From: Bacteroides sp.
Lineage (GTDB): Bacteria; Bacillota; Clostridia; Oscillospirales; Acutalibacteraceae
DNA length: 64,000 nt
Assembly: GCA_023665085.1 (NCBI GenBank)
Contig: JAMPEQ010000008.1
Coordinates: forward strand, 62,001 to 126,000
Direction of reading: 5' to 3'
The translations under genes were made by a program, and so were the position numbers. This document shows, piece after piece, positions 1 through 64,000 of this stretch. Below the pieces are notes generated by a model. The model did no database searches and was not told the DNA's origin. It saw only the letters and a program-made list of their open reading frames with translations. How positions within the stretch are numbered: position 1 is the first letter of the stretch; each line of letters begins with the position of its first letter.

Positions 1-693
1 AATTACGGAATGGAAAAGGATGCACTTAAGGATTTGCTTCTGTTTGCTTCATCAAATGATGACGGTCTAACAACTCTTAAAGAATATGTTGGCAGAATGG
101 CAGATTCACAGGATACTATTTATTATGCCTGCGGAGAGAATACACAGAAGATTGCAATGATTCCTCAGATGGATGCCGTTAAGGAAAAAGGCTATGAAGT
201 GCTTTACTTTACTGACGAAGTTGATGAGTTTGCTATTCAGATGCTTATGGAATATGAGGGCAAGCATTTTGCTAATATCTGCAAGGAGGATTTAGATCTT
301 TCTACAGAAGCAGAAAAAGAAGCTATTGACAAGAAAAATGAGGACTCAAAGGAACTTCTTGACAAAATGAAAGATGCTCTTGGCAATAAAGTATCATCTG
401 TAAAGCTTTCAAACAAACTTGGCTCACATCCGGTATCACTCTCAAGCGAAGGCTATGTTTCTCTTGAAATGGAAAAGGTGCTTAATGCTATGCCTGGAGC
501 AAATCAGGGTGTAAAAGCTCAGCTTGTGCTTGAGATTAATTCAAATCATAAGGTTTTTGAAAAGCTTGCATCTGCAGATGATGATGCACTTGCAAAATAC
601 ACCAAGCTGCTTTATTCGTCAGCAAGACTTATTGCAGGTCTTGATATTGAAAATCCAACAGAATTTTCAGATGTGATTGCAGATTTGATGTAA
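1..693 (+). CDS. htpG: Hsp90-family chaperone HtpG, C-terminal part
   Basis: This is the 3' end of a gene that begins before the window; the frame is open from base 1. The 230 visible residues are the end of the middle domain and the C-terminal dimerisation domain of bacterial Hsp90. Recognisable stretches are DTIYYACGE, GYEVLYFTDEVDEFA and, near the end, the SARLIAGLDIENPTEF region typical of the HtpG C-terminus. HtpG is an ATP-dependent cytosolic chaperone; the ATPase domain lies outside the window. A strong hairpin terminator follows 31 bases after the stop, so it is the last gene of its transcript. Confidence 0.93.
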   Translation, partial: NYGMEKDALKDLLLFASSNDDGLTTLKEYVGRMADSQDTIYYACGENTQKIAMIPQMDAVKEKGYEVLYFTDEVDEFAIQMLMEYEGKHFANICKEDLDLSTEAEKEAIDKKNEDSKELLDKMKDALGNKVSSVKLSNKLGSHPVSLSSEGYVSLEMEKVLNAMPGANQGVKAQLVLEINSNHKVFEKLASADDDALAKYTKLLYSSARLIAGLDIENPTEFSDVIADLM

Positions 694-723
694 TAAATAA
701 ATTTTATAACTTTATAAAACCAA

Positions 724-763
724 CAGCGGACTGTTTCAATCGAGACAGTCCGCTGCTGATTTT
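724..763. terminator. Bidirectional intrinsic terminator after htpG
   Basis: Inverted repeat 724-737/742-755: 11 perfect pairs (CAGCGGACTGT with ACAGTCCGCTG) plus three inner pairs, one of them G-U, and a 4-base loop. It is followed by a T-rich stretch on the + strand and by TTGGTTTTAT on the - strand. It can therefore serve htpG (+) and the convergent secreted-protein gene (-). Confidence 0.85.
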
Positions 764-2661
764 TATTTCTTTGTTGTTACTGTTTTAGCTTTTGACCATG
801 AAGAATAGATTTTTGTATTCTTACCGTTTACCTTGACTGTTTTGTAAGTACGAATCCGAACATAATACTTTTTCTTTGCCTTGAGCTTTGAAATTGATTT
901 TGATGTTGTTTTATTTTTGCTTACTGTTACAGTCTTTGCACTTTTGAATTTTGACGATGTGCTGTACTGTATCTGATAGCCTGTTGTCTGTGAAGTAAGC
1001 TTTTTCCACTTTACAGTAAACTTCTTTTTGCCGGCTGTCAACTTTGTAATACTTGTTGATTTCGGCTTGATTGTAAAGGTTTTTGTTGCTGTTGCGCTGT
1101 AATTGCCTTTAAATTTAATTGTAACGCTGTACTTTCCTACAGCCTTTCTGCCTTTAGCATATGTTACTGTGTAATCGGTATTTTTCTTGAGTACTTTACC
1201 TTTGGCATCTTTAACGGTTACAGCAGGTGTGCGGACTTTTCCGTTATAAGTGTAGGTTGTTGTGCTTAGATTTATTGCTGATATTTTAGGTATTGCTGTG
1301 GTTGATTTTACTGTGTTACAGCGTGTGCATTTATTTACAATACTTCCTGCTTTGCTTGATGTTGCTTGGGTTATATTGTTTTTATAGCTGTGTCCCAGTG
1401 CTTTTTTGATATCTGATTTGTAGCTGTAAGCACAGTTTTGACATTTGTGAAGTGTATATCCGCCAGAAGTGCATGTAGCTTTGACAGTTGTTGTCAAATC
1501 AATGTGCTTTGTGTTTGGAGGAACTTCACCTTCGCCCATTTTTTCTGCACAGTTGTCGCATTCAAGATCTCTGACAAAGCCTGCACTGCAGTTTGAGCCT
1601 TGCGGAATGGTCCACACAGTTTTGTCGTGGGGGCAAACATAAGTTTCAGATGATATCGGATATTTATTTTGAAAATCCTCGGTTTTATAATCACTTTCAA
1701 GGATGTGCATATAATCGTCTAATGTATTTGTGCCACACAGAAAATAGTCATAAACAATTTCATTCGACCAGTAATTGCCGGTATTACTATTTACATCATC
1801 TGTCTTTGTGTCATCCCAAGTACAGTCAACATAATAATTTGCACCGTCTATATTTACAAGATTCCATGCATGATTTGCACTTGTAACAACTCGGCATTTA
1901 ACGTTATTTTCATAACATAGTCTGTAATACAAAGTAGCATAGCTTTGACAAACTGCCACACCTGTAAACAAACCACCATATGCAGTGTACTGGTTGATGT
2001 ATTCAGTATCATTTACATGATCGTAGTCATATTTTATTTTATTACATACATAGTCATGAATGGCAAGAGCTTTTTTATAATTAGATTTGCCTGTTAAATT
2101 AAGCTTTTTGCTGTCGTCTTTGATTTGTTTGGTTACCTTTTGCTCCTGATCATATGTAGTTGGATAAGTTACTGTATAGAGTATTGTATATAAATATTTG
2201 TCTTGAACACTCTGCCATCCGACCTGAAAATTTACACTTTGCCAATGCCATTTTAAATAATCGCCATCTTCGGCACTTACAGAAATTTCCTGATCCAAAG
2301 CATTGTAAAAAACATTTTCCGCAGCTTTTTTAGATGAAATTGTACCTGATAAAAAGGTTACCTTGATTTTACTTTCTCTTTTCACCATGTGGTCGCGAAG
2401 AGTTTGTGATGCCTGAAGAGGAGTGGCATAGTTTGCTGATTTTCTTTCTGCAATGATAGTGTTATCATTGTCCGTTTGTGACTGCTTTTCAAGCTCTTCG
2501 GTTTCTTTGATAAGTGTCTGTTTGTCAACTGCGTCTTCATATATCGGATTAATTAAAAACGATGAAAATTCAGTTTCTTTTGCATAGACAGATAAATCGA
2601 CAGCGCCTGCAATATTTGTTATGAATATTAGTGATAGAAAAATGCTTAGAATTCTTTTCAT
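763..2661 (-). CDS. Secreted transglutaminase-like protein with Ig-like and FN3 domains
   Basis: About 632 residues. A signal peptide (MKRILSIFLSLIF...) is followed by a spacer and a transglutaminase-like fold. Numbered from the upstream GTG at 2673, the catalytic triad is Cys242 (GVAVCQSYA), His268 (NHAWNLV) and Asp283 (YVDCTWDD). Next come CxxC-containing segments (about 345-415), an Ig/MBG-like repeat (about 465-540) and a C-terminal fibronectin type III domain (about 540-636) rich in Lys, Ser and Thr. The family acts outside the cell on proteins or cell-wall peptides; the substrate is unknown. The start is ambiguous: an AAAGG sits about 15 bases before the ATG at 2661 but only 3 bases before the GTG at 2673. 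I prefer the ATG because it gives a standard signal peptide. No sortase motif or transmembrane anchor is visible at the C-terminus. Confidence 0.82.
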   Translation of the reverse strand: MKRILSIFLSLIFITNIAGAVDLSVYAKETEFSSFLINPIYEDAVDKQTLIKETEELEKQSQTDNDNTIIAERKSANYATPLQASQTLRDHMVKRESKIKVTFLSGTISSKKAAENVFYNALDQEISVSAEDGDYLKWHWQSVNFQVGWQSVQDKYLYTILYTVTYPTTYDQEQKVTKQIKDDSKKLNLTGKSNYKKALAIHDYVCNKIKYDYDHVNDTEYINQYTAYGGLFTGVAVCQSYATLYYRLCYENNVKCRVVTSANHAWNLVNIDGANYYVDCTWDDTKTDDVNSNTGNYWSNEIVYDYFLCGTNTLDDYMHILESDYKTEDFQNKYPISSETYVCPHDKTVWTIPQGSNCSAGFVRDLECDNCAEKMGEGEVPPNTKHIDLTTTVKATCTSGGYTLHKCQNCAYSYKSDIKKALGHSYKNNITQATSSKAGSIVNKCTRCNTVKSTTAIPKISAINLSTTTYTYNGKVRTPAVTVKDAKGKVLKKNTDYTVTYAKGRKAVGKYSVTIKFKGNYSATATKTFTIKPKSTSITKLTAGKKKFTVKWKKLTSQTTGYQIQYSTSSKFKSAKTVTVSKNKTTSKSISKLKAKKKYYVRIRTYKTVKVNGKNTKIYSSWSKAKTVTTKK

Positions 2662-2856
2662 AATCTGTATCACATACCTTTCGATATTTTTACATAATTA
2701 TATCATAGAGCATTTGCATTGTAAATGGAATTTTAATGAAAATCTCGTTTTGCAGAAAAACTATACTACAGGAATAACAAGAGAAATTCAGCACCACAAG
2801 TCCTGGTATTATTTATTAACAGATTGTAAATTCAAATAGTACAGTGGCACAAGATA

Positions 2857-2885
2857 TTGAATATTTTTGCAAAATGTGGTATAAT
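2857..2885 (+). promoter_or_regulatory. Sigma-A promoter for nfeD-SPFH pair
   Basis: TTGAAT (2857-2862), a 17-base spacer, then TATAAT (2880-2885). It leaves an untranslated leader of about 75 bases before the first gene, containing the palindrome CATTATATAATG. Confidence 0.7.
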
Positions 2886-2969
2886 AAGCACACGATATGG
2901 AAAAGAGCTGATCATTCTTTTTCGTGTCGCAGCATTATATAATGTGAATGAATATGGGAGGTGATTACA

Positions 2970-3407
2970 ATAGCTGAAAACACGATGTTTATTGTCTGGG
3001 CAGCAGCAATAATCATTTTTGGCGTATTTGAAGCAATTACTGCACAATTGGTTTCGATATGGTTTGTTGCGGGAGCGATAGGCGGTCTTATAGCAGCGAT
3101 GCTGAATGCACCGATTTATTTGCAGGTTGTTGTATTTATTGTTATAACAATTTTGGCTCTTGCAATCACTAGACCTTTGGTGAAAAAATACATTAAGCCG
3201 AAAATGCAGCGGACCAACGCTGACAGAGTCATAAGTCAGATTGGTATAGTTGCTGAAGAAATAGACAATATTAATGGCAAGGGCGAGGTCAGAATTGATG
3301 GAAAGGTCTGGTCAGCCCGTTCAGCAGATAACAATGTTATTCCGCTTGAATCCAAAGTACAGGTGCTTGAAATAAGCGGAGTAAAGCTAATTGTAAAAAA
3401 GGTTTAA
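2970..3407 (+). CDS. NfeD-family membrane protein
   Basis: About 145 residues. Two to three hydrophobic helices (MFIVWAAAIIIFGVFEA, then VSIWFVAGAIGGLIAA and VVVFIVITILALAI) are followed by a C-terminal soluble OB-fold domain of the NfeD type (GIVAEEIDNINGKGEVRIDGKVWSA). NfeD proteins pair with stomatin/SPFH proteins in membrane microdomains, and an SPFH gene follows 53 bases downstream. The start is unusual. A strong SD, GGAGG at 2957-2961, is 8 bases from an in-frame ATA at 2970. The GTG at 2961 overlaps the SD, and the first ATG (2985) is 23 bases away. I chose ATA on spacing; GTG or ATG annotation is possible. Confidence 0.85.
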   Translation: MAENTMFIVWAAAIIIFGVFEAITAQLVSIWFVAGAIGGLIAAMLNAPIYLQVVVFIVITILALAITRPLVKKYIKPKMQRTNADRVISQIGIVAEEIDNINGKGEVRIDGKVWSARSADNNVIPLESKVQVLEISGVKLIVKKV

Positions 3408-3460
3408 ATATTTAGATGTAAATTAGACAGTATAGCTGTCATAAATTAAAGGAGAAAATT

Positions 3461-4390
3461 ATGAATATTGTAGGATTTATCATTTTGGCAATTATTGTTC
3501 TTGCCCTTGCTGCACTAATTCTTGCTAATGTAAGAGTTGTTCCGCAGTCAAAGGCATATGTTGTTGAAAGGCTGGGAACTTTTTATTCAACATGGGAGAC
3601 AGGTCTTCATGTTAAAATTCCTTTTATCGACAGAATAGCAAAAATCGTTTCACTCAAAGAGCAGGTGGTTGATTTCAAGCCTCAGCCTGTTATTACAAAG
3701 GATAATGTAACAATGCAGATTGATACAGTAGTTTTCTATCAAATTACTGATCCTAAGCTTTACACCTATGGTGTAGAGAGCCCTATTTCTGCTATTGAAA
3801 ATCTTTCTGCAACTACTCTTCGTAACATTATCGGTGAGCTTGAGCTTGACTCAACACTTACTTCACGTGATACAATCAATGCAAAAATCAGAGTAATTCT
3901 TGATGAAGCAACTGATCCATGGGGAATTAAAGTAAACAGGGTAGAGCTTAAAAACATTATTCCTCCTCGTGAAATTCAGGACGCTATGGAAAAGCAGATG
4001 AAGGCAGAGCGTGAAAGAAGAGAGTCCATCCTTCGTGCAGAGGGTGAGAAGCAGTCAAGAATTCTTGTTGCAGAAGGTCATAAGGAATCAAAAATTCTTG
4101 AAGCTGAAGCAGAAAAGCAGTCAGCAATTCTTCATGCCGAAGCTGTTAAAGAGGCAAAGGTTCGTGAGGCAGAAGGTGAGGCTGAGGCTATTCTTAAGGT
4201 TCAGCAGGCTACTGCAGATGCAATCAAGCTTCTTAACGAAGCAGATGCAAATGATGCTGTTATTAAAATTAAGGCACTTGAAGCCTTTGGCAAGGCCGCT
4301 GACGGTCAGGCTACAAAGATTATTATTCCGTCTGAAATTCAGGGACTTGCAGGTCTCGCAGAGGGAATAACCGAGGCAGTAAAAAAATAA
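3461..4390 (+). CDS. SPFH/stomatin-like membrane protein (QmcA/HflK type)
   Basis: 309 residues: an N-terminal membrane helix (about 4-24), the SPFH/band-7 domain (about 25-185, with QSKAYVVERLGTF and GIKVNRVELKNIIPP), then a long Ala/Glu-rich coiled coil (about 180-260) with repeated EAEKQ/AEGE units. Such proteins form large oligomeric scaffolds in membrane microdomains and are thought to organise proteases and other membrane proteins. SD AAAGGAG lies 7 bases before ATG. It follows nfeD and is closed by a terminator, so the pair is a two-gene operon. Confidence 0.9.
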   Translation: MNIVGFIILAIIVLALAALILANVRVVPQSKAYVVERLGTFYSTWETGLHVKIPFIDRIAKIVSLKEQVVDFKPQPVITKDNVTMQIDTVVFYQITDPKLYTYGVESPISAIENLSATTLRNIIGELELDSTLTSRDTINAKIRVILDEATDPWGIKVNRVELKNIIPPREIQDAMEKQMKAERERRESILRAEGEKQSRILVAEGHKESKILEAEAEKQSAILHAEAVKEAKVREAEGEAEAILKVQQATADAIKLLNEADANDAVIKIKALEAFGKAADGQATKIIIPSEIQGLAGLAEGITEAVKK

Positions 4391-4405
4391 AATCAGCTGA
4401 TTATG

Positions 4406-4437
4406 AGGCTGTTCTGACTTGTCGGAACAGCCTTTTA
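4406..4437 (+). terminator. Intrinsic terminator after SPFH gene
   Basis: Stem AGGCTGTTC (4406-4414) with GAACAGCCT (4425-4433), extended by two inner pairs, loop ACTTGT, then TTTT. Confidence 0.85.
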
Positions 4438-4472
4438 CAATTTACTGATTTGCATTTAAATTTTCAATAATC

Positions 4473-4501
4473 TTGACAGCTAATAAATTATAATCTATAA
4501 T
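4473..4501 (+). promoter_or_regulatory. Consensus sigma-A promoter for greA-lysS
   Basis: TTGACA (4473-4478), a 17-base spacer and TATAAT (4496-4501): a perfect match to consensus, 35 bases before the greA start codon. Confidence 0.85.
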
Positions 4502-4536
4502 ATAGTGATTAAAAAATGCGATAAGGAGTTTTTATT

Positions 4537-5007
4537 ATGGCAAACAAAGTCTTTAAAATGACTAAAGAAGGTAAACAGGCACTCGAAAAAGAACTTGAAT
4601 TTCTTAAAAACGAAGGCAGAATTGACATTGCAGAAAAACTTAAGGTTGCACGTTCATATGGTGACCTTTCAGAAAATAGTGAATATGATGAAGCAAAATC
4701 AGAGCAGGCAAAAATAGAAGCTCGTATCAGGGATCTTGAGTATCAGCTTGAAAATTCCGTTATTGTTGACAGTACTACTACAGGCGATAAGATTGGTATG
4801 GGCTCAAAGGTTAAGGTTTTCAGAAAGAATGACAAAAGCGAAATTCTTTATGAAATTGTAAGCTACAGCCAGACCGATCCGGCTAACGGCAAAATTTCTG
4901 ATGAAAGTCTTGTTGGTCAGGCACTTATGGGTTCAAAGGTTGGTGACACTGTAGAAGTTGAAGCACCTATCGGCAATCTTGAACTTGAAATTATTTCTAT
5001 AGACTAA
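4537..5007 (+). CDS. greA: Transcription elongation factor GreA
   Basis: 156 residues, the normal GreA length. The N-terminal coiled-coil finger carries the signature LSENSEYDEAKSEQA (about residues 45-60), whose acidic tip enters the RNA polymerase secondary channel and stimulates cleavage of backtracked RNA. The C-terminal FKBP-like domain ends with the conserved SPxG-like region in variant form (SDESLVGQALMGSKVGDTVEVEAP). SD AAGGAG is 8 bases upstream. It precedes lysS by 20 bases, a common greA-lysS pairing in Firmicutes. Confidence 0.95.
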   Translation: MANKVFKMTKEGKQALEKELEFLKNEGRIDIAEKLKVARSYGDLSENSEYDEAKSEQAKIEARIRDLEYQLENSVIVDSTTTGDKIGMGSKVKVFRKNDKSEILYEIVSYSQTDPANGKISDESLVGQALMGSKVGDTVEVEAPIGNLELEIISID

Positions 5008-5027
5008 AATAAACGAGGTAAAAATAT

Positions 5028-6863
5028 ATGGCAGGAAAGTTTGAAATCACCAAGACAGGTGACAGCACTTTCACTTTTGAATTGATAATTGATGACAAGT
5101 CAGTGGGCAGAAGTCCTGTATTTGACAAGGAAGATGCGTGTAAGCGTGGTGTGAAGGCTGTTAAGAAAAACAGCAGAATGAAGGTACAGAATACTATTGC
5201 AGGTGACGAAGAAAAAACCAATCCTAAGTATCTTATCGAGGCTGACGGAGATAAATTTAAGTATACTTTATTCCTACAGACAGGCGCCGTTGCTCTTGAG
5301 GGCAGTGCCGACAGTGCTGACGAAGCTCTTGAGATTATAGAAAAAATCGGAAATAATGCAAATGCTGCACAGATGACTATGGCAGAGGTTGTTCTTACTG
5401 AAAATGAGCAGAAGCAAATCAGAATTGACAAGCTTAAGGCTCTTCAGAATTCAGGGAAAGATCCTTTTGAAATTACTCTTGCTGATCAAACTCATCACAG
5501 TGATGAAATCAAGGCTGATTTTGAGGCTCTTGAAAATAAAGAGGTTACTATTGCAGGCCGCATTATGACATGGCGTGACATGGGTAAAGCTAACTTTATT
5601 GATGTGCAGGACCGCAACGGCAGAATTCAGGCATATGTTCGTATGAATGATGTCGGCGAGAATGTGTTCAAAGAATTTAAAACATGGGATATCGGTGATA
5701 TTGTTGAGATTACAGGTTTTGTATTTAAAACCAGAACAGGTGAAATTTCTGTTCATGCAAATAAGATAAGACTTATTTCAAAATCTCTTCTTCCTCTTCC
5801 TGAAAAATTCCATGGTCTTACTGATACGGATACACGCTACAGAAAACGTTATCTTGATATGATAATGAATCCTGATGTTAAGGACACTTTCATCAAGCGT
5901 TCAAAAATCATTTCATCTATCAGAGACTATCTTGATAACCTGGGATTTGTTGAGGTTGAAACACCTATTCTTAATGTAATAGCAGGCGGTGCTGCCGCAA
6001 GACCTTTCATTACCCACCACAATACTCTTGATATGGATATGTATCTGCGTATAGCAACTGAGCTTTATCTCAAGCGTCTCATTGTGGGCGGTATGGAAAG
6101 AGTATATGAAATCGGCAGAAACTTCAGAAATGAGGGTATGGATGTAAGGCATAATCCCGAATTTACATGTATTGAGCTTTATCAGGCATATACAGATTAT
6201 CACGGAATGATGGATATTGCAGAAAATATTATCAGAAATGCAGCTAATACTGTATGTGACAGCCTGCATATCACTTTCAATGGTACTGAAATTGACCTTG
6301 AAACTCCGTTTGCACGTATGACAATGATTGAGGCTGTAGAAAAATACAGCGGTGTAAACTTTGCGGACTTTATGAGTGATAATGAAAAAGCTATTGCTGT
6401 TGCTGACGAAAAGGGTATTGAAATTGAAAACGGCAAGGCTACATGGGGTGATATCCTCAATTCATTCTTTGAAGAGTATGTTGAAGAAAATCTTGTTCAG
6501 CCTACATTTATTATGGATTATCCTGTTGAAATTTCGCCTCTCACTAAGAGAAAGCCTGATTGTCCCGTTCTTACAGAGAGATTTGAGCTTTTCATTCTCG
6601 GCGGTGAGTATGGCAATGCTTATTCAGAGCTTAATGATCCTATTGACCAGCAGGGCAGATTTGAAGCACAAATGAAGCTCCGTGAAGCAGGAGACGATGA
6701 GGCTAATATGATTGACCATGATTTCGTTACTGCTCTTGAATATGGTATGCCTCCAACGGGCGGACTTGGTATCGGCATTGACAGACTTGTTATGCTTCTT
6801 ACCGACAGCTATTCAATCAGAGATGTTTTATTGTTCCCGACAATGAAGCCTCTTGATAAATAA
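5028..6863 (+). CDS. lysS: Lysyl-tRNA synthetase with N-terminal tandem YegP/DUF1508-like domains
   Basis: 611 residues, about 110 longer than usual class II LysRS. Residues 1-55 (KFEITKTGDSTFTFEL, then EDACKRGVKAVKKN) and 68-110 (YLIEADGDKFKYTLFL, then ADEALEIIEKIGNN) look like two YegP/DUF1508 repeats. The synthetase starts near residue 117 (LTENEQKQIRIDKLKALQNSGKDPF), with the OB-fold anticodon domain and then the catalytic core: motif 1 (LGFVEVETPIL), motif 2 (RNFRNEGMDVRHNPEFTC) and motif 3 (GLGIGIDRLVMLL). The enzyme charges tRNA-Lys in the cytosol. Internal Met codons near residue 115 lack a convincing SD, and the frame is unbroken, so this reads as a true fusion rather than two genes. 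It is co-transcribed with greA. Confidence 0.95.
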   Translation: MAGKFEITKTGDSTFTFELIIDDKSVGRSPVFDKEDACKRGVKAVKKNSRMKVQNTIAGDEEKTNPKYLIEADGDKFKYTLFLQTGAVALEGSADSADEALEIIEKIGNNANAAQMTMAEVVLTENEQKQIRIDKLKALQNSGKDPFEITLADQTHHSDEIKADFEALENKEVTIAGRIMTWRDMGKANFIDVQDRNGRIQAYVRMNDVGENVFKEFKTWDIGDIVEITGFVFKTRTGEISVHANKIRLISKSLLPLPEKFHGLTDTDTRYRKRYLDMIMNPDVKDTFIKRSKIISSIRDYLDNLGFVEVETPILNVIAGGAAARPFITHHNTLDMDMYLRIATELYLKRLIVGGMERVYEIGRNFRNEGMDVRHNPEFTCIELYQAYTDYHGMMDIAENIIRNAANTVCDSLHITFNGTEIDLETPFARMTMIEAVEKYSGVNFADFMSDNEKAIAVADEKGIEIENGKATWGDILNSFFEEYVEENLVQPTFIMDYPVEISPLTKRKPDCPVLTERFELFILGGEYGNAYSELNDPIDQQGRFEAQMKLREAGDDEANMIDHDFVTALEYGMPPTGGLGIGIDRLVMLLTDSYSIRDVLLFPTMKPLDK

Positions 6864-6919
6864 TTTGACTTTGTTTCAATAAATTTTATTTTGATATAAA
6901 TAAACCGCATTTGATAACC

Positions 6920-6968
6920 AATAACCTTGTTTTTATAGCACTTTAGCTTTAAAGGCGGGGTTATTTTT
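6920..6968 (+). terminator. Probable terminator after lysS
   Basis: Inverted repeat AATAACCTTG (6920-6929) with CGGGGTTATT (6956-6965), including two G-U pairs, followed by T residues. The 26-base loop makes this weaker than the other terminators here. Confidence 0.5.
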
Positions 6969-7027
6969 ATGAACTTTTCATCTTTTTAGGAAATGTAAAG
7001 ATACAAATTTAATAGACTTTTTTATAT

Positions 7028-7073
7028 ATTATTTGGCTTATAAGTGAAGCTAAATAATTCTATATTTTTTTAG
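7028..7073. terminator. Hairpin between lysS and the SGNH gene
   Basis: Stem ATTATTTGGCTT (7028-7039) with AAGCTAAATAAT (7047-7058), 12 pairs with one G-U and a 7-base loop. A T run follows about 6 bases later on the + strand, but there is none on the - strand. The rest of 6864-7078 shows nothing else. Confidence 0.35.
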
Positions 7074-7078
7074 TATGT

Positions 7079-8071
7079 TTATTTTATGTAATAGGTTTCA
7101 AATTTTGATTTATATCTTTCAAATTGTTTATAATTGTCATTCCAATAATTATATTTGCAATTCTTTTTTAGATTTTCTATTGAGTATTTATCCTTGATAA
7201 TTTTACCGATATAAGTTGTTACAGATTTAGCTCCATAGTAATTAAGATGATTGCCGTTGTCACGGTAGCACTGCGACGAATCAATCATTAATTTATCATA
7301 CAGTATATTGAAGTCCAGAAAATCTATATTATTTTCTTCAGCATATGTAGCTACACTTCTGTATCTTTCATAATTCCATGATGATATTGACGGCATTTCT
7401 ATAAATAAAATTTGACAGCCATATGTTTTACACAAGCTTATTAATTTATCCATATTATCTTTATTATCGGGTGTGATTTCTTCAGAGTTTTGTGTCACTT
7501 TCATGTAATTGGCATATGTAATCTTGCATATTTTGCTGCTGTATCTGTAACCATGTGTATTGATTTGCTTATTATCGCCGCTATAAACTATAGAAATTAT
7601 ACTTTCAATATCCTGCTGAAGAAGAATTGGATTTGTTCTTTGTAAAAAATCCTTATATTTATATGATTTTTCACAAAAATTTTTCTTGTCAGGATTATGG
7701 TCAAATAACATGTCAGTTTCAATTATTACGAGATTAGGCTTTTGTGTTTTGAATATTTGCATGACTAAATTGTATGACTCTTCAACTGTCTGGCGTGCAC
7801 TTGCACAAATGGTGCTTGTATAACCGTATTCATTCCATAAATCAAGAGGTGAGAAGCCGGAATAAAGATTACTGTTTCCGACGCATACTATTTCAATGCT
7901 GTTTTCTTTTTCATCAATTACAGCATATGATTTTTTTAAATTGATTTTTATACTGTTTACGCTGTTTGATAAATTCATAATTTCCGTAAAATTAAATGTT
8001 GCTAAAGATAAAAGAATAACTGAGATTATCTTGAAAATTAGCTTTGTACTATTTCTTTTTGTATTAGCCAT
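7079..8071 (-). CDS. Membrane-anchored SGNH-hydrolase-like protein (AlgX/DltD-like)
   Basis: About 330 residues. One N-terminal membrane helix (LIFKIISVILLSLATFNF) anchors an extracytoplasmic domain. Block I of the SGNH fold appears as CVGNSNLYSGF, with Ser in the GNS position, and a late DNGNHLNYYGAKSV supplies the Asp-x-x-His pair. This layout resembles DltD, AlgJ and AlgX proteins that act on cell-surface polymers; the substrate is unknown. The ATG at 8071 has an AAAAGGA about 10 bases upstream; an in-frame GTG three codons earlier is less likely. The gene is AT-rich and stands alone, convergent with lysS. Confidence 0.62.
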   Translation of the reverse strand: MANTKRNSTKLIFKIISVILLSLATFNFTEIMNLSNSVNSIKINLKKSYAVIDEKENSIEIVCVGNSNLYSGFSPLDLWNEYGYTSTICASARQTVEESYNLVMQIFKTQKPNLVIIETDMLFDHNPDKKNFCEKSYKYKDFLQRTNPILLQQDIESIISIVYSGDNKQINTHGYRYSSKICKITYANYMKVTQNSEEITPDNKDNMDKLISLCKTYGCQILFIEMPSISSWNYERYRSVATYAEENNIDFLDFNILYDKLMIDSSQCYRDNGNHLNYYGAKSVTTYIGKIIKDKYSIENLKKNCKYNYWNDNYKQFERYKSKFETYYIK

Positions 8072-8223
8072 TCTTAACACGTCCTTTTATTTGATGTTGA
8101 AATATTACTATATGAAAGAAAAGTTTTACTTTAGCAAAAGTAAAGAAAGCATTAAGATTTAAATATCTATAATAAAAATAATATTTAAGAAAAAGGATAT
8201 ATTAATTATTATTACTCTAATAC

Positions 8224-8252
8224 TTGAAAAAAATCACGTAAAATGGTAAAAT
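8224..8252 (+). promoter_or_regulatory. Sigma-A promoter for the ilvD operon
   Basis: TTGAAA (8224-8229), a 17-base spacer and TAAAAT (8247-8252). Transcription would begin near 8259, 20 bases before a short leader reading frame at 8278. Confidence 0.65.
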
Positions 8253-8277
8253 ATAAATCTGTATAAGGATGTGCATT

Positions 8278-8352
8278 ATGTTCATCTTTTTTACAATTAT
8301 TTTGAACAATTATTTTAAAGAAGGTATAAGAAATGAGATCAGATTTAATTAA
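8278..8352 (+). CDS. Possible 24-residue leader peptide overlapping the ilvD start
   Basis: An ATG at 8278 has its own SD (AAGGA, 8265-8269, spacing 8) and opens a 24-codon frame rich in Ile and Phe (5 Ile, 1 Leu, no Val). It stops at 8352, twenty bases inside ilvD in another frame. This layout could couple ilvD translation to translation of the leader. It may equally be chance; no attenuator hairpin is visible. Confidence 0.3.
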
Positions 8353-9994
8353 AGAAGGTCCTTCAAGAGCACCTCATCGTTCACTGCTCAGAGCATTGGG
8401 CATTGATGAGCTTGAAATGAAAAGACCATTTGTTGCAGTTGTAAACTCTAAGAGTGATTATATCCCGGGCCATATGCATCTTGATAAAATTGCAGAGCAG
8501 GTAAAAGCGGGTATACGCAATGCAGGAGGTGTGCCATTTGAATTCAACACGATCGGTGTTTGTGATGGTATTGCAATGAACCATAAAGGTATGAAATATT
8601 CACTTTGTTCAAGAGAACTTATTGCAGATTCTATTGAGGTTATGCTTACTGCTCATCCGCTTGATGCAATTGTGTTTATTCCGAACTGTGATAAGATTGT
8701 TCCGGGTATGCTTCTTGCTGCGTGCAGACTTAATCTGCCATGTATTTTCATCAGTGGTGGTCCTATGCTTCCGGGTAAGAGCACTGAAACAGAAAACAGA
8801 ATTGGTCTTTCAGAGCAGTTTGAGTATGTTGGTGCAAATGCTGTAGGCAAAATGAGCCTTGAAAATCTTGAGTCATGTGCATTTACAGCTTGTCCAACCT
8901 GTGGCTCATGTTCAGGTATGTACACAGCAAATTCAATGAATTGCCTTACAGAAACAATCGGCATGTCACTATCAGGTTCAGGAACAATTCCGGCTGTCAT
9001 GAGTGCAAGACTCAGACTTGCTAAGATGGCAGGCGAGAGAGTTATGGACTTACTTAAGGAAGATATCAAGCCAAGTGATATTATAACTAAAGAGGCTATT
9101 GAAAATGCTATGCGCACAGATATGGCTATAGGTTGCTCTACCAATACAATTCTTCATTTAACCGCTATTGCTCATGCAGCAGGTCATGACATTGATCTGG
9201 CAGAGCTTGATGCCTATGGAAGAAAAACACCTCAGATTTGTAAGCTTAACCCTGCTTCATCTGTATTTATTACAGATTTGAATGATGTAGGCGGTATTCA
9301 GGCTGTTATGAAGGAGCTTGCAAGAGGCGGTATGATTAATACAGATGCCCTTACAGTAAGCGGAACAGTTGCAGACAGAATTGCTGCTGCTCCGGAAGCA
9401 GACGGTGAGATTATTCATAAGCTTGAAAGCCCGTTTTCTGCAGATGGCGGTATTGCTGTTCTTACAGGTAATCTTGCAGAAGATGGTGCTGTTGTTAAGA
9501 AGGGTGCAGTTGCTCCTGAGATGATGCAGCACAAAGGACCTGCAAAATGCTACAACAGCGAAGAAGAAGCTATTGCTGCTATCAACGGCGGAAAGGTTGT
9601 TGCAGGTGATGTAGTAGTTATCCGTTATGAAGGACCAAAGGGTGGACCTGGTATGAGAGAAATGCTTTCTCCTACATCAGCTATTATCGGCATGGGACTT
9701 GGCTCTTCGGTTGCTTTGCTTACAGACGGACGTTTTTCAGGTGCTACACGAGGTGCTTCTATTGGTCATGTAAGTCCTGAGGCTGCTGTAGGCGGAACGA
9801 TTGCCTTTATTGAAGATGGAGATGAGATTGAAATCGATATTCCGGCAAGAGTTTTGAAGGTTAATGTGTCTGACGAAGTGCTTGCTGAAAGAAAAGCAAA
9901 ATGGCAGCCTCCTGTTCAGGAGCTTACAGGTTATCTTAAGAGATATGCTCAGCATGTAACAAGCGGTTCAAAGGGTGCTGTGTTTGAGGACTAG
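8333..9994 (+). CDS. ilvD: Dihydroxy-acid dehydratase
   Basis: 553 residues, full length. Converts 2,3-dihydroxy-isovalerate and its isoleucine-pathway homologue to the 2-keto acids in valine, leucine and isoleucine synthesis. The iron-sulfur ligands lie in [11 protein letters not shown] and [18 protein letters not shown]; the C-terminal [19 protein letters not shown] signature is intact. SD AAGAAGG lies before ATG. No other ilv or leu gene is in the window. The sortase-like gene starts 9 bases after its stop, so ilvD heads a five-gene run of quite different functions. Confidence 0.96.
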
Positions 9995-10003
9995 GAGTCT
10001 CTT

Positions 10004-10624
10004 ATGAGTGATAAGAAAAGAAAGGGAATAAAAAAAACTGTCGGCACAGTTTATATTTTAAGAATTGTAATATTTGTTGTAATTGCAGTGGCAGTTACCG
10101 CATCAGCTATAATTATTGCATTGCCGTATGGTACCGGCATTGTTCATAAGGTGGAAGGGAAATTTCCTATGAAAAGCCGTGATGTAGTCATCAGTGAGAC
10201 TATAGTATCAGCAGATAATGCAAAGTACGGTGAAAAAATTGCCAGTATTTCAAGTGATGATTTCGGACTGAATTGTGATGTGTATTATGGAAGTAACCGA
10301 GCTTCTATGAGATATGGTGCAGGTTGGTCAAAGGAAAGCGGCAATCCCGGCGGCAGCAGGACTTGCTTAATTTCAGGTAATGGCGAAACATATTTTTCAC
10401 CTCTTCACTCAGCAACAGCAGGCGATATAATAAATGTAAAAACAGCGGATAATAGCTTTAGCTATAAGGTGTTTGATACAAAATATATTGACATAAATAA
10501 ACAGGCTTATAACGAGAATGATGATGGTATTCTTGTGATCTGCTCAGCAGAATCTTCATTTTCACCGCATTCAAGAGAAAGCTTTTATGTTTTTGCAAAG
10601 CTGATAAATGGGGAGGTTGATTGA
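10004..10624 (+). CDS. Sortase-fold protein with the catalytic His replaced by Asn
   Basis: 206 residues: a basic N-terminus, one membrane helix (about 18-40), then a class D/E-like sortase barrel. The order of conserved segments matches sortases: YGAGWSKESGNPGG, then CLISGNGETYFSPL, then TAGDIINVKT, then ILVICSAES, then Arg191 before SFYVFAKL. Cys180 and Arg191 fit the active Cys and Arg. At the position of the essential His (normally GH), Asn126 is present, so ordinary transpeptidation is doubtful. It sits between ilvD and a membrane protein whose SD lies inside its last codons. It may be a degenerate enzyme or a structural partner. Confidence 0.6.
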   Translation: MSDKKRKGIKKTVGTVYILRIVIFVVIAVAVTASAIIIALPYGTGIVHKVEGKFPMKSRDVVISETIVSADNAKYGEKIASISSDDFGLNCDVYYGSNRASMRYGAGWSKESGNPGGSRTCLISGNGETYFSPLHSATAGDIINVKTADNSFSYKVFDTKYIDINKQAYNENDDGILVICSAESSFSPHSRESFYVFAKLINGEVD

Positions 10625-10625
10625 T

Positions 10626-11477
10626 ATGTCAGATAATTCCCATGAATCAAATGTTTCAAAAAACACAAGAGGATTTCTTTCTTTTGTGCTGTTTGTGCTG
10701 ATAGTAATTCTCAGCCTTACAGCTTGTGCAAATTTAACATTTGCAAATAAAAATAATATTAAAAATCAGTTTTTAAGCTACAATTATGTTTGCGGCGTAA
10801 AGGATAATGTCAGCACATATGCTAAGGATATTTGTTTTCAAAACGGAATTAATGCTGATTTTGTTGATGATGTTTTCAATTATGATGATGTAAAAACAGT
10901 TGTTTCTTCATATTTTTGTTATTACATTACTGATGACATTGAGTATTCCGAGACCGCACATGAAGCAAATATAGACAAGCTGTGCGAAGCATTCAGGATT
11001 GAAATTGAAAGCAATCTAAAGAATCCAAATTTAACATATGATGAAAAAACTGCGGCTGCAATTTCTGCTGATGTAAGCAGTTATTTTAAGGATGCCGTAA
11101 AAATTCCTCATATGGATAAAATCAGGACAGCTATGAACGTAGGCACAATTGCACTTTATGTAACAATCGGTGTCAGTGCATTTTTTGTTCTGTCAGTTAT
11201 GCTTATAACATTTTTTGTGGGTAAAAAACGTTTTCGTTCGCTTAGGGCAATATCAATCAGCTTTATGTCTGCAGGATTTTATGAGATGTGTCTTGCTCTT
11301 ATAATATATGTAATATTCTCAGTTAAAAAGGTTGATCTGTTTCCGTTGTATTTAGAAAACCAGCTTATGAGTTATATAAATATGACTGTGATGAATATTG
11401 CTTGTTGTGCAGGCATATTAATGGTTATTTCATTAATTTTGTCTTCAATTGTATGGAAAATTAGAAAAAACAATTAA
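10626..11477 (+). CDS. Unknown membrane protein with large extracytoplasmic loop
   Basis: 283 residues, family not recognised. One N-terminal helix (FLSFVLFVLIVILSLTACA) leads to an outside domain of roughly 130 residues, then three helices near the C-terminus (starting IALYVTIGVSAFFVLSVML, SFMSAGFYEMCLALIIYVIF and MTVMNIACCAGILMVISLIL). The SD GGGGAGG overlaps the end of the sortase-like gene, 9 bases before ATG 10626; an upstream ATG at 10608 would contain the SD and was rejected. It might be the membrane partner of the following ABC ATPase, but it does not look like an ABC-2 exporter permease. Confidence 0.6.
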   Translation: MSDNSHESNVSKNTRGFLSFVLFVLIVILSLTACANLTFANKNNIKNQFLSYNYVCGVKDNVSTYAKDICFQNGINADFVDDVFNYDDVKTVVSSYFCYYITDDIEYSETAHEANIDKLCEAFRIEIESNLKNPNLTYDEKTAAAISADVSSYFKDAVKIPHMDKIRTAMNVGTIALYVTIGVSAFFVLSVMLITFFVGKKRFRSLRAISISFMSAGFYEMCLALIIYVIFSVKKVDLFPLYLENQLMSYINMTVMNIACCAGILMVISLILSSIVWKIRKNN

Positions 11478-11495
11478 AATTCAGAGGGTATTGCT

Positions 11496-12305
11496 ATGGA
11501 TAAGGATACTGCTATTTCTGTAAAAGACGTCACCATGATCTTTAACCTTAATAAAGAAAAGGTTGACAATTTAAAGGAATATTTTATTAAGCTTGTTACA
11601 AGAAAGCTTGAATACAAAAAGTTTTATGCCTTAAAAAACATTAATTTTGAGGTGAAAAAAGGCGAGCATCTTGCTATTATGGGACTTAACGGCGCCGGTA
11701 AAAGTACACTGCTTAAAGTAATTGTTGGTGTTTATAAACCTAATATCGGCACAGTAGAGAAGCAGGGTGTTATTGCACCGCTTTTGGAGCTTGGTGCTGG
11801 TTTTGATCCTAATTATACAGGTGAAGAGAATATTTATCTTTATGGCGCAATTCTCGGCTATGATAGAGAGTATATTGCATCTAAATTTGATGAAATTGTA
11901 GAGTTTTCAGAGCTTGGCAGCTTTATTAAAGTTCCTATAAAAAATTATTCCAGCGGTATGAAAGCAAGACTGGGCTTTTCTATTGCCACAGCGGTTGAGC
12001 CTGATGTGCTTATTCTTGATGAGGTTTTGTCTGTTGGTGATGCAGGCTTCAGAAAAAAATGTCTTGCTAAGGTAAAATCTCTTTTCGAGGATGGGGTAAC
12101 TGTTCTTTTTGTATCACATAGTATTGATCAGGTTAAAGCTATTTGTGATAAGGCAATTCTTTTGGAGCATGGCGAAATAGTTGCACGAGGAACTGTTGAA
12201 GAGGTTATTCCTGTTTATGAGGCTAAGACCAAGAAAAAAGCAGCTAAAAAACCTGCCAAAAAAGCTGAGGAAAGGAAACAGGAAAACCAGAAGGAGAATA
12301 AATAA
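11496..12305 (+). CDS. ABC transporter ATPase, polysaccharide/teichoic-acid exporter type
   Basis: 269 residues. Walker A GLNGAGKST (about 64-72), signature YSSGMKARLGFSIA and Walker B VLILDEVLSVGD match the TagH/Wzt/RfbB subfamily, which powers export of lipid-linked surface polysaccharides. The N-terminal stretch before the strands (NLKEYFIKLVTRKLEYKKFYALKNI) is also typical of that subfamily. The last 35 residues are an unusual Lys/Ala/Glu-rich tail (KKKAAKKPAKKAEERKQ). No standard ABC-2 permease is adjacent. Its stop codon abuts the start codon of the GH43-like gene. Confidence 0.88.
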   Translation: MDKDTAISVKDVTMIFNLNKEKVDNLKEYFIKLVTRKLEYKKFYALKNINFEVKKGEHLAIMGLNGAGKSTLLKVIVGVYKPNIGTVEKQGVIAPLLELGAGFDPNYTGEENIYLYGAILGYDREYIASKFDEIVEFSELGSFIKVPIKNYSSGMKARLGFSIATAVEPDVLILDEVLSVGDAGFRKKCLAKVKSLFEDGVTVLFVSHSIDQVKAICDKAILLEHGEIVARGTVEEVIPVYEAKTKKKAAKKPAKKAEERKQENQKENK

Positions 12306-13238
12306 ATGCCTTTTTTATGTGCTCATTTCAGAGAAAAAATTACTATTGACGGCGAGCAAGTGTACTTTTCGGTAAGTAAAGATGGTTATAAGTGGGAAGA
12401 ACTTAACAGCGGAAATCCTATTCTTTACTGCGATAAGGGCGAAAAAGGCTGTCGTGATATAGAAATTATAAGACTAAAACACGGTGGTTTCGTGATTCTT
12501 GCAACGGATTTATGTATTGTAAACCGTATGGATGAAAATTATAATGTTGACTGGAAAAAGGTTAATAGCTCAGGAAGCAATTGTCTGTCTATCTGGAAAA
12601 GTGATGATTTAGTTCATTTTTCCGAGCAGGAGCTTATTGATTTCAGCGGTATGGATTTTGGCTGTCTCTGGGCGCCTGAAGTTTTTTACGATGATATCAA
12701 TGACGAATATTTAATACACTGGGGCTCAACAGTGAAAACCGATGATTATTCTCATATGTCTATTTACTGCTGTACAACCAGGGATTTTGTCTCATTTTCT
12801 AAACCAAAAATGTTTTTTACAAAGGCTAATGAGATTCTGGATAGTCATATTGTAAAAATTGATAATACATATCACTTATTTTACAAGAATTCAAGTGATC
12901 CTTCATGCAACATGCATGCAACATCAGACAGTCTTTACGGCGAATATATAAATGACGATGATTTTGAAAAATATATGCTCAGTCTTTATCGTCCGGGATC
13001 ATTTGAGGCACCTACAACTTTTGAATTACCGGACGGAAAATGGTGTATGATGCTTGATTTCTTTGGTTGTGAAAAAGAAAAAATGGGCTATGTTCCATTT
13101 ATCTCGGATAATATCGGGAATGCTGATTTTATCAGAGCAGATAAAGCTTTTACTTTTCCTTATGGTTTTAAACATGGAAGAGTAATTAAAATTACAGATG
13201 ATGAGTATAACAATGTAAAATTGAATTATAACAAATGA
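12306..13238 (+). CDS. GH43-like five-bladed beta-propeller glycosidase
   Basis: 310 residues without a signal peptide, hence cytosolic. Family 43 features include the SIWKSDDLVHFSEQ blade, the CLWAPEVFYDD segment, EILDSHIVKIDNTYHLFYKN and SFEAPTTFEL, where the Glu matches the general acid position. GH43 enzymes remove arabinose, xylose or galactose residues from plant or host glycans. The ATG immediately follows the stop of the ABC ATPase gene and the SD lies within that gene. The N-terminus is short, so the catalytic base Asp cannot be assigned with certainty. Last gene of the ilvD run. Confidence 0.75.
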   Translation: MPFLCAHFREKITIDGEQVYFSVSKDGYKWEELNSGNPILYCDKGEKGCRDIEIIRLKHGGFVILATDLCIVNRMDENYNVDWKKVNSSGSNCLSIWKSDDLVHFSEQELIDFSGMDFGCLWAPEVFYDDINDEYLIHWGSTVKTDDYSHMSIYCCTTRDFVSFSKPKMFFTKANEILDSHIVKIDNTYHLFYKNSSDPSCNMHATSDSLYGEYINDDDFEKYMLSLYRPGSFEAPTTFELPDGKWCMMLDFFGCEKEKMGYVPFISDNIGNADFIRADKAFTFPYGFKHGRVIKITDDEYNNVKLNYNK

Positions 13239-13244
13239 TAAATG

Positions 13245-13276
13245 TGTACCGATTTCTAAAATCGGTACATTTTTTT
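13245..13276 (+). terminator. Terminator after the GH43-like gene
   Basis: Perfect stem TGTACCGATTT (13245-13255) with AAATCGGTACA (13259-13269), 3-base loop, then seven T. Confidence 0.9.
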
Positions 13277-13299
13277 GACTCAAGTTCAACGCAACGACC

Positions 13300-13332
13300 A
13301 AAAAAGTCACGAACATTTTGTTCGTGACTTTT
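13300..13332 (-). terminator. Terminator after the GH3 gene
   Basis: Perfect 14-pair stem AAAAGTCACGAACA (13302-13315) with its complement (13319-13332) and a TTT loop. Six A residues on the left give the U-tract on the - strand, so it ends the GH3 transcript. Confidence 0.85.
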
Positions 13333-13362
13333 GTCTGGAAATATTTGATTATTATATATTTA

Positions 13363-15864
13363 TTAGATTGAGCTGAGAAGCTTAGGAAGTTTTGCAATTG
13401 TTCCTCCGAGTCTCCAGAAAATTTTGCTGAATCCTGCAAAGCTTGACTGGTCATCGTTGAGCATCATAAGCAATCCCTCTGCCTGTGCAGGTGAGAAAGC
13501 GCCCATACTCATTGCAATAAAGTTACGAACAGGAATCTGTGTTGCCATTGCAGCAAGCATTTTTCCGTCACCATTAGCATCACTGCCCATTCCTGACATG
13601 ATTTTTTCAATAAGACCGCAAAGTCTGCCACCCCATTTTGTATGGCGGGCATCATTAAGACAGCAGTAAATATCAATCTTTTTGTTTGTATCAATTTCAG
13701 GGCTTGGAAGCTCACCATAAACTGCAGCAAAATCATCTCTTGTGATGTTTGCAACATCATTGTAGTAGTTTGGAGCAGTCTTTCTGTAGTCAGGAATAAC
13801 TGCATCAACTGTTGATTCAACTGTCATAGTAGCTGTAAGCTTGATATCACGGCTTGATGCACCTACCATAATGTCGAATTCGCCTGTTTCAACCTGCCAG
13901 TCACCAAGATCTACATTATAGAAAGCGAATGCTCTCTTTGAAAGTTCAACAGATACTTCTGCCTCTTCGCCTGCTTTAATAAACACTTTCTTGAAGGCTC
14001 TGAGCTCTTTTACAGGACGATAGATTGTTGATTCTTTATCAGCAACATATATTTCTGCTACTTCAGCACCGTCAACATTGCCAGTGTTTTTAATTTTGAA
14101 TGAAACTGTTACAGTGTCTGTATCCTTAATATTATCTGCAGAAAGCTTGATGTCGCTGTACTCAAATGTTGTGTATGAAAGTCCATAACCGAATGGGAAT
14201 ACAACATCAAGATTAGCAGCATCATAATATCTGTAACCGATGTATACAGACTCTTTATGTTCACTTGTAACAGGACCGCCTGGATAATTGTCGTAGGTTG
14301 GATTATCACTGAATGAAACAGGATATGTTTCTGATGTCTTACCTGATGGATTAACCTTACCTGTGAGAATATTTGCAACAGCGCCGCCGCTTGCCTGACC
14401 GCCAAGTCCTGAGTTAAGCAATCCCTTAACCTCGCTGAGCCATGGCATAAGAACAACTGATCCGCCTGCAAGAACAACTACTGTGTTTGGATTTGCAGCA
14501 GCAACAGCTGATACAAGTGCATTATGGTTTTCAGGCATGTTGATAGCTTCTCTATCGTAGCCCTCACCCTCAAACTCTTCTGTAAGACCTACAAATACAA
14601 CTGCAACATCGCAAGCCTTTGCAGCAGCAACAGCCTCTTTAACAAGCTCTGCTTCCGGTTTTCTTGTTTTCTTTTCTTTCTTTGTAGGAGCTGATTTATA
14701 ATATCCCTGAGCATATGTCATGTCAACACCAAGCTTTTCAAGCTCATCATAAGCATTTGAAAGCATTGTAGGATTAATAACTGATGAACCTGCACCCTGA
14801 AAACGAGGAGCTTTTGCCATTTCACCGATAACAGCAACCTTCTGGCCGTCTTTAAGAGGAAGAACAGCATCATCGTTCTTGAGAAGAACCATTGAGCCCT
14901 CTGCAATTTCCTGAGCAATTTTATGATGTGCCTGTGGATCAAATGTGTGTTCCTTTTCAAGTGCAGGCTTTGATTTAACAATAAGATTTACAACATTGTC
15001 AACTCTTGCATCAAGAACAGCCTCATCAAGATCACCGTTCTTAACTGCCTCAATAATTCTCTTTGTATTCAGGTCACCGGATGAAGGCATTTCCAAATCT
15101 GTACCTGCTTTAAGTCCGGGGATTCTGTCAACAGATGCACCCCAGTCAGTTACGAGCAAGCCGTCAAATCCCCATTCTTTACGGAGAACCTGCTCCTGCA
15201 GCCACTCGTTTTGAGAAGCGTAAACACCGTTGATACGGTTGTATGAATTCATTATTGTCCATGGCTGAGATTCTTTTACTGCAATTTCAAATGCAGGGAG
15301 GTAGATTTCTCTCATAGTTCTTTCATCGATTACTTCATTAAGAACCATACGAAAAGCTTCCTGTGAGTTGCAGGCAAAATGCTTTAACGAAGTACCAACG
15401 CCTTTAGACTGAACACCGTTGATAACAGCGGCAGAGCATTTACCGGCAAGAAGCGGATCTTCACTGAAATACTCAAAGTTACGGCCGCAAACAGGTGAAC
15501 GCTTGATGTTAGTACCGGGGCCAAGGATTGTTGATACCTTTTCTTTAAGACATTCCTGTCCCATAGCCTCGCCCTCTTTTTGAAGAAGGTCCATGTCCCA
15601 TGAGCAAGAAGATGTTGCAGCGGGCGGGAAGCAAGTAGTAGGTACTGAGTTGCCGAGACCGATTCCGCCGCTTGTTTTGGCAGCTCCTTCCGGCTCAACG
15701 TAATCTTTGCCCTTCTGTTTACGCAAACCGTGAGGGCCGTCTGTAATCATAATTTTAGGAAGTCCCAGCTCAGCTGCTTCCTCTAAGTGCCAATAGTCAT
15801 AACCTGAAACAAAAGCAGCCTTTTGCTCTAAGGTCATCTTTTTAACGATTTCTGGGTGTTTCAT
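13363..15864 (-). CDS. Family 3 glycoside hydrolase (beta-glucosidase-like)
   Basis: 833 residues, no signal peptide. The N-terminal barrel shows MITDGPHGLR, a KHFACNSQE element and the nucleophile Asp240 in VTDWGAS. The second domain contains the AVIGEMAKAPRFQGAGSS segment, and an FN3-like domain (TVSFKIKNTGNVDGAEVAEIYV) follows. About 130 C-terminal residues (from about 690) extend beyond a usual GH3/FN3 protein and are not recognised. Likely a cytosolic exo-beta-glycosidase acting on imported oligosaccharides. The ATG at 15864 has SD GAGAGGAG 9 bases upstream; a start 12 codons earlier has none. Confidence 0.92.
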   Translation of the reverse strand: MKHPEIVKKMTLEQKAAFVSGYDYWHLEEAAELGLPKIMITDGPHGLRKQKGKDYVEPEGAAKTSGGIGLGNSVPTTCFPPAATSSCSWDMDLLQKEGEAMGQECLKEKVSTILGPGTNIKRSPVCGRNFEYFSEDPLLAGKCSAAVINGVQSKGVGTSLKHFACNSQEAFRMVLNEVIDERTMREIYLPAFEIAVKESQPWTIMNSYNRINGVYASQNEWLQEQVLRKEWGFDGLLVTDWGASVDRIPGLKAGTDLEMPSSGDLNTKRIIEAVKNGDLDEAVLDARVDNVVNLIVKSKPALEKEHTFDPQAHHKIAQEIAEGSMVLLKNDDAVLPLKDGQKVAVIGEMAKAPRFQGAGSSVINPTMLSNAYDELEKLGVDMTYAQGYYKSAPTKKEKKTRKPEAELVKEAVAAAKACDVAVVFVGLTEEFEGEGYDREAINMPENHNALVSAVAAANPNTVVVLAGGSVVLMPWLSEVKGLLNSGLGGQASGGAVANILTGKVNPSGKTSETYPVSFSDNPTYDNYPGGPVTSEHKESVYIGYRYYDAANLDVVFPFGYGLSYTTFEYSDIKLSADNIKDTDTVTVSFKIKNTGNVDGAEVAEIYVADKESTIYRPVKELRAFKKVFIKAGEEAEVSVELSKRAFAFYNVDLGDWQVETGEFDIMVGASSRDIKLTATMTVESTVDAVIPDYRKTAPNYYNDVANITRDDFAAVYGELPSPEIDTNKKIDIYCCLNDARHTKWGGRLCGLIEKIMSGMGSDANGDGKMLAAMATQIPVRNFIAMSMGAFSPAQAEGLLMMLNDDQSSFAGFSKIFWRLGGTIAKLPKLLSSI

Positions 15865-15898
15865 AAAAAACGCTCCTCTCATAAATTTTACATATAAC

Positions 15899-15927
15899 AT
15901 TATACTATAAAAACTTTAGCATAGCAA
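15899..15927 (-). promoter_or_regulatory. Sigma-A promoter for the GH3 gene
   Basis: On the - strand: TTGCTA (15927-15922), a 17-base spacer and TATAAT (15904-15899), 35 bases before the start codon. Confidence 0.75.
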
Positions 15928-16067
15928 CTGTTATTTTTGTTTATATTCACAACAAATCAGTTGAAATAAAAAAAGTTGTAATATTGAATTTGATGCTGGA
16001 CTTTTTGATAAACTTGTGTTGATTATTGCGTTTTTGTATGAAAAACAATAGCATTTTGCAAATTTTA

Positions 16068-16096
16068 TTGTTTTGTAATTTTGTATGTGATATTAT
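16068..16096 (+). promoter_or_regulatory. Promoter for the 16115 membrane-protein gene
   Basis: TTGTTT (16068-16073), a 17-base spacer and TATTAT (16091-16096), just before the SD GGGTGAT. Confidence 0.5.
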
Positions 16097-16114
16097 GAGG
16101 CTGGGTGATAACAT

Positions 16115-17476
16115 ATGACGAAACTGAGATTTGAAAGTATTATAAGAGAGCAAATCAATAATTTTGTACTTTCTGACAGAAGAGTTGTTAAAAATAATTT
16201 TTCTGCAGATGATAATGAGTTGACATTTGAACTGTGTTTTGAAAACTTTTGCGTTTTCATAAGATATTATAATTATAAGAAGCTTTTGGGATATAATTTT
16301 TTAGAGGACTCTTATCCCTCTGATTGCTTGTATACTGAATTTAATTTTCCTTTCAGTAAAATTCCGTATTCTATTTATGATGTACATAACGCTGTTAATG
16401 ACAGTGAATTTACAGTTTTAAATTTTCATAACATTAACAGTGAAGAGTATGCAGAAGAAGCAGTAAATGATGTGCTTTCATTCGTTTCGAGGCATATAGA
16501 TAAGCTGAACAACTGCAGTGATGATTTTGCAGAAATTCTTGATGCATCATTTAAACATGATCTTGCATTGGTATCTAAAAAAATAAAGTATGAGGATTTA
16601 GAGAATAATCCAAAACTGCAGAAAAAACATCAGGAAAATATGTATTTTTTCAGAAATGAACAAAGCTATTTTGTTAATTTTATTAATTACGGAAAGGTGT
16701 CGGCACTGCAGAAATGGCTTGTACAGAAATCTTCAAAAAATCAGCTTTTGACCTTTGAGGAAAGGTATTATGATTACCTCATAGAAAATGATTTTAAAAT
16801 AGAAAATGACAGACTCAGGCAAAATTTAAAACAATCTCACAGCGAAACAAAAATAATTTATCTGTTTAATATTATTACTACGATTATAACTATTTTTATT
16901 GGCTTTGGATTGTCTTTTTGCTGTGAATTGATTTCTAAAGAATTATTTTATAAAGACTATACAATTTACAGCAGTTTTTATTATTGGTCATCTATAATTG
17001 CGGTTATTATGGCTGTTGGTTTCAGTTTTGTTATTTCGCCTGCAGTTAAAAGAATTTTTTTCAGGCATAAAAATATAGCCTCCAGCTATGATGATATAAT
17101 AATAAAAAACAAGAAAATAATTATACCATGTGTTGTTTTGGTTATTTTATGTATGATATGCCAGACAGTGCTTTCGTCAAAATGCCTTGCAATCGGTGAA
17201 AATGATATGTATTTTTGCGAATCTGCTGGTAAACCGCGTTATGTTGAGTATAGTGATGCAAAGTTTTATGACATTGATGGATGGTATGATGAATATGACG
17301 AATTTCATGATGATAAGCAGATAGTTGTAGTGATTGATGACAAATATGACGAATTTATTGAAAACAGCGAATATAAAATCAGTTATGATGAAATGAAAAA
17401 GATTGTTGAAAATAAAGCATCAATATCAGGGAAATATAAGAGTGTTATTGAATTTCAGACAGAATATTGCAAATAA
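16115..17476 (+). CDS. Unknown membrane protein with cytosolic N-terminal domain
   Basis: 453 residues, family not recognised. A soluble N-terminal part (1-240) is rich in Phe, Tyr and Asn. Three predicted membrane helices follow (about 247-272, 290-310 and 334-356), and then an acidic C-terminal domain with Asp/Glu/Tyr-rich stretches (DIDGWYDEYDEFHDDKQ). It is strongly AT-rich compared with its GH3 neighbour, which suggests an accessory gene. It is a single-gene unit with its own promoter and a terminator at 17614. Confidence 0.6.
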   Translation: MTKLRFESIIREQINNFVLSDRRVVKNNFSADDNELTFELCFENFCVFIRYYNYKKLLGYNFLEDSYPSDCLYTEFNFPFSKIPYSIYDVHNAVNDSEFTVLNFHNINSEEYAEEAVNDVLSFVSRHIDKLNNCSDDFAEILDASFKHDLALVSKKIKYEDLENNPKLQKKHQENMYFFRNEQSYFVNFINYGKVSALQKWLVQKSSKNQLLTFEERYYDYLIENDFKIENDRLRQNLKQSHSETKIIYLFNIITTIITIFIGFGLSFCCELISKELFYKDYTIYSSFYYWSSIIAVIMAVGFSFVISPAVKRIFFRHKNIASSYDDIIIKNKKIIIPCVVLVILCMICQTVLSSKCLAIGENDMYFCESAGKPRYVEYSDAKFYDIDGWYDEYDEFHDDKQIVVVIDDKYDEFIENSEYKISYDEMKKIVENKASISGKYKSVIEFQTEYCK

Positions 17477-17528
17477 AATATACCCAATAAATATATGCAA
17501 AATAACAATTTGGCAAACAATATTTGTT

Positions 17529-17557
17529 CGGTGCGCCGAGGACGCTGCACCCTACGT
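17529..17557. repeat. GC-rich REP-like intergenic element
   Basis: A GC-rich island in AT-rich surroundings with partial dyad symmetry: GGTGC at its left and GCACC at its right, followed by CTACG. Only one copy occurs in the window; its identity as a dispersed repeat is inference. Confidence 0.3.
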
Positions 17558-17613
17558 TCGTATATATTATGCAATACTTAAACCAAATCTAAACAATAAT
17601 CTATATTAAAAAT

Positions 17614-17640
17614 AGGAGCTGTTTTTACAGCTCCTTTGTT
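17614..17640. terminator. Bidirectional terminator
   Basis: Stem AGGAGCTGT (17614-17622) with ACAGCTCCT (17627-17635) and a TTTT loop. T-rich flanks on both strands serve the 16115 gene and the convergent hisC operon. Confidence 0.8.
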
Positions 17641-17650
17641 ATATGAATTA

Positions 17651-18088
17651 TTACTCTGCATCTTCGCGTATTGTGGCAATAACGCCGAAATTAAAAATGC
17701 AAAACAGAAAGTAGATAATCGCAGAAACGATAATGCATATTTTGTCTGCCGTTATCTCTGCAACAACAGTGTTGAATACTGCTATTAAAAATACTATTGC
17801 AGGTGCAATTATAAACATTGACGGACAATTTTTTACTATTTCAACAGGTGAATACGGTATATCTGTTACGAGATAAACTGTTACTACTGATATAAGAAAC
17901 ATAACCAGAACAACAGCCATAAAGTTAATTAATAATATTTGATTTACTGTCAAATCCATTCTTATGGGTATGATTGATGTAACGTCTTTATTCAGTGCAA
18001 TTTTCAGCTCTGTTATAATTCCGGCAGCAATGTTCATCAGATTTACAATTGCCAGAAAAATCAAAGAAACTTTTTTTGTTGATTTCAT
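17651..18088 (-). CDS. Small four-helix membrane protein, unknown
   Basis: 145 residues with four predicted membrane helices (starting VSLIFLAIVNLMNIAAGII, ILLINFMAVVLVMFLISVV, MFIIAPAIVFLIAVFNTVV and ICIIVSAIIYFLFCIFNF). No family recognised. Its ATG overlaps the stop codon of the hisC-like gene (ATGA), so the two are translationally coupled. Confidence 0.6.
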   Translation of the reverse strand: MKSTKKVSLIFLAIVNLMNIAAGIITELKIALNKDVTSIIPIRMDLTVNQILLINFMAVVLVMFLISVVTVYLVTDIPYSPVEIVKNCPSMFIIAPAIVFLIAVFNTVVAEITADKICIIVSAIIYFLFCIFNFGVIATIREDAE

Positions 18089-19146
18089 TTATCTAAATAC
18101 CCCTTGATTTCTTTAATAAGTATATCCATTTCTTCATCTGTTCCTATAGATATTCTTACATAATTATCTATTCTCGGCAACGAAAAATAACGGATAAATA
18201 CTTTTTTAGTTTTTAGATATTCAAACATATCTTTCATAGATGTGTTTTCTTTTGTTGCAAAAATAAAATTGGCAGAAGAGTCAAGCACTTTAAATCCCAT
18301 TTTTCTCATTTCATTGGTTATTCTTGTGCGTGTAGCAATAACCTTTTGGCAGGTGCTTTCAAAATAATCATTGTCAAGAATACTTGCAGTTCCCATTTCT
18401 GCAGCAATAGTATCAACTGTATAAGAATTATATGAATTTTTTACTGCTTCTAAAACAGATATTAATTTTTCACTGCCTATTGCAAAACCAAGTCTAAGTC
18501 CTGCCAATGAGCGTGATTTTGAAAAAGTACCTGTTACAAGAAGATTTTCATATTTCTTTGTAAGTTCAACTGATGATATACCGCCGAAATCTACATATGC
18601 CTCATCAATGATAACAATGCTGTCCTGATTATATTCCATTATTTTTTCAACAAAATCAAGATCTTCACCAATTGATGTGGGTGCATTTGGATTAGGAATT
18701 ACTACACCTCCGTTTGCTTCCCTGTAGTCATCCGGATTAATTCTAAATTTGCTGTCTACAGGATAAGTTTTGTATGGTATATTGAACAGTGAACACCAGA
18801 CAGGATAAAAGCTGTATGTTAAATCAGGGTACACAATTGGCAGATTACTGTTGAAAAGAGCCTGAAAAGCAATGGCAATTACGTCGTCAGAGCCGTTTCC
18901 GACAAATATATTTTCTGTTTTTACATTGTAATAATCTGCAAGTGCCTGCTTAAGCTTTGTTGAGTTAGCATTTGGATAAAAGCGAAGATTTTTGCTGTCA
19001 ATATTTTTTAATGCCTCAATTGCTTTCGGTGACGGTGGATAAGGATTTTCATTTGCATTAAGCTTAACTATATCTTTATCCTTGCTTTGTTCGCCCGGAA
19101 CATAGGGCTCTATATCTCTTAAGTTTTTTGTCCATAAATTTTTCAT
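18085..19146 (-). CDS. hisC: Histidinol-phosphate aminotransferase-like PLP enzyme
   Basis: 353 residues, fold type I class II aminotransferase. Visible features are LNANENPYPPSP, the cofactor loop VGNGSDDVI, IPNPNAPTS, DEAYVDFGG, the PLP lysine in TFSKSRSLAGLRLG and the phosphate-binding RISIGT near the end. These fit HisC, which transfers the amino group between glutamate and imidazole-acetol phosphate. No other his gene is nearby, so a related substrate such as aromatic amino acids or threonine phosphate cannot be excluded. The ATG at 19146 has SD AGAGG 8 bases upstream; the longer frame to 19194 overlaps the promoter. Confidence 0.85.
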   Translation of the reverse strand: MKNLWTKNLRDIEPYVPGEQSKDKDIVKLNANENPYPPSPKAIEALKNIDSKNLRFYPNANSTKLKQALADYYNVKTENIFVGNGSDDVIAIAFQALFNSNLPIVYPDLTYSFYPVWCSLFNIPYKTYPVDSKFRINPDDYREANGGVVIPNPNAPTSIGEDLDFVEKIMEYNQDSIVIIDEAYVDFGGISSVELTKKYENLLVTGTFSKSRSLAGLRLGFAIGSEKLISVLEAVKNSYNSYTVDTIAAEMGTASILDNDYFESTCQKVIATRTRITNEMRKMGFKVLDSSANFIFATKENTSMKDMFEYLKTKKVFIRYFSLPRIDNYVRISIGTDEEMDILIKEIKGYLDK

Positions 19147-19165
19147 GTTCATTACCTCTTCATAC

Positions 19166-19194
19166 ATTTTAGCATAGTAAAGCAATAGTTGCAA
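19166..19194 (-). promoter_or_regulatory. Sigma-A promoter for hisC
   Basis: On the - strand: TTGCAA (19194-19189), a 17-base spacer and TAAAAT (19171-19166). Confidence 0.7.
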
Positions 19195-19303
19195 GGATAT
19201 ATTAAAGAGATTTTTTCAGCACTAAAGTGCTAAGTCGGAATTAGTATTTTAGTTTCTCTCAGCTTATAAATTTTTTGATATGCAGAAAGATTCGTCTGAA
19301 TTA

Positions 19304-19335
19304 AAAGGAACTACTGATTGATCAGTAGTTCCTTT
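19304..19335 (-). terminator. Terminator after the alpha/beta hydrolase gene
   Basis: Perfect 14-pair inverted repeat 19304-19317/19322-19335 (AAAGGAACTACTGA). A short T tract follows on the - strand. Confidence 0.75.
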
Positions 19336-19343
19336 AAGCTTTT

Positions 19344-20324
19344 TTATTTTAAATTTGATTTAAAAATTTCTTCCATTTTATCAAAAGGAATTATATCTGT
19401 TTTATCATACAAATCGGTATGAACAGCGTTCGGAATAATCATAAGCTCCTTGTTGTCAGTATAAGGATTATCTTTTATCATATTGTTATATGCATCCTTG
19501 CTGAAATAGCAAGAATGAGCTTTTTCACCGTGTATAATAAGAACTGCACTTCGGATTTCATTGCTGTATTTCAAAATCGGCTGATTCATAAATGACATAC
19601 AGCCCGTGATATTCCAGCCATCGTTTGAATTGAGGGAACGTTTGTGATAACCACGGTTTGTTTTATAATAGTCGTAATAATCCTTTACAAAGAATGGTGC
19701 ATCTTCAGGTAATGGATCAACGACACCGCCGCCACGGATATATTCACCGCTTTTATATTCCTTTGTTCTTTGATCATTCAGTGCCTTTTTCTTTTTAAAG
19801 CGATTCTTTTCGCTGTCCTCCGAATCAAAATAGCCGTTTGCATTCACTCTTGTCATATCATACATTGTTGATGCAACAGTCGCTTTGATTCGCGTATCAA
19901 GTGCAGCTGTATTGAGTGCCAAGCCTCCCCAGCCGCAAATACCAATTATACCAATTCTATCAGCATCAACATTTTCCTGAACTGACAAAAAGTCTACTGC
20001 AGCCTGAAAATCCTCTGTATTGATATCAGGTGATGCCATATTTCTTGGCTCACCTCCGCTTTCACCTGTAAAAGACGGATCAAATGCAATTGTTAAAAAG
20101 CCGCGCTCTGCCATAGTCTGTGCATATAAGCCTGATGACTGTTCCTTTACTGCACCGAAAGGACCGCATACGGCAATTGCAGGCAGTTTGCCTTGTGCAT
20201 TTTTAGGCTCATATAAATCTGCAGCAAGCGTAATGCCATATCTGTTGTGAAATGTTGTTTTTTTGTGATTTACCTTGTCACTTTTCGGGAACACCTTATC
20301 CCATTCGGTTGTTAAGTTAAGCAT
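19344..20324 (-). CDS. Alpha/beta hydrolase, YcjY/dienelactone-hydrolase-like, Cys nucleophile
   Basis: 326 residues, cytosolic. The nucleophile elbow reads GICGWGG, with Cys130 where most alpha/beta hydrolases have Ser; Cys is also used by dienelactone hydrolases and occurs in this YcjY-like group. Later features are the LIIHGEKAHS strand carrying the acid region and NAVHTDLYD with the catalytic His. The substrate is unknown. SD GGAGGA lies 6 bases before ATG. It lies downstream of an acetyltransferase and a LysR regulator, a common stress-type association in Clostridia. Confidence 0.82.
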   Translation of the reverse strand: MLNLTTEWDKVFPKSDKVNHKKTTFHNRYGITLAADLYEPKNAQGKLPAIAVCGPFGAVKEQSSGLYAQTMAERGFLTIAFDPSFTGESGGEPRNMASPDINTEDFQAAVDFLSVQENVDADRIGIIGICGWGGLALNTAALDTRIKATVASTMYDMTRVNANGYFDSEDSEKNRFKKKKALNDQRTKEYKSGEYIRGGGVVDPLPEDAPFFVKDYYDYYKTNRGYHKRSLNSNDGWNITGCMSFMNQPILKYSNEIRSAVLIIHGEKAHSCYFSKDAYNNMIKDNPYTDNKELMIIPNAVHTDLYDKTDIIPFDKMEEIFKSNLK

Positions 20325-20338
20325 AAAAATTCCTCCGA

Positions 20339-20413
20339 TTATTTTTCAAATGTAATTGTAATATTGTTATTGACGACAGAGTTGTTGAGCAACAGCACTG
20401 TATGCTTTTTCAT
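20339..20413 (-). CDS. Possible 24-residue peptide between two genes
   Basis: A 24-codon frame starting MKKHTVLLLNN lies between the acetyltransferase and hydrolase genes, with a GAGGAA about 10 bases upstream. It could be a relic of a lost gene in this operon or chance. No family is recognised. Confidence 0.2.
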   Translation of the reverse strand: MKKHTVLLLNNSVVNNNITITFEK

Positions 20414-20419
20414 ATATTA

Positions 20420-20989
20420 TTATTCCTCAATATATTTAATAAATTTTGCAGGCACACCGCCGACTATTGTGTTTGATGCAACATCCTTTGACACTACTGC
20501 ACCTGCCGCTACAATTGCACCATTACCGATTGTGACACCCGGCAAAATTGTTGCATTAGAGCCAATCCAAACATCATTACCTATATGAATTGCTTTTGGT
20601 ATCATTGATCCTCTGTCCTTCGGTGATTGACTGTGATTAAGAGTTGCAAGAGTTACACAGTGACCAATAAGAACATTATTTCCTATATAAATACCACCCT
20701 GATCCTGAAAATGACATGAGGAATTTATAAATACATTTTTTCCTATATGAATATTTTTGCCGCAGTCAGTATAAAACGGCGGAAACAAACCGAAATCATC
20801 GGGTGTTTTTCTGCCTGTTAGTTTTGAAAAAAGCTGTCTCAATTCTTCAGGAGTATTATATTTATTATTTATTTCACATGTTATTTTTAGTGCGTTCTGA
20901 CTTAATTGGTGCATCAGCTGATGTGCAGGTGAATTTGCTTTTATAATTTGTTCTGTTTTGACATGTTCTAAATATTCTTCTAATTCCAT
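20420..20989 (-). CDS. Sugar O-acetyltransferase, LacA/Maa type
   Basis: 189 residues. A short helical N-terminus is followed by a left-handed beta-helix of hexapeptide repeats ([47 protein letters not shown]). The catalytic His is in LATLNHSQ. The family transfers acetyl from acetyl-CoA to maltose, galactosides or related sugars. The ATG at 20989 has SD AAAGGAG at good spacing; an ATG five codons earlier overlaps that SD. Confidence 0.88.
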
Positions 20990-21008
20990 AATTGCTCCTT
21001 TCATTAAT

Positions 21009-21046
21009 ATTTTATAATCATTAGTTTAAAATAGCAAATACTTATA
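21009..21046 (-). promoter_or_regulatory. Promoter with LysR-type site for acetyltransferase-hydrolase
   Basis: On the - strand: TTGCTA (21037-21032), a 17-base spacer and TAAAAT (21014-21009). The -35 lies in TATAAGTATTTGCTATTT (21046-21029), which recurs exactly at 22123-22140 beside the LysR gene. Confidence 0.65.
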
Positions 21047-21174
21047 TCGAATACTTAGATATGCTTTAAGAGTATATGAATACTATCTGAAAATATAAAA
21101 AGCAATCTGCTCATAAGTATTGATATTATATCTAAGCTTGTGAGTTAATTGCTTTTATTTATGTAGATAATATT

Positions 21175-22059
21175 CTATTGATTTTGTTCTGTTCTTTCTC
21201 TTATAGAATCAAGAAACAACCGGGCAGGTTTACTGAACACTTGATACTTTTTCCACGCAAGATACATTTCAATATCAATCTGTGGATTTAATGGTATAAA
21301 TTTCATATTTGTATTTGAAGTATTAACGAGTTTGTCAAGTGTCAGCGCATAGCCTAAGCCTTCATCAACCATTAATGCGGCATTGTATATAAGATTATAT
21401 GTTGCTATAATATTGAGCTTTTGAAATCTGCCCTTGAAGAAATCCTTAAGCTCATTTCTTTTATATGACTGCCTTGACACAATTAAGGGCTTGTCATATA
21501 AATCCTCAGGAGAGATGTATTCTTTGTCTGAAAGCTCACTGTCATTTTTCATTAAAACGCCCCATTTGTCATATGCAGGAAGCTTTATGTAATCATAGTT
21601 TTTAGTATCGATATTACTTAAAACAAGTGCAAAATCAATTATTCCCTTATTTAGATTATAAAGAACATCCAATCCGTCACCGCTTGAAATATGATAATGT
21701 ATATCAGGGTGTTCTTTTTGTATATCCTTTGCTGTTTTTGCCAAAAAACGAACACCGTCAGTTTCTCCTGCACCGATATAGACATCACCTGATATTTGCT
21801 TATCTGATGTTTTAATCTCGTTTTCAGTTTTATGCAAAAGCTCAACTATTTCTTCAGCTCTTTTACGAAGAAAAATTCCGTCATCAGTTAAAATAATTTT
21901 TCGGTTTCCTCGAATAAACAGCTGTTTGCCAAGCTCATTCTCCAAATCCATAAGCTGCCTTGAAAGAGTAGGCTGTGTTAAGTGAAGATAGTCTGCTGCA
22001 CCTGAAATACTCTGCTCTCTTGCAACTGCTAAAAAATATTCCAATACTCGTATATCCAT
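21175..22059 (-). CDS. LysR-family transcriptional regulator
   Basis: 294 residues. The N-terminal winged helix is MDIRVLEYFLAVAREQSISGAADYLHLTQPTLSRQ (helix-turn-helix about 18-37), followed by the linker helix and a periplasmic-binding-like effector domain starting near residue 90. The start ATG has a GGTGAT element 5 bases upstream. It most likely controls the downstream acetyltransferase and hydrolase, because an 18-base element occurs identically at their promoter and beside its own. The inducer is unknown. Confidence 0.92.
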   Translation of the reverse strand: MDIRVLEYFLAVAREQSISGAADYLHLTQPTLSRQLMDLENELGKQLFIRGNRKIILTDDGIFLRKRAEEIVELLHKTENEIKTSDKQISGDVYIGAGETDGVRFLAKTAKDIQKEHPDIHYHISSGDGLDVLYNLNKGIIDFALVLSNIDTKNYDYIKLPAYDKWGVLMKNDSELSDKEYISPEDLYDKPLIVSRQSYKRNELKDFFKGRFQKLNIIATYNLIYNAALMVDEGLGYALTLDKLVNTSNTNMKFIPLNPQIDIEMYLAWKKYQVFSKPARLFLDSIRERTEQNQ

Positions 22060-22074
22060 AATATCACCGCTTTC

Positions 22075-22104
22075 ATGGTATCACTTTTTTTATATGCCTG
22101 TCAA
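22075..22104 (-). promoter_or_regulatory. Promoter of the LysR gene
   Basis: On the - strand: TTGACA (22104-22099), an 18-base spacer and TACCAT (22080-22075). Confidence 0.55.
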
Positions 22105-22109
22105 GCATA

Positions 22110-22343
22110 TTAATATATTTGGTATAAGTATTTGCTATTTAAAATTTTATATATTAAAATAAATTCAGAGGTTGAAGCAACCATAACAACACCGGTATTA
22201 AGCATAAAAAATGCACTGAAGGGCAAAATCACTCTTCCTGCAGTTAATGAAATAATCAAAGATAATGATAATGCAAATGCCCAAATAAATATAATCAGCA
22301 GAACATCAGATATATAAAATTCGGCAGCAAATAACGTGAGTAT
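22110..22343 (-). pseudogene. Possible fragment of a multi-helix membrane protein
   Basis: A 77-codon open frame on the - strand ends at 22110. It lacks any start or SD, yet reads as convincing membrane-protein sequence (LLIIFIWAFALSLSL, TAGRVILPFSAFFMLNTG). It overlaps the divergent-promoter region of the LysR gene. I infer a truncated C-terminus of a lost transporter or similar protein; hydrophobic frames do arise by chance in AT-rich DNA. The remaining 22344-22478 holds no recognisable feature. Confidence 0.3.
22123..22160 (+). promoter_or_regulatory. Relic divergent promoter with LysR-type site
   Basis: TATAAGTATTTGCTATTT (22123-22140) contains a -35 TTGCTA (22132-22137), then a 17-base spacer and TAAAAT (22155-22160). 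The layout equals the acetyltransferase promoter, but no intact + strand gene follows. Confidence 0.5.
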
Positions 22344-22478
22344 TTAATTTGCATAACGATATCGCAGTTTGATGTGTGTACTTGTTTTTTTATTTTATTT
22401 ACAATATAATTGTAATGCACTGTGAAATTAAAGCTATTATATAGACGGAAAAATCATTAAGCTGAACGGGTAAAATAT

Positions 22479-22913
22479 ATGAATAAGGATTTAGAAAAAG
22501 CAATTTATATATTGCAAAAAGAGTCATACACTTGCGTTTTGTGCAAGGGGGATATTGTGTATAGCTGTGACAAACGCGGAGTAAAGCCCTTGCTTGACTG
22601 GATTGACAGAGGACTTGATTTAAAAGGGTTTTCCGCCGCTGATAAAGTTGTTGGAAATGCTGCCGCATTTTTGTATGTGACTCTCGGCATAAAAGAAATT
22701 TATGCTAATGTTGTAAGCAGGTCGGCTGTCGAAACTCTTGAAAAATACGGTATAAAGATACAGTATAATGAGTTGGCAGAGTATATTATAAACCGTGCAG
22801 GTACAGGTAAATGCCCTATGGAAGATGCAGTTAAGAATGCAGTTTCACCAAATGAGGCATTAATGGCAATAAGAATAAGGCTAAAGGAATTGAATCAGAG
22901 TCGAATCCAATAG
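22479..22913 (+). CDS. DUF1893 family protein
   Basis: 144 residues. The family pattern is clear: YTCVLCKGDIVYSCDKRGVKPLLDWID, then GFSAADKVVGNAAAFLYVTLG, then YIINRAGTGKCPMEDAV. DUF1893 proteins are small, cytosolic and deaminase-like in fold according to family knowledge; no function is established. Conserved Cys residues lie in VLCK and GKCPME. The SD is weak. It starts a loose + strand group with cupin, MGMT and MFS genes. Confidence 0.82.
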   Translation: MNKDLEKAIYILQKESYTCVLCKGDIVYSCDKRGVKPLLDWIDRGLDLKGFSAADKVVGNAAAFLYVTLGIKEIYANVVSRSAVETLEKYGIKIQYNELAEYIINRAGTGKCPMEDAVKNAVSPNEALMAIRIRLKELNQSRIQ

Positions 22914-22957
22914 CCTAAAATAATGAATATGGATATAGAAATAAAAAGGAGAAATTT

Positions 22958-23410
22958 ATGAAATATTTAACAGCTGAAGAATTTGAAAAGGTAAATAAAT
23001 TCGGCAAGGGTGATTTTAATGATGCCTTTGCACAGTATTTTGTCGGAGATTCATTTTTAAATCCGCTTACAAAACCTCAGGAATGCGATGTGTTTCTTGC
23101 AAATGTAACCTTTGAGCCGGGGTGCAGAAATAACTGGCACATTCACCATGCCTCAAAAGGCGGTGGTCAGATTTTAATTTGTACAGCAGGCGAGGGCTGG
23201 TATCAGGAGTATGGTAAGGAGCCTGTAAGTTTAAGTGAAGGAAAGGTTATAGTAATTCCTGCAAATGTTAAGCATTGGCATGGGGCAAAGGCAGACAGCT
23301 GGTTTAGCCATATTGCATTTGAAGTGCCCGGAGAAAATACCTCTAACGAATGGTGTGAGCCTGTAAGTGACGAAGAATATAATAGCTTGAAAGGTATAAT
23401 TCAAATATAA
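22958..23410 (+). CDS. Cupin-domain protein
   Basis: 150 residues with one double-stranded beta-helix. Metal-ligand motif 1 is WHIHHASKGGGQ and motif 2 is IPANVKHWHGAKADSWFSH. This pattern matches the small cupins often linked to carboxymuconolactone-decarboxylase-like or hydrolase genes; the substrate is unknown. SD AAAAGGAG is 8 bases before ATG. Confidence 0.85.
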   Translation: MKYLTAEEFEKVNKFGKGDFNDAFAQYFVGDSFLNPLTKPQECDVFLANVTFEPGCRNNWHIHHASKGGGQILICTAGEGWYQEYGKEPVSLSEGKVIVIPANVKHWHGAKADSWFSHIAFEVPGENTSNEWCEPVSDEEYNSLKGIIQI

Positions 23411-23505
23411 AATAACACAATATGTATTGAAAAATTACGATAATCAGTGAAATTTAAGATGTTTTTATCTGTAATATATTGAGTATAAAAGGAATACAGC
23501 AAAAT

Positions 23506-24030
23506 ATGAAAACAAATTACAGTAAATTTATCAGCTATTATAATTCGCCTCTTGGAAAAATTACTCTTGCAAGCGACGGTGACAATCTCACAGGTCTGTG
23601 GTTTGAGAATCAAAAGTATTTTGGCAGTAATTTAGCTGATGACTGCGAATATAAAAAACTTCCGTTATTTAAACAGACTGAAGAGTGGCTTGATATTTAC
23701 TTCAGCGGAAAAAATCCTGATTTTTCTTTGCCTATATTATTAAAAACAACTCCTTTCCGTCAGACTGTCTATGAAATACTGTTGACAATTCCTTTTGGAA
23801 AAACTATGACTTACGGCGAAATTGCCGGTATAATTGCAAATCAAAAAGGAATTCAAAAAATGTCCGCCCGTGCAGTAGGCAGTGCAGTGGGGCATAATCC
23901 GGTGTCAATAATAATACCCTGTCACAGAGTTGTGGGCAAAAACGGAGCTGTCACAGGTTATGCTGGCGGAATTGACAGAAAATATAAGCTTTTGACTTTA
24001 GAGAAATCTTCTTGCAAAAATCTCAATTAA
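23506..24030 (+). CDS. ogt: Methylated-DNA-protein cysteine methyltransferase
   Basis: 174 residues. It removes O6-alkyl groups from guanine by transfer to its own cysteine. The active site is IIPCHRVVGKNG, and the helix-turn-helix region (MTYGEIAGIIANQKG, SARAVGSAVGHNPV) is intact. The N-terminal domain is the short Ogt type. I chose ATG 23506 (AAAAGGA 12 bases upstream) over an in-frame TTG at 23479. The MFS gene starts 12 bases after its stop. Confidence 0.93.
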   Translation: MKTNYSKFISYYNSPLGKITLASDGDNLTGLWFENQKYFGSNLADDCEYKKLPLFKQTEEWLDIYFSGKNPDFSLPILLKTTPFRQTVYEILLTIPFGKTMTYGEIAGIIANQKGIQKMSARAVGSAVGHNPVSIIIPCHRVVGKNGAVTGYAGGIDRKYKLLTLEKSSCKNLN

Positions 24031-24042
24031 GGAAAATATCTT

Positions 24043-25230
24043 ATGAAAAATTCATATCAAAAGACTATATATGCCTGTTTTACCGGATATATAGTTCAGG
24101 CAATAATAAATAATTTTGTTCCTCTGCTGTTTCTTGCTTTTCAGGATACATATAGTATTCCCCTTTCAAAAATAACACTTCTCGTTACAATAAATTTTGC
24201 TCTGCAGCTTATTGTTGATTTAGTGTCCGTTTCTTTTGTTGATAAAATAGGCTATAGAGCATCAATGATGATAGCACATATTCTTAGTGCAGCAGGGCTT
24301 ATTCTTTTAGCCTTTTTGCCGGATATTCTTTCAAATCATTTTGCAGGAATTCTTATTGCAGTAATGATATATGCAATTGGCGGAGGTCTTTTAGAGGTGC
24401 TTGTAAGTCCTGTTGTTGAGGCTTGTCCGTCAGAGCATAAAGAACAGACTATGAGCCTGCTTCATTCCTTTTATTGCTGGGGGCATGTGGGAGTTGTGCT
24501 TATTTCAACAATTTTCTTTAGAATTTTCGGAATAGATAATTGGAAAATTCTTGCTTGTATTTGGGCAATTATTCCGATTTGCAATACCTTTGCATTTGCA
24601 AAAGTTCCGATTGCTTCACTTATTGAAGAGGGCGAAAAAGGCTTTTCGGTCAAAGACCTTGTAAAGCAGAAAATCTTTTGGGTGTTTATGCTTATGATGC
24701 TTTGCGCAGGTGCGTGTGAGCAGTCGGTAAGTCAGTGGGCATCAACCTTTGCCGAAAAAGGCTTGGGAGTAAGCAAAACAATAGGTGATCTTGCAGGTCC
24801 TATGGCATTTGCTGTTCTTATGGGACTTTCAAGAGCATTGTACGGAAAATTCGGGGATAAAATAAATCTTAATCATTTTATGGCAGGCAGCAGTATTTTA
24901 TGTGTGGCTTCATATCTTTGTATTTCTTTAGTTTCAAATCCCGTTATAAGTTTGATAAGCTGTGCGGTATGCGGCTTGTCTGTCGGCATAATGTGGCCGG
25001 GTACTTTCAGCAAGGCGGCTAAGGATTTGACAAGGGGCGGAACAGCAATGTTTGCATTTATGGCACTTGCAGGTGATATGGGCTGTTCGGCAGGACCAAC
25101 TCTTGTAGGCATGATTTCGGATAAATTCGGTGATGATCTTAAAAAAGGTATTTTGGCTGCGACTGTATTTCCTTTTCTTCTTCTGGCAGGAATTTTTATG
25201 AGTAAAAAGGTTAAAAAGAGCATGAATTAA
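24043..25230 (+). CDS. MFS transporter, FucP-like
   Basis: 395 residues with 12 predicted membrane helices. The loop after helix 2 reads VDKIGYRASMM (MFS signature A variant), and CGLSVGIMWPGTFSKAA resembles the fucose/glucose:proton symporter branch. The last residues are basic (SKKVKKSMN). Substrate unknown; sugar uptake is most likely by family. SD AAGGA lies 9 bases before ATG. Confidence 0.85.
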   Translation: MKNSYQKTIYACFTGYIVQAIINNFVPLLFLAFQDTYSIPLSKITLLVTINFALQLIVDLVSVSFVDKIGYRASMMIAHILSAAGLILLAFLPDILSNHFAGILIAVMIYAIGGGLLEVLVSPVVEACPSEHKEQTMSLLHSFYCWGHVGVVLISTIFFRIFGIDNWKILACIWAIIPICNTFAFAKVPIASLIEEGEKGFSVKDLVKQKIFWVFMLMMLCAGACEQSVSQWASTFAEKGLGVSKTIGDLAGPMAFAVLMGLSRALYGKFGDKINLNHFMAGSSILCVASYLCISLVSNPVISLISCAVCGLSVGIMWPGTFSKAAKDLTRGGTAMFAFMALAGDMGCSAGPTLVGMISDKFGDDLKKGILAATVFPFLLLAGIFMSKKVKKSMN

Positions 25231-25404
25231 ATCTTATTTCTCATTTTCCTTGCTTATATAATTGATATATGATATATATTTAAGTAGAGGTCAGCCAAAT
25301 GATAGTCGAACAAAATGGGTTTAGGTGCAAAACTTGTTATTTTAGGCTATTAGATTGATTCTCGTTTGACTAACGGCAAAATTTATTATCAAAGGAAATT
25401 TATT

Positions 25405-26829
25405 ATGCTTGAAAAGATTAGAGAAATTCCAAAAGAAATTAAAAGCCACTGGAATACCCCTGCAGAGAATAAATATATACCATATAAGGAATTTACCTCA
25501 TACAGCATCGGCGGAATCGGTGTTAATACTATTAATGCTCTTTTTGGTTATGTTGCTCTGAATGCAAACTGCCTGCTTATAGGCTCAGCCTATGGTATTA
25601 AGCCTACTCATCTTGCATGGCTTAATATTATAATGGGTATTATAAATCTAATAAAAACTCCGTTTATCAGTATGCTTATTGATAATACAAATTCAAAATA
25701 CGGAAAATTCAGGCCGTATCTTCTGTATACCGGTGTGCCGACTGCCGTTTTGCTTTGCCTTATGGCGTTCATACCAAATGATTTAAAATATATTCTAAAG
25801 GTTTCAATCATAGGTGTTACATATACATTTTTAATGCTGTTTCAGTCTCTGTTTGCATTGGCATATACAAGTCTTGCACAGGTGCTTACCCCAAACGGTG
25901 AAGAACGCACAGGTCTGCTTTCAGTCAGTATGTTTATCTACAGTTTAGGTCCGTCAATAGTTAATATGCTGCTGCCGATATTGGCAGGCTTAACAGGCGG
26001 TATGACCGATTTTAAAACATACAGAATTTTTCTGCCGGTATTTTCAATAATAGGTATCGTATTAAGCTTTATTGTTTTTAAAGGAACTGAAGAAAAAATC
26101 GTAGTTTCAAAGGATTACGTAGCAAAGGTCAGCTTTTTTGAGGGAATAAAACAGGTCGCTGTAAATAAATATTTTTGGCTTATTAATTCTCATTCAATTT
26201 TGAATGGCTTAAAATATGGTATAGGTTCTATTCTTGGCTGGTATTGTATTTATCAGATTAAAAATAATGCAATGCTGGGTATTATGAATACTGTTATTGG
26301 CACTGCGGCAGTTCCTTTAATGCTTCTTGCACCTATGCTGGCAAAGAAATTTGGCAAAAGAAATGTTTTGATAGCTACCAATATTCTTCGTGCTGTGTTC
26401 TGCGTGGTTATGCTGTTTACAATGGATAATACAGTATTATTTTTTGTTTTCCTGTATCTTGCAACCTTGACGTTAGGCGGTGAAAGTGTTATAACATCCG
26501 CGATGACTGCAGAAATTTTTGACTATCAGCAGTGGAAAACCGGAGTGCGCTTAGAGGGATTTATTACCCAGTTCGGCGGAATGCTCACAACTCTTGCGGG
26601 TATGTTCACCGGTCTTATTATTCCTTATTTCTATGAGTATTATGGTCTGAAAAACGATTATACTGTGCTTTATGATTCAGCAGTAAGAACACCAATATTT
26701 AACATTTTGATTATTACAACAATCATCAGCTGTGTGCTCTGTGTTATTCCGATGTTTTTCTATGATTTAAAGGAAAAGGATCACCAAAAAATTATTGAAG
26801 AATTAAAGCAGCGTGCAGATGCACAATAA
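25405..26829 (+). CDS. GPH-family sugar:cation symporter
   Basis: 474 residues with 12 predicted helices. The N-terminus (KEFTSYSIGGIGVNTINALFGYVALN) and the DNTNSKYGKFRPYLLYTG loop are characteristic of glycoside-pentoside-hexuronide symporters (MFS_2). The late loop EIFDYQQWKTGVRLEG is also a family mark. It likely brings beta-glycosides or galactosides into the cell for the GH2, GH3 or GH43 enzymes here. The ATG at 25405 has SD AAAGGA 8 bases upstream; the longer frame from TTG 25366 has none. The preceding 25231-25404 shows no other feature. Confidence 0.88.
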   Translation: MLEKIREIPKEIKSHWNTPAENKYIPYKEFTSYSIGGIGVNTINALFGYVALNANCLLIGSAYGIKPTHLAWLNIIMGIINLIKTPFISMLIDNTNSKYGKFRPYLLYTGVPTAVLLCLMAFIPNDLKYILKVSIIGVTYTFLMLFQSLFALAYTSLAQVLTPNGEERTGLLSVSMFIYSLGPSIVNMLLPILAGLTGGMTDFKTYRIFLPVFSIIGIVLSFIVFKGTEEKIVVSKDYVAKVSFFEGIKQVAVNKYFWLINSHSILNGLKYGIGSILGWYCIYQIKNNAMLGIMNTVIGTAAVPLMLLAPMLAKKFGKRNVLIATNILRAVFCVVMLFTMDNTVLFFVFLYLATLTLGGESVITSAMTAEIFDYQQWKTGVRLEGFITQFGGMLTTLAGMFTGLIIPYFYEYYGLKNDYTVLYDSAVRTPIFNILIITTIISCVLCVIPMFFYDLKEKDHQKIIEELKQRADAQ

Positions 26830-26844
26830 ATTGCATAAAAAATT

Positions 26845-26896
26845 ACAGCCTTTGAGTTTATCCTTTTATGGATTTTCTCAAAGGCTGTTTTTTATT
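26845..26896. terminator. Terminator after the GPH symporter gene
   Basis: 12-pair stem ACAGCCTTTGAG (26845-26856) with CTCAAAGGCTGT (26877-26888), followed by TTTTTT. The - strand also has a T run after the stem, so it may serve the convergent secreted-protein gene. Confidence 0.85.
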
Positions 26897-26937
26897 TAAG
26901 AAGCAATTATATATTAGATTTTATATTTAATGTTTAT

Positions 26938-27417
26938 TTATGAAATAACTCCTGTGTTACTGCAGGAGATTTTTATTGTACCTGTTTTTGTGCTTGTAAC
27001 TATTCCTAATGCATAACGCTTTACTGTATAATTACCGGTTGCTGTTCTTCCGCTTTTTGATGCAGTGGCAGATTTTACCTTCCAGTTTGAATCATATACT
27101 TTGTATGTTGCACTTGATTTTGTACATGTTGCAGAGCTTCCTGTATAGGAGAATGTGCCTGTTAGAGTTACAATCCATTGCAAATCGTTACTGGAACTGT
27201 AATACTTTACTGATTTTGATGATGATTTTGTAGATGTAGTGGCAAGAAGAGCAATGCCGTTGTCTGCTTCTGTCTCTATTGTTGTAACCATATAACTGCC
27301 GTCTGAAAAATATTCAATTTCTTTGGTGGTTGTGTTTGTGATATCGTTGGCAAATACTGCTGTAGGGAATGTAAAAAACATTAAAGCAGCAGTTAAAATT
27401 GATAATACTTTTTTCAT
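26938..27417 (-). CDS. Small secreted protein, unknown
   Basis: 159 residues. A clear signal peptide (MKKVLSILTAALMFFTFPTAVFA) is followed by a Ser/Thr-rich beta-type domain of about 130 residues with one Cys near each end (SSATCTKSS, KISCSNTG). No catalytic motif is seen. Proteins of this kind are common extracellular products of gut Clostridia without known function. SD GGAGAG is 6 bases before ATG. It lies 41 bases downstream of the HAAS-like/PadR pair and may be read with it. Confidence 0.75.
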   Translation of the reverse strand: MKKVLSILTAALMFFTFPTAVFANDITNTTTKEIEYFSDGSYMVTTIETEADNGIALLATTSTKSSSKSVKYYSSSNDLQWIVTLTGTFSYTGSSATCTKSSATYKVYDSNWKVKSATASKSGRTATGNYTVKRYALGIVTSTKTGTIKISCSNTGVIS

Positions 27418-27458
27418 TTTTTCTCTCCAATTTTTTACTTCATATCTATAATTGCCTC

Positions 27459-27860
27459 TTATATCATATCAGCATCACTTTCTTCAATTATCACTGCAGG
27501 TTCGTTAACAAAATATCCATGTGTTTCGTCGTAAGAGTCAAATATTACAAGGCTTACAAATACACCCCAAATAATCAAAATACCTATAATTAACCCAAGA
27601 ATTATTCTTTTGACATTAAGCTTTTTCTTAATTTCCTTCAAATCTGCATCGGCAAAGAAGGCTTTTGCGATTGTCTCAGGATCTCCGAAATTTTCTTGAA
27701 ATTTATCGACAGTCGAAATATCGTTTGACTCAACATAATCATATATGCTTTCTTTATATTTCTTCATGAAATCCCGTTTGCTTTTAGAATTGCATATTAT
27801 TAACGATTTGACTTCTTTCAGATATTTCTTAATTGCTTTGTCCAGCTTCTTGTCCATCAT
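27459..27860 (-). CDS. HAAS/DUF1700-like membrane protein paired with PadR
   Basis: 133 residues. The N-terminal helical region (KAIKKYLKEVKSLIICNSKSKRDFM) and the phrase FQENFGDPETIAKAF match the HAAS-type domain found in DUF1700 and DUF6120 proteins that accompany PadR regulators. One membrane helix (IILGLIIGILIIWGVFVSLVIF) and an acidic tail follow. Probably a membrane sensor or modulator linked to the PadR switch. ATG 27860 has AAAAGGG 8 bases upstream and overlaps the end of padR by 32 bases. Confidence 0.72.
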   Translation of the reverse strand: MMDKKLDKAIKKYLKEVKSLIICNSKSKRDFMKKYKESIYDYVESNDISTVDKFQENFGDPETIAKAFFADADLKEIKKKLNVKRIILGLIIGILIIWGVFVSLVIFDSYDETHGYFVNEPAVIIEESDADMI

Positions 27861-28206
27861 TATCATCACCCTTTTCATTTCTATCTAAAATTTTACTGAT
27901 TGCTTCTGTGATTTTATCATAGTCATTCAGTATTTCTTTTAAATAGCTTCTCCCTTTATCCTCTAAATGATAATATCTTCTGGTACGCCGTTTTCCCACA
28001 ATTTCCGTATAGTCACTTATATAACCTGCTTCTACCAATTTATATAGTATAGGGTATAGTGAACCTTCCAGCATTGTATAAACGCCGTTACTTTTTTGTT
28101 CAAATGACTGGGTGATTTGATATCCATACAAATCTTCTTTTTGCAGCAAATGCAAAACAAGAAGCTCAGCCGTACCGCGCTTAAAGTTATCTTGATTCTG
28201 ACTCAA
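27829..28206 (-). CDS. PadR-family transcriptional regulator
   Basis: 125 residues. PadR winged-helix features: RGTAELLVLHLLQKEDLYGYQI, LEGSLYPILYKLVEAGYISD and RRTRRYYHLEDKGRSYL. It uses a TTG start with SD AAGGTGAG 7 bases upstream. PadR proteins are repressors released by small molecules or stress. It shares the intergenic region 28207-28361 with the divergent TIR operon, so it could regulate that operon as well as itself; this is inference from position only. Confidence 0.9.
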   Translation of the reverse strand: MSQNQDNFKRGTAELLVLHLLQKEDLYGYQITQSFEQKSNGVYTMLEGSLYPILYKLVEAGYISDYTEIVGKRRTRRYYHLEDKGRSYLKEILNDYDKITEAISKILDRNEKGDDNDGQEAGQSN

Positions 28207-28248
28207 AGTTATCTCACCTTCAGCTAATATACATTAACTATTGCAATG

Positions 28249-28277
28249 ATTTTATCATATAATATATTTTCTGTAAA
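28249..28277 (-). promoter_or_regulatory. Promoter of padR
   Basis: On the - strand: TTTACA (28277-28272), a 17-base spacer and TAAAAT (28254-28249). Confidence 0.65.
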
Positions 28278-28299
28278 TACTTTTTCTGCAAATATATTG

Positions 28300-28328
28300 T
28301 TGACAAAACATAACTTTGATATTACAAT
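28300..28328 (+). promoter_or_regulatory. Strong promoter of the TIR operon
   Basis: TTGACA (28300-28305), a 17-base spacer and TACAAT (28323-28328). It is 23 bases from the divergent padR -35 element. Confidence 0.8.
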
Positions 28329-28361
28329 AAAATTGTTATTTTGACAAAAGGAGATAAATTT

Positions 28362-29180
28362 ATGAATGTTATTAAGACTTTAAGTATGGAAATTTCAGCA
28401 ATCAAGAATGTTTTGAATGAATCCTGTTATGATGAACATATTGGAAATTTTATTGATGAACTGGAAATAGCTATTGTTAAAGAAGATACTGATACAATAA
28501 AATATTGTGTTTCACAAATTTTTGAGTGGTTTGATATGAATAAGAAACGTGTTGAAGTACGCTTTAAAGACGAGCATGAGCTTTATGCATATAACAGAAT
28601 ATTAAAAGTACTTAATGATGTTTATTATGAGTTTAATCCTTTGGCTTTTGTGGATATGATAGAAGAACCAAAATATAAAGCTATTGATGAAACGCCTATG
28701 ATATTTCTCAGTCATAGTTCTAAGGATACCGAATATGGTGATGCAATCAGGGATTTTATCACAGGTTTAGGTGTTAAAAATGATCAGCTGATTTATTCAT
28801 CTCATCAGCTGCACAAAGTTCCTTTGGGAGAAAATATATTTAATTATTTGAGACAAAGCTTTGAAAAAAACATTTTTGTTATAATTTTGTGGTCTGACAA
28901 TTATCTTGAAAGCACGGCTTGTATAAAGGAGCTTGGGGCAGCATGGGTAACGCAGAAGGATTATGCAAATATTTATGTCCCTGATTTTGATTTAAAGAGT
29001 TCAAAATATCGTGATTGCGATATTGATCCATCTAAGCTTGGTATAGAATTAAAAGATGACGGCATGTGTAAAACGAATATCATTGAATTAAAAAACAAAA
29101 TTCAGGAGCTGTTTGATTTGAAAGATGATGAAAAAAATTCATCATTTCTGATTGACCGTTTTATGAATAGTATTAAATAA
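28362..29180 (+). CDS. TIR-domain protein
   Basis: 272 residues. An N-terminal helical domain (1-108) precedes a TIR domain (about 112-250): PMIFLSHSSKD, then GVKNDQLIYSSHQLHKVPLGENIFNYL, then NIFVIILWSDNYLESTACIKELGAAW. Glu190 in CIKEL is where TIR NADases have the catalytic Glu. Bacterial TIR proteins often cleave NAD+ or make cyclic ADP-ribose signals in antiphage defence. ATG 28362 has SD AAAGGAGAT at ideal spacing. It heads an AT-rich seven-gene operon, and no known defence family was recognised for its partners. Confidence 0.88.
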   Translation: MNVIKTLSMEISAIKNVLNESCYDEHIGNFIDELEIAIVKEDTDTIKYCVSQIFEWFDMNKKRVEVRFKDEHELYAYNRILKVLNDVYYEFNPLAFVDMIEEPKYKAIDETPMIFLSHSSKDTEYGDAIRDFITGLGVKNDQLIYSSHQLHKVPLGENIFNYLRQSFEKNIFVIILWSDNYLESTACIKELGAAWVTQKDYANIYVPDFDLKSSKYRDCDIDPSKLGIELKDDGMCKTNIIELKNKIQELFDLKDDEKNSSFLIDRFMNSIK

Positions 29181-29215
29181 ATATTTGTCAAATTAAGAGA
29201 CAAGGGGGGAGGAGT

Positions 29216-29803
29216 TTGCCGTTTGATAATGCTATAACCGAATCAAAGGAATTTAAAAAAGTAATAAGTATTAAAAATACATATAAATTAGCCAAAAAAT
29301 TCAAAATTAAAGGCGAATTCTTTTCACCTTATAAGCGATATAAGATTGCCAGAGAAATAAGTAAGTTTGAAGAATCATTGATTGATATTATATTTAGCGA
29401 GGTAGAAAATATAAATATTGATACAGATAATATTATAAGTATATTTGAAAATAACTGTCAGCATATCAATCACAATGGAGATAGTATTGATAAATTGAAA
29501 TCAATAATCAATTATTTTCTTATTCTTCCGAAAATAAAAAAACTTATAATAGATTACAGACTTAAATTAACTAAAAATAAATCATATGAAGATGTCAAAA
29601 AAGAATATGAAACAGATGTAGATCTACTGAAAAAAGTTTTTGATAAAGCAAAAAAAGAATATGATGACAATGATAAAAACTATAGTCAAAAAGAGCAATA
29701 TGTTAAGACAGCTGAAGAACGAATAGATGCTATTATTGATAGTTGTAGCGGAAATTTGACAGATGACCAGAGAGGAGAGGAAGAAGAATGTGTACATCAT
29801 TAG
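29216..29803 (+). CDS. Coiled-coil protein of the TIR operon, unknown
   Basis: 195 residues, no recognised family, and no internal Met. Charged helical sequence throughout; residues about 118-170 (KSYEDVKKEYETDVDLLKKVF...) should form a coiled coil. GC content is about 25-27% in the lines I counted, the lowest in the window. Start is TTG 29216 after a very purine-rich SD (GGGGGGAGGAG). The end overlaps the ATPase gene by 16 bases, which indicates coupled translation. Confidence 0.62.
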   Translation: MPFDNAITESKEFKKVISIKNTYKLAKKFKIKGEFFSPYKRYKIAREISKFEESLIDIIFSEVENINIDTDNIISIFENNCQHINHNGDSIDKLKSIINYFLILPKIKKLIIDYRLKLTKNKSYEDVKKEYETDVDLLKKVFDKAKKEYDDNDKNYSQKEQYVKTAEERIDAIIDSCSGNLTDDQRGEEEECVHH

Positions 29804-30903
29804 CACTTATCAGCGGAAAAGGCGGAAGCGGAAAGACAACATTAGGCTTAGCATTGTCAGAATTACTGGCAGTATGTGATAAAAAAGTTTTGTTAATGGA
29901 CTGCGATATGAGCACTCATGGAGCTACATATTTTTTTGAACCTTATTTAAAAGAAAAATCTAATATTATTACTACCAAAGAATTATTATTTAGCAGTCAA
30001 AACGAGGATATCTTGGTATATAAAAAAGAGCTGGATGTTCAAAAGAATATTTCATTTGTTCCATCTTGTGTTGAATTTCCCAGCAAGTATTACGAAAATC
30101 CTAATATTCAGTTAAATCAATATGCATATGAGCAATTAAAGAAAAAGTATGATGTAATAATTTTTGACTGTCAGGCGGGTTTTTCATTTATAGCTGAACG
30201 GGTGACCGAGATATCGGATATAAAATTACTTGTTATGGAATCAGATGCCGTATCTACTGCGGCAGTTCGAGTATTAAATACTCAATTAGGCAATAATCTT
30301 ATTGACAAAACATATCAGGTGTTTAATAAAATTGACGAATCTGAAAAAAAACTCTATACAGAGCTTGTATTCGGAACATTTTATACAAATTTAACTCCTA
30401 TTTTATTTGACTGGAGCATTAAAAGGGCTTTTGGTACAAACAGTTTGCCGGATGTTGATGAGAATAACGATACATTTACAGACAATATTTATCAGCTTGC
30501 AGCAGATTTATTTCCTTTTTATAAAAAAGACTTAGATCAATACTTATTACATTCTAAAATAAAAAAGAAAAAATTATGCGAAATCGCTTATGAGAAAAAG
30601 CAACGTGAACGCAAAAAAGTATATATGCGCAAGTTTTATGAAGATATATCAATGGTGATATCTATAATTGCTGTATTTGCATCAATAATAGTATATTTTA
30701 TTACCGTTGATTTGAATGATATGAATATATTGCTGCTGTCGGCAGTTGCAGTTTTAATTTGTGTTTTGTTTTTATTATATTTCGTGAGAAATATTAATAA
30801 TAAAAAATTATATGACAGTAAAAGATATGATGATTTAAAAAATGAAATAAAATGTATTACTGATGATATTGAGAAATTAAGAAGCCGATTAAAGAAAATG
30901 TAG
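29788..30903 (+). CDS. MinD/ParA-like ATPase with C-terminal membrane hairpin
   Basis: 371 residues. The deviant Walker A SGKGGSGKTT (9-18), the DCDMSTHGAT motif (38-46) and YDVIIFDCQAG (121-131) place it among SIMIBI ATPases of the MinD/ParA/BY-kinase group. FDCQAG carries Cys-Gln where most ParA proteins have small polar residues. Unusually, residues about 287-306 and 312-333 are two membrane helices, followed by a short coiled coil (335-371). This suggests a membrane-fixed NTP switch rather than a plasmid-partition protein. It overlaps the upstream gene. Confidence 0.82.
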   Translation: MCTSLALISGKGGSGKTTLGLALSELLAVCDKKVLLMDCDMSTHGATYFFEPYLKEKSNIITTKELLFSSQNEDILVYKKELDVQKNISFVPSCVEFPSKYYENPNIQLNQYAYEQLKKKYDVIIFDCQAGFSFIAERVTEISDIKLLVMESDAVSTAAVRVLNTQLGNNLIDKTYQVFNKIDESEKKLYTELVFGTFYTNLTPILFDWSIKRAFGTNSLPDVDENNDTFTDNIYQLAADLFPFYKKDLDQYLLHSKIKKKKLCEIAYEKKQRERKKVYMRKFYEDISMVISIIAVFASIIVYFITVDLNDMNILLLSAVAVLICVLFLLYFVRNINNKKLYDSKRYDDLKNEIKCITDDIEKLRSRLKKM

Positions 30904-30934
30904 TATGTTTTATATTTAAAAAGGAGGAATTTTT

Positions 30935-31648
30935 ATGAGAAACAGAAAATATTCAAAAGTTAAAATTGATGAACTGCCCAAAACATATAAAATGAGTTTT
31001 TTTACTGAATTAATGCTGATTTTAAGAGGCAGAATAGATGCTCGAAAGTCTGTAATTCGTCTTACAGATGAAAATGACTATAAAAGTTATACATCTCCGT
31101 TTATACAAAAGGAAATCAGCTTGTGTCAGGTTGCATTTGACAATGAAAAGATTGATTTGCTTAACAGAATTACAGGAAATCTTGCAAATTGCTATACTTA
31201 CAGAGCCAGAATTTCTCAGGGCAAGGCTACGTTAGATACTATTGCAGATAATAACAAGTATTATCTGAGCGAAGATAATGATTACAGCATGATATTCAGT
31301 GATTCTGAAGAAATTGATGAAATAAACAAACTTCGTGAATATTATGAAAAAATGTCTAATTATTTTGCACAGAATTCAAGATTGAATAATATCAAGCACT
31401 CTGAATTTGATCTTGATAAGGATATAAATGTTAATAAGCTTATTTCAAAAAAGGAGTATGATGTGACATATGTACGATGTTCGCAGTTATATCAGCTTTT
31501 ACTTGCTCGTTTGGCTGCGTATTGGACAGGTGCATTAAGACATGATAAAGAGAAAAAGAAGTTTCCTCCTGTTTTTCCTTATGAAGATATTTTATCTACT
31601 TTAAAAGAGCAGCTGAATGAACTTAAATTGTGCAGGGAGGTTGATTAA
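30935..31648 (+). CDS. Unknown soluble protein of the TIR operon
   Basis: 237 residues, predominantly helical, without signal peptide or membrane helix. No family recognised. Notable segments are FTELMLILRGRIDARKSVIRL near the N-terminus and SQLYQLLLARLAAYWTGALRH near the C-terminus. SD AAAGGAGG is 8 bases before ATG. Its last bases contain the SD of the next gene. Confidence 0.62.
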   Translation: MRNRKYSKVKIDELPKTYKMSFFTELMLILRGRIDARKSVIRLTDENDYKSYTSPFIQKEISLCQVAFDNEKIDLLNRITGNLANCYTYRARISQGKATLDTIADNNKYYLSEDNDYSMIFSDSEEIDEINKLREYYEKMSNYFAQNSRLNNIKHSEFDLDKDINVNKLISKKEYDVTYVRCSQLYQLLLARLAAYWTGALRHDKEKKKFPPVFPYEDILSTLKEQLNELKLCREVD

Positions 31649-31649
31649 T

Positions 31650-32063
31650 TTGGGTAAGAAAAAAATAAAATTTAAGAAGATTTCTCTGTCAGGCTTAGGA
31701 TACACAGAATTATCTCCTATATCCGACAGCTCAATTGAGAATTCTGTTATCAGCAAAAAGAATCAAAGCAAGTCAAATATAGCAGATGCATATTCGGAAA
31801 TGATGTATCTTGATAGCTGTGTTGATGAAGAAATAGCAAAAATGCTGAGTGAGCTTGAGGCACAGTATAAGAAAAATACTAACGCAATAAGAAATTATTA
31901 CACACAGCGTGCATCTAACAAGAGAGAACTTGAAATTTTGCTTGATAATCTTGAGATGCAGATTCCTATTGCAGAAGAGGAGTTTAGAATCGCACAGGAG
32001 ATATACAATGCTAACAATCCTATAAGCATTGACAAGGAGGATAAATATGAAGAAGTCGATTGA
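31650..32063 (+). CDS. Unknown coiled-coil protein of the TIR operon
   Basis: 137 residues. A basic N-terminus (GKKKIKFKKISLSGLGYTEL) precedes a long helical region (about 55-125) likely to be a coiled coil. Start is TTG 31650, placed 9 bases after GGGAGG; an upstream ATG (31617) lies before the SD and is rejected. It overlaps the next gene by 17 bases. Confidence 0.6.
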   Translation: MGKKKIKFKKISLSGLGYTELSPISDSSIENSVISKKNQSKSNIADAYSEMMYLDSCVDEEIAKMLSELEAQYKKNTNAIRNYYTQRASNKRELEILLDNLEMQIPIAEEEFRIAQEIYNANNPISIDKEDKYEEVD

Positions 32064-32793
32064 ATTAAGTGCTAAAGGTTCTGTTACTTTATCAGCAGAA
32101 ACAAAGCTTTTCAGTTCAATAAGAAATATGAACACATGGTACACAAATAATAAATTTACTGTGCCGGTATTATTTGCTGCAGCAGGAATTGATATAAGCG
32201 GCTTTTATCAGGCTGTTTCAAGTATATCGTATGAAAGTGTCTATATAAGAGTTATAATAATCGCAGCTTTTGTAATTGCCTTTGAGCTTGCACCTCTGTA
32301 TGTAGGCTATGCCTTATGTCTGAAAGCGTATAATCTTGGAAAACGAATAAGAAGACCTGTATTTTATTTTTCACTTGCATCTTTTTTGATAGGTTTGCTG
32401 GCTAATACATATTTCAGAATTGCCGTACTCAGAATAGATATGGCAGTGAATGAGAATTTTGAACCCAACAACACGCCATTTACAGTTCTTATGATAGTTC
32501 TTCCGCTGATTACAAGCTTAATGAACTTTGCAATTGGCTGTCTGTCGTTTGATCCCCTGTTATTTGATTTAAAAAGACTGGCAAAAAGGCTTGGTGCATT
32601 AAAAGCCAATAAAAGAAAATGCGAAGCAGAGCTTGAGAAATATGCAGATGATAATCTTCGTCAGGGTGAAATGCTTCAATCAGAATTTGAAAAGTATGAA
32701 AGAGCAAAAATTGAGTTGATAACACTGAAAATAAAGCTTCATAATTATATTAATCTGAATTCTGCAGGCGAAAATGATTCAGGGGGCAAATAA
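32047..32793 (+). CDS. Four-helix membrane protein with coiled-coil tail
   Basis: 248 residues. Predicted membrane helices lie near 37-58, 67-91, 105-127 and 144-168, followed by a long charged helix (172-235: LKRLAKRLGALKANKRKCEAELEKYADD...). The layout of four helices plus coiled-coil tail recalls proton-channel subunits such as MotA/ZorA, but I see no family motif, so this is only an analogy. ATG 32047 has SD AAGGAGG at ideal spacing. The lipoprotein gene starts immediately after its stop. Confidence 0.68.
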   Translation: MKKSIELSAKGSVTLSAETKLFSSIRNMNTWYTNNKFTVPVLFAAAGIDISGFYQAVSSISYESVYIRVIIIAAFVIAFELAPLYVGYALCLKAYNLGKRIRRPVFYFSLASFLIGLLANTYFRIAVLRIDMAVNENFEPNNTPFTVLMIVLPLITSLMNFAIGCLSFDPLLFDLKRLAKRLGALKANKRKCEAELEKYADDNLRQGEMLQSEFEKYERAKIELITLKIKLHNYINLNSAGENDSGGK

Positions 32794-34038
32794 ATGAAGA
32801 AAATAATCAAGATATTTAGTGTTATCGTGTGCATTTCGCTTATTTTATGCGGATGCACAGATGATAATATTTCTTTTGAGAATGCGACTGTTAAGGCTAT
32901 AATTTACGGAAATCATCAAAATGCAAATATTGTAAGCAAGGACAGCTTATCTGTAGAAATAAATGATATTTATGAAAATTTCGGAAATATGGCATTTATT
33001 GTTTCTGACGGTACACCTGAAATTGAGCATGATGGTGAATCTTTGCTGGGTTCCAGAAGTCTAGATGAGCTGAAGCAAAGCTACAAGGATAGAAGTAATA
33101 ATCCATCGCTTTGGTCAGGCAAAGGTAAGGATGATTTTGTAAAAAATATTGAGGCAAAGTTGGATTTAATTAAAGCAGACAGTGAAGAGGTTGACTTGCT
33201 GGAGGCTATATTTGAAGCGGTATCAGCTATAAATATGCTGAATGTTTATGACAGTGTAACAAAAAAAGAAATAATAATTTATGATCCGGGAATTTCAACA
33301 AAGGGCAGTGTTGCCTTTACAGATGAATTTTTTGAATATAGTAATAAAGAAATCGAAGAGTACATTGATGATCTGGAGGGTGATAAGTTGCTTCCTGATT
33401 TAGATGATATATCAATCAGGTGGTATGGAATAGGAGAGGTTGCATCACCTCAGGAGGAAATTAACCGAGGCAAAATTGCTTTAATAAAAGATTTTTGGAA
33501 AAAGCTTATAGAAGAATGCGGAGGCTCTGTTGAGTTTAAAGATGCTGATTTTATAGACGAGAGTAATTCGGAATATAAAGTTACAGTTGTTCATATTCCT
33601 GAGCCTGCACCTGTTTCGGATGAAACTTTTAAAGTGTCTTTTAAAAGCGATTCGGAAGATTATTCCAACAGCAAAAAAGCAGCGAACACAATAAAAAAAG
33701 CTGCTAAGGAAATAAAGTCTTCTGATGGTAAATGGTATGTAATAGGCTGCGAGGCAGGAAGGACTAAAGACGGTATTAATGAGCTTGATTCCCACGTTTC
33801 TGCAAAAAGGGCAAAAAAAGTTTCACAGGAGCTTCGTGCAATGGGTGTGTCTGATGAACAGATTGTTGCAGTCGCATTAGGTCCTTACAATCCGTGGCAT
33901 ATTGAAGATTATGATGAAGATGAAACATGGAAAGATGATAAGGCAAAGGAAAACAGAAAGGTTGTTATAATACATACTGAAAATAAATCAATTGAGCGGA
34001 ACATTGAATTTATAGAAAAGGGTATATTAAAATCATAA
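32794..34038 (+). CDS. OmpA-domain lipoprotein
   Basis: 414 residues. A signal peptide with a lipobox ends at Cys21 (SLILCGC). Residues 30-270 form an unknown outside domain (possibly vWA-like: AIIYGNHQNAN at the start, KEIIIYDPGIS later). Residues about 278-395 are an OmpA/MotB-like peptidoglycan-binding domain (WYVIGCEAGRTKDG, SAKRAKKVSQELRAMGVSDEQI, KENRKVVII). In a Gram-positive cell it would be tethered to the membrane and may touch the wall. Last gene of the TIR operon; its start abuts the preceding gene's stop. Confidence 0.8.
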   Translation: MKKIIKIFSVIVCISLILCGCTDDNISFENATVKAIIYGNHQNANIVSKDSLSVEINDIYENFGNMAFIVSDGTPEIEHDGESLLGSRSLDELKQSYKDRSNNPSLWSGKGKDDFVKNIEAKLDLIKADSEEVDLLEAIFEAVSAINMLNVYDSVTKKEIIIYDPGISTKGSVAFTDEFFEYSNKEIEEYIDDLEGDKLLPDLDDISIRWYGIGEVASPQEEINRGKIALIKDFWKKLIEECGGSVEFKDADFIDESNSEYKVTVVHIPEPAPVSDETFKVSFKSDSEDYSNSKKAANTIKKAAKEIKSSDGKWYVIGCEAGRTKDGINELDSHVSAKRAKKVSQELRAMGVSDEQIVAVALGPYNPWHIEDYDEDETWKDDKAKENRKVVIIHTENKSIERNIEFIEKGILKS

Positions 34039-34060
34039 AACTTGGTTTATGCAAGTAAGA

Positions 34061-34101
34061 AAAAAGCGGCAGATTGTTTGACAGACAGTCTGCTGCTTTT
34101 T
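34061..34101 (+). terminator. Terminator of the TIR operon
   Basis: A 17-pair inverted repeat (34061-34077/34085-34101) with two wobble pairs and a 7-base loop, ending in TTTTT. Confidence 0.9.
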
Positions 34102-34114
34102 GTATGGTATATAA

Positions 34115-34144
34115 TTGACAGTAGTTGCCAATGCATTGTATAAT
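34115..34144 (+). promoter_or_regulatory. Promoter of lacZ-DUF5054
   Basis: TTGACA (34115-34120), an 18-base spacer and TATAAT (34139-34144). Confidence 0.8.
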
Positions 34145-34178
34145 AATTTTAACAGCTTAAACAAAGGAGTAAAATATT

Positions 34179-37100
34179 ATGAAATACAGCATACACAGAA
34201 ATCTGCATACTGATTTTAGTATTTTTGAAGAAAACAAGCTTGATGCAAGGAGTTACTTTATTCCGTTTTCATCAATTAAAAAGCTTGCAGAAACTGATTA
34301 TAAGAACGAGAGGTATAAGTCAGACCGTGTAATCATGTTAAGCGGTGAATGGGATTTTGCTTATTATGAAAAATTAAGTCTTGTTCCTGATTCCTTTGAT
34401 ACAGATAATGTAAGTTTTGACAAAATTACTGTGCCGTGCACATGGCAGAGAACAGGTTATGACCAGATTGCGTATATCAATACACGTTACCCATTTCCTA
34501 AAAAGCCGCCTCATATTCCGGCTGATGTAGCAACAGGTATTTACAGAAAAACTGTTGATATCAAGCAGTCAGGCAAGCGGCATACTCTTTCATTTTTAGG
34601 CGCAGCAGGTGCTCTTGCTGTTTATGTAAATGGTGAATATGTTGGCTACAGCGAGGGCTCACACAATACTGCTGAGTTTGATATAACCAAATTTTTAAAT
34701 GACGGCAAAAATGAAATAGTTGCTGTTAATTATAAATGGAGTAATGGCTCATATCTTGAATGTCAGGATATGTTCAGAGAAAATGGTATTTTCCGTGATG
34801 TATTTATTACTGAATTTGACGGCAGTTATATAAATGATTTTACTCTTCGTTCATCAAAAAACAGTGACGGAACGTATAATCTTAATATTGATGTAGAAGG
34901 ATGCTTTGAAAAGAATACAAGAATCGAGATTAAATCGTCAGAGGAACAGCCTGTAATCAGTGCTGAACTTTTACCTGAAAAAAGTGTTAGCCTTTCCAAT
35001 CTTTCTGTTAACGAGTGGACAGCTGAAACTCCTAATCTTTATGAATTGACAATTGTGCTTTATAAAGATGATAAAGAGATTGAGGCAATTCGTACTTATT
35101 ATGGTTTTAAAAATGTTGAAATTAATGGTGAGGTGTTCCTTTTCAATGGTAAGGCTATCAAGTTCAAGGGTGTAAATCATCATGATACACATATGACAAA
35201 GGGATACGCCATGAGTCTTGATGATATGGAGCTTGATATTAAGCTGATGAAGGAATACAACTGCAATTCGGTCAGAACTTCCCATTATCCTCCTGATCCT
35301 GCATTTTTGACAATGTGCGATATGTATGGTCTTTATGTTGTTGATGAGGCTGATATTGAAACTCATGGATTTTATGCAGTTCCTCATACAACTTATAATC
35401 CCAACAGATTAAGTAATGACATCAGCTGGGCATCACATTATCTTGACAGAGTTAAGAGAATGTATGCAAGAGATAAAAATCATCCAAGCATTACTATGTG
35501 GAGTCTTGGTAATGAATCAGGCGGTTACAAGTGTCAGGATGTCTGCTATGAATATTTAAAGAATGCTAACCCTGAAATTCCTGTTCACTATGAAGGGGCA
35601 ATACGCAGTAAGCGGTGGGCATATGATGTTGTGTCAAGAATGTACGCAACACCAGACCTTATGAGAAAAATTCTCAATGGTACGGCAGGAAATAAATACA
35701 AGGGAAAGCCGTTCTTCCAGTGTGAATATGCACATGCTATGGGAAATGGTCCGGGTGGACTTGAAGAATATATGCAGTTATTCTATTCATCAAATCAGTT
35801 TATGGGCGGATGTATATGGGAATGGGCAGACCACAGTGTTTATGATGAGACTGCGAAGTATAAGTGGACATATGGTGGTGACCATAATGAGCCTATTCAC
35901 GATGGTAACTTCTGTGTTGACGGTCTTTTTTATCCTGACAGAAAGTCCTCAAGCGGTGCACTTGAAATGAAGACTTGCTATAGACCAATCAGAGCAAAGC
36001 AGATAAAGGGAAATGTTTTTGAACTTTGGAACACAAGAAGTTTTGCAGACAGCTCTGATATAAAAATTGATTTTGAAGTTATGGTTGACGGTGAGAGTAA
36101 AGAGGTTGGTGCTATCAGCAGCGTTATTCCTGCCGGTGCTAAGAAAAAGGTGCAGATTAACTCAACTTATTTCAGACAAACTGACAAGGATGTTTTTGTA
36201 AACTTTATTTATACTGATAAAAAAAGCGGAAGTGACATTGCCGTTGAGCAGGTTATTGTTTCACAGGCAGATCTTAAAAAAGCAGATAACCAGTCAAAGC
36301 CTGCTGAGATAACACAAAATGGTAATACAATTAATGTTTTATTTGACAACGGAAGTGCTGTTTTCAATACAAAAATTGGTTTTATCAGTTATAACAAAAA
36401 CGGTATTGAATATCTTAATAAATATCCTTATGACGATGCAGCGGGCTTTGTTCCTCATATCTACAGAGGCAGACTTGATAATGATCAGTATATGGTTATT
36501 TTCTGGAAAATTATCGGTCTTGACTGTACAAAGACAAAGCTTGTTTCCTGTGAGATTAAGAGTAAGGATAATATTAAATATATAAGCACAGTATATGATT
36601 TTGTCACAAGAGGTATATTTGTTCTGGCAAGGGCAAATGTTGATTACTGTTTTGATAAAAACGGCAAAATGACTATAAGTGCATCTCTGAAAAAAATTTG
36701 TCCTCTTACAGACCAGCTGCCGCGTTTTGGTGTTCATGCTGAGCTTAAGGCTGAGTTTGAGAATGTAAAATACTATGGCAGAGGACCTGTTGAAAACTAT
36801 TCTGATTTTAAGGAGCATTCGCCAATAGGTGTTTATAAAACAACCGTTGCAGATATGGCGCACAAGTATATTAAGCCGCAGGATTCAGGCAACAGAGGTG
36901 ATGTTCGATACAGTATGCTCACGAATAAAAGTGGCACAGGCCTTAAGTTTACTGCTCTTGAAAGATATATTAACTTCAATGCAAATCACTTTACTCTTGA
37001 ACAGCTGAAGAAGGCTAATCATATTGAAGATCTGCCTGATGTGGATACAATCTATGTTGCTGTTGACGGATTTGTAAGGGGAACAGGATCAGGAAGCTGC

Positions 37101-37190
37101 GGTCCTATTCCAAGCAAGGAGCATATGATTGAATTTGGTTATTTCAAGCCTCTTAATTTCTCATTTGAAGTTGAAACTGTTGAGAAATAA
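34179..37190 (+). CDS. lacZ: Family 2 beta-galactosidase
   Basis: 1003 residues, the full LacZ architecture: sugar-binding, Ig-like, TIM-barrel, Ig-like and C-terminal beta-sandwich domains. Acid/base Glu446 lies in WSLGNESGG and nucleophile Glu516 in FQCEYAHAMGNGPG. No signal peptide, so it hydrolyses imported beta-galactosides in the cytosol. SD AAAGGAG is upstream. The DUF5054 gene follows after 29 bases and probably acts on the same glycan. Confidence 0.96.
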   Translation: MKYSIHRNLHTDFSIFEENKLDARSYFIPFSSIKKLAETDYKNERYKSDRVIMLSGEWDFAYYEKLSLVPDSFDTDNVSFDKITVPCTWQRTGYDQIAYINTRYPFPKKPPHIPADVATGIYRKTVDIKQSGKRHTLSFLGAAGALAVYVNGEYVGYSEGSHNTAEFDITKFLNDGKNEIVAVNYKWSNGSYLECQDMFRENGIFRDVFITEFDGSYINDFTLRSSKNSDGTYNLNIDVEGCFEKNTRIEIKSSEEQPVISAELLPEKSVSLSNLSVNEWTAETPNLYELTIVLYKDDKEIEAIRTYYGFKNVEINGEVFLFNGKAIKFKGVNHHDTHMTKGYAMSLDDMELDIKLMKEYNCNSVRTSHYPPDPAFLTMCDMYGLYVVDEADIETHGFYAVPHTTYNPNRLSNDISWASHYLDRVKRMYARDKNHPSITMWSLGNESGGYKCQDVCYEYLKNANPEIPVHYEGAIRSKRWAYDVVSRMYATPDLMRKILNGTAGNKYKGKPFFQCEYAHAMGNGPGGLEEYMQLFYSSNQFMGGCIWEWADHSVYDETAKYKWTYGGDHNEPIHDGNFCVDGLFYPDRKSSSGALEMKTCYRPIRAKQIKGNVFELWNTRSFADSSDIKIDFEVMVDGESKEVGAISSVIPAGAKKKVQINSTYFRQTDKDVFVNFIYTDKKSGSDIAVEQVIVSQADLKKADNQSKPAEITQNGNTINVLFDNGSAVFNTKIGFISYNKNGIEYLNKYPYDDAAGFVPHIYRGRLDNDQYMVIFWKIIGLDCTKTKLVSCEIKSKDNIKYISTVYDFVTRGIFVLARANVDYCFDKNGKMTISASLKKICPLTDQLPRFGVHAELKAEFENVKYYGRGPVENYSDFKEHSPIGVYKTTVADMAHKYIKPQDSGNRGDVRYSMLTNKSGTGLKFTALERYINFNANHFTLEQLKKANHIEDLPDVDTIYVAVDGFVRGTGSGSCGPIPSKEHMIEFGYFKPLNFSFEVETVEK

Positions 37191-37219
37191 TACAGATATC
37201 GAATTTTCAGGAAAGATAT

Positions 37220-39262
37220 ATGAAAAAGGTAATTGTAGTATCTAAGACACATTTGGATTTAGGATTTACTGATTTTGCAAAGAATGTGCATTCTGAATAT
37301 ATAAAAACATATATTCCAAATGCTATTTCCCTTGCAAAGCAGATGAATACACCGAATAAAAAGAAATTTGTTTGGACCACAGGTTCTTGGATTATAAAAG
37401 AAGCTCTGAAGTATGGTACAAGTGAGCAAAAAGAAAATTTAATACAGGCGCTAAAGCGTGGAGATATTGTTCCCCATGCTTTGCCTTTCACAACTCATAC
37501 AGAGCTGCTTGATAAGGACACAATGGAATATGGACTGTCTATTGTTGACAGCCTTGATAAGCTTCGCGGCAGAAAAACTGCTGCAGCTAAAATGACAGAT
37601 GTACCGGGCCATACTAAAGCAATTATACCTATGCTTCAAAGCCACGGAATTAAGCTTTTGCATATTGGTGTAAATGGTGCGTCTGCACTTGCGGATGTTC
37701 CGTCATGTTTTCTTTGGAAACATGGTGATTCAGAGGTTGTAGTTATCTATTCCGGTGATTACGGCGGTGCTTTTCAGTGTGATTTAATAGATGAAATACT
37801 GTATTTCGACCACACTCTTGATAATCGCGGTACTCCGTCAGCAGATAAAATTGAAGATAAATTAAATGCAATTGCAAGCAAATATCCTGGCTATGAGGTT
37901 GCGGCAGGAACTATGGATGATATTGCTGAAATTATCTGGGGAAAGCGTGACAAACTGCCTGTTGTTACTGATGAGCTTGGTGATACATGGATTCACGGCA
38001 GTGCAGCAGATCCGTATAAATCAGCTTCTCTCAGAGCTTTGATGAGACTTAAAAGAGAATGGCTTTCAGATGGCTCAATGAACAGAGACAGTCAGGAATA
38101 TATTGATTTTACAGATGCCCTTTTGTGCATTGCTGAGCATACCTGCGGAATGGATATGAAAAAGTATTTTGCAGATTATGAAAATTATCTTAAAGCTGAT
38201 TTCAATAAGGCAAGGCAGACTGATAACGTAAAAATTCGTCATTTGTTTCGTGATTTTCCTCAGAATGTATTGACTTATATTGCAAGATTAAAAGGGGAAT
38301 ATAACAAAGGCTCATATTCAACTGCTGAAAAAAGCTGGGATGAGCAAAGAGAGTATATTGATAAGGCTGTCAGTGCACTTACGGCAGACCATAGAGCAGA
38401 AGCTGAAAAAGAGCTTTCAAAATTAGTTCCTAAAAAAGCTGTCAAATATAATGAAATCTTTGATATCCATACACCTGTTAATATTGGCTCGTGGCATCTT
38501 GAGCTTAATGAATATGGCGGTATCGGTGCTTTAAGTCATAATGGAATCAGCATTATCAAGCAAAATAATCAGCCGATAATTGAATATCGCTCCTTTGGCA
38601 AAAAGGATTACGATTTTTGGCTTTCTCATTACTCACGCAATTTAAAGCAAAATGCTGCATGGGCTTTCGGTGATTTTGGCAGACCTCTTTTAAAATATGC
38701 TGACGGAAAATATCCCGAAGGTCGTTTTGCATATAAGCTTGTCAGTGCAGGTGTTTTGAATTCTGACAGTGCAGAAACTGAAATTTGTGTTGATTTAGAG
38801 TGCGATAAAAAGCTTTGCAGTGAATTAGGTGCACCGAGATCAGTTCAGATTATATATTGCTTGACAGATAGAGGTTTGCGTTTCAATGCTTCGTGGTATG
38901 GCAAGGATGCCAACCGTTTGACTGAGGCTCTTTATCTGCATATTTTTCCTGACGGAAATAATATTGAATTTTCAAAGCTCGGAAGTATAATTAATCCGTA
39001 TGAAGTTGTTTCAATGGCAGGAAGAAAGCTGCATGCAATTGAGTATTTTACTGCCATGTCAAACAATAAAAAATACAGATTTATAAATTATCATTCTCCT
39101 GTTGTGTCATTAGGTAAGGGCAAAATTCTTGAGTTTGATAATAATTATGAGGATATTGGCAAAGACGGAATTACATATGTACTTCACGATAATGTATGGG
39201 GAACAAATTTTCCGCTTTGGTATGAAGATAATGCAGGCTTTGATTTTGAAATTTCTTTATAG
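37220..39262 (+). CDS. DUF5054 protein, GH38-like glycosidase fold
   Basis: 680 residues, no signal peptide. The N-terminus VVSKTHLDLGFTDF is the DUF5054 counterpart of the metal-binding HxHxD motif of GH38 alpha-mannosidases. Further family segments are TTGSWIIKEALK, MTDVPGHTKAIIPMLQSHGIKLLHIGVN and DELGDTWIHGSAADP. The C-terminal third looks like the beta-sandwich of GH38-type enzymes. Activity is not established; a cytosolic glycosidase working with LacZ is a reasonable inference. SD AGGAAAG lies 6 bases before ATG. Confidence 0.82.
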   Translation: MKKVIVVSKTHLDLGFTDFAKNVHSEYIKTYIPNAISLAKQMNTPNKKKFVWTTGSWIIKEALKYGTSEQKENLIQALKRGDIVPHALPFTTHTELLDKDTMEYGLSIVDSLDKLRGRKTAAAKMTDVPGHTKAIIPMLQSHGIKLLHIGVNGASALADVPSCFLWKHGDSEVVVIYSGDYGGAFQCDLIDEILYFDHTLDNRGTPSADKIEDKLNAIASKYPGYEVAAGTMDDIAEIIWGKRDKLPVVTDELGDTWIHGSAADPYKSASLRALMRLKREWLSDGSMNRDSQEYIDFTDALLCIAEHTCGMDMKKYFADYENYLKADFNKARQTDNVKIRHLFRDFPQNVLTYIARLKGEYNKGSYSTAEKSWDEQREYIDKAVSALTADHRAEAEKELSKLVPKKAVKYNEIFDIHTPVNIGSWHLELNEYGGIGALSHNGISIIKQNNQPIIEYRSFGKKDYDFWLSHYSRNLKQNAAWAFGDFGRPLLKYADGKYPEGRFAYKLVSAGVLNSDSAETEICVDLECDKKLCSELGAPRSVQIIYCLTDRGLRFNASWYGKDANRLTEALYLHIFPDGNNIEFSKLGSIINPYEVVSMAGRKLHAIEYFTAMSNNKKYRFINYHSPVVSLGKGKILEFDNNYEDIGKDGITYVLHDNVWGTNFPLWYEDNAGFDFEISL

Positions 39263-39284
39263 TCACTAATCAATTGAATAAAAT

Positions 39285-39332
39285 AAAAACAACCATACAT
39301 GCGAATTAATCGTATTGTATGGTTGTTTTTTT
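39285..39332. terminator. Bidirectional terminator
   Basis: 15-pair stem AAAAACAACCATACA (39285-39299) with its complement (39316-39330), with T-rich flanks on both strands. Serves DUF5054 (+) and the convergent methyltransferase (-). Confidence 0.9.
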
Positions 39333-39333
39333 A

Positions 39334-39918
39334 TTACTCTTTTATTCCGACTACCTGATACATATTATCATCTGATATTTTTATACTTACTTTCAGATAT
39401 CTGCTGAATATTTCAGCTAGATTATTTTCACTCATAAGCCTGTTTGATACCTTGTGAGCAGAGCCTGAATGATGCTTGTCCAGTGCTTTTCTGCTCATGC
39501 CGTGTGCAACTGTTACAGTTCCGCCTGTTTTTACCATTTCTGACAGCTTTTTTATCAATCTATCAGGATCAGTAAAATGAGGGAATGCATTATACACAAC
39601 TATGCAGTCAAAAGGTTTATCACATTCCATATTTTCAACGTCACCGCAGATAACCTTAATATTATTTCGGTCGAATTTGTTTTTTGCAATTTCTGCCATT
39701 TTGGGAGAAATGTCTATTCCGGTAAGTGAATTTACATTTCTTTTTATATAGTCAGGAAAAAGCACACCTGTTCCGCAGGCAACATCCAGAATATCCTTTC
39801 CCTCAGTAACATCTGCATTGTCAAGTATCGTATTGATGATTGCATCATTTCTTACCATTTGCTCATCCCAATGATCTGCACATTTGTCAAAAAAATTAAT
39901 TATTTCTTCCTTTTCCAT
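39334..39918 (-). CDS. Class I SAM-dependent methyltransferase
   Basis: 194 residues. Motif I DVACGTGVLFP, acidic residue after beta 2 (LTGIDISPKM), motif post-II VICGDVENM and motif IV FDCIVVYNAFPHF are clear. Substrate unknown. It starts 14 bases after ecfT, so it is the last gene of the ECF operon; that position hints at a cofactor- or vitamin-related substrate, which is inference. Confidence 0.85.
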   Translation of the reverse strand: MEKEEIINFFDKCADHWDEQMVRNDAIINTILDNADVTEGKDILDVACGTGVLFPDYIKRNVNSLTGIDISPKMAEIAKNKFDRNNIKVICGDVENMECDKPFDCIVVYNAFPHFTDPDRLIKKLSEMVKTGGTVTVAHGMSRKALDKHHSGSAHKVSNRLMSENNLAEIFSRYLKVSIKISDDNMYQVVGIKE

Positions 39919-39932
39919 ATTTTAATCCTTAT

Positions 39933-40724
39933 CTAAAACAAAGTTATTTGTAATACGCATAATGTTGTACATAATGCAAGTGAAATTATTTCTGCTAAGC
40001 TTATATGTACAGAATTTCTTTTGCAGTGTGGGGTATCAATTCTGTATCCTCTTGCTTCCATTGCCATAGAAAGCTCATCGGCACGTCTGAATGCTGATAC
40101 AAAAATAGGCACAACCATGGGTATTACTGCAGCTGCTTTATCTTTTAGCTTTCGGCTCTCGAATTTTGCGCCTCTTGCAGTTTGTGCTTTTTTTATCATA
40201 TCAGCTTCTTCAAAAAGAGTGGGAACAAATTGTATTGCAACCGTAATGATTAAGGCAATTTGTTCTGTAGGTACTTTGAAAATTTTCAGTGGCAGTATAA
40301 TGTTTTCAACAGCCTTTGTTATTTCAATAGGCGGAGTGGAGGCATTGAGAATATTGCATAAAATCAAAAGTACAATAACTCTTACCACTACCTTTATACC
40401 CTGCATGAATCCTTCGTAAGACGGGGTAAATATCCAAAAGCTTATCCATGCATTTTCTGTTTTATAAAAGCAGAAATTCATAATAAAAATGATTATAAAA
40501 AACCATGTCATTCTTTTGACATTACCCAAAGAAGCATTTATTCCTATTTTTGACACTGCTGCTGCCAGTGCTGTAAATGCAATCAGTATAATATATCCGA
40601 TTAAGGTGTTTGTTGTAACAACTGCCGTAAGAATAATTACAAGCAGGATTATTTTTATAGTTGCATCAAGGCGGTGTATAACAGAATTACCCTGTTGATA
40701 CATACCATAAGGAAGCTGTTTCAT
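39933..40724 (-). CDS. ecfT: ECF transporter transmembrane subunit EcfT
   Basis: 263 residues. Membrane helices plus the two Ala-Arg-Gly coupling motifs on cytoplasmic helices: AQTARGAKF and AMEARGYRI. EcfT joins the two ATPases to exchangeable vitamin-binding S components. ATG 40724 overlaps the stop of ecfA2 (ATGA), with SD AAAGGAGG inside the last codons of ecfA2. Confidence 0.95.
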   Translation of the reverse strand: MKQLPYGMYQQGNSVIHRLDATIKIILLVIILTAVVTTNTLIGYIILIAFTALAAAVSKIGINASLGNVKRMTWFFIIIFIMNFCFYKTENAWISFWIFTPSYEGFMQGIKVVVRVIVLLILCNILNASTPPIEITKAVENIILPLKIFKVPTEQIALIITVAIQFVPTLFEEADMIKKAQTARGAKFESRKLKDKAAAVIPMVVPIFVSAFRRADELSMAMEARGYRIDTPHCKRNSVHISLAEIISLALCTTLCVLQITLF

Positions 40725-41578
40725 ATGCAACCTCCTTTGTATGTTCTGCAGATTTCTTCAATAAGCTGATTGTACTTTATCGTGCTGTCTGAAATCTGTA
40801 CTCCGTTATTGCGGAGTTTTTCTGCAATATTGCTTACCTGACATGGATTTATACCTGATTTGACAAGCATATCATAATCAGACAGCACATCAGTTGTTTT
40901 TCCGTCACGGAGTATTTTTCCGTTATTCATAAGCAGAACTCTTGATGTGTGCTCGGCAATGATATCAGTATTGTGTGAAATCATTATTATTGCAGTGCCC
41001 ATTTCGTTAAGACGGTCAATTAAATCCATGAATTTAGTTTTACCGAGAGGATCAAGTCCTGCAATTGCCTCATCCAATATCAGATAATTTGGTTTTGATA
41101 CCAAAACACCTGCAATAGCTGCTCTTCTTTTTTCTCCGCCTGAAAGGCTGAGTGGTGATTTGTCTTTTATTTTATCGTAGTCAAAGCCTACAGCCTCCAG
41201 TGATTCTTTTACTCTGCATCGGATTTCTGTTTTGCTTAGCCTTGAGTGCTTTAAAGCAAAAGCAACATCTTTTTCAACAGTTGTTTCAAATAGCTGATAT
41301 TCAGGAAATTGAAAAACCATTCCTATATTTTTCCGCAAAACACTGCGGTCAAAGCTCTTTTTATTTATATCCTGTCCGTCAAACAGAACAGATCCGCTGT
41401 CAGCATTAATAAGTCCGTCAATAATCTGAACTAATGTTGATTTTCCGCATCCTGTTTTGCCAATTATTCCTATATATTCGCCTGTGTCTATTGTTAGACT
41501 GATATTGTCAAGTGCCTTTGAAGAATATGGTGTGTTAGGCGAATAAGTGTATGATACTGATTTTAATTCGATTGACAT
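40721..41578 (-). CDS. ecfA2: ECF transporter ATPase EcfA2
   Basis: 285 residues. Walker A GKTGCGKST, Q-loop FQFPEYQLFETTVEKDV, signature LSGGEKRR and Walker B YLILDEAIAGLD. The FPEYQLF motif is typical of the EcfA2 (EcfA') subunit that forms a heterodimer with EcfA1. ATP hydrolysis drives vitamin uptake. Overlaps ecfA1 by 16 bases. Confidence 0.95.
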   Translation of the reverse strand: MSIELKSVSYTYSPNTPYSSKALDNISLTIDTGEYIGIIGKTGCGKSTLVQIIDGLINADSGSVLFDGQDINKKSFDRSVLRKNIGMVFQFPEYQLFETTVEKDVAFALKHSRLSKTEIRCRVKESLEAVGFDYDKIKDKSPLSLSGGEKRRAAIAGVLVSKPNYLILDEAIAGLDPLGKTKFMDLIDRLNEMGTAIIMISHNTDIIAEHTSRVLLMNNGKILRDGKTTDVLSDYDMLVKSGINPCQVSNIAEKLRNNGVQISDSTIKYNQLIEEICRTYKGGCI

Positions 41579-42393
41579 AATTCACCTGCCAGTTCTTCAT
41601 CATTCAAAGGGCAGTACGGAAGCTTTATGCCTTTTTTCATAAGATCATAATATATTCTTACAGTTATCGGTGCAATTAAACCTGCACTGTTAAGTAAGTC
41701 AATATTTGTCAGAATGCTTCTTGTTTCACCCTGTGCGGTTATTTTGCCATTGTTCATAATTATAACTTTATCTGAATATACTGCCTCTTCAATGTAATGT
41801 GAAATCATGATTATTGTATGTCCGTTTTTGTGGAGCTTTCTTATAGTTGAAAGTACCTCTTCTCTGCCTTTGGTGTCCAGCATGGAGGTAACCTCGTCTA
41901 AAATAATAATGTCAGGTTTGACTGCAAGTACTCCTGCGATTGCAATACGCTGTTTCTGTCCGCCTGAAAGCAGGTGGGGGGAATGTTTTTCATATCCGCT
42001 CATTCCAACAGCTTCCAGAGCATCTTCTATTCTGACCTGTATTTCATTTTCTTCAATTCCAAAATTTCTTGGTCCAAAAGCTAAATCTTCTTCAATCAGT
42101 GATGATATGAACTGATTGTCAGGATTTTGAAAAACCATACCGCATTTACTGCGTATTGCCCAAACGTTATTTTTATCTTCAGCATTAATTCCTGCTACAG
42201 TGAGTTCTCCGTTTTGTAGGGGCAGAAGTGCATTCAGATGCCTTGCAAGTGTTGTTTTTCCGCATCCGTTTCTGCCAAGTATTGTGACAAATTCTCCTTT
42301 TTCTATAGTGAATGAAATGCAGTCAAGTGAATGATTTTTGCTTCCTGCAAAAGCATAAGAATGTATTAAATTTTTTGCAGTAATATACTCCAT
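41563..42393 (-). CDS. ecfA1: ECF transporter ATPase EcfA1
   Basis: 276 residues. Walker A GRNGCGKTT, Q-loop VFQNPDNQFISSLIEEDLAFG, signature LSGGQKQR and Walker B IIILDEVTSMLD. The FQNPDNQ motif marks EcfA1. First gene of the ecfA1-ecfA2-ecfT-methyltransferase operon, divergent from an S-component gene. The module can also energise ThiT, encoded at 56150. Confidence 0.95.
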   Translation of the reverse strand: MEYITAKNLIHSYAFAGSKNHSLDCISFTIEKGEFVTILGRNGCGKTTLARHLNALLPLQNGELTVAGINAEDKNNVWAIRSKCGMVFQNPDNQFISSLIEEDLAFGPRNFGIEENEIQVRIEDALEAVGMSGYEKHSPHLLSGGQKQRIAIAGVLAVKPDIIILDEVTSMLDTKGREEVLSTIRKLHKNGHTIIMISHYIEEAVYSDKVIIMNNGKITAQGETRSILTNIDLLNSAGLIAPITVRIYYDLMKKGIKLPYCPLNDEELAGELCQSN

Positions 42394-42460
42394 AGCATCA
42401 CCATTGAATTCAGCAATATAATTTAAGATATTATATAATACATTAATGTGATTTTTTCTG

Positions 42461-42522
42461 CAAGCTCCCCCGGGGGATATTTGAAAATTTTAAAAGAAAT
42501 AACCCCCCTGGGAGCTTGTTTT
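42461..42522. repeat. Long GC-rich palindrome between ecfA1 and the S-component gene
   Basis: CAAGCTCCC (42461-42469) pairs with GGGAGCTTG (42510-42518). After a small internal loop, GGGGG (42472-42476) pairs with CCCCC (42504-42508), and the AT-rich ends of the loop pair further. It is the only G/C-homopolymer-rich element in an otherwise AT-rich spacer. TGTTTTGG follows on the + strand, so it could be a terminator-like attenuator before the S-component gene. Confidence 0.5.
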
Positions 42523-42598
42523 GGTTTAAATGTTGTGATATATTTGCTAACGAAAATTAAGACATTTCACAAATAATATTTATCAGGAGGATTTAATT

Positions 42599-43150
42599 AT
42601 GAATAAAATGTCTGTTGTTAAAAAATCAATAATTACAGCTGTATGTATTGCTCTGTGCGTAGTATTGCCGCAGGCTTTCCATGCAATACCAAATGCAGGA
42701 TCGATTTATTGTCCTATGCACATACCTGTTTTGCTGTGCGGATTAGTATGCGGATGGCAGTATGGTTTGATTTGCGGAATAGCAGGTCCGCTTCTTTCAA
42801 ATCTTTTTACAGGAATGCCGCCGGCAGCAATATTGCCGTCAATGATGATAGAATGTGCGGTTTATGGATTAATTACAGGTCTTGTGATGAAATTCCTTTT
42901 CACTAAAAAGGTTTATGCAGATCTTTATATTAGTCTTATATCTGCTATGCTTTGCGGAAGAGTAATTTCAGGTATAGCAAAAGCGTTGATTTTTGCAAAA
43001 GGAGAAATAACTATTGCTGCATGGGCTGCCTCATCTTTTGTAACATCACTTCCGGGTATTATAATACAGCTTGTATTAATCCCTGCAATAGTGTTTGCAC
43101 TTATGAAGGCAAATCTTGTTCCGGTAAGATATCCAAAGGATGAAGAATAA
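42599..43150 (+). CDS. ECF transporter S component, substrate unknown
   Basis: 183 residues, about six membrane helices. Family marks are HAIPNAGSIYCPMHIPVLLCGLVCGWQYGLICG and ALCGRVISGIAKAL, as in the ECF substrate-specific component family (PF12822 type). The neighbouring EcfA/T genes supply the energising module. I cannot assign the vitamin; the fingerprint for thiamine (see thiT) is absent. SD CAGGAGG is 8 bases before ATG. Confidence 0.85.
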   Translation: MNKMSVVKKSIITAVCIALCVVLPQAFHAIPNAGSIYCPMHIPVLLCGLVCGWQYGLICGIAGPLLSNLFTGMPPAAILPSMMIECAVYGLITGLVMKFLFTKKVYADLYISLISAMLCGRVISGIAKALIFAKGEITIAAWAASSFVTSLPGIIIQLVLIPAIVFALMKANLVPVRYPKDEE

Positions 43151-43160
43151 TACAATATGA

Positions 43161-43206
43161 AAAATGAAGGCATTGATAACGAGGTTTATCAATGCCTTCA
43201 TTTTTG
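43161..43206. terminator. Bidirectional terminator
   Basis: 19-pair perfect stem (43161-43179/43186-43204), loop CGAGGT, with A and T tracts outside. Serves the S-component gene (+) and lepA (-). Confidence 0.92.
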
Positions 43207-43270
43207 TGTGGAATTGTTTAAAATGGAATTCTTATAATTTACATATGCATGTAAATTATATTTGAGTTTT

Positions 43271-45088
43271 TTATTCATCGTCGCTTGACAGCTTCAGCAC
43301 GGCAAGAAATGCCTCTTGAGGAACTTCTACCTGACCAAACTGACGCATACGTTTTTTACCCTCTTTTTGCTTTTCAAGCAGCTTCTTTTTACGGGTAACG
43401 TCACCGCCGTAGCATTTTGCAAGTACATCTTTACGAAGCGCTTTTACGGTTTCACGTGCAATAACCTTTCCGCCGATAGCCACCTGAATAGGTACTTCAA
43501 ATAAATGTCTTGGTATATGCTTTTTGAGCTGTTCGGCAATCTTTCTTGCTCTTGCATATGCCTTTTCTCTGTGAATAATAAATGAAAGTGCATCAATGAT
43601 ATCGCCGTTAAGCAGTACATCAACCTTACATAAATCTGATTTTCTGTAATCTGAAACCTCATAATCAAAGGACGCATAACCTCTTGTTCTTGATTTCAAA
43701 GCATCAAAGAAATCATAAATTATTTCATTTAGAGGTAATTCGTAATGAATATCAACTCTGTCAGGAGTGATGTAATTCATATCCTTAAAAATACCGCGTC
43801 TTTCCTGACACATATCCATAACAGTGCCTACAAATTCACTTGGCACATATATGTGTGCATTAGAAAACGGCTCTTCGCAGTAGTCGATATATGCAGGATC
43901 AGGATAGTTTGTAGGATTGTCAATTTCAACCATACTTCCGTCAGTGAGATGTATTTTGTACACAACGCTTGGAACTGTTGTGATAAGATCAAGATTATAT
44001 TCTCTTTCAAGTCTCTCTTCAATTATTTCAAGATGCAGAAGGCCTAAAAAACCGCATCTGAAACCAAATCCCAGTGCACCTGATGTTTCAGGCTCATATG
44101 ACAATGATGCATCATTGAGCTGAAGCTTTTCAAGTGCATCACGCAGTGCTTCATAATCTGCACCGTCAGATGGATAAACACCGCAGAACACCATAGGATT
44201 AACCTTACGATAACCGGGCAGTGCATCTGGTGCAGGATTAGATGCAAGTGTTACAGTGTCACCGACTCTTGCATCATTAACTGTTTTTATAGATGCAGTA
44301 ATATAGCCAACCTCACCGGCACAAAGATATTCTGTCTTTTCCATAGAGGTTGCTCTCATATAACCTACCTCTACAACGGTAAACTCTGCACCCGTTGCCA
44401 TCATCCGCATTGTGTCACCGGCTTTGATTTTTCCGTCCATTATACGAACATATACAATGACACCGCGGTAGGAATCATATATAGAGTCAAAAATAAGTGC
44501 CTGAAGGGGTTTGCTGTCATCTCCTACCGGGGCAGACACCTCATTGACAATGTATTCTAAAACCTCTTCAACATTTTGTCCTGTCTTTGCACTTACTCGT
44601 GGTGCGTCCATACATGGAATTCCTATAACCTCTTCAACTTCTTCTGCCACTCTTTCAGGATCGGCAGCCGGCAGGTCTATTTTATTGATAACAGGCAAAA
44701 TGTCTAAATCATGATCAAGTGCCAGATATGTGTTTGCAAGAGTCTGAGCCTCAACGCCCTGTGATGCATCAACAATCAGAATTGCACCCTCACACGCTGC
44801 TAATGAACGTGATACTTCGTAGTTAAAATCAACATGACCGGGCGTGTCAATAAGATTGAATTCATATATTTCACCATTTTTCGCAGTGTAATCAAGCTTA
44901 ACTGCATGAGCCTTGATGGTAATTCCTCTTTCTCTCTCAAGCTCCATATCGTCAAGAATCTGAGCCTGCATATCGCGTGTTGCAACAGAACTGGTCAGCT
45001 CTAAAAGCCGGTCAGCAAGAGTTGATTTGCCGTGGTCGATATGAGCAATTATTGAAAAATTTCTTATATGGTCTTTATTAACAGCCAA
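43271..45088 (-). CDS. lepA: Elongation factor 4 (LepA)
   Basis: 605 residues, full length. The GTPase domain shows G1 [10 protein letters not shown]2 [10 protein letters not shown]3 DTPGHVDF and G4 NKIDL, followed by domain II, the EF-G-like domains III and V, and the LepA-specific C-terminal domain ([27 protein letters not shown]). A ribosomal GTPase involved in translation under stress and subunit biogenesis. Start is TTG 45088 with SD GGAGG 8 bases upstream. Only 4 bases separate it from the upstream nucleotidyltransferase gene. Confidence 0.97.
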
Positions 45089-45092
45089 AGGA

Positions 45093-46232
45093 TTATCCTC
45101 CGTTATTTTTGTTTTTATATTCTTTTAATATTTTATAATTTTTTATTGTGTCTTTTCTTTTGAAAATAAGTTTATTGAACAGCCTTATTATATAAAAAAA
45201 AGGAAGAAGATATATTTTTTTCTCAAGCATCGGATATGATCTTTTCATAAAGTCAGCATCAGGAAACAGTTTTGAAATATAATATCCGATTACACTGCCT
45301 TTTCCGTTATTCTTTTTTAAATATTCATCATAATAAACTTTAATTCCCTCATTAGAATTTCCATATATGCCAAATTCAAGAACTTTATTGAGAAAATCAA
45401 TCTGTTCGCCGGTAAAGTTGTTGTTTTCAAAAATTTCATACGAAAGCTCTCGAATCAGCTTTTCAAAATCAACTAAGTCAAATTCTTTTAGTTTGGAGTT
45501 TATATATGATGTATCCATTTTATCATGTTCTTTTTTCAGCATAAGATATGTGTCTGACAAAAATCTTATTCCAAATCCGCCAAGAACATAATGCTTGTAC
45601 ATGTGTGCTATTGAATGAAGATATAAATCTTCAGTACTCATAATATATTTACATGAGTTATCAGAACTGACAACCGCATTTTCCCATACATTAGAGAAAT
45701 CAAAATAAAAATCATGCTCTTTAAAAAATAATTCTCTGTGAAATTCAAATGTGTAAAATGGCTTTTTTGTAAAATCATCAGAGTTTTCACTGCATGAAAT
45801 CACACTGTAATTGTGTTCAGCCATTATTTTAAACAGCTGTTCTTTTTTTGAACTGTCATACAGAATGTCAACATCACTCATTTGGCGCATCTTTTGCTGA
45901 GGATAATAATTTCGCAATAAGCTGCCTTTTAAAGACATAAATTTTATGCCTTGGCTTTCCAGTTCTTTTTCAAGCACTTCCTGTTCGCTTTTCATTGCAA
46001 TCATTCTTAAAAGCTCATTCTGATTATAAAGATTGAGATCATCTGCCTGTTTTTTTGGCAGTGATAATTTGTTGATTACAGGTGCGATAATAGAATATAC
46101 CTGCTGTTTGTGAGCAAGAGAAACAAGCTCCTCCCAATTCAAGTCATCGGGAGCAGTCGGAATATCAGTATTTTTTATAGCTGATTTCAAAAGCCCAACT
46201 AAATATTCACTTTCTGCAGTAGAATATTTCAT
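45093..46232 (-). CDS. Nucleotidyltransferase family protein (NTP_transf_5 type)
   Basis: 379 residues. The motif [25 protein letters not shown] contains the G-S and D-x-D signature of the polymerase-beta nucleotidyltransferase fold; Asp-Val-Asp supplies metal ligands. The C-terminal part is helical with basic and aromatic residues ([20 protein letters not shown]) that could touch the membrane. Members occur in peptide- and polysaccharide-modification clusters; the substrate is unknown. It lies 6 bases after a PqqD-like gene, with which it surely forms a unit. Confidence 0.8.
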
Positions 46233-46238
46233 AATATT

Positions 46239-46505
46239 TTAGTCCTCAATAAGATTTTTTGATTTGAGCATCTCTATAAGCTCGATAACATCCTTTCTCG
46301 CAGTTTCCTCATCTATTTCATATTTTTTCAGTATAGAGTTTGTAATACTGTCGATAGTCTGCTCGCTTTTAAGCAGTTCAAATATAAAAGCTGCTGTGGG
46401 ATTGTTTTTAATAAGTCCGTTAAAACTTTTAGCAGCTTCTCCGGTAGCGATAGCAAAGCTTTCACCGTCGATAGAATTTGTTACAATACCTTTTTTTAAT
46501 TTCAT
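46239..46505 (-). CDS. PqqD-like RiPP recognition protein
   Basis: 88 residues. The pattern GESFAIATGEAAKSFNGLIKNNPTAAFIFELL followed by IDSITNSILKKYEIDEETARKDVIELIEML is that of the PqqD/RRE fold, which binds leader peptides of ribosomally made, modified peptides. No radical-SAM enzyme, peptidase or precursor gene is recognised nearby, so its partner may be only the nucleotidyltransferase. SD AAAGGAAT is upstream. Confidence 0.82.
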   Translation of the reverse strand: MKLKKGIVTNSIDGESFAIATGEAAKSFNGLIKNNPTAAFIFELLKSEQTIDSITNSILKKYEIDEETARKDVIELIEMLKSKNLIED

Positions 46506-46549
46506 AATATCATTCCTTTATTTTTTATCTGTTTTTATATAATGTTCCT

Positions 46550-47920
46550 CTATAAATTGCTTTGTTTTTTTGATAGCAATACTACAGTCTCAACATGCGG
46601 GGTGCGGGGGAACATATCTACTGCAACAATTTTTTCTGCAGTATAATTTTTTGCTTCAAGTATTTCTAAATCTCTTGCGAGAGTTGCACTGTCACAGGAT
46701 ACATATATGATTTTATCAGGTGACATTTCTTCTATCGTATCAAACAATGCTTTGTCACATCCCTTGCGTGGAGGATCAATTACGATTATATCAGGCTTTA
46801 TACCATGCTTTTTAAGGATGTCTGCACCCTTTGGTGCATCAGCACAAATGAATTCTGCATTTTCTATATTATTAATTTCAGCATTCAGCTTTGCATTATC
46901 AACTGCCTGAGGTATAATTTCGATACCGACCAGCTTTTTTACTTTGTCGGCCATTGAAATTCCGATAGTTCCGACACCGCAGTATAAATCGAGCAGAGTT
47001 TCACTGCCTCTTAAATCTGCAAGCTCTATTGCCTTACTATAAAGCTTTTCACACTGATCATGATTAACCTGATAAAAAGAATTAGGTGAAATTGCAAAAG
47101 TTTTACCAAGAAGCTTATCTGTAATATGCTCATCACCATAAATTACAGCTGTATTTTTGCCGAGAATAACATTGGTGTTTTCCTTATTGATATTAATCGC
47201 AACAGTTTTCAGATTATCACCAAGCTGTTCTTTTAAAAGCTTTATCAGTCTGTTTTCGTTTGGTATTTTATTTCCGTTGATAACGGCACATGCCATTATA
47301 TCGCCTGTAACAAAGCCTTTTCTGAAATAAATATGACGCAAAAGACCTTTGCCTGTATTTTCATTGTAAGATGTTACATTGTTTTCCTTAATCCATTTTG
47401 AAAATGCCTTAATTCCATTTTCAAATTCCTTTGGCTGCAGCATGCAGTCGGCACATGGAATAATTCGGTGGCTTTTGTATGCATAAAAGCCTGCAGTCAG
47501 TTTTCCATCAGCAACAGAAACAGGATATTGAGCCTTATTTCTGTAATGGTCGGTATTGTCAGCTCCTATTATTTCAGAAGCTCTAATATCAAGATGACCT
47601 ATTCTTTCTAATGCATCATTAACCCTTGAAAGCTTATATTTTAACTCTTCTTCATAGCTGATATGCCTGAAAGAGCAGCCACCGCACTGTTTTGAATAAG
47701 GGCAGGAGCTTTCTATTCTTTCGGGAGATGGTGAGAGTATTTCATCGATTATTCCTACGGCATATTTTTTTGAACGCTTTATAATATGCGCAATAATCCT
47801 GTCCTTCACAGCAGTACCGCGGACAAATACAGCAAGACCATTATATCGTCCGACACCGCTTCCCTCGCTGGTCAGAGCATTAATATTCAGTTCAATTTTA
47901 TCATTTTTTGACAGCTCCAC
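46550..47920 (-). CDS. rlmD: 23S rRNA (uracil-5-)-methyltransferase, RumA/RlmD family
   Basis: 456 residues. An N-terminal TRAM domain is followed by the iron-sulfur cysteines CPYSKQCGGCSFRH with a fourth in PCADCML, the SAM motif LLDLYCGVGTIGISM, IDPPRKGCD and catalytic Cys in YVSCDSATLARDL. It methylates C5 of a uridine in 23S rRNA; the exact position (RlmD or RlmCD type) cannot be told from sequence alone. Confidence 0.93.
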   Translation of the reverse strand: MELSKNDKIELNINALTSEGSGVGRYNGLAVFVRGTAVKDRIIAHIIKRSKKYAVGIIDEILSPSPERIESSCPYSKQCGGCSFRHISYEEELKYKLSRVNDALERIGHLDIRASEIIGADNTDHYRNKAQYPVSVADGKLTAGFYAYKSHRIIPCADCMLQPKEFENGIKAFSKWIKENNVTSYNENTGKGLLRHIYFRKGFVTGDIMACAVINGNKIPNENRLIKLLKEQLGDNLKTVAININKENTNVILGKNTAVIYGDEHITDKLLGKTFAISPNSFYQVNHDQCEKLYSKAIELADLRGSETLLDLYCGVGTIGISMADKVKKLVGIEIIPQAVDNAKLNAEINNIENAEFICADAPKGADILKKHGIKPDIIVIDPPRKGCDKALFDTIEEMSPDKIIYVSCDSATLARDLEILEAKNYTAEKIVAVDMFPRTPHVETVVLLSKKQSNL

Positions 47921-47990
47921 CTAAATCACCATTATATATATTAACATATATTGAAAAAAATATAAAGAGTTAATTTTGAACTAAGAATAA

Positions 47991-48019
47991 TTGCTTTTGT
48001 GATGAAATTATGATACTAT
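47991..48019 (+). promoter_or_regulatory. Promoter almost touching the dus start
   Basis: TTGCTT (47991-47996), a 17-base spacer and TACTAT (48014-48019). The expected transcription start (about 48026) is at the ATG at 48027, and there is no SD, so the dus mRNA may be leaderless. Confidence 0.45.
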
Positions 48020-48026
48020 GTTAGCT

Positions 48027-49004
48027 ATGAGTGATATATTTAGAATTAAAGATGTTGAATTTAAAAACAGAATATTTTTAGCTCCTATGGCAGGTATAGC
48101 TGACAGAGCTTTCAGAGAACTTTGTGTGAATTACGGTGCGGGATATACTGTTACTGAAATGGTGTCTTCAAAGGGACTTACTATGGGAGACAAAAAAAGT
48201 GCACAGCTGTTGACTTTAGGTGAAAATGAAAATCCTGCAGGTGCACAGATATTCGGTGATAATCCTGAAATAATGGCACAGGCGGCAGTAAAATGTCTTG
48301 AATACAATCCGGCAATTATCGATATTAATATGGGTTGTCCTGCTCCAAAGGTTGCCATGAATGGCGGAGGGGCAAGCCTTATGAAGAATATTTCGCTGGC
48401 AGGAGAAATTGTGAAAGCAGTATCATCAGCAGTTCCATTGCCTGTTACGGTAAAAATACGTAAGGGATGGGATGATGAGAATGTTAATGCCGTAGAGCTT
48501 GCCGAGACAGCGGAAAAAAACGGCGCATCAGCAGTAGCAGTTCACGGAAGAACAAGAAATCAGATGTATTCGGGTAAAGTGGATTATGACATAATTGCTC
48601 AGGTGAAAAAAGCAGTGTCGATTTCTGTTATCGGCAATGGTGATATTGTGGACGAGCAATCAGCTGCCATTATGTTTGAAAAAACAAATTGCGATGCTGT
48701 TATGATCGGCAGGGGAGCGCTCGGAAATCCATGGATTTTCAGACGTATTAATGCTTATCTTGACGAATGCCGTGTTTTGCCCGATGTCAGTGTAAGTGAA
48801 AAAATGGTTGTTATGCTCAGACATATTCAGACTATTATTGATTACAAGGGTGAATATACTGCTGTCAGAGAGGCTAGGCATCATGCTGCATATTATACAA
48901 AGGGCTTAAGAGGCGGAGCTGCTTTCAGACGTGAAATAGGTCAGCTTGAAACATATGAACAATTGCAGGAGCTTGCATTTAGAATTACAAAGGAAAATGA
49001 GTAA
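48027..49004 (+). CDS. dusB: tRNA-dihydrouridine synthase, DusB type
   Basis: 325 residues. FMN-dependent reduction of uridines in tRNA. Features: FLAPMAGIADRAFRELC, the catalytic Cys in NMGCPAPKVAMNGGGASLMKN, VKIRKGWDD, VHGRTRNQMYSGKVDYD and MIGRGALGNPWIF. I chose ATG 48027, which aligns with the family N-terminus; ATG 48018 overlaps the -10 element. Its stop overlaps the nagA start by one base (TAATG). Confidence 0.93.
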   Translation: MSDIFRIKDVEFKNRIFLAPMAGIADRAFRELCVNYGAGYTVTEMVSSKGLTMGDKKSAQLLTLGENENPAGAQIFGDNPEIMAQAAVKCLEYNPAIIDINMGCPAPKVAMNGGGASLMKNISLAGEIVKAVSSAVPLPVTVKIRKGWDDENVNAVELAETAEKNGASAVAVHGRTRNQMYSGKVDYDIIAQVKKAVSISVIGNGDIVDEQSAAIMFEKTNCDAVMIGRGALGNPWIFRRINAYLDECRVLPDVSVSEKMVVMLRHIQTIIDYKGEYTAVREARHHAAYYTKGLRGGAAFRREIGQLETYEQLQELAFRITKENE

Positions 49005-50116
49005 TGATCTTTAAAAACTGCACATTCTATAACGAATTTTTTGAAAAAGAGTTCGGTGATATAGAGGTTGAAAATGGTATAATCAAACAAATAGGAATAC
49101 TTGGTGACGGCAGGGATATGAGTGGTTTAACGCTGATTCCAGGTTTCGTTGATATTCATATTCACGGCTGCGGCGGTGGTGACAGCAGTGATGCTGACAG
49201 TGAAAGTCTTGATAAAATGACAGCTGAGCTTGCAAAACATGGTGTAACCTCTTTTTGTCCTACTGCAATGACACTGCCTGTTGAGCGGTTGATTAAAATT
49301 GCAGATGTTATTGCAAGCTATAAATCCAAGGGTTCAAAAATAGTAGGAATTAATTTTGAAGGTCCGTTTATTGCAGAGAGTAAAAAGGGTGCACAGAATG
49401 GTGATTACATTATTGCCGGCAATATAAAGGATGTTGATGATTTATATGATGCTTCAGCAGGTTTGATGAAGCTTATAACAATTGCTCCCGAAGCCTTTGA
49501 CAGTGATGAATTTATTGAGAGCGTTTCCGGATTCTGCACGGTTTCAATCGGTCATTCTGCTGCAGATGCAAAGACTTGTCAGAGAGCGGTTGACCTTGGC
49601 ATTACACATGCAACACATCTTTATAATGCAATGACACCAATGACACATCGTGAAGCAGGCATTGTCGGCACTGTGCTTGATAACGACAGGGTAACCTGTG
49701 AGCTGATATGTGACGGAGGTCACATATGCCCTGCAGTTATAAGAAATACCTTTAAAGTATTGGGCGAGGACAGAGCAGTGGTTGTAAGTGATTCAATGCG
49801 AGCAGCAGGACTCGGCGAGGGTGAATTTGAGCTTGGAGGCCAGCAGGTTTTTGTTAAGCCTAATGGCAAATATGCTGTTCTTGAGGATGGAACAATTGCT
49901 GCGTCTATAACTAATATTTATGAAGAATTTAAAAATCTTATTGAATTTGGCATTGACTTTAAAACTGCACTTAAAGCATGCACAATTAATCCTGCAAGAG
50001 TAATTAATGAGGATGACAAAATCGGTTCAATACAGACAGGTAAGCAAGCGGATTTTGTGTTTGTTAATGAAAATTTAGAGATAAAAGAGGTATATATTAA
50101 TGGAATACTCGCTTAA
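49004..50116 (+). CDS. nagA: N-acetylglucosamine-6-phosphate deacetylase
   Basis: 370 residues, amidohydrolase fold. Metal and substrate residues are visible: IPGFVDIHIHGCGGGD, NFEGPFI (metal Glu), SIGHSAAD (metal His), THLYNAMTPMTHR (metal His) and the catalytic Asp in SDSMRAAG. It removes acetate from GlcNAc-6-P for entry into glycolysis or wall-precursor synthesis. No nagB is present here; it is coupled to dusB upstream and overlaps trmL by 17 bases downstream. Confidence 0.95.
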   Translation: MIFKNCTFYNEFFEKEFGDIEVENGIIKQIGILGDGRDMSGLTLIPGFVDIHIHGCGGGDSSDADSESLDKMTAELAKHGVTSFCPTAMTLPVERLIKIADVIASYKSKGSKIVGINFEGPFIAESKKGAQNGDYIIAGNIKDVDDLYDASAGLMKLITIAPEAFDSDEFIESVSGFCTVSIGHSAADAKTCQRAVDLGITHATHLYNAMTPMTHREAGIVGTVLDNDRVTCELICDGGHICPAVIRNTFKVLGEDRAVVVSDSMRAAGLGEGEFELGGQQVFVKPNGKYAVLEDGTIAASITNIYEEFKNLIEFGIDFKTALKACTINPARVINEDDKIGSIQTGKQADFVFVNENLEIKEVYINGILA

Positions 50117-50600
50117 TATAGTTCTTATAGAGCCTGAAATTCCTCAGAACACGGGAAATATTGCGAGAACATGTGCGGCAACAGGTGCAAGACTTCATTT
50201 GGTAGGTCCTATGGGATTTCAGATAACCGATAAGCAGGTTAAAAGAGCAGGACTTGATTATTGGGACAAGCTGGATATTACATATTATGACAGTACTGAA
50301 GATTTTTTTGAAAAAAACAAAAATGGTAAGTTTTACTACTTTACAACTAAAGGTGAAATTGCCCACAGTGATATGGAATATGAAAACGGAGCATTCCTTG
50401 TGTTCGGCAAGGAAACAAAAGGATTGCCTGAGGAATTGCTTAAGGATAATCATGACACTTGTGTAAGACTGCCTATGAGAGGAATTATAAGAAGTCTTAA
50501 TTTATCAAATGCTGTATGTGTTGGTGCATATGAGGTGCTCAGACAGTGGAATTATCCAAGACTCTCACAAAAAGGTAATCTTACAAAGTATGAGTGGTAG
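50100..50600 (+). CDS. trmL: tRNA (cytidine/uridine-34 2'-O)-methyltransferase TrmL
   Basis: 166 residues, minimal SPOUT knot protein of the YibK/TrmL type. Signatures: LIEPEIPQNTGNIARTCAATG, LVFGKETKGLPEELL and RLPMRGIIRSLNLSNAVCVGAYE. It methylates the ribose at wobble position 34 of certain leucine tRNAs. Its start lies inside the end of nagA. Confidence 0.95.
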   Translation: MEYSLNIVLIEPEIPQNTGNIARTCAATGARLHLVGPMGFQITDKQVKRAGLDYWDKLDITYYDSTEDFFEKNKNGKFYYFTTKGEIAHSDMEYENGAFLVFGKETKGLPEELLKDNHDTCVRLPMRGIIRSLNLSNAVCVGAYEVLRQWNYPRLSQKGNLTKYEW

Positions 50601-50679
50601 CAGATTTCGTTAATAATTATGATTATTTAAAAAAGTTTACTCAATATCTGCATATAATTATCTTGCAGAGTCTATTATT

Positions 50680-50714
50680 AAAACCTACAACGGATAATCC
50701 GCTGCAGGTTTTTT
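50680..50714 (+). terminator. Terminator after trmL
   Basis: AAAACCT with AGGTTTT, then CA/TG and CGGA/TCCG inner pairs separated by single mismatches, loop TAA, followed by six T. Confidence 0.75.
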
Positions 50715-50726
50715 AGGAGTAGTTTT

Positions 50727-51602
50727 ATGAATAAAGTAGATATTGCTATTATCGGCAGCGGGCCAGCAGGTGTTTCTGCTGCTATTAATGCACAAATCAG
50801 ACATAAAAGCTTTTATCTTTTTGGTGATATCAGCCTCAGTGATAAGGTGCAAAAATCAGAATGCATTTCAAATTATCCTGCTTTTACGGATATAAGCGGC
50901 GCTGATTTTAATAAATGCCTTAATCGTCAGCTTTCAAATATGAAAATAAGTGTGGTAAATAAACGCATCACGGGTATATATAAGATGAAAGACTATTTTG
51001 CTCTTCTTGCTGATCAGGAGGAGTTTGATGCAGATACGATTATTATTGCAACCGGAGTGGAGACAGTTCGTCAGATTGTCGGTGAACATGAGTTATTAGG
51101 ACGCGGTATAAGCTATTGCGCAACATGTGACGGAAATTTGTATAAAGGCAAGACAATAGCTGCTGTATGTGATAATCCTCTTATGGAGGAGGAAGTAAGC
51201 TATCTGGCTGATTTAGCTGAAAAGATTTATTATTTTCCGATGTTTAAGGGCAGCAGTTTTACAGCTGAAAATGTAGAAATTTTGTCATCACCTGTTACTG
51301 AAATACTGGGTGAAAATCGTGTAAAAAGTATTAAATGCAATAACGGTAATGAAATTGAGGTTGATGGTGTGTTTTTTCTTAAACAGTCAATTTCTCCTGC
51401 GGTGTTGCTGCATGGAATTGAAATGGATGACAGGCATGTAGCTGTCAATCGAAATATGGAAACTAATATAAAAGGTTGTTTTGCCGCGGGTGACTGCACC
51501 GGAACACCTTATCAGATTGCAAAAGCAGTCGGAGAGGGAAATATTGCCGCTCATTCAGCATTTAAATACCTTGCCGAGAAGGCGGATAGTAATAAACAAT
51601 AA
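50727..51602 (+). CDS. Thioredoxin-reductase-like flavoprotein lacking an NADPH motif
   Basis: 291 residues. FAD-binding GSGPAG (10-15), IATGVE, redox CATC (131-134) and GCFAAGDCTGTPYQIAKAVGEG (250-271) match thioredoxin reductases. The segment after GKTIA, where the NADPH-binding GxGxxA should be, reads AVCDNPLMEEEV and has no Gly motif. This resembles pyridine-nucleotide-independent clostridial reductases (ferredoxin- or unknown-donor types). The electron donor and acceptor are not identified. Single-gene unit between two terminators. Confidence 0.83.
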   Translation: MNKVDIAIIGSGPAGVSAAINAQIRHKSFYLFGDISLSDKVQKSECISNYPAFTDISGADFNKCLNRQLSNMKISVVNKRITGIYKMKDYFALLADQEEFDADTIIIATGVETVRQIVGEHELLGRGISYCATCDGNLYKGKTIAAVCDNPLMEEEVSYLADLAEKIYYFPMFKGSSFTAENVEILSSPVTEILGENRVKSIKCNNGNEIEVDGVFFLKQSISPAVLLHGIEMDDRHVAVNRNMETNIKGCFAAGDCTGTPYQIAKAVGEGNIAAHSAFKYLAEKADSNKQ

Positions 51603-51609
51603 TAAATAT

Positions 51610-51653
51610 AAAAAGATACCTTTTGCATAGCATATCAAAAGGTATCTTTTTTG
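51610..51653. terminator. Bidirectional terminator
   Basis: 16-pair stem AAAAAGATACCTTTTG (51610-51625) with its complement (51636-51651), A/T tracts outside. Shared by the flavoprotein gene (+) and the repressor gene (-). Confidence 0.9.
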
Positions 51654-51656
51654 CTG

Positions 51657-52016
51657 TTATTTAATTATTTTTTTTATTGCTTCAAAGCTTTCAGCGCTTA
51701 TAATATGTTCTATTCTGCACGCATCTTCAACTGCTGTTTTTTCATTTACTCCAAGACTTATCAGCCAGTTTGACAAAGTAGTATGTCTTTCGTACATTTT
51801 TTCTGCAATTATTTTTCCGCTTTCAAGCAAAGATATATATCCGCTGTCATCAACTTCAATATATCCGTTTTCTCTCAAATTTTTCATTGCAACACTAACG
51901 CTTGGTTTTGAAAATTCAAGCTCAGTTGCTATATCTATTGAACGCACAGCACCTTTTTTTTGCTGAAGCATCAAAATAGTTTCAAGATAATTTTCTGCAG
52001 ATTCATGTATTCTCAT
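51657..52016 (-). CDS. DtxR/MntR-family metal-dependent repressor
   Basis: 119 residues: winged-helix domain (ESAENYLETILMLQQKKGAVRSIDIA, FSKPSVSVAMKNLRENGYIEVDD) and dimerisation/metal domain (YERHTTLSNWLISLGVNEKTAVEDACRIEHIISAESFEAI). It has no SH3-like third domain. Metal-ligand candidates are Glu and His in RHTTL and EDACRIEHIIS. Divergent from the feo operon, whose promoter carries two dyads, so it likely represses iron uptake when iron is sufficient. Confidence 0.92.
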   Translation of the reverse strand: MRIHESAENYLETILMLQQKKGAVRSIDIATELEFSKPSVSVAMKNLRENGYIEVDDSGYISLLESGKIIAEKMYERHTTLSNWLISLGVNEKTAVEDACRIEHIISAESFEAIKKIIK

Positions 52017-52150
52017 AGGAATTTATGTCCTTTCACATTTTAACGAATGTATAACAATATCTATTATAGCATTAATTTGTATATAATTCAAGAATATCAT
52101 AAAAGAGAATATACTATGACAAAAATAATTAAAAATTTTATATTTTACTC

Positions 52151-52179
52151 TTGACAAAATAGTTAGTCAGTGCTAACAT
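52151..52179 (+). promoter_or_regulatory. Promoter of the feo operon
   Basis: TTGACA (52151-52156), a 17-base spacer and TAACAT (52174-52179). The spacer contains operator dyad 1. Confidence 0.8.
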
Positions 52180-52204
52180 ATAGTTCGGTTAGTAACTGCT
52201 AACC
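52162..52204. promoter_or_regulatory. Two operator dyads for the DtxR-family repressor
   Basis: Dyad 1: GTTAG-N6-CTAAC (52162-52177), between -35 and -10. Dyad 2: GGTTAG-N6-CTAACC (52187-52204), over the expected transcription start. Both have the same half-site and spacing, 25 bases apart. Binding by the adjacent repressor is inference. Confidence 0.75.
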
Positions 52205-52232
52205 AGATGTTTATATAAAGAGGTAATGTATT

Positions 52233-52445
52233 ATGATGCCATTAACATTAGCCGATACAAATATATCTCAGATAATAAAAAAAATCGGCGGTTCACCGCA
52301 GGTTAAATCGCATCTGGCAGATTTAGGCTTTGTAGTCGGCGGAGATGTTACAGTTGTATCATCAGTTTCGGGAAATCTTATTGTAAAGGTTAAGGAGTCC
52401 CGTATTGCTATAGGTGAGGATATGGCAATGAAAATTTTTGTTTAA
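52233..52445 (+). CDS. feoA: FeoA, first copy
   Basis: 70 residues, SH3-like FeoA fold: KKIGGSPQVKSHLADLGFVVGGDVTVVSSVSGNLIVKVKESRIAIGEDMAMKI. FeoA proteins bind or tune the FeoB ferrous-iron transporter in the cytosol. SD AGAGG is 9 bases before the first of two tandem ATG codons. Confidence 0.92.
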   Translation: MMPLTLADTNISQIIKKIGGSPQVKSHLADLGFVVGGDVTVVSSVSGNLIVKVKESRIAIGEDMAMKIFV

Positions 52446-52513
52446 TTTCAGAAATTGGACTTATTTTATTATTGGTTTTCTGATTTATTTTTTAGTAAAG
52501 GAGGACAAGGCAA

Positions 52514-52732
52514 ATGACTTTGAAGGAAGTTAAGGTTGGAACTGCCTGCACAGTTAAACGCATTAACGGCGAGGGTGCATTAAAGCGCAGAATAATGGAT
52601 ATGGGCATTACAAAGGGCGCCGAAATCAGTGTACGTAAGGTTGCACCTCTTGGTGATCCTATAGAAATCACTGTAAGAAATTATGAGCTTTCACTTCGCA
52701 AGAGCGATGCAGAGCTTATTGAAGTTGAATAA
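52514..52732 (+). CDS. feoA: FeoA, second copy
   Basis: 72 residues, clearly a second FeoA (VGTACTVKRINGEGALKRRIMDMGITKGAEISVRKVAPLGDPIEI). It differs strongly from the first copy and is the more canonical of the two. SD AAAGGAGG precedes ATG. It lies 86 bases upstream of feoB. Confidence 0.95.
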   Translation: MTLKEVKVGTACTVKRINGEGALKRRIMDMGITKGAEISVRKVAPLGDPIEITVRNYELSLRKSDAELIEVE

Positions 52733-52818
52733 AATAAGGTGATTCCTTATTTTTTTACCAGTAAGTTAGCTGAAACTAATTAATAATTATATACAATTGA
52801 AGAAAGGAATATTGAAAA

Positions 52819-54999
52819 ATGAGTATAAGAATTGCTCTTGCCGGTAATCCGAACAGCGGTAAAACGACTCTGTTTAATGCATTGACAGGCTCTAATCAGT
52901 ATGTTGGTAACTGGCCGGGTGTAACAGTAGAAAAGAAAGAGGGTAAGCTGAAAAAACACAGTGACGTTGTAATTGCTGACCTTCCTGGTATTTATTCATT
53001 ATCTCCATATACAATTGAAGAAATTGTTGCAAGAGATTATCTTATCAATGACAGACCTGAGGCTATCCTCAATATTATTGATGGTACAAACCTTGAAAGA
53101 AATCTTTATTTAACAACTCAGCTTGTTGAACTGGGAATACCTGTTGTGGTTGCAGTTAATATGATGGATGTTGTTAAGAAAAATGGCGACAAGATCAATA
53201 TTGCCGAACTTTCAAGACAGCTCGGATGCAAGGTTGTTGAAATTTCCGCTCTTAAGGGTACAGGCGTTATGGATGCAGCTCAAGCGGCTATTGATGCGGC
53301 AAATGGTGCAGCGGCTGTTCCTCAGCATAGTTTTTCAGGTGTTGTTGAGCATGCTCTTGCACATATAGAAGAGGCTGCCGTACATAATATGCCTGCTGAA
53401 CAGCAGCGTTGGTATGCTGTTAAGATTTTTGAAAGAGATGAAAAGGTTCTTGAAAAGCTCAATCTTGATAAATCTGTGCTTGCACATATAGAAGAGGATA
53501 TCAAGAGTGCTGAAGATGAACTTGATGATGATTCAGAAAGTATTATTACAAATGAAAGATATGTTTATATCGCATCAGTTATAAAAGGTTCTTACAAAAA
53601 GCAGAATTCAGGTAAACTTTCTATTTCTGATAAAATAGACAAAGTTGTTACTAACAGATTTTTAGGCTTGCCTATATTTGCTCTTGTGATGTTTGTTGTG
53701 TATTATGTATCTATGCAGACCGTAGGTGCAGCGGCAACAAATTGGGTAAATGATGTTTTGTTTGGAGAATGGATACCTGGTTTAATTGAAAAGCTCCTTG
53801 AAGGTCATATAGCTGATTGGCTTTACGGATTGATTCAGGATGGTATTGTAGCAGGTGTTGGTGCGGTTCTCGGCTTTGTTCCTCAGATGCTTGTTTTATT
53901 TATTCTTCTTGCATTCTTAGAAGGCTGCGGTTATATGAGCCGTGTTGCATTTGTAATGGATAGAATTTTCCGCAACTTCGGCTTGTCAGGTAAGTCATTT
54001 ATTCCTATGCTTATCGGTACAGGATGCGGTATTCCAGGCGTTATGGCATCAAGAACAATTGAAAATGAGCGTGACCGCCGAATGACTGTTATGACCACAA
54101 CATTTATTCCGTGCAGTGCTAAGCTTCCTATATTGGGACTTATTGCAGGTGCTTGCTTCGGTGAGTCCGGATTAGTTGCTACATCAGCATATTTTATTGG
54201 TGTTGCAGCAATTGTTATCTCAGGTATTATGCTTAAAAAGACAAAGATGTTTGCAGGAGATCCTGCACCATTTGTTATGGAGCTTCCTTCATATCATCTT
54301 CCTACAGTAAGCTATATCCTCCGCTCAATGTGGGAACGCGGATGGTCATTTATCAAAAAGGCAGGTACAATTATTACTCTTTCAACAATTGTTATCTGGT
54401 TCTTGCAGAGCTTCACCTTTACAGGCGGTTTACAGATGACTGATGATATGGATATTTCCATATTGGCTTATATAGGTAAAGCATTTGCATGGATTTTTGC
54501 TCCACTTGGATGGGGCGGCTGGCAGACAGCAGTTGCTGCAGTTACAGGTCTTATTGCTAAAGAAAATGTTGTAAGTACATTTGGTATACTTTATCATTTT
54601 GCCGGTGAAGAGCTTGCTGAAAACGGTAATGAAATCTGGACTGCATTTGCTCAGAATCTTTCAGAGCTTTCAGGTGGACACTTTGCTCTTGCAGGTTACT
54701 CATTTATGATATTCAATCTTCTCTGTGCTCCATGCTTTGCAGCTATAGGTGCTATAAAGAGAGAAATGAATAATGCTAAGTGGACATGGTTTGCAATCGG
54801 TTATCAGTGTGTATTTGCATATCTTATTTCTCTTATGGTATTCCAGTTTGGCTGTCTCTTTACAGGAGATGTTCATGTTGTAGGCCTTATCGCTGCTGTT
54901 ATTGTTCTTATTGGTATGCTTTATATGCTTTTCAGAAAGAATAAGTATGACAACAATAAATTAACAGTAAAAACTAAAAAGGCAAAGATAAAGAAATAG
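52819..54999 (+). CDS. feoB: Ferrous iron transporter FeoB
   Basis: 726 residues. N-terminal GTPase: G1 GNPNSGKT (9-16), G3 DLPGIYSL, G4 NMMD; then the helical regulatory domain and a membrane domain with two gate motifs, the first containing GTGCGIPGVMASRTIENERDRRMTVM and FIPCSAKLPIL. It imports Fe2+ across the cytoplasmic membrane. The C-terminus is basic (KTKKAKIKK). A Cys-rich membrane peptide gene follows after 11 bases. Confidence 0.97.
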   Translation: MSIRIALAGNPNSGKTTLFNALTGSNQYVGNWPGVTVEKKEGKLKKHSDVVIADLPGIYSLSPYTIEEIVARDYLINDRPEAILNIIDGTNLERNLYLTTQLVELGIPVVVAVNMMDVVKKNGDKINIAELSRQLGCKVVEISALKGTGVMDAAQAAIDAANGAAAVPQHSFSGVVEHALAHIEEAAVHNMPAEQQRWYAVKIFERDEKVLEKLNLDKSVLAHIEEDIKSAEDELDDDSESIITNERYVYIASVIKGSYKKQNSGKLSISDKIDKVVTNRFLGLPIFALVMFVVYYVSMQTVGAAATNWVNDVLFGEWIPGLIEKLLEGHIADWLYGLIQDGIVAGVGAVLGFVPQMLVLFILLAFLEGCGYMSRVAFVMDRIFRNFGLSGKSFIPMLIGTGCGIPGVMASRTIENERDRRMTVMTTTFIPCSAKLPILGLIAGACFGESGLVATSAYFIGVAAIVISGIMLKKTKMFAGDPAPFVMELPSYHLPTVSYILRSMWERGWSFIKKAGTIITLSTIVIWFLQSFTFTGGLQMTDDMDISILAYIGKAFAWIFAPLGWGGWQTAVAAVTGLIAKENVVSTFGILYHFAGEELAENGNEIWTAFAQNLSELSGGHFALAGYSFMIFNLLCAPCFAAIGAIKREMNNAKWTWFAIGYQCVFAYLISLMVFQFGCLFTGDVHVVGLIAAVIVLIGMLYMLFRKNKYDNNKLTVKTKKAKIKK

Positions 55000-55010
55000 A
55001 GAGGTTAATT

Positions 55011-55178
55011 ATGCTTAGCTTTTTAAAGGCAAATATATGGACAATTGTTGTATTGGCTTTGTTGATATTTGCTGTTGTTATGATTATAAGAAGTCTTATA
55101 AAAAATAAAAAGGAAGGCAAAAGTGCCTGTGGATGTAACTGCAGTGATTGCCATGGCTGCTGTACTCCTGAAAAATAA
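55011..55178 (+). CDS. FeoB-associated Cys-rich membrane peptide
   Basis: 55 residues. One membrane helix (IWTIVVLALLIFAVVMIIRS) is followed by a basic linker and a Cys-rich end (ACGCNCSDCHGCC, seven Cys). This matches the FeoB-associated Cys-rich membrane protein family found at the end of clostridial feo operons, thought to aid iron handling. SD GAGAGG is 6 bases before ATG. Confidence 0.88.
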   Translation: MLSFLKANIWTIVVLALLIFAVVMIIRSLIKNKKEGKSACGCNCSDCHGCCTPEK

Positions 55179-55191
55179 TTGTTTTATATAG

Positions 55192-55236
55192 AAAAAGCCG
55201 TTAGGATTTGTTATAATAATCTTAACGGCTTTTTTT
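55192..55236 (+). terminator. Terminator of the feo operon
   Basis: 17-pair stem 55192-55208/55218-55234 (AAAAAGCCGTTA side) with one G-U pair, followed by T residues. Confidence 0.9.
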
Positions 55237-55266
55237 ACGAAGTATATTTTTTGTATGAGGTACATT

Positions 55267-55950
55267 ATGTATAAAACAATATTATTCGATTTGGATGATA
55301 CTATATTCGATTTTAAGAAAAGTGAACGCTGCGCTTTAATAAAAACTTTTTGTCAGCTTGGAATTGAACCGAGTGACGATATTTTATCAAGATACAGTGT
55401 TATTAATCAGCAGCAGTGGAAAAGGCTGGAACTTGGAGAAATTTCACGTGAGCAGGTTAAAGTAGGGAGATACAAGCTTTTATTTGATGAATACGGAATA
55501 GATGAGCCGCCGGAAAAAACAACTGCAATTTATGAAAATAATCTTGCAGAAGGACATTATTTTATTGACGGTGCAGTTGAAATGCTGGAAGAGCTTTATA
55601 AGAATTTTTCTCTTTATCTGGTATCAAATGGTGCTAAGAAGGTTCAGGATGGCAGACTTGCCGATTCAGGAATTTCACATTTTTTTAAAAATATATTTAT
55701 ATCAGAAGTGATAGGGTTTGAAAAACCGTCAAAAGATTTTTTTGATTATTGTTTTAACAAAATTCCTAATGTTGATAAAAGCTGTACAATTATTATTGGT
55801 GACAGTCTTTCAAGTGATATAAAAGGCGGCAAAAATGCAGGAATAAGTACGATGTGGTTTAATCCGCATCATCAGGTTAATGATACTGATATTATTCCTG
55901 ATTATGAAATTTCTTCTCTTTCTGAAATAAAAGCTTTTTTGAATGGTTGA
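55267..55950 (+). CDS. HAD hydrolase, YjjG-like nucleotidase
   Basis: 227 residues. HAD motif I FDLDDTIFDF, motif II LVSNGAKKVQDGRL, motif III Lys in EKPSKDFFDY and motif IV IIGDSLSSDIKGG. Phrasing matches the YjjG subgroup, which dephosphorylates non-canonical pyrimidine nucleotides. ATG 55267 has GAGG 7 bases upstream; an ATG four codons earlier lacks spacing. Confidence 0.9.
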   Translation: MYKTILFDLDDTIFDFKKSERCALIKTFCQLGIEPSDDILSRYSVINQQQWKRLELGEISREQVKVGRYKLLFDEYGIDEPPEKTTAIYENNLAEGHYFIDGAVEMLEELYKNFSLYLVSNGAKKVQDGRLADSGISHFFKNIFISEVIGFEKPSKDFFDYCFNKIPNVDKSCTIIIGDSLSSDIKGGKNAGISTMWFNPHHQVNDTDIIPDYEISSLSEIKAFLNG

Positions 55951-55991
55951 CAAAATTTGATAATAGTATTATAATACACTCAACTTAATAA

Positions 55992-56113
55992 GTCAGGGGT
56001 GCTTTAGGTTTATCCTTTAGCTGAGATTATACCCTTCGAACCGAGCATTAGTATGGACGGTGAGACGAGATATGACAGTTATTCATCCCCTATTTTATAG
56101 GGGATTTTTTCTT
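55992..56113 (+). promoter_or_regulatory. TPP-type riboswitch with atypical 3' arm and terminator, upstream of thiT
   Basis: P1 GTCA/TGAC (55992-55995 with 56073-56076) and P2 GGGT/ACCC (about 55997-56000 with 56031-56034). A P3-like arm and the invariant CTGAGA (56021-56026) that grips the pyrimidine of TPP are also present. After GAACC, the usual TGAT and GCGTAGGGA elements are missing. A hairpin ACCG-AG-CAT-TAGT-ATG-GA-CGGT (56040-56061) stands instead. A terminator follows: ATCCCCTAT/ATAGGGGAT then TTTTTT (about 56084-56112). Control is by transcription termination before thiT. Confidence 0.85.
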
Positions 56114-56149
56114 TTGACTTATTATGAATAATAGGAAAGGAGAAAAATT

Positions 56150-56746
56150 ATGGCTGAAAAAAGTTCAATAAACAATACAAGAAAGCTTGCTGAAACAGCA
56201 ATTATGCTGGCTCTGGCAGTGGCACTTTCATATGTTAAAATTTTGGATTTGCCTATGGGTGGCTCTATTACATTGTTCAGTCAGGTTCCGATTATAATTA
56301 TCGGTTACCGTTATGGCTGGAAATGGGGTATTTCAACAGGCGTTCTTTATGGTGTTCTTGAAATGCTTTTGCAGGGACTTGGCAATTTTGCTTATGTAAA
56401 AGGTTTTGTTGCATATCTGATTCTTATTCTTGCTGATTATGTATTGGCATTTATGAGCCTTGGTCTTGGCGGTGCAATGTTTAAAAAATTGAAAAATCAG
56501 GCAGCAGCTCTTGGTTTAGGTGCATTTGTTGCCTCTCTGCTTCGCTTTATCTGCCACTTTGTTTCCGGTGTGACTATCTGGGGCGAATATGCAGATGGAT
56601 GGCAGTCAGTTTGGAAGTATAGTGCTTCATACAACGGCTCATATATGGCTGCTGAAGCAGCAATAACAATTGTCGGTGTTGTACTTCTTAGTACTGTGCT
56701 TGATTTCTCTGTAGCAGATCTCAAGAAAAAGAAGAAAAGTAAATGA
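56150..56746 (+). CDS. thiT: Thiamine transporter S component ThiT
   Basis: 198 residues, six predicted membrane helices. ThiT fingerprints are IIIIGYRYGWKWGISTGVLYG, LQGLGNFAYVKGF, ADYVLAFMSLGLGG and RFICHFVSGVTIWGEYA, with the later YSASYNGSYMAAEAAIT. It binds thiamine outside and works with the EcfA/EcfT module. SD AAAGGAG is upstream. A thiamine-type riboswitch precedes it. Confidence 0.95.
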   Translation: MAEKSSINNTRKLAETAIMLALAVALSYVKILDLPMGGSITLFSQVPIIIIGYRYGWKWGISTGVLYGVLEMLLQGLGNFAYVKGFVAYLILILADYVLAFMSLGLGGAMFKKLKNQAAALGLGAFVASLLRFICHFVSGVTIWGEYADGWQSVWKYSASYNGSYMAAEAAITIVGVVLLSTVLDFSVADLKKKKKSK

Positions 56747-56794
56747 TTTAGGCAATAATTAGAATGCATTTGGCAAAATACATAAACATCTATA

Positions 56795-56837
56795 AAAACA
56801 CATCCCATTGTTCTTAGAACAATGGGATGTGTTTTGT
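56795..56837. terminator. Bidirectional terminator
   Basis: 19-pair perfect stem (56795-56813/56817-56835), 3-base loop, with A and T tracts. Serves thiT (+) and the convergent GH95 gene (-). Confidence 0.92.
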
Positions 56838-56841
56838 GCTT

Positions 56842-58923
56842 TTATATTCTTTTGCCGTTTTTGAAGGAATAAGATATTTCTTTTCCGCCGTATGTTTTTA
56901 GTCCTTTTATAGATCCGGTCCATTCGTTTGGAATTGCCTCATTTCTAAGCATTTCTGCAATGCCTGCACATATTCCGAAATTGCCGTCAATCTGAAACGG
57001 CGGGTGAGCATCAAAAAGATTTGGATACGAACCACCCTTTTGTCCATGCTTGGCAAGAGGACTGATATATCTCAGCTGTTGTTTAATTAGTCTGTACGCA
57101 TTTTCAGCATTTCCTATTCTTGCCCAAAGACATGTTTTCCAGCCAAGTGACCAGCCTGTTCCGGCAAAGCCTCTTTTATATAGTGACTGTTCTGCGGCCT
57201 TGTTAAGCTCCTTGCTCTGAATTCGGTGAGAAGGATAAATGCAGTACAGATGACTTACGTGCCTGTGATGTATTTCTGTTTCTTCAAAATCTTCAGCCCA
57301 TTCAGGTATTCTGCCGTCTTTTGCCGGATTTACCTGATCAATTTCAGGCGCATCAATACCAAGCTCTCTGCAGTTTTCAAAGAAATCAAAAATAATTTCT
57401 CTGTCCATAGATGTCATATAGCTGAGTGATGATGTTACACCATTGTCACTGAATGTATTTTCAGGACTTATTGACGGACAGGTTACCAGCTCTCCGTTAT
57501 ATTCAATCAGATAATCCTTTAAAAAAGCAAGTGATTTTTTATACATGCTGATAAGTTTTTCTTTAAAATCTTTATCGCAAGTATATAAATAATGCTCGTA
57601 AAGCTGATTAAGTATCCATAACAGGCTCATATTCCATGGCCCGTATTGAGTTGAATCACCATCACCGTCAGGATATCCTGCAGGCTGTGTCATACCCCAT
57701 ATATCTGTGTTATGATGTGCACATGAGCCGCTGCAGTTGTAATAGCATTTTGCAGTCTGCTCACCTTTTTTTGTAAGAATTTCGGCAAGCTCAACGAGAG
57801 GTTCAAAGCATTCACTGAGATTAGCTATGTCGGTACACCAGTAATTCATTTGGGTATTAATATTAATAGTGTATCCTGAAGACCATGGTGCTCTGAGATG
57901 AGTGTTCCAAATTCCCTGCAGGGTGGTTGCCTTTGTTCCTGCTCGTGATGAAGAAATGGTAAGATATCGTCCGTAATTAAATAAAAGTGCCACAAGACCG
58001 TAATCATTACCTGTTTTGTTCATCTTCTTAATTCTTTTATTAGTGGGCAGGTCATCTTTTCCGCCGTCAAGCTGAAATTCTACTCTGTTATAAAGCTTTT
58101 CAAAGTCGTCAATATGTTCACTTTTTAAAGCATCATATGGCTTAATGTTTTCAAAATATCCGAATGCACGTTCTAAGGCATTTGCTGTAGGCATTGAAAA
58201 TGCATCAATAAAAGATGTGGCGAGAGATACAAGCAGAGTAATCTCGTTTTGATTTGTTACCTTAATGCAGTCATCTTCAAATATAGCGTTGCCAAGCACT
58301 TTTACAGCACCGCAGAAGCTCATACCTTTATCACCCTGTACAACGCTTGGTGGTTTGTTATAGTATGGCGGCATGCACACTTCCGGTGCACTGCCTTCAA
58401 TAACAAGTGCATCTTCTTTAGTTCTTACATTGCTTTTTAGCTGACTGTCAAGTTTTACATCAAAGCTGACAGCTTTAGTGCTTTTGATGCTAATTACTAA
58501 AAGCTGTGCGGGATGTGAAACAAAAACGGTTTCACAAAAGCCGTCTGCTTCAACCTTTGCAATACCTTTTGAAATATCAAGACTTCTGCGATAGTGCTTT
58601 TTAGGTGCGTTTTTGTATTCAATTATCAAATTTCCGAAGGGAAGATAAGCATCTGACCAGAAGCCGTGCATATTTTTATTCATAATATCTTTGGCTTTAT
58701 TGTATTCTTTGGCAAAAACAGCTTTTCTTACATCCTCCAGATAATTAAAGGCATCTTTTGTATTTCTGTCTGCCGGATAGCCGGACCACAATGTGTCTTC
58801 GTTAAGCGTAATTCTTTCTTTTTTCAGATTACCGAAAACCATTGCTCCGATACGGCCGTTTCCTACAGGCAGTGCCTGTTCAAAATATTTGGCTTTTTTG
58901 TTATAAAATAATAAATTTTCCAT
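56842..58923 (-). CDS. Family 95 glycoside hydrolase (alpha-L-fucosidase-like)
   Basis: 693 residues, no signal peptide. The N-terminal domain shows [15 protein letters not shown] and [14 protein letters not shown]. The (alpha/alpha)6 barrel shows [37 protein letters not shown], with the conserved Asn-Asp catalytic region, [14 protein letters not shown] and [10 protein letters not shown]95 enzymes release alpha-1,2-fucose, or less often galactose, from host or plant glycans. ATG 58923 sits 6 bases after a perfect -10 and has no SD, suggesting a leaderless mRNA. Confidence 0.92.
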
Positions 58924-58929
58924 ATCTTG

Positions 58930-58958
58930 ATTATAAATTAGCAAAAGAAAAATTGCAA
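58930..58958 (-). promoter_or_regulatory. Promoter of GH95, leaderless arrangement
   Basis: On the - strand: TTGCAA (58958-58953), a 17-base spacer and TATAAT (58935-58930). The ATG begins 6 bases after the -10, at the expected transcription start. Confidence 0.75.
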
Positions 58959-59011
58959 CATATTTTTATTTATGCTACAATAAAATAAAAAGGGGTTATC
59001 TATAGCCGAGG

Positions 59012-59058
59012 TGCCGTAACGAATGTTTTGAAATTAAGTAAAAACAATCGTTACGGCA
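59012..59058 (+). other. Long hairpin upstream of tnpV
   Basis: TGCCGTAACGA (59012-59022) pairs with TCGTTACGGCA (59048-59058). After one A-A mismatch, TGTTTT pairs with AAAACA, leaving an 11-base loop. TTTTGCATTTT follows, so it could terminate transcription. It lies in the 190-base space before tnpV and may belong to the former mobile element. Confidence 0.6.
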
Positions 59059-59113
59059 TTTTGCATTTTACAAAAATAGACTAAAGATAATTATAATATT
59101 GGAGGAAAATGCA

Positions 59114-59485
59114 ATGAAATCATTATATGAAGAATTAAACGGAAGCTATGTTGAAGTTGGAGGTGTTCAAATTCCTGCACTTGTATCAACTGATACAAAT
59201 TACGAAATAGGCTTTTGGGGACAAAGACATAGGGAGTATTTGAAAGAACATCATAGAGTTATATATTTCAATTTGCTAACACAATGTAAGCTTAATTCAT
59301 ATTTGCACAATATTGATGTTAGAGCAAAGGAACGATACGATTTGCTTGTCAAACAGCTTGCAGAAACGCAAGGGATAACCGAACAACTCAAGGCTGACGA
59401 TATGATAGTTTGGGTTGGCTCTATGAACAATATCGCTAATCAAGTAAGAGAAATAGTGTATAAAGAAATTATATATAAATACTAA
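59114..59485 (+). CDS. tnpV: TnpV-family transposon protein
   Basis: 123 residues. The TnpV pattern is clear: SLYEELNGSYVEVGGVQIPAL, IGFWGQRHREYLKEHHRVIYFNLLTQCKLNSYL, TEQLKADDMIVWVGSMNNIANQVREIVYKEIIY. TnpV proteins occur in Tn4451-like and other clostridial mobile elements; their role is unclear. Here it is alone, without a recombinase, so it marks an element remnant. ATG 59114 has SD GGAGGA 8 bases upstream. Confidence 0.85.
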   Translation: MKSLYEELNGSYVEVGGVQIPALVSTDTNYEIGFWGQRHREYLKEHHRVIYFNLLTQCKLNSYLHNIDVRAKERYDLLVKQLAETQGITEQLKADDMIVWVGSMNNIANQVREIVYKEIIYKY

Positions 59486-59496
59486 ATGCAAAAGGG

Positions 59497-59538
59497 GTAG
59501 GCGTACTGTAAAATAATACGGTCGCCTACCTCAATTTT
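59497..59538 (+). terminator. Hairpin terminator after tnpV
   Basis: GGTAGGCG (59497-59504) with CGCCTACC (59523-59530), extended inside by ACTGTA/TACGGT, then TCAATTTTG. Confidence 0.65.
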
Positions 59539-59564
59539 GTAGAAAAATAATAAGTTGTATTTAA

Positions 59565-60740
59565 TTAGATTAATGATTTACGCAGAATTTCAATGCCTGC
59601 ATCTATTTCATTTTTCGTTATATTTAATGGTGGGAGAAGACGAAGTTTATCTTTGGCAGTTAAAATTAGGAGCCCGTTTTCAACACATTTTTCAGCCACG
59701 GTGTGAACATCTAAAATTCTGTCTAATGTAATACCGAGCATAAGACCTAAACCTGATACCTTCATAACACAAGGCAAGGACATTATGCATTCCTTTAAAT
59801 ATTTACCTTTTGATTTTACATCTTCAAGGAACTCATCATCGGAGATTTTTCGTACAACTTCTATTGCACCTGCACAGACAACGGGATTACCACCAAATGT
59901 TGAGCCATGCTGACCGAAATTGAGAACGCTCTGTGTTTGTTCATCCATAAGAACAGCACCTATCGGAAGTCCTGCTCCCAAGCCCTTTGCAAGTGTAATA
60001 ATGTTCGGATGAATACCGTATTGCTCACAGCATAAAAAGGTTCCTGTTCTGCCGACACCTGTCTGCACCTCGTCAACAATCAGCAGAATATCATTTTCCT
60101 TACAAAGCTGTTCAATAAATTTTACATATTCTTTATCTAATACAGTTACTCCGCCCTCACCCTGAACAAGCTCAATCATAACTGCACATACAGATGAATC
60201 CACAGATTTTTTCAGGCTATCTTTATCATTAACAGGTACATACTTAAAGCCTTGTGTAAAAGGGTGAAAATGATGATGAAACATTTCCTGCCCTGTTGCA
60301 GAAAGCGTGGTAATTGTTCTGCCGTGGAAAGAATTTTCAAGTGTGATTATATTATAACAATCAGCACCATTTTTATCTGTTCCATACTTTCTTGCAATTT
60401 TGATAGCACCCTCATTTGCCTCTGCACCTGAGTTTCCAAAGAACACTTTAGAATAACCTGTCAGCTGACAAAGACGCCTTGCAAGCAGTGCATCCGGAAC
60501 TGTGTAAAACAAATTTGATGTATGCTGCAATTCATTGATTTGTGCAGTAACTGCATTTGACCAGTCATAATCACAGAAACCAAGCGAATTTGTGCCGATA
60601 CCACTGCCAAAGTCAATATATTTTTTGCCATCCAAATCTGTGCAGACAGCTCCGTGACCATTTAATAAAGCAATCGAAAAACGGTTATATGTATTGGCAA
60701 CATATTCGTTATCTATGCCAATCAAATCATTGCTGTTCAT
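59565..60740 (-). CDS. argD: Class III aminotransferase, acetylornithine-aminotransferase-like
   Basis: 391 residues, fold type I class III. Features: GKKYIDFGSGIGTNSLGF, FFGNSGAEANEGAIKIARKY, SFHGRTITTLSATGQ, VDEVQTGVGRTGTF and the PLP lysine in TLAKGLGAGLPIGA. These fit ArgD, which aminates N-acetylglutamate semialdehyde, but no arg biosynthetic gene is near. It is coupled (14-base overlap) to serC, so it may serve another pathway in this cluster. Confidence 0.88.
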   Translation of the reverse strand: MNSNDLIGIDNEYVANTYNRFSIALLNGHGAVCTDLDGKKYIDFGSGIGTNSLGFCDYDWSNAVTAQINELQHTSNLFYTVPDALLARRLCQLTGYSKVFFGNSGAEANEGAIKIARKYGTDKNGADCYNIITLENSFHGRTITTLSATGQEMFHHHFHPFTQGFKYVPVNDKDSLKKSVDSSVCAVMIELVQGEGGVTVLDKEYVKFIEQLCKENDILLIVDEVQTGVGRTGTFLCCEQYGIHPNIITLAKGLGAGLPIGAVLMDEQTQSVLNFGQHGSTFGGNPVVCAGAIEVVRKISDDEFLEDVKSKGKYLKECIMSLPCVMKVSGLGLMLGITLDRILDVHTVAEKCVENGLLILTAKDKLRLLPPLNITKNEIDAGIEILRKSLI

Positions 60741-61824
60741 AATGACCACCACTTTTCTCAAATTCCTTCATAAAGTCAACAAGGTGCTGGACACCTTCAA
60801 TCGGCATAGCATTATACAAGCTTGCACGCATTCCACCGATAGCTCTGTGACCTTTAATGCTGACAATATTATTCTGTGATGCTGCATTGACGAAAGCAGT
60901 GTCTAATTCTTTTGAGTCAGTACGGAATGTCACATTCATTAATGAACGGCTATCCTTTTCTGCAAGACCGTGGAACATAGTGCTGCTATCCAAATAATTA
61001 TATAGAATTGCTGCTTTTCCCTCATTAATTTGCTTCATTTTTTCAAGACCGCCAAGGGACTGAATCCACTTAATAACCTTGCCAACAAGATAAATATTGT
61101 AGGTTGGAGGAGTATTATACATAGAGCCTTTATCAAAATGTGTTTTATAACGCAGCATTGTCGGCGTACCCGCTAATACAGTATCGGAAATCAGGTCTTT
61201 TCTGATAATCGCAATTACAAGACCTGCAGGTCCTAAATTCTTCTGAACACCACCAAAAAGCATATCATAATCAGATACATTTATAGGCTCTGACAAAAAG
61301 CAGGAGGATATATCATTGATTAAGATCTTGCCGTTACTATTCGGTCTAGTGTGAAATTTTGTTCCGTAAATCGTATTGTTTTCGCACATATACAAGTAGT
61401 CGGAATCTTTAGAAATATCCAAATTACTGCAATCCGGTATATACGAAAAATCTTTATCCTTAGATGAGGCTGCAATATGAACATCACCAAATAATTGAGC
61501 CTCTTTATAAGCTGCTTCAGCCCAGTAGCCTGTAACAATATAGTCAGCCTTACGGTTGCGCATAAAGTTCATCGGAATCATTGAAAACTGAAGTGATGTT
61601 CCGCCCTGTAGAAACAGAATTTCATAATCGTCAGGAATATTCATTAACGCTTTTAAATCGCTCTTGGTTTCATCAATAATCGACTGAAACAAAGCTGAAC
61701 GATGACTGATTTCCATAACAGACATACCACTGTTTTTATAGTTTAGCATTTCGTCTGCTGCTTCCTGTAAGACTGTTTCAGGTAAAACAGCAGGACCGGC
61801 AGAAAAATTATATGTGTTTCTCAT
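60727..61824 (-). CDS. serC: Phosphoserine aminotransferase
   Basis: 365 residues. MRNTYNFSAGPAVLPETVLQ, SGMSVMEISHRS, FLQGGTSLQF, the PLP lysine in FGGVQKNLGPAGL, and RASLYNAMPIEGVQHLVDFM at the end are SerC hallmarks. It converts 3-phosphohydroxypyruvate to phosphoserine, and can also act in pyridoxine synthesis. ATG 61824 has SD GGAGG 8 bases upstream. No serA or serB is adjacent in the window. Confidence 0.95.
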   Translation of the reverse strand: MRNTYNFSAGPAVLPETVLQEAADEMLNYKNSGMSVMEISHRSALFQSIIDETKSDLKALMNIPDDYEILFLQGGTSLQFSMIPMNFMRNRKADYIVTGYWAEAAYKEAQLFGDVHIAASSKDKDFSYIPDCSNLDISKDSDYLYMCENNTIYGTKFHTRPNSNGKILINDISSCFLSEPINVSDYDMLFGGVQKNLGPAGLVIAIIRKDLISDTVLAGTPTMLRYKTHFDKGSMYNTPPTYNIYLVGKVIKWIQSLGGLEKMKQINEGKAAILYNYLDSSTMFHGLAEKDSRSLMNVTFRTDSKELDTAFVNAASQNNIVSIKGHRAIGGMRASLYNAMPIEGVQHLVDFMKEFEKSGGHYEQQ

Positions 61825-61848
61825 TTTTATTACCTCCAAATTTAAATA

Positions 61849-62436
61849 TTATTGTTTAAGCATACTGTAAACACATTCAAGCAAAATCAATGCAAGCACA
61901 ATATTTATAGGTTTGAAATGCTTTTTATATACCTTTTGAAGCAAAGCACCTAACCCTACCCAAGTTAGTGTTGCAATCGTGCCTATTGTTGCAATAATCA
62001 GTTCAAATATTAAAAGAACACCTAATGATGTACTGTAATCGGTAATGTATCCTGTTAATGCTGTAATTCCGAAAAGATATATTTTTACATTCACAAATTG
62101 CAGTAAAAAGCCTTTTAAAAATGATGCTGATTTTTCAGTATTTTCTTCTTCAGGTTTACTGACTGCAATATGAATTGCAAGCCATAATATGTAAGCCGCA
62201 CCGATATATTTCATAACGCCAAGGACATTTGGCAGAAAAGTACTGACGCAAAACACAAATACTGCACAAAGAATCTGAACAACATAATATCCTGTAAATA
62301 TTCCCATAAAAAGCGGTTTACCCTTTTTCGGTCCATAATTGGCAACCGTATTGAGCGCAAGTATATTACCCGGTCCCGGAGTAAAAGCATTGATAACTGA
62401 ATAAATTAAAAAATTTCCTATGACAAATGCAGACAT
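61849..62436 (-). CDS. LysE/RhtB-family amino-acid exporter
   Basis: 195 residues, six predicted helices. The family N-terminal mark FTPGPGNILALNTVANYGPKKG is present, followed by GAAYILWLAIHIA and LKGFLLQFVNVKIYLFGITAL. Exports amino acids or analogues. ATG 62436 has SD GGAGGG 6 bases upstream. It lies 24 bases before serC in an operon, pointing to export of a product made by the neighbouring aminotransferases. Confidence 0.88.
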   Translation of the reverse strand: MSAFVIGNFLIYSVINAFTPGPGNILALNTVANYGPKKGKPLFMGIFTGYYVVQILCAVFVFCVSTFLPNVLGVMKYIGAAYILWLAIHIAVSKPEEENTEKSASFLKGFLLQFVNVKIYLFGITALTGYITDYSTSLGVLLIFELIIATIGTIATLTWVGLGALLQKVYKKHFKPINIVLALILLECVYSMLKQ

Positions 62437-62511
62437 AAGCATCCCTCCTGTTTGAATTATTATATATCAAATCAAAACATTATAGGTAATACTTATTTTA
62501 TATGCTATGCC

Positions 62512-62526
62512 ATAGGAAATTCCTAT
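62512..62526. promoter_or_regulatory. Palindromic operator-like site upstream of the exporter
   Basis: ATAGGAAATTCCTAT is a perfect 15-base palindrome (centre A), 76 bases before the exporter start. A related half, TAGGTAATACTTA, lies at about 62483-62495. It looks like a regulator site; the regulator is not in the window. Confidence 0.45.
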
Positions 62527-62556
62527 ATTTAATATACTATTTACTCAAAGCGAAAA

Positions 62557-64000
62557 TCAGATTTTAACACAATTTTTGAATACTCTTTCAAATCTTACAA
62601 GCAGGTCATCAACCATCTCATCTGTATATGCTGCTGATAAGTATAATCTTGAGCCTGCAAGTGTAACAATACCCTCTGCCATATAAGCAGCACCCATATG
62701 CTGCATTTCTTTCTGACGGATACCTGTTTGCTTTAAAGTATTGATAATTGTCCACGGGTGTTTCCAGTCAACCTTAAAGTGCATTGTGCCGACTGTGTCA
62801 AGGTGACAGATTGAACCCTGATTAAAGCATACAAACGGAAGATTATATTTATCTATCAGCACATTAAGACCCTTGACGAGCTTGTCAGCCATTCTGCCTG
62901 CGTGATAACAAGCATCCCTCTTTTCAATTTCACAAATTGTATAATATCCTGCACAGCACGAAACAGGTGTAGCAGCCATTGTACCACCGCACATTGCCTT
63001 ATGAATTTTCTTGCCCTCTGCCTTATCAAGACCTGCACCAAGATATTTCATAACCTCTTTATGTCCGCCGATACCGCCTGCACCGGGATAACCACCTGCG
63101 ATAATTTTACCGAAAATTGTAAGATCAGGATCAATTCCAAAATAGCCCTGTGCACCTGATGTTCCGATACGGAAGCCTGTAACAACCTCATCAAAGACAA
63201 GGAGTGCACCATACTTTTTGCAGAGTGCTGCAGCACCCTGTAGGAATTCTTTGCTTAAAGGTCTTGTACCTGATTCAGGACCGACAGGCTCCATAAATAC
63301 AGCTGCTGTGCCGCCACGGAATTTATTTAAAATGAGTTTCTTCTCAAGGTCTTTAAGATCGTTAGGGAAAAATTCCTGTGTATGCTTAAATACAAACATC
63401 GGCACACCGTGTGACTGCAGATTCTTTGTACCGGGTACACGAATACCCCAGGCGAGCTGATCTGACCAGCCGTGGTAAGCACCACCCATTTTCAAAATAT
63501 TTTTGTGTCCTGTTGCTAAACGAGATACTCTTATCGCAACCATACACGCTTCAGTACCTGAGCCGAGCATACGGAACATTTCTACTGAAGGTACACACTC
63601 GCTGATTTTCTTGGCAAGCTTGTATTCATATTCGTGGAAAAGACCTGTTGACGGTCCGCAGTCATCAAGAAGTTCTTTAACCTTTTCTTTTACGACATCA
63701 TCATTCGAGCCAAGCATTGTAGCTCCGCCTGCCTGCAGAAGGTCATAGTATTCATTTCCGTCAATGTCATAAAGCTTAGCACCCTTCGCCTTTGTGATTA
63801 CAATAGGGAAAGGATAATTAAATGCTAAATTATGCTGAACACCACCTGGGATAACCTCTTTAGCATCTGTTATCATCGCCTTTGATTTTTTACATTTCTT
63901 CTCAAAATACTCTTCCTCATACTTTTTCAAAGCATCAGGGCTGATAGAATAAATCGGCTTTTTGATAAGCTCATCTAACTGTTTGGTGACCTTATCTGCA
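62557..64000 (-). CDS. Class III PLP aminotransferase/aminomutase, GSA-aminomutase-like (partial)
   Basis: About 480 residues visible; the frame stays open to the window edge, so the start lies outside. Features: EVIPGGVQHNLAFNYPFP, AKLYDIDGNEYYDLLQAGG, MLGSGTEACMVAIRVSRLATG, AYHGWSDQL, VFDEVVTGFRIG and the PLP lysine in IFGKIIAGGYPGA. It belongs with glutamate-1-semialdehyde aminomutase-like enzymes, but no heme genes are near. The context (exporter, SerC, ArgD-like) suggests a role in a specialised amino-acid pathway. Confidence 0.85.
   Translation of the reverse strand, partial: ADKVTKQLDELIKKPIYSISPDALKKYEEEYFEKKCKKSKAMITDAKEVIPGGVQHNLAFNYPFPIVITKAKGAKLYDIDGNEYYDLLQAGGATMLGSNDDVVKEKVKELLDDCGPSTGLFHEYEYKLAKKISECVPSVEMFRMLGSGTEACMVAIRVSRLATGHKNILKMGGAYHGWSDQLAWGIRVPGTKNLQSHGVPMFVFKHTQEFFPNDLKDLEKKLILNKFRGGTAAVFMEPVGPESGTRPLSKEFLQGAAALCKKYGALLVFDEVVTGFRIGTSGAQGYFGIDPDLTIFGKIIAGGYPGAGGIGGHKEVMKYLGAGLDKAEGKKIHKAMCGGTMAATPVSCCAGYYTICEIEKRDACYHAGRMADKLVKGLNVLIDKYNLPFVCFNQGSICHLDTVGTMHFKVDWKHPWTIINTLKQTGIRQKEMQHMGAAYMAEGIVTLAGSRLYLSAAYTDEMVDDLLVRFERVFKNCVKI

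Follow-up and report, generated by a model that had tools for sequence, protein, structure and literature searches.

Most bacterial TIR systems are viewed as cytoplasmic sensor-effector pairs. The stretch of DNA analysed here, 64,000 nucleotides long, from a gut-type Clostridia genome and hereafter called the window, contains a run of seven genes in which a TIR protein precedes a MinD/ParA-like ATPase, a membrane protein, and an OmpA-domain lipoprotein, raising the questions of whether these genes form one system and whether an envelope function is linked to the TIR protein. A first-pass annotation had taken all seven genes as a single candidate system for defence or envelope signalling, in which envelope sensing might be coupled to a TIR effector. 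The locus is best read as two modules, (i) module A, comprising tir, cc2, and atp, and (ii) module B, comprising g4, g5, g6, and lip.

Architecture of the Locus

The open reading frames of the window include all seven co-directional genes as described, from 28362 to 34038, with intergenic gaps of 35, -16, 31, 1, -17, and 0 bases in the order tir-cc2-atp-g4-g5-g6-lip (Table 1). The hairpin downstream of lip folds at -26.3 kcal/mol (z -5.35), with 0/200 shuffles equally good; a simple terminator scan lists no terminator on the + strand between 28200 and 34200, this hairpin included. The reading frames, the gaps, and the hairpin folding bear out the single tight run with a terminator described in the first-pass annotation. 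The promoter-like site is also present, but the promoter call is weak evidence, since 43 promoter-type sites are found in the window vs 32.2 (sd 5.7) in shuffles, such sites being common in this AT-rich DNA, and an equal-scoring site lies inside the operon at 32876 on the + strand. The run is AT-rich, though less so than first stated, the GC content being 31.5% in the operon vs 35.7% in the window, with 25.5-31.2% across tir, cc2, atp, and g4, and 34.3-35.0% for g5, g6, and lip.

Table 1. Genes and signals of the seven-gene run, in window positions
Feature	Description	Position	Strand	Evidence
Promoter-like site	sigma-70-type, TTGACA-17-TACAAT	28300..28328	+	11/12 consensus positions
tir	SpbK-family, N-terminal domain and TIR, 272 aa	28362..29180	+	PADLOC, PDB profile, Pfam
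cc2	Charged soluble protein without a family, probably helical, 195 aa, TTG start	29216..29803	+	ORF, family scans
atp	MinD/ParA-like P-loop ATPase, two C-terminal membrane helices, 371 aa	29788..30903	+	Pfam, PDB, hydropathy
g4	Soluble protein, opens the conserved set of four, 237 aa	30935..31648	+	Homologues
g5	Small coiled-coil-like protein, second in the set, 137 aa, TTG start	31650..32063	+	Homologues, position
g6	Four-helix membrane protein, coiled-coil-like tail, third in the set, 248 aa	32047..32793	+	Hydropathy, model
lip	Lipoprotein, degenerate vWA-like and C-terminal OmpA domain, 414 aa	32794..34038	+	Pfam, Foldseek, alignments
Terminator-like hairpin	Intrinsic, followed by a T run	about 34060..34102	+	Folding vs shuffles

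Within the locus, PADLOC-DB strongly recognizes tir only, and Pfam returns no family above cut-off for cc2, g4, g5, and g6. The beta-galactosidase orthologues of four relatives are preceded by other genes and no operon, and no clean empty site is available because these neighbourhoods are rearranged.

Module A: tir, cc2, and atp

By sequence, tir is a full-length relative of SpbK and a member of this known family, matching (i) the PADLOC spbK profile over residues 1-272 (E 7.9e-86), (ii) SpbK in the PDB (code 9phb) over residues 1-262 (E 6.7e-24), and (iii) Pfam TIR_2 (E 1.2e-7). The KELGAAW motif of tir places E190, G192, and W195 opposite E192, G194, and W197 of SpbK, so that the presumed NADase glutamate of the first description, E190, finds its counterpart by alignment; NADase activity may be expected of the window copy. 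As described in the SpbK study, SpbK is a TIR NADase encoded on ICEBs1 that defends Bacillus subtilis against a phage, its N-terminal domain is the phage sensor in B. subtilis, and the protein together with a phage trigger suffices to arrest the cells without other ICEBs1 or SPbeta genes; its products include N1-cADPR as well as ADPR, the receptor, if any, being unknown (PMC12847820). Because the N-terminal domain of SpbK itself senses phage, envelope sensing need not drive tir. Relatives of tir in four other genomes are matched in the TIR half only, with no other operon gene adjoining, a lip match at L018 (E 0.004 over 63 residues) being dismissed.

The second gene, cc2, reads from its sequence as probably helical. 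The assignment of atp as a MinD/ParA-like ATPase with a C-terminal membrane hairpin holds, with agreement among AAA_31 (E 1.4e-15), an archaeal MinD model, PDB MinD 1ion (E 6e-8), a deviant Walker A carrying the signature Lys (KGGSGKTT), and hydropathy peaks at 287-305 and 314-332. Apart from the window's own genome, none of 148 relatives (E 1e-12) and none of 291 class genomes (E 1e-14) contains a relative of atp, and none is found on plasmids at E 1e-12 or by short-peptide scans of genome and viral contigs, which reach close relatives only.

Module B: A Conserved Four-Gene Set

Genes 1-3 were found adjoining genes 4-7 in no other locus, whereas genes 4-7 recur without genes 1-3 in 12 other loci, complete or cut by a contig end; a single conserved seven-gene system, as first proposed, is rejected. 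Both lip and g6 are present in 13/13 core loci, the window included, and the gene order is kept where the contig allows; in L028, lip follows g4-g6 at a distance of about 10 kb. The set occurs in 5/148 relatives, 2/398 phylum genomes, 7/391 class genomes (one an OmpA-only match), and 8/375 order genomes (four matching in the C-terminal part only), the window's own genome being counted and the samples overlapping. Set aside before counting are the C-terminal-only matches in G742, G946, G1137, G1175, and G1185 (inspected at L036, L047, and L048), and eight plasmid records in which the match to a Streptomyces lipoprotein is confined to its OmpA part. Because the core is sparse across the relatives, phylum, class, and order samples, a housekeeping operon is rejected. 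The first-pass annotation had named genes 2-7 in a housekeeping operon lacking TIR as the finding that would count against it; this is half borne out, since genes 4-7 do stand with no TIR gene observed close by (for example, in L013, L045, and L046), but no housekeeping operon is seen. Six scans of viral contigs return no relatives of tir, atp, or lip (queried as the window, L030, alignment A6, and Streptomyces forms), and phage records contain no lip match. Among the matches listed, the four-gene set is described neither in the family libraries nor in the open-licence PMC papers searched, and the whole run of seven genes matches no described system there, in keeping with the first-pass view of it as a candidate new system.

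The alignment of lip displays a lipoprotein signal with an invariant Gly-Cys, and the large conserved part of the protein is predicted to lie outside the cell. The OmpA domain reported in the first description is recovered by three approaches, including (i) Pfam PF00691 (E 4.1e-6; 27.5 bits, just above the cut-off of 27.2), (ii) PDB profile matches to the OmpA C-terminal fold from E 1.6e-11, and (iii) Foldseek matches to MotB/Pal C-terminal domains (MotB, E 2.7e-4). The GHTD Asp and the LSxxRA Arg of OmpA/Pal domains have roles in wall binding; in the lip family the Arg is nearly invariant and the Asp is replaced in the family profile, and so wall binding may be altered. For the vWA-like region, a low-confidence model displays alternating strands and helices, as a vWA fold would. 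A Streptomyces relative carries DDSAS at the vWA metal site and matches VWA_2 below threshold (E 4.7e-4, 21.2 bits, cut-off 27), whereas the window protein and other relatives carry GxHxN-type residues; the DxSxS site is absent from window lip when aligned with its relatives, and no PDB profile matches a vWA domain in it.

Homologues of g4 occur in L013, L015, L030, L034, and L028, with weaker ones in L014/L016/L035, whereas g5 has sequence homologues in L013 and L034, and elsewhere a gene of the same place and size with at best weak sequence homology to the window copy. Hydropathy gives three membrane helices in g6, a fourth appearing in the low-confidence model (pLDDT 56); a Pfam scan at E 0.01 finds no family and no MotA/ExbB-type match in 11/11 members, and structure search returns nothing below E 0.2. 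Structure prediction for g6 and for lip, suggested at the outset, recovers the OmpA part, but the models of g6 and lip (pLDDT 51 for lip) are of too low confidence for any other fold to be assigned.

Genomic Neighbourhoods

The set is associated with TIR genes. The 11 core-bearing genomes contain 14 TIR_2 genes (E 1e-5), of which 11 lie no further than 20 kb from the core and 8 no further than 5 kb. With the window genome excluded, 3/4 TIR_2-bearing genomes show proximity, for which uniform placement gives P about 6e-4; the two TIR_2 genes of G787 are on contigs other than that of the core. The neighbouring TIR builds vary, comprising a CAP12-type (L016), a TIR-kinase fusion (L015), a TIR-NB-ARC-TPR (L035), and TIR_2 proteins (L028, L067). 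Other neighbours include a kinase fused to a Card1-like nuclease (L015, with a weaker case in L028), PP2C (L028, L045), Cas10 and a 15-repeat CRISPR array (L046), and AbiE with a methylase (L034). In addition, lip-related lipoproteins occur on four actinobacterial plasmids, and a Streptomyces plasmid displays a run of near or overlapping genes in the order TIR, 771 aa, 301 aa, vWA-OmpA lipoprotein, and membrane protein. This association could also arise from defence-island clustering, without function.

Such clustering is at the heart of one doubtful yet substantial alternative, in which two independent defence modules share a transcript as co-regulated parts of a defence island: the SpbK protein would sense a phage portal-like protein alone and kill by NAD+ loss, and a separate system would be formed by genes 4-7, to which cc2 and atp may belong. 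SpbK is indeed a single-gene PADLOC entry whose N-terminal domain is kept in tir, and GC content separates tir-cc2-atp (25.5-30.0%) from g5-g6-lip. The set also occurs without TIR_2, 6/11 core-bearing genomes lacking a match at E 1e-5 (one, G060, has a CAP12-type TIR), among them the closest relative, L013, from the same genus, whose genome is 90% complete. On the other hand, differing TIR builds repeatedly adjoin the set directly, and the lipoprotein lies in one co-directional run with a TIR gene both in L067 and in the window.

The neighbourhoods also bear on a general envelope or mobile-element function, such as surface exclusion or conjugation support, with which the set would merely travel alongside defence genes. 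Relaxase and mobilisation genes adjoin L013, the set in L015, L030, and L035 has TraG/VirD4-like ATPases no more than about 10 kb away, and the related lipoproteins are plasmid-borne; nevertheless, the open reading frames of the set-bearing stretches reveal no complete conjugation gene set, and the TIR, kinase, and nuclease neighbours suit immunity better, making this reading quite improbable.

Proposed Mechanism

We tentatively favour an anti-phage (conflict) locus that joins an SpbK-type TIR module to a wall-linked envelope platform with swappable effectors. The anatomy, the SpbK membership of tir by sequence, the conservation of the set, and its neighbourhood association are established, and the defence role first suggested is likely; NADase activity of the window copy, defence activity, coupling of the modules, the direction of signalling, and the role of the ATPase are inferred. 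In module A, a trigger would cluster the SpbK-type TIR NADase, emptying the cell of NAD+ and stopping phage growth. In module B, the outward-facing lip would touch or sample the cell wall, g6 would carry the signal across the membrane, and the coiled-coil tail of g6 with g4 and g5 would form a cytoplasmic docking platform. The occurrence of this platform beside differing TIRs, kinases, a kinase-nuclease fusion, and phosphatases elsewhere suggests that it may sense envelope or DNA-entry disturbance and recruit or license the co-encoded effector, the membrane-anchored MinD-like atp linking it to the TIR protein. The membrane- and wall-linked nature of the set first described is borne out, but its coupling to TIR stays conjectural; having its own sensor domain and being sufficient with its phage trigger in B. 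subtilis, SpbK may not need module B.

The order of events might also be reversed, with the TIR protein making a signal, a cyclic ADP-ribose, for the four-gene envelope complex, which would receive it and act as the effector that damages membrane or wall. The N1-cADPR reported among SpbK products (PMC12847820) and the type III CRISPR genes (L046) and CAP12-type TIR gene (L016) adjoining the set fit this order, but no SLOG, SAVED, CARF, or similar ligand-binding domain is recognized in g4-g7, and the predicted extracellular position of the large conserved part of lip suits it poorly; we consider it unlikely.

Comparison with Known Systems

Compared to SpbK, tir displays a full-length match in both domains and the catalytic Glu motif, but SpbK is described as a single gene whereas tir heads a seven-gene run. 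Thoeris likewise places a TIR protein within a multi-gene locus; nevertheless, ThsB matches to the TIR fold are weak (E 3.4e-4 and 0.01), and membership is rejected as none of the seven window proteins matches ThsA. The atp protein shares with MinD/ParA proteins the KGGxGKTT-type P-loop and the AAA_31 and MinD model matches, but is anchored in the membrane by two C-terminal helices followed by a charged tail; MinE, MinC, and ParB are not recognized among the seven window proteins. MoxR-vWA iSTAND ternary conflict systems, according to Kaur et al. 2020 (eLife; PMC7159879), form a class in which vWA components occur together with TIR effectors and OmpA-type domains anchored in the membrane, and which is found mainly in bacteria whose walls are Gram-negative. 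They resemble the present locus in these elements and differ in that here vWA-like and OmpA regions are fused in one lipoprotein of a four-gene set; no MoxR-type ATPase is listed for the seven window proteins or 55 distinct related-locus proteins scanned (60 entries, 5 repeated, core genes among them; E limits 1e-4 to 0.1).

Zorya forms a membrane complex to which ZorE is drawn on infection, as reported in PMC11890865. The likeness is one of outline, comprising a membrane complex, a wall-binding domain, and cytoplasmic effectors; the window locus differs by having neither a MotA-type ZorA nor a MotB-type ZorB, by its vWA-like lipoprotein, and by the TIR or kinase partners of the set. PADLOC ZorB3 matches cover the OmpA part only (window lip, E 0.014; L030 lip, E 3.1e-5), g6 has no PADLOC match and no Pfam match above cut-off, and ZorC, ZorD, and ZorE find no match among the window proteins. 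The first-pass comparison with Zorya stands as analogy, but membership is rejected, the OmpA domain alone being in common. A Zorya-like ion-driven motor, which the membrane protein, OmpA-type protein, and effectors could recall, is extremely improbable and largely refuted by sequence, as none of the g6 members scanned is MotA/ExbB-like and lip is not a MotB-type single-pass protein.

We regard it as possible, though open to doubt, that genes 4-7 represent a class of immune platform not described before and anchored in the envelope, in which a vWA-OmpA lipoprotein touching the wall and a four-helix membrane protein with coiled-coil adaptors would take up interchangeable effectors (SpbK, CAP12-type TIR, TIR-kinase, TIR-NB-ARC, kinase-nuclease). 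Such a platform, the counterpart of Zorya without a motor, would span Bacillota and Actinomycetota and turn envelope disturbance into suicide responses such as NAD+ depletion. The set is thereby a candidate for a new component of bacterial immunity, and its four gene families, which carry no annotation in the libraries searched, are open to testing. If this is true, envelope status would feed TIR-type immunity in a way comparable to the recruitment of nucleases by the Zorya membrane complex.

Conservation of the four-gene set

With the lipoprotein gene, lip, as the query, relatives were found in 10 other genomes (G036, G060, G065, G124, G392, G723, G779, G787, G1084, and G1077) and on two further MAG contigs, giving 12 loci (L013, L016, L014, L015, L028, L035, L033, L034, L045, L046, L030, and L031, each a stretch around the related genes). 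All 12 also carry g6, and the lip and g6 families link 13 of 13 loci when the window is included. The order g4-g5-g6-lip, genes 4 to 7 of the operon and hereafter the core, is conserved, the exception being L028, where lip lies some 10 kb beyond g4-g6; in L033, the contig end cuts the locus after g6. Profile comparison connects the g4 group of the window to that of L014, L016, and L035 (E 4.8e-5, probability 68%), and g5 of the window group agrees with L013 and L034 only, with a weak link to the other groups (E 0.012, probability 4%). The g4 gene is assigned by place only in L045, is weakly supported in L046, and in L031 corresponds to an ORF covering only the last 146 residues.

Organization of the operon

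The window is part of a contig 130 kb long; the genome, 2.34 Mb in size, belongs to the same order as G124. The first-pass annotation proposed a single operon of seven genes with one promoter and one strong terminator. The seven genes do follow one another tightly as a single run, preceded by a promoter-like site and closed by a strong hairpin terminator. The upstream site is present, but an equally scoring site also occurs within the operon; since such sites abound in this AT-rich stretch (43 observed versus 32.2 expected in the window), a single promoter is a candidate only. Divergent from the operon lie a gene for a PadR-like regulator and, overlapping it, one for a small membrane protein, with family assigned by eye only. 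GC content is 31.5% in the operon and 35.7% in the window, and within the operon genes 1-4 (25.5-31.2%) are AT-richer than genes 5-7 (34.3-35.0%), compatible with an operon assembled from two parts.

Gene 2 (cc2) has no family match, and gene 3 (atp) encodes an ATPase of the MinD/ParA type whose C-terminus carries two membrane helices. Neither found a partner when 236 ORFs, taken from the window's neighbourhood and the 12 other core loci, were compared all-against-all by BLAST; the ORF picker used can miss genes, as it did g4 of L030. No close relative of atp was found in 148 relatives, 291 class genomes (its own excepted), or the plasmid collection.

The TIR protein and SpbK

PADLOC identifies gene 1 (tir) as spbK across its full length (E 7.9e-86), and the SpbK structure 9phb aligns to residues 1-262 (E 6.7e-24), placing E190, within KELGAAW, at the position of SpbK E192. 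As described in the available part of PMC12847820, SpbK is an NADase yielding ADPR and N1-cADPR, binds the SPbeta portal protein YonE through its N-terminal domain, is activated by TIR-domain clustering, and inhibits growth together with yonE without other ICEBs1 or SPbeta genes; the accessible text of PMC8880864 reports that spbK, from an integrative element, protects against a temperate phage. The TIR part thus has a known action, with the sensor located within the same protein in SpbK, and SpbK-type action is the best-supported step of the operon's function. The chief rival explanation is that SpbK works by itself here too, having only a transcript in common with g4-g7; the genome of L013, the closest relative, contains the four-gene set and no TIR_2 match, so the set can exist without one.

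Genes neighbouring the core

Across the 11 core-bearing genomes, the PF13676 profile (E 1e-5) gives 14 TIR_2 matches; of these, 11 are no more than 20 kb from the core, 9 no more than 10 kb, and 8 no more than 5 kb. The fraction within 20 kb is 1/1 in the window's genome, 3/3 in G392, 3/3 in G723, 4/5 in G124, and 0/2 in G787, and 6/11 genomes have no match at this threshold. Leaving out the window's genome, three of the four TIR_2-bearing genomes have TIR_2 within 20 kb of the core (P about 6e-4 under uniform placement, which ignores the clustering of defence genes). The TIR proteins beside the core differ in build. Among seven such proteins compared by BLAST (E 1e-3), only those of L015 and L035 align mutually. 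The very large protein of L015 matches Pkinase (E 1.5e-13) and PADLOC CARF-PDDEXK (E 7.8e-13), with Card1 just under Pfam's cut-off; together with that of L028, it possibly represents a kinase-nuclease effector family. Two neighbour proteins in L033 have no Pfam families, and the neighbourhood of L014 is cut by the contig.

A conserved downstream cassette in L030, L031, and L035 encodes a TrwB/VirD4-like ATPase, a second inter-related protein, and an M48-type membrane protein; the L030 cassette includes a non-specific endonuclease, and the L031 cassette its relative.

Features of the window, the core loci, and the Streptomyces plasmid
Locus	Position	Strand	Feature	Placement
Window	27459-28206	-	PadR-like regulator and small membrane protein genes	
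Window	28300		Promoter-like site	
Window	about 34060-34102		Hairpin terminator	
L013			Relaxase	
L015	8679-10247	+	TIR-Ser/Thr protein kinase fusion	divergent from core, 577 bases
L015	11014-15252	-	Very large kinase with C-terminal Card1-like nuclease	
L016			CAP12-type TIR	188 bases before g4
L028			TIR_2 protein	123 bases before lip
L028	6653-11176	+	Very large kinase with C-terminal Card1-like nuclease, both parts below Pfam's cut-offs	
L028, L045			PP2C	
L030			ClpP, TraG/VirD4-like ATPases, non-specific endonuclease, M48 peptidase	
L030	11263-15417		Conserved cassette	downstream
L031	11459-14090		Conserved cassette	downstream
L034			AbiE, C5-methylase, HSP90-like ATPase	
L035	350-5249	-	Two adjacent TIR-NB-ARC-TPR proteins, NLR-like build	
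L035			The same two TIR-NB-ARC-TPR proteins, and TIR-Sel1	divergent from core, 280 bases
L035	11204-14560		Conserved cassette	downstream
L045			Kinase with Sel1 repeats	
L046	12872-13827		CRISPR array, 15 repeats	adjoining core, upstream of Cas10/RAMP genes
L067	5812-13068		Run with TIR and vWA-OmpA lipoprotein genes	Streptomyces plasmid

The lipoprotein and its plasmid relatives

Residues 1-21 of lip carry a lipoprotein signal, in which the Gly-Cys pair does not vary across 10/10 aligned members. The C-terminal part is OmpA-like (Pfam just above the cut-off; PDB profile E 1.6e-11; Foldseek to MotB E 2.7e-4), with the usual GHTD Asp lost and the Arg nearly invariant; in OmpA domains, both residues bind peptidoglycan. 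The middle part is a putative degenerate vWA-like domain; because a PDB profile search gave no vWA match, this call rests on a sub-threshold VWA_2 match in a distant Streptomyces relative (E 4.7e-4, 21.2 bits versus a 27-bit cut-off) and on the alignment, where DDSAS of that relative occupies the metal-site position against GNHQN in the window.

Relatives extending beyond the OmpA part occur in 4 of 72,556 plasmid records (two Rhodococcus, one Nocardia, and one Streptomyces). In Nocardia, ORFs of 236, 109, 278, and 163 aa precede lip, the first three matching g4 (E 0.037), g5 (E 0.011), and g6 (E 4e-5), respectively, values that support g6 alone. One Rhodococcus plasmid encodes, after lip, a 261-aa protein that matches one g6 model (E 5e-4), and TPR and CHAT genes lie close by on both Rhodococcus plasmids. 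The Streptomyces run (L067) comprises TIR, a 771-aa protein with a weak nSTAND3 match (E 0.044), a 301-aa protein, the vWA-OmpA lipoprotein, a 581-aa membrane protein, and a 140-aa protein, spaced -4 to 30 bases apart; the proteins flanking the lipoprotein have no recognisable likeness to g4-g6. Here, as a separate case, a TIR gene and the lipoprotein gene again share a run, and the arrangement looks like a related system.

Proposed function and comparison with known systems

The recurrent gene company makes an immune role for g4-g7 likely. The favoured reading is that g4-g7 form a wall-linked platform that would sense envelope disturbance and license the effector encoded alongside. Two features favour this reading: the outward lipoprotein makes up the set's largest conserved part, and the platform is constant across changing partners. 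At this locus, library matches put a name to gene 1 (spbK), the ATPase superfamily, and the OmpA domain only. No description of the four-gene set was found in the open-licence PMC literature, searched mostly at listing level, and within that scope it is apparently undescribed. The operon fails as a member of Zorya, a system with, according to the available part of PMC11890865, a comparable mode of working. The closest published idea found, as far as the accessible text of PMC7159879 extends, is the description of iSTAND vWA-MoxR systems, in which TIR and OmpA-type domains come together close to the membrane.
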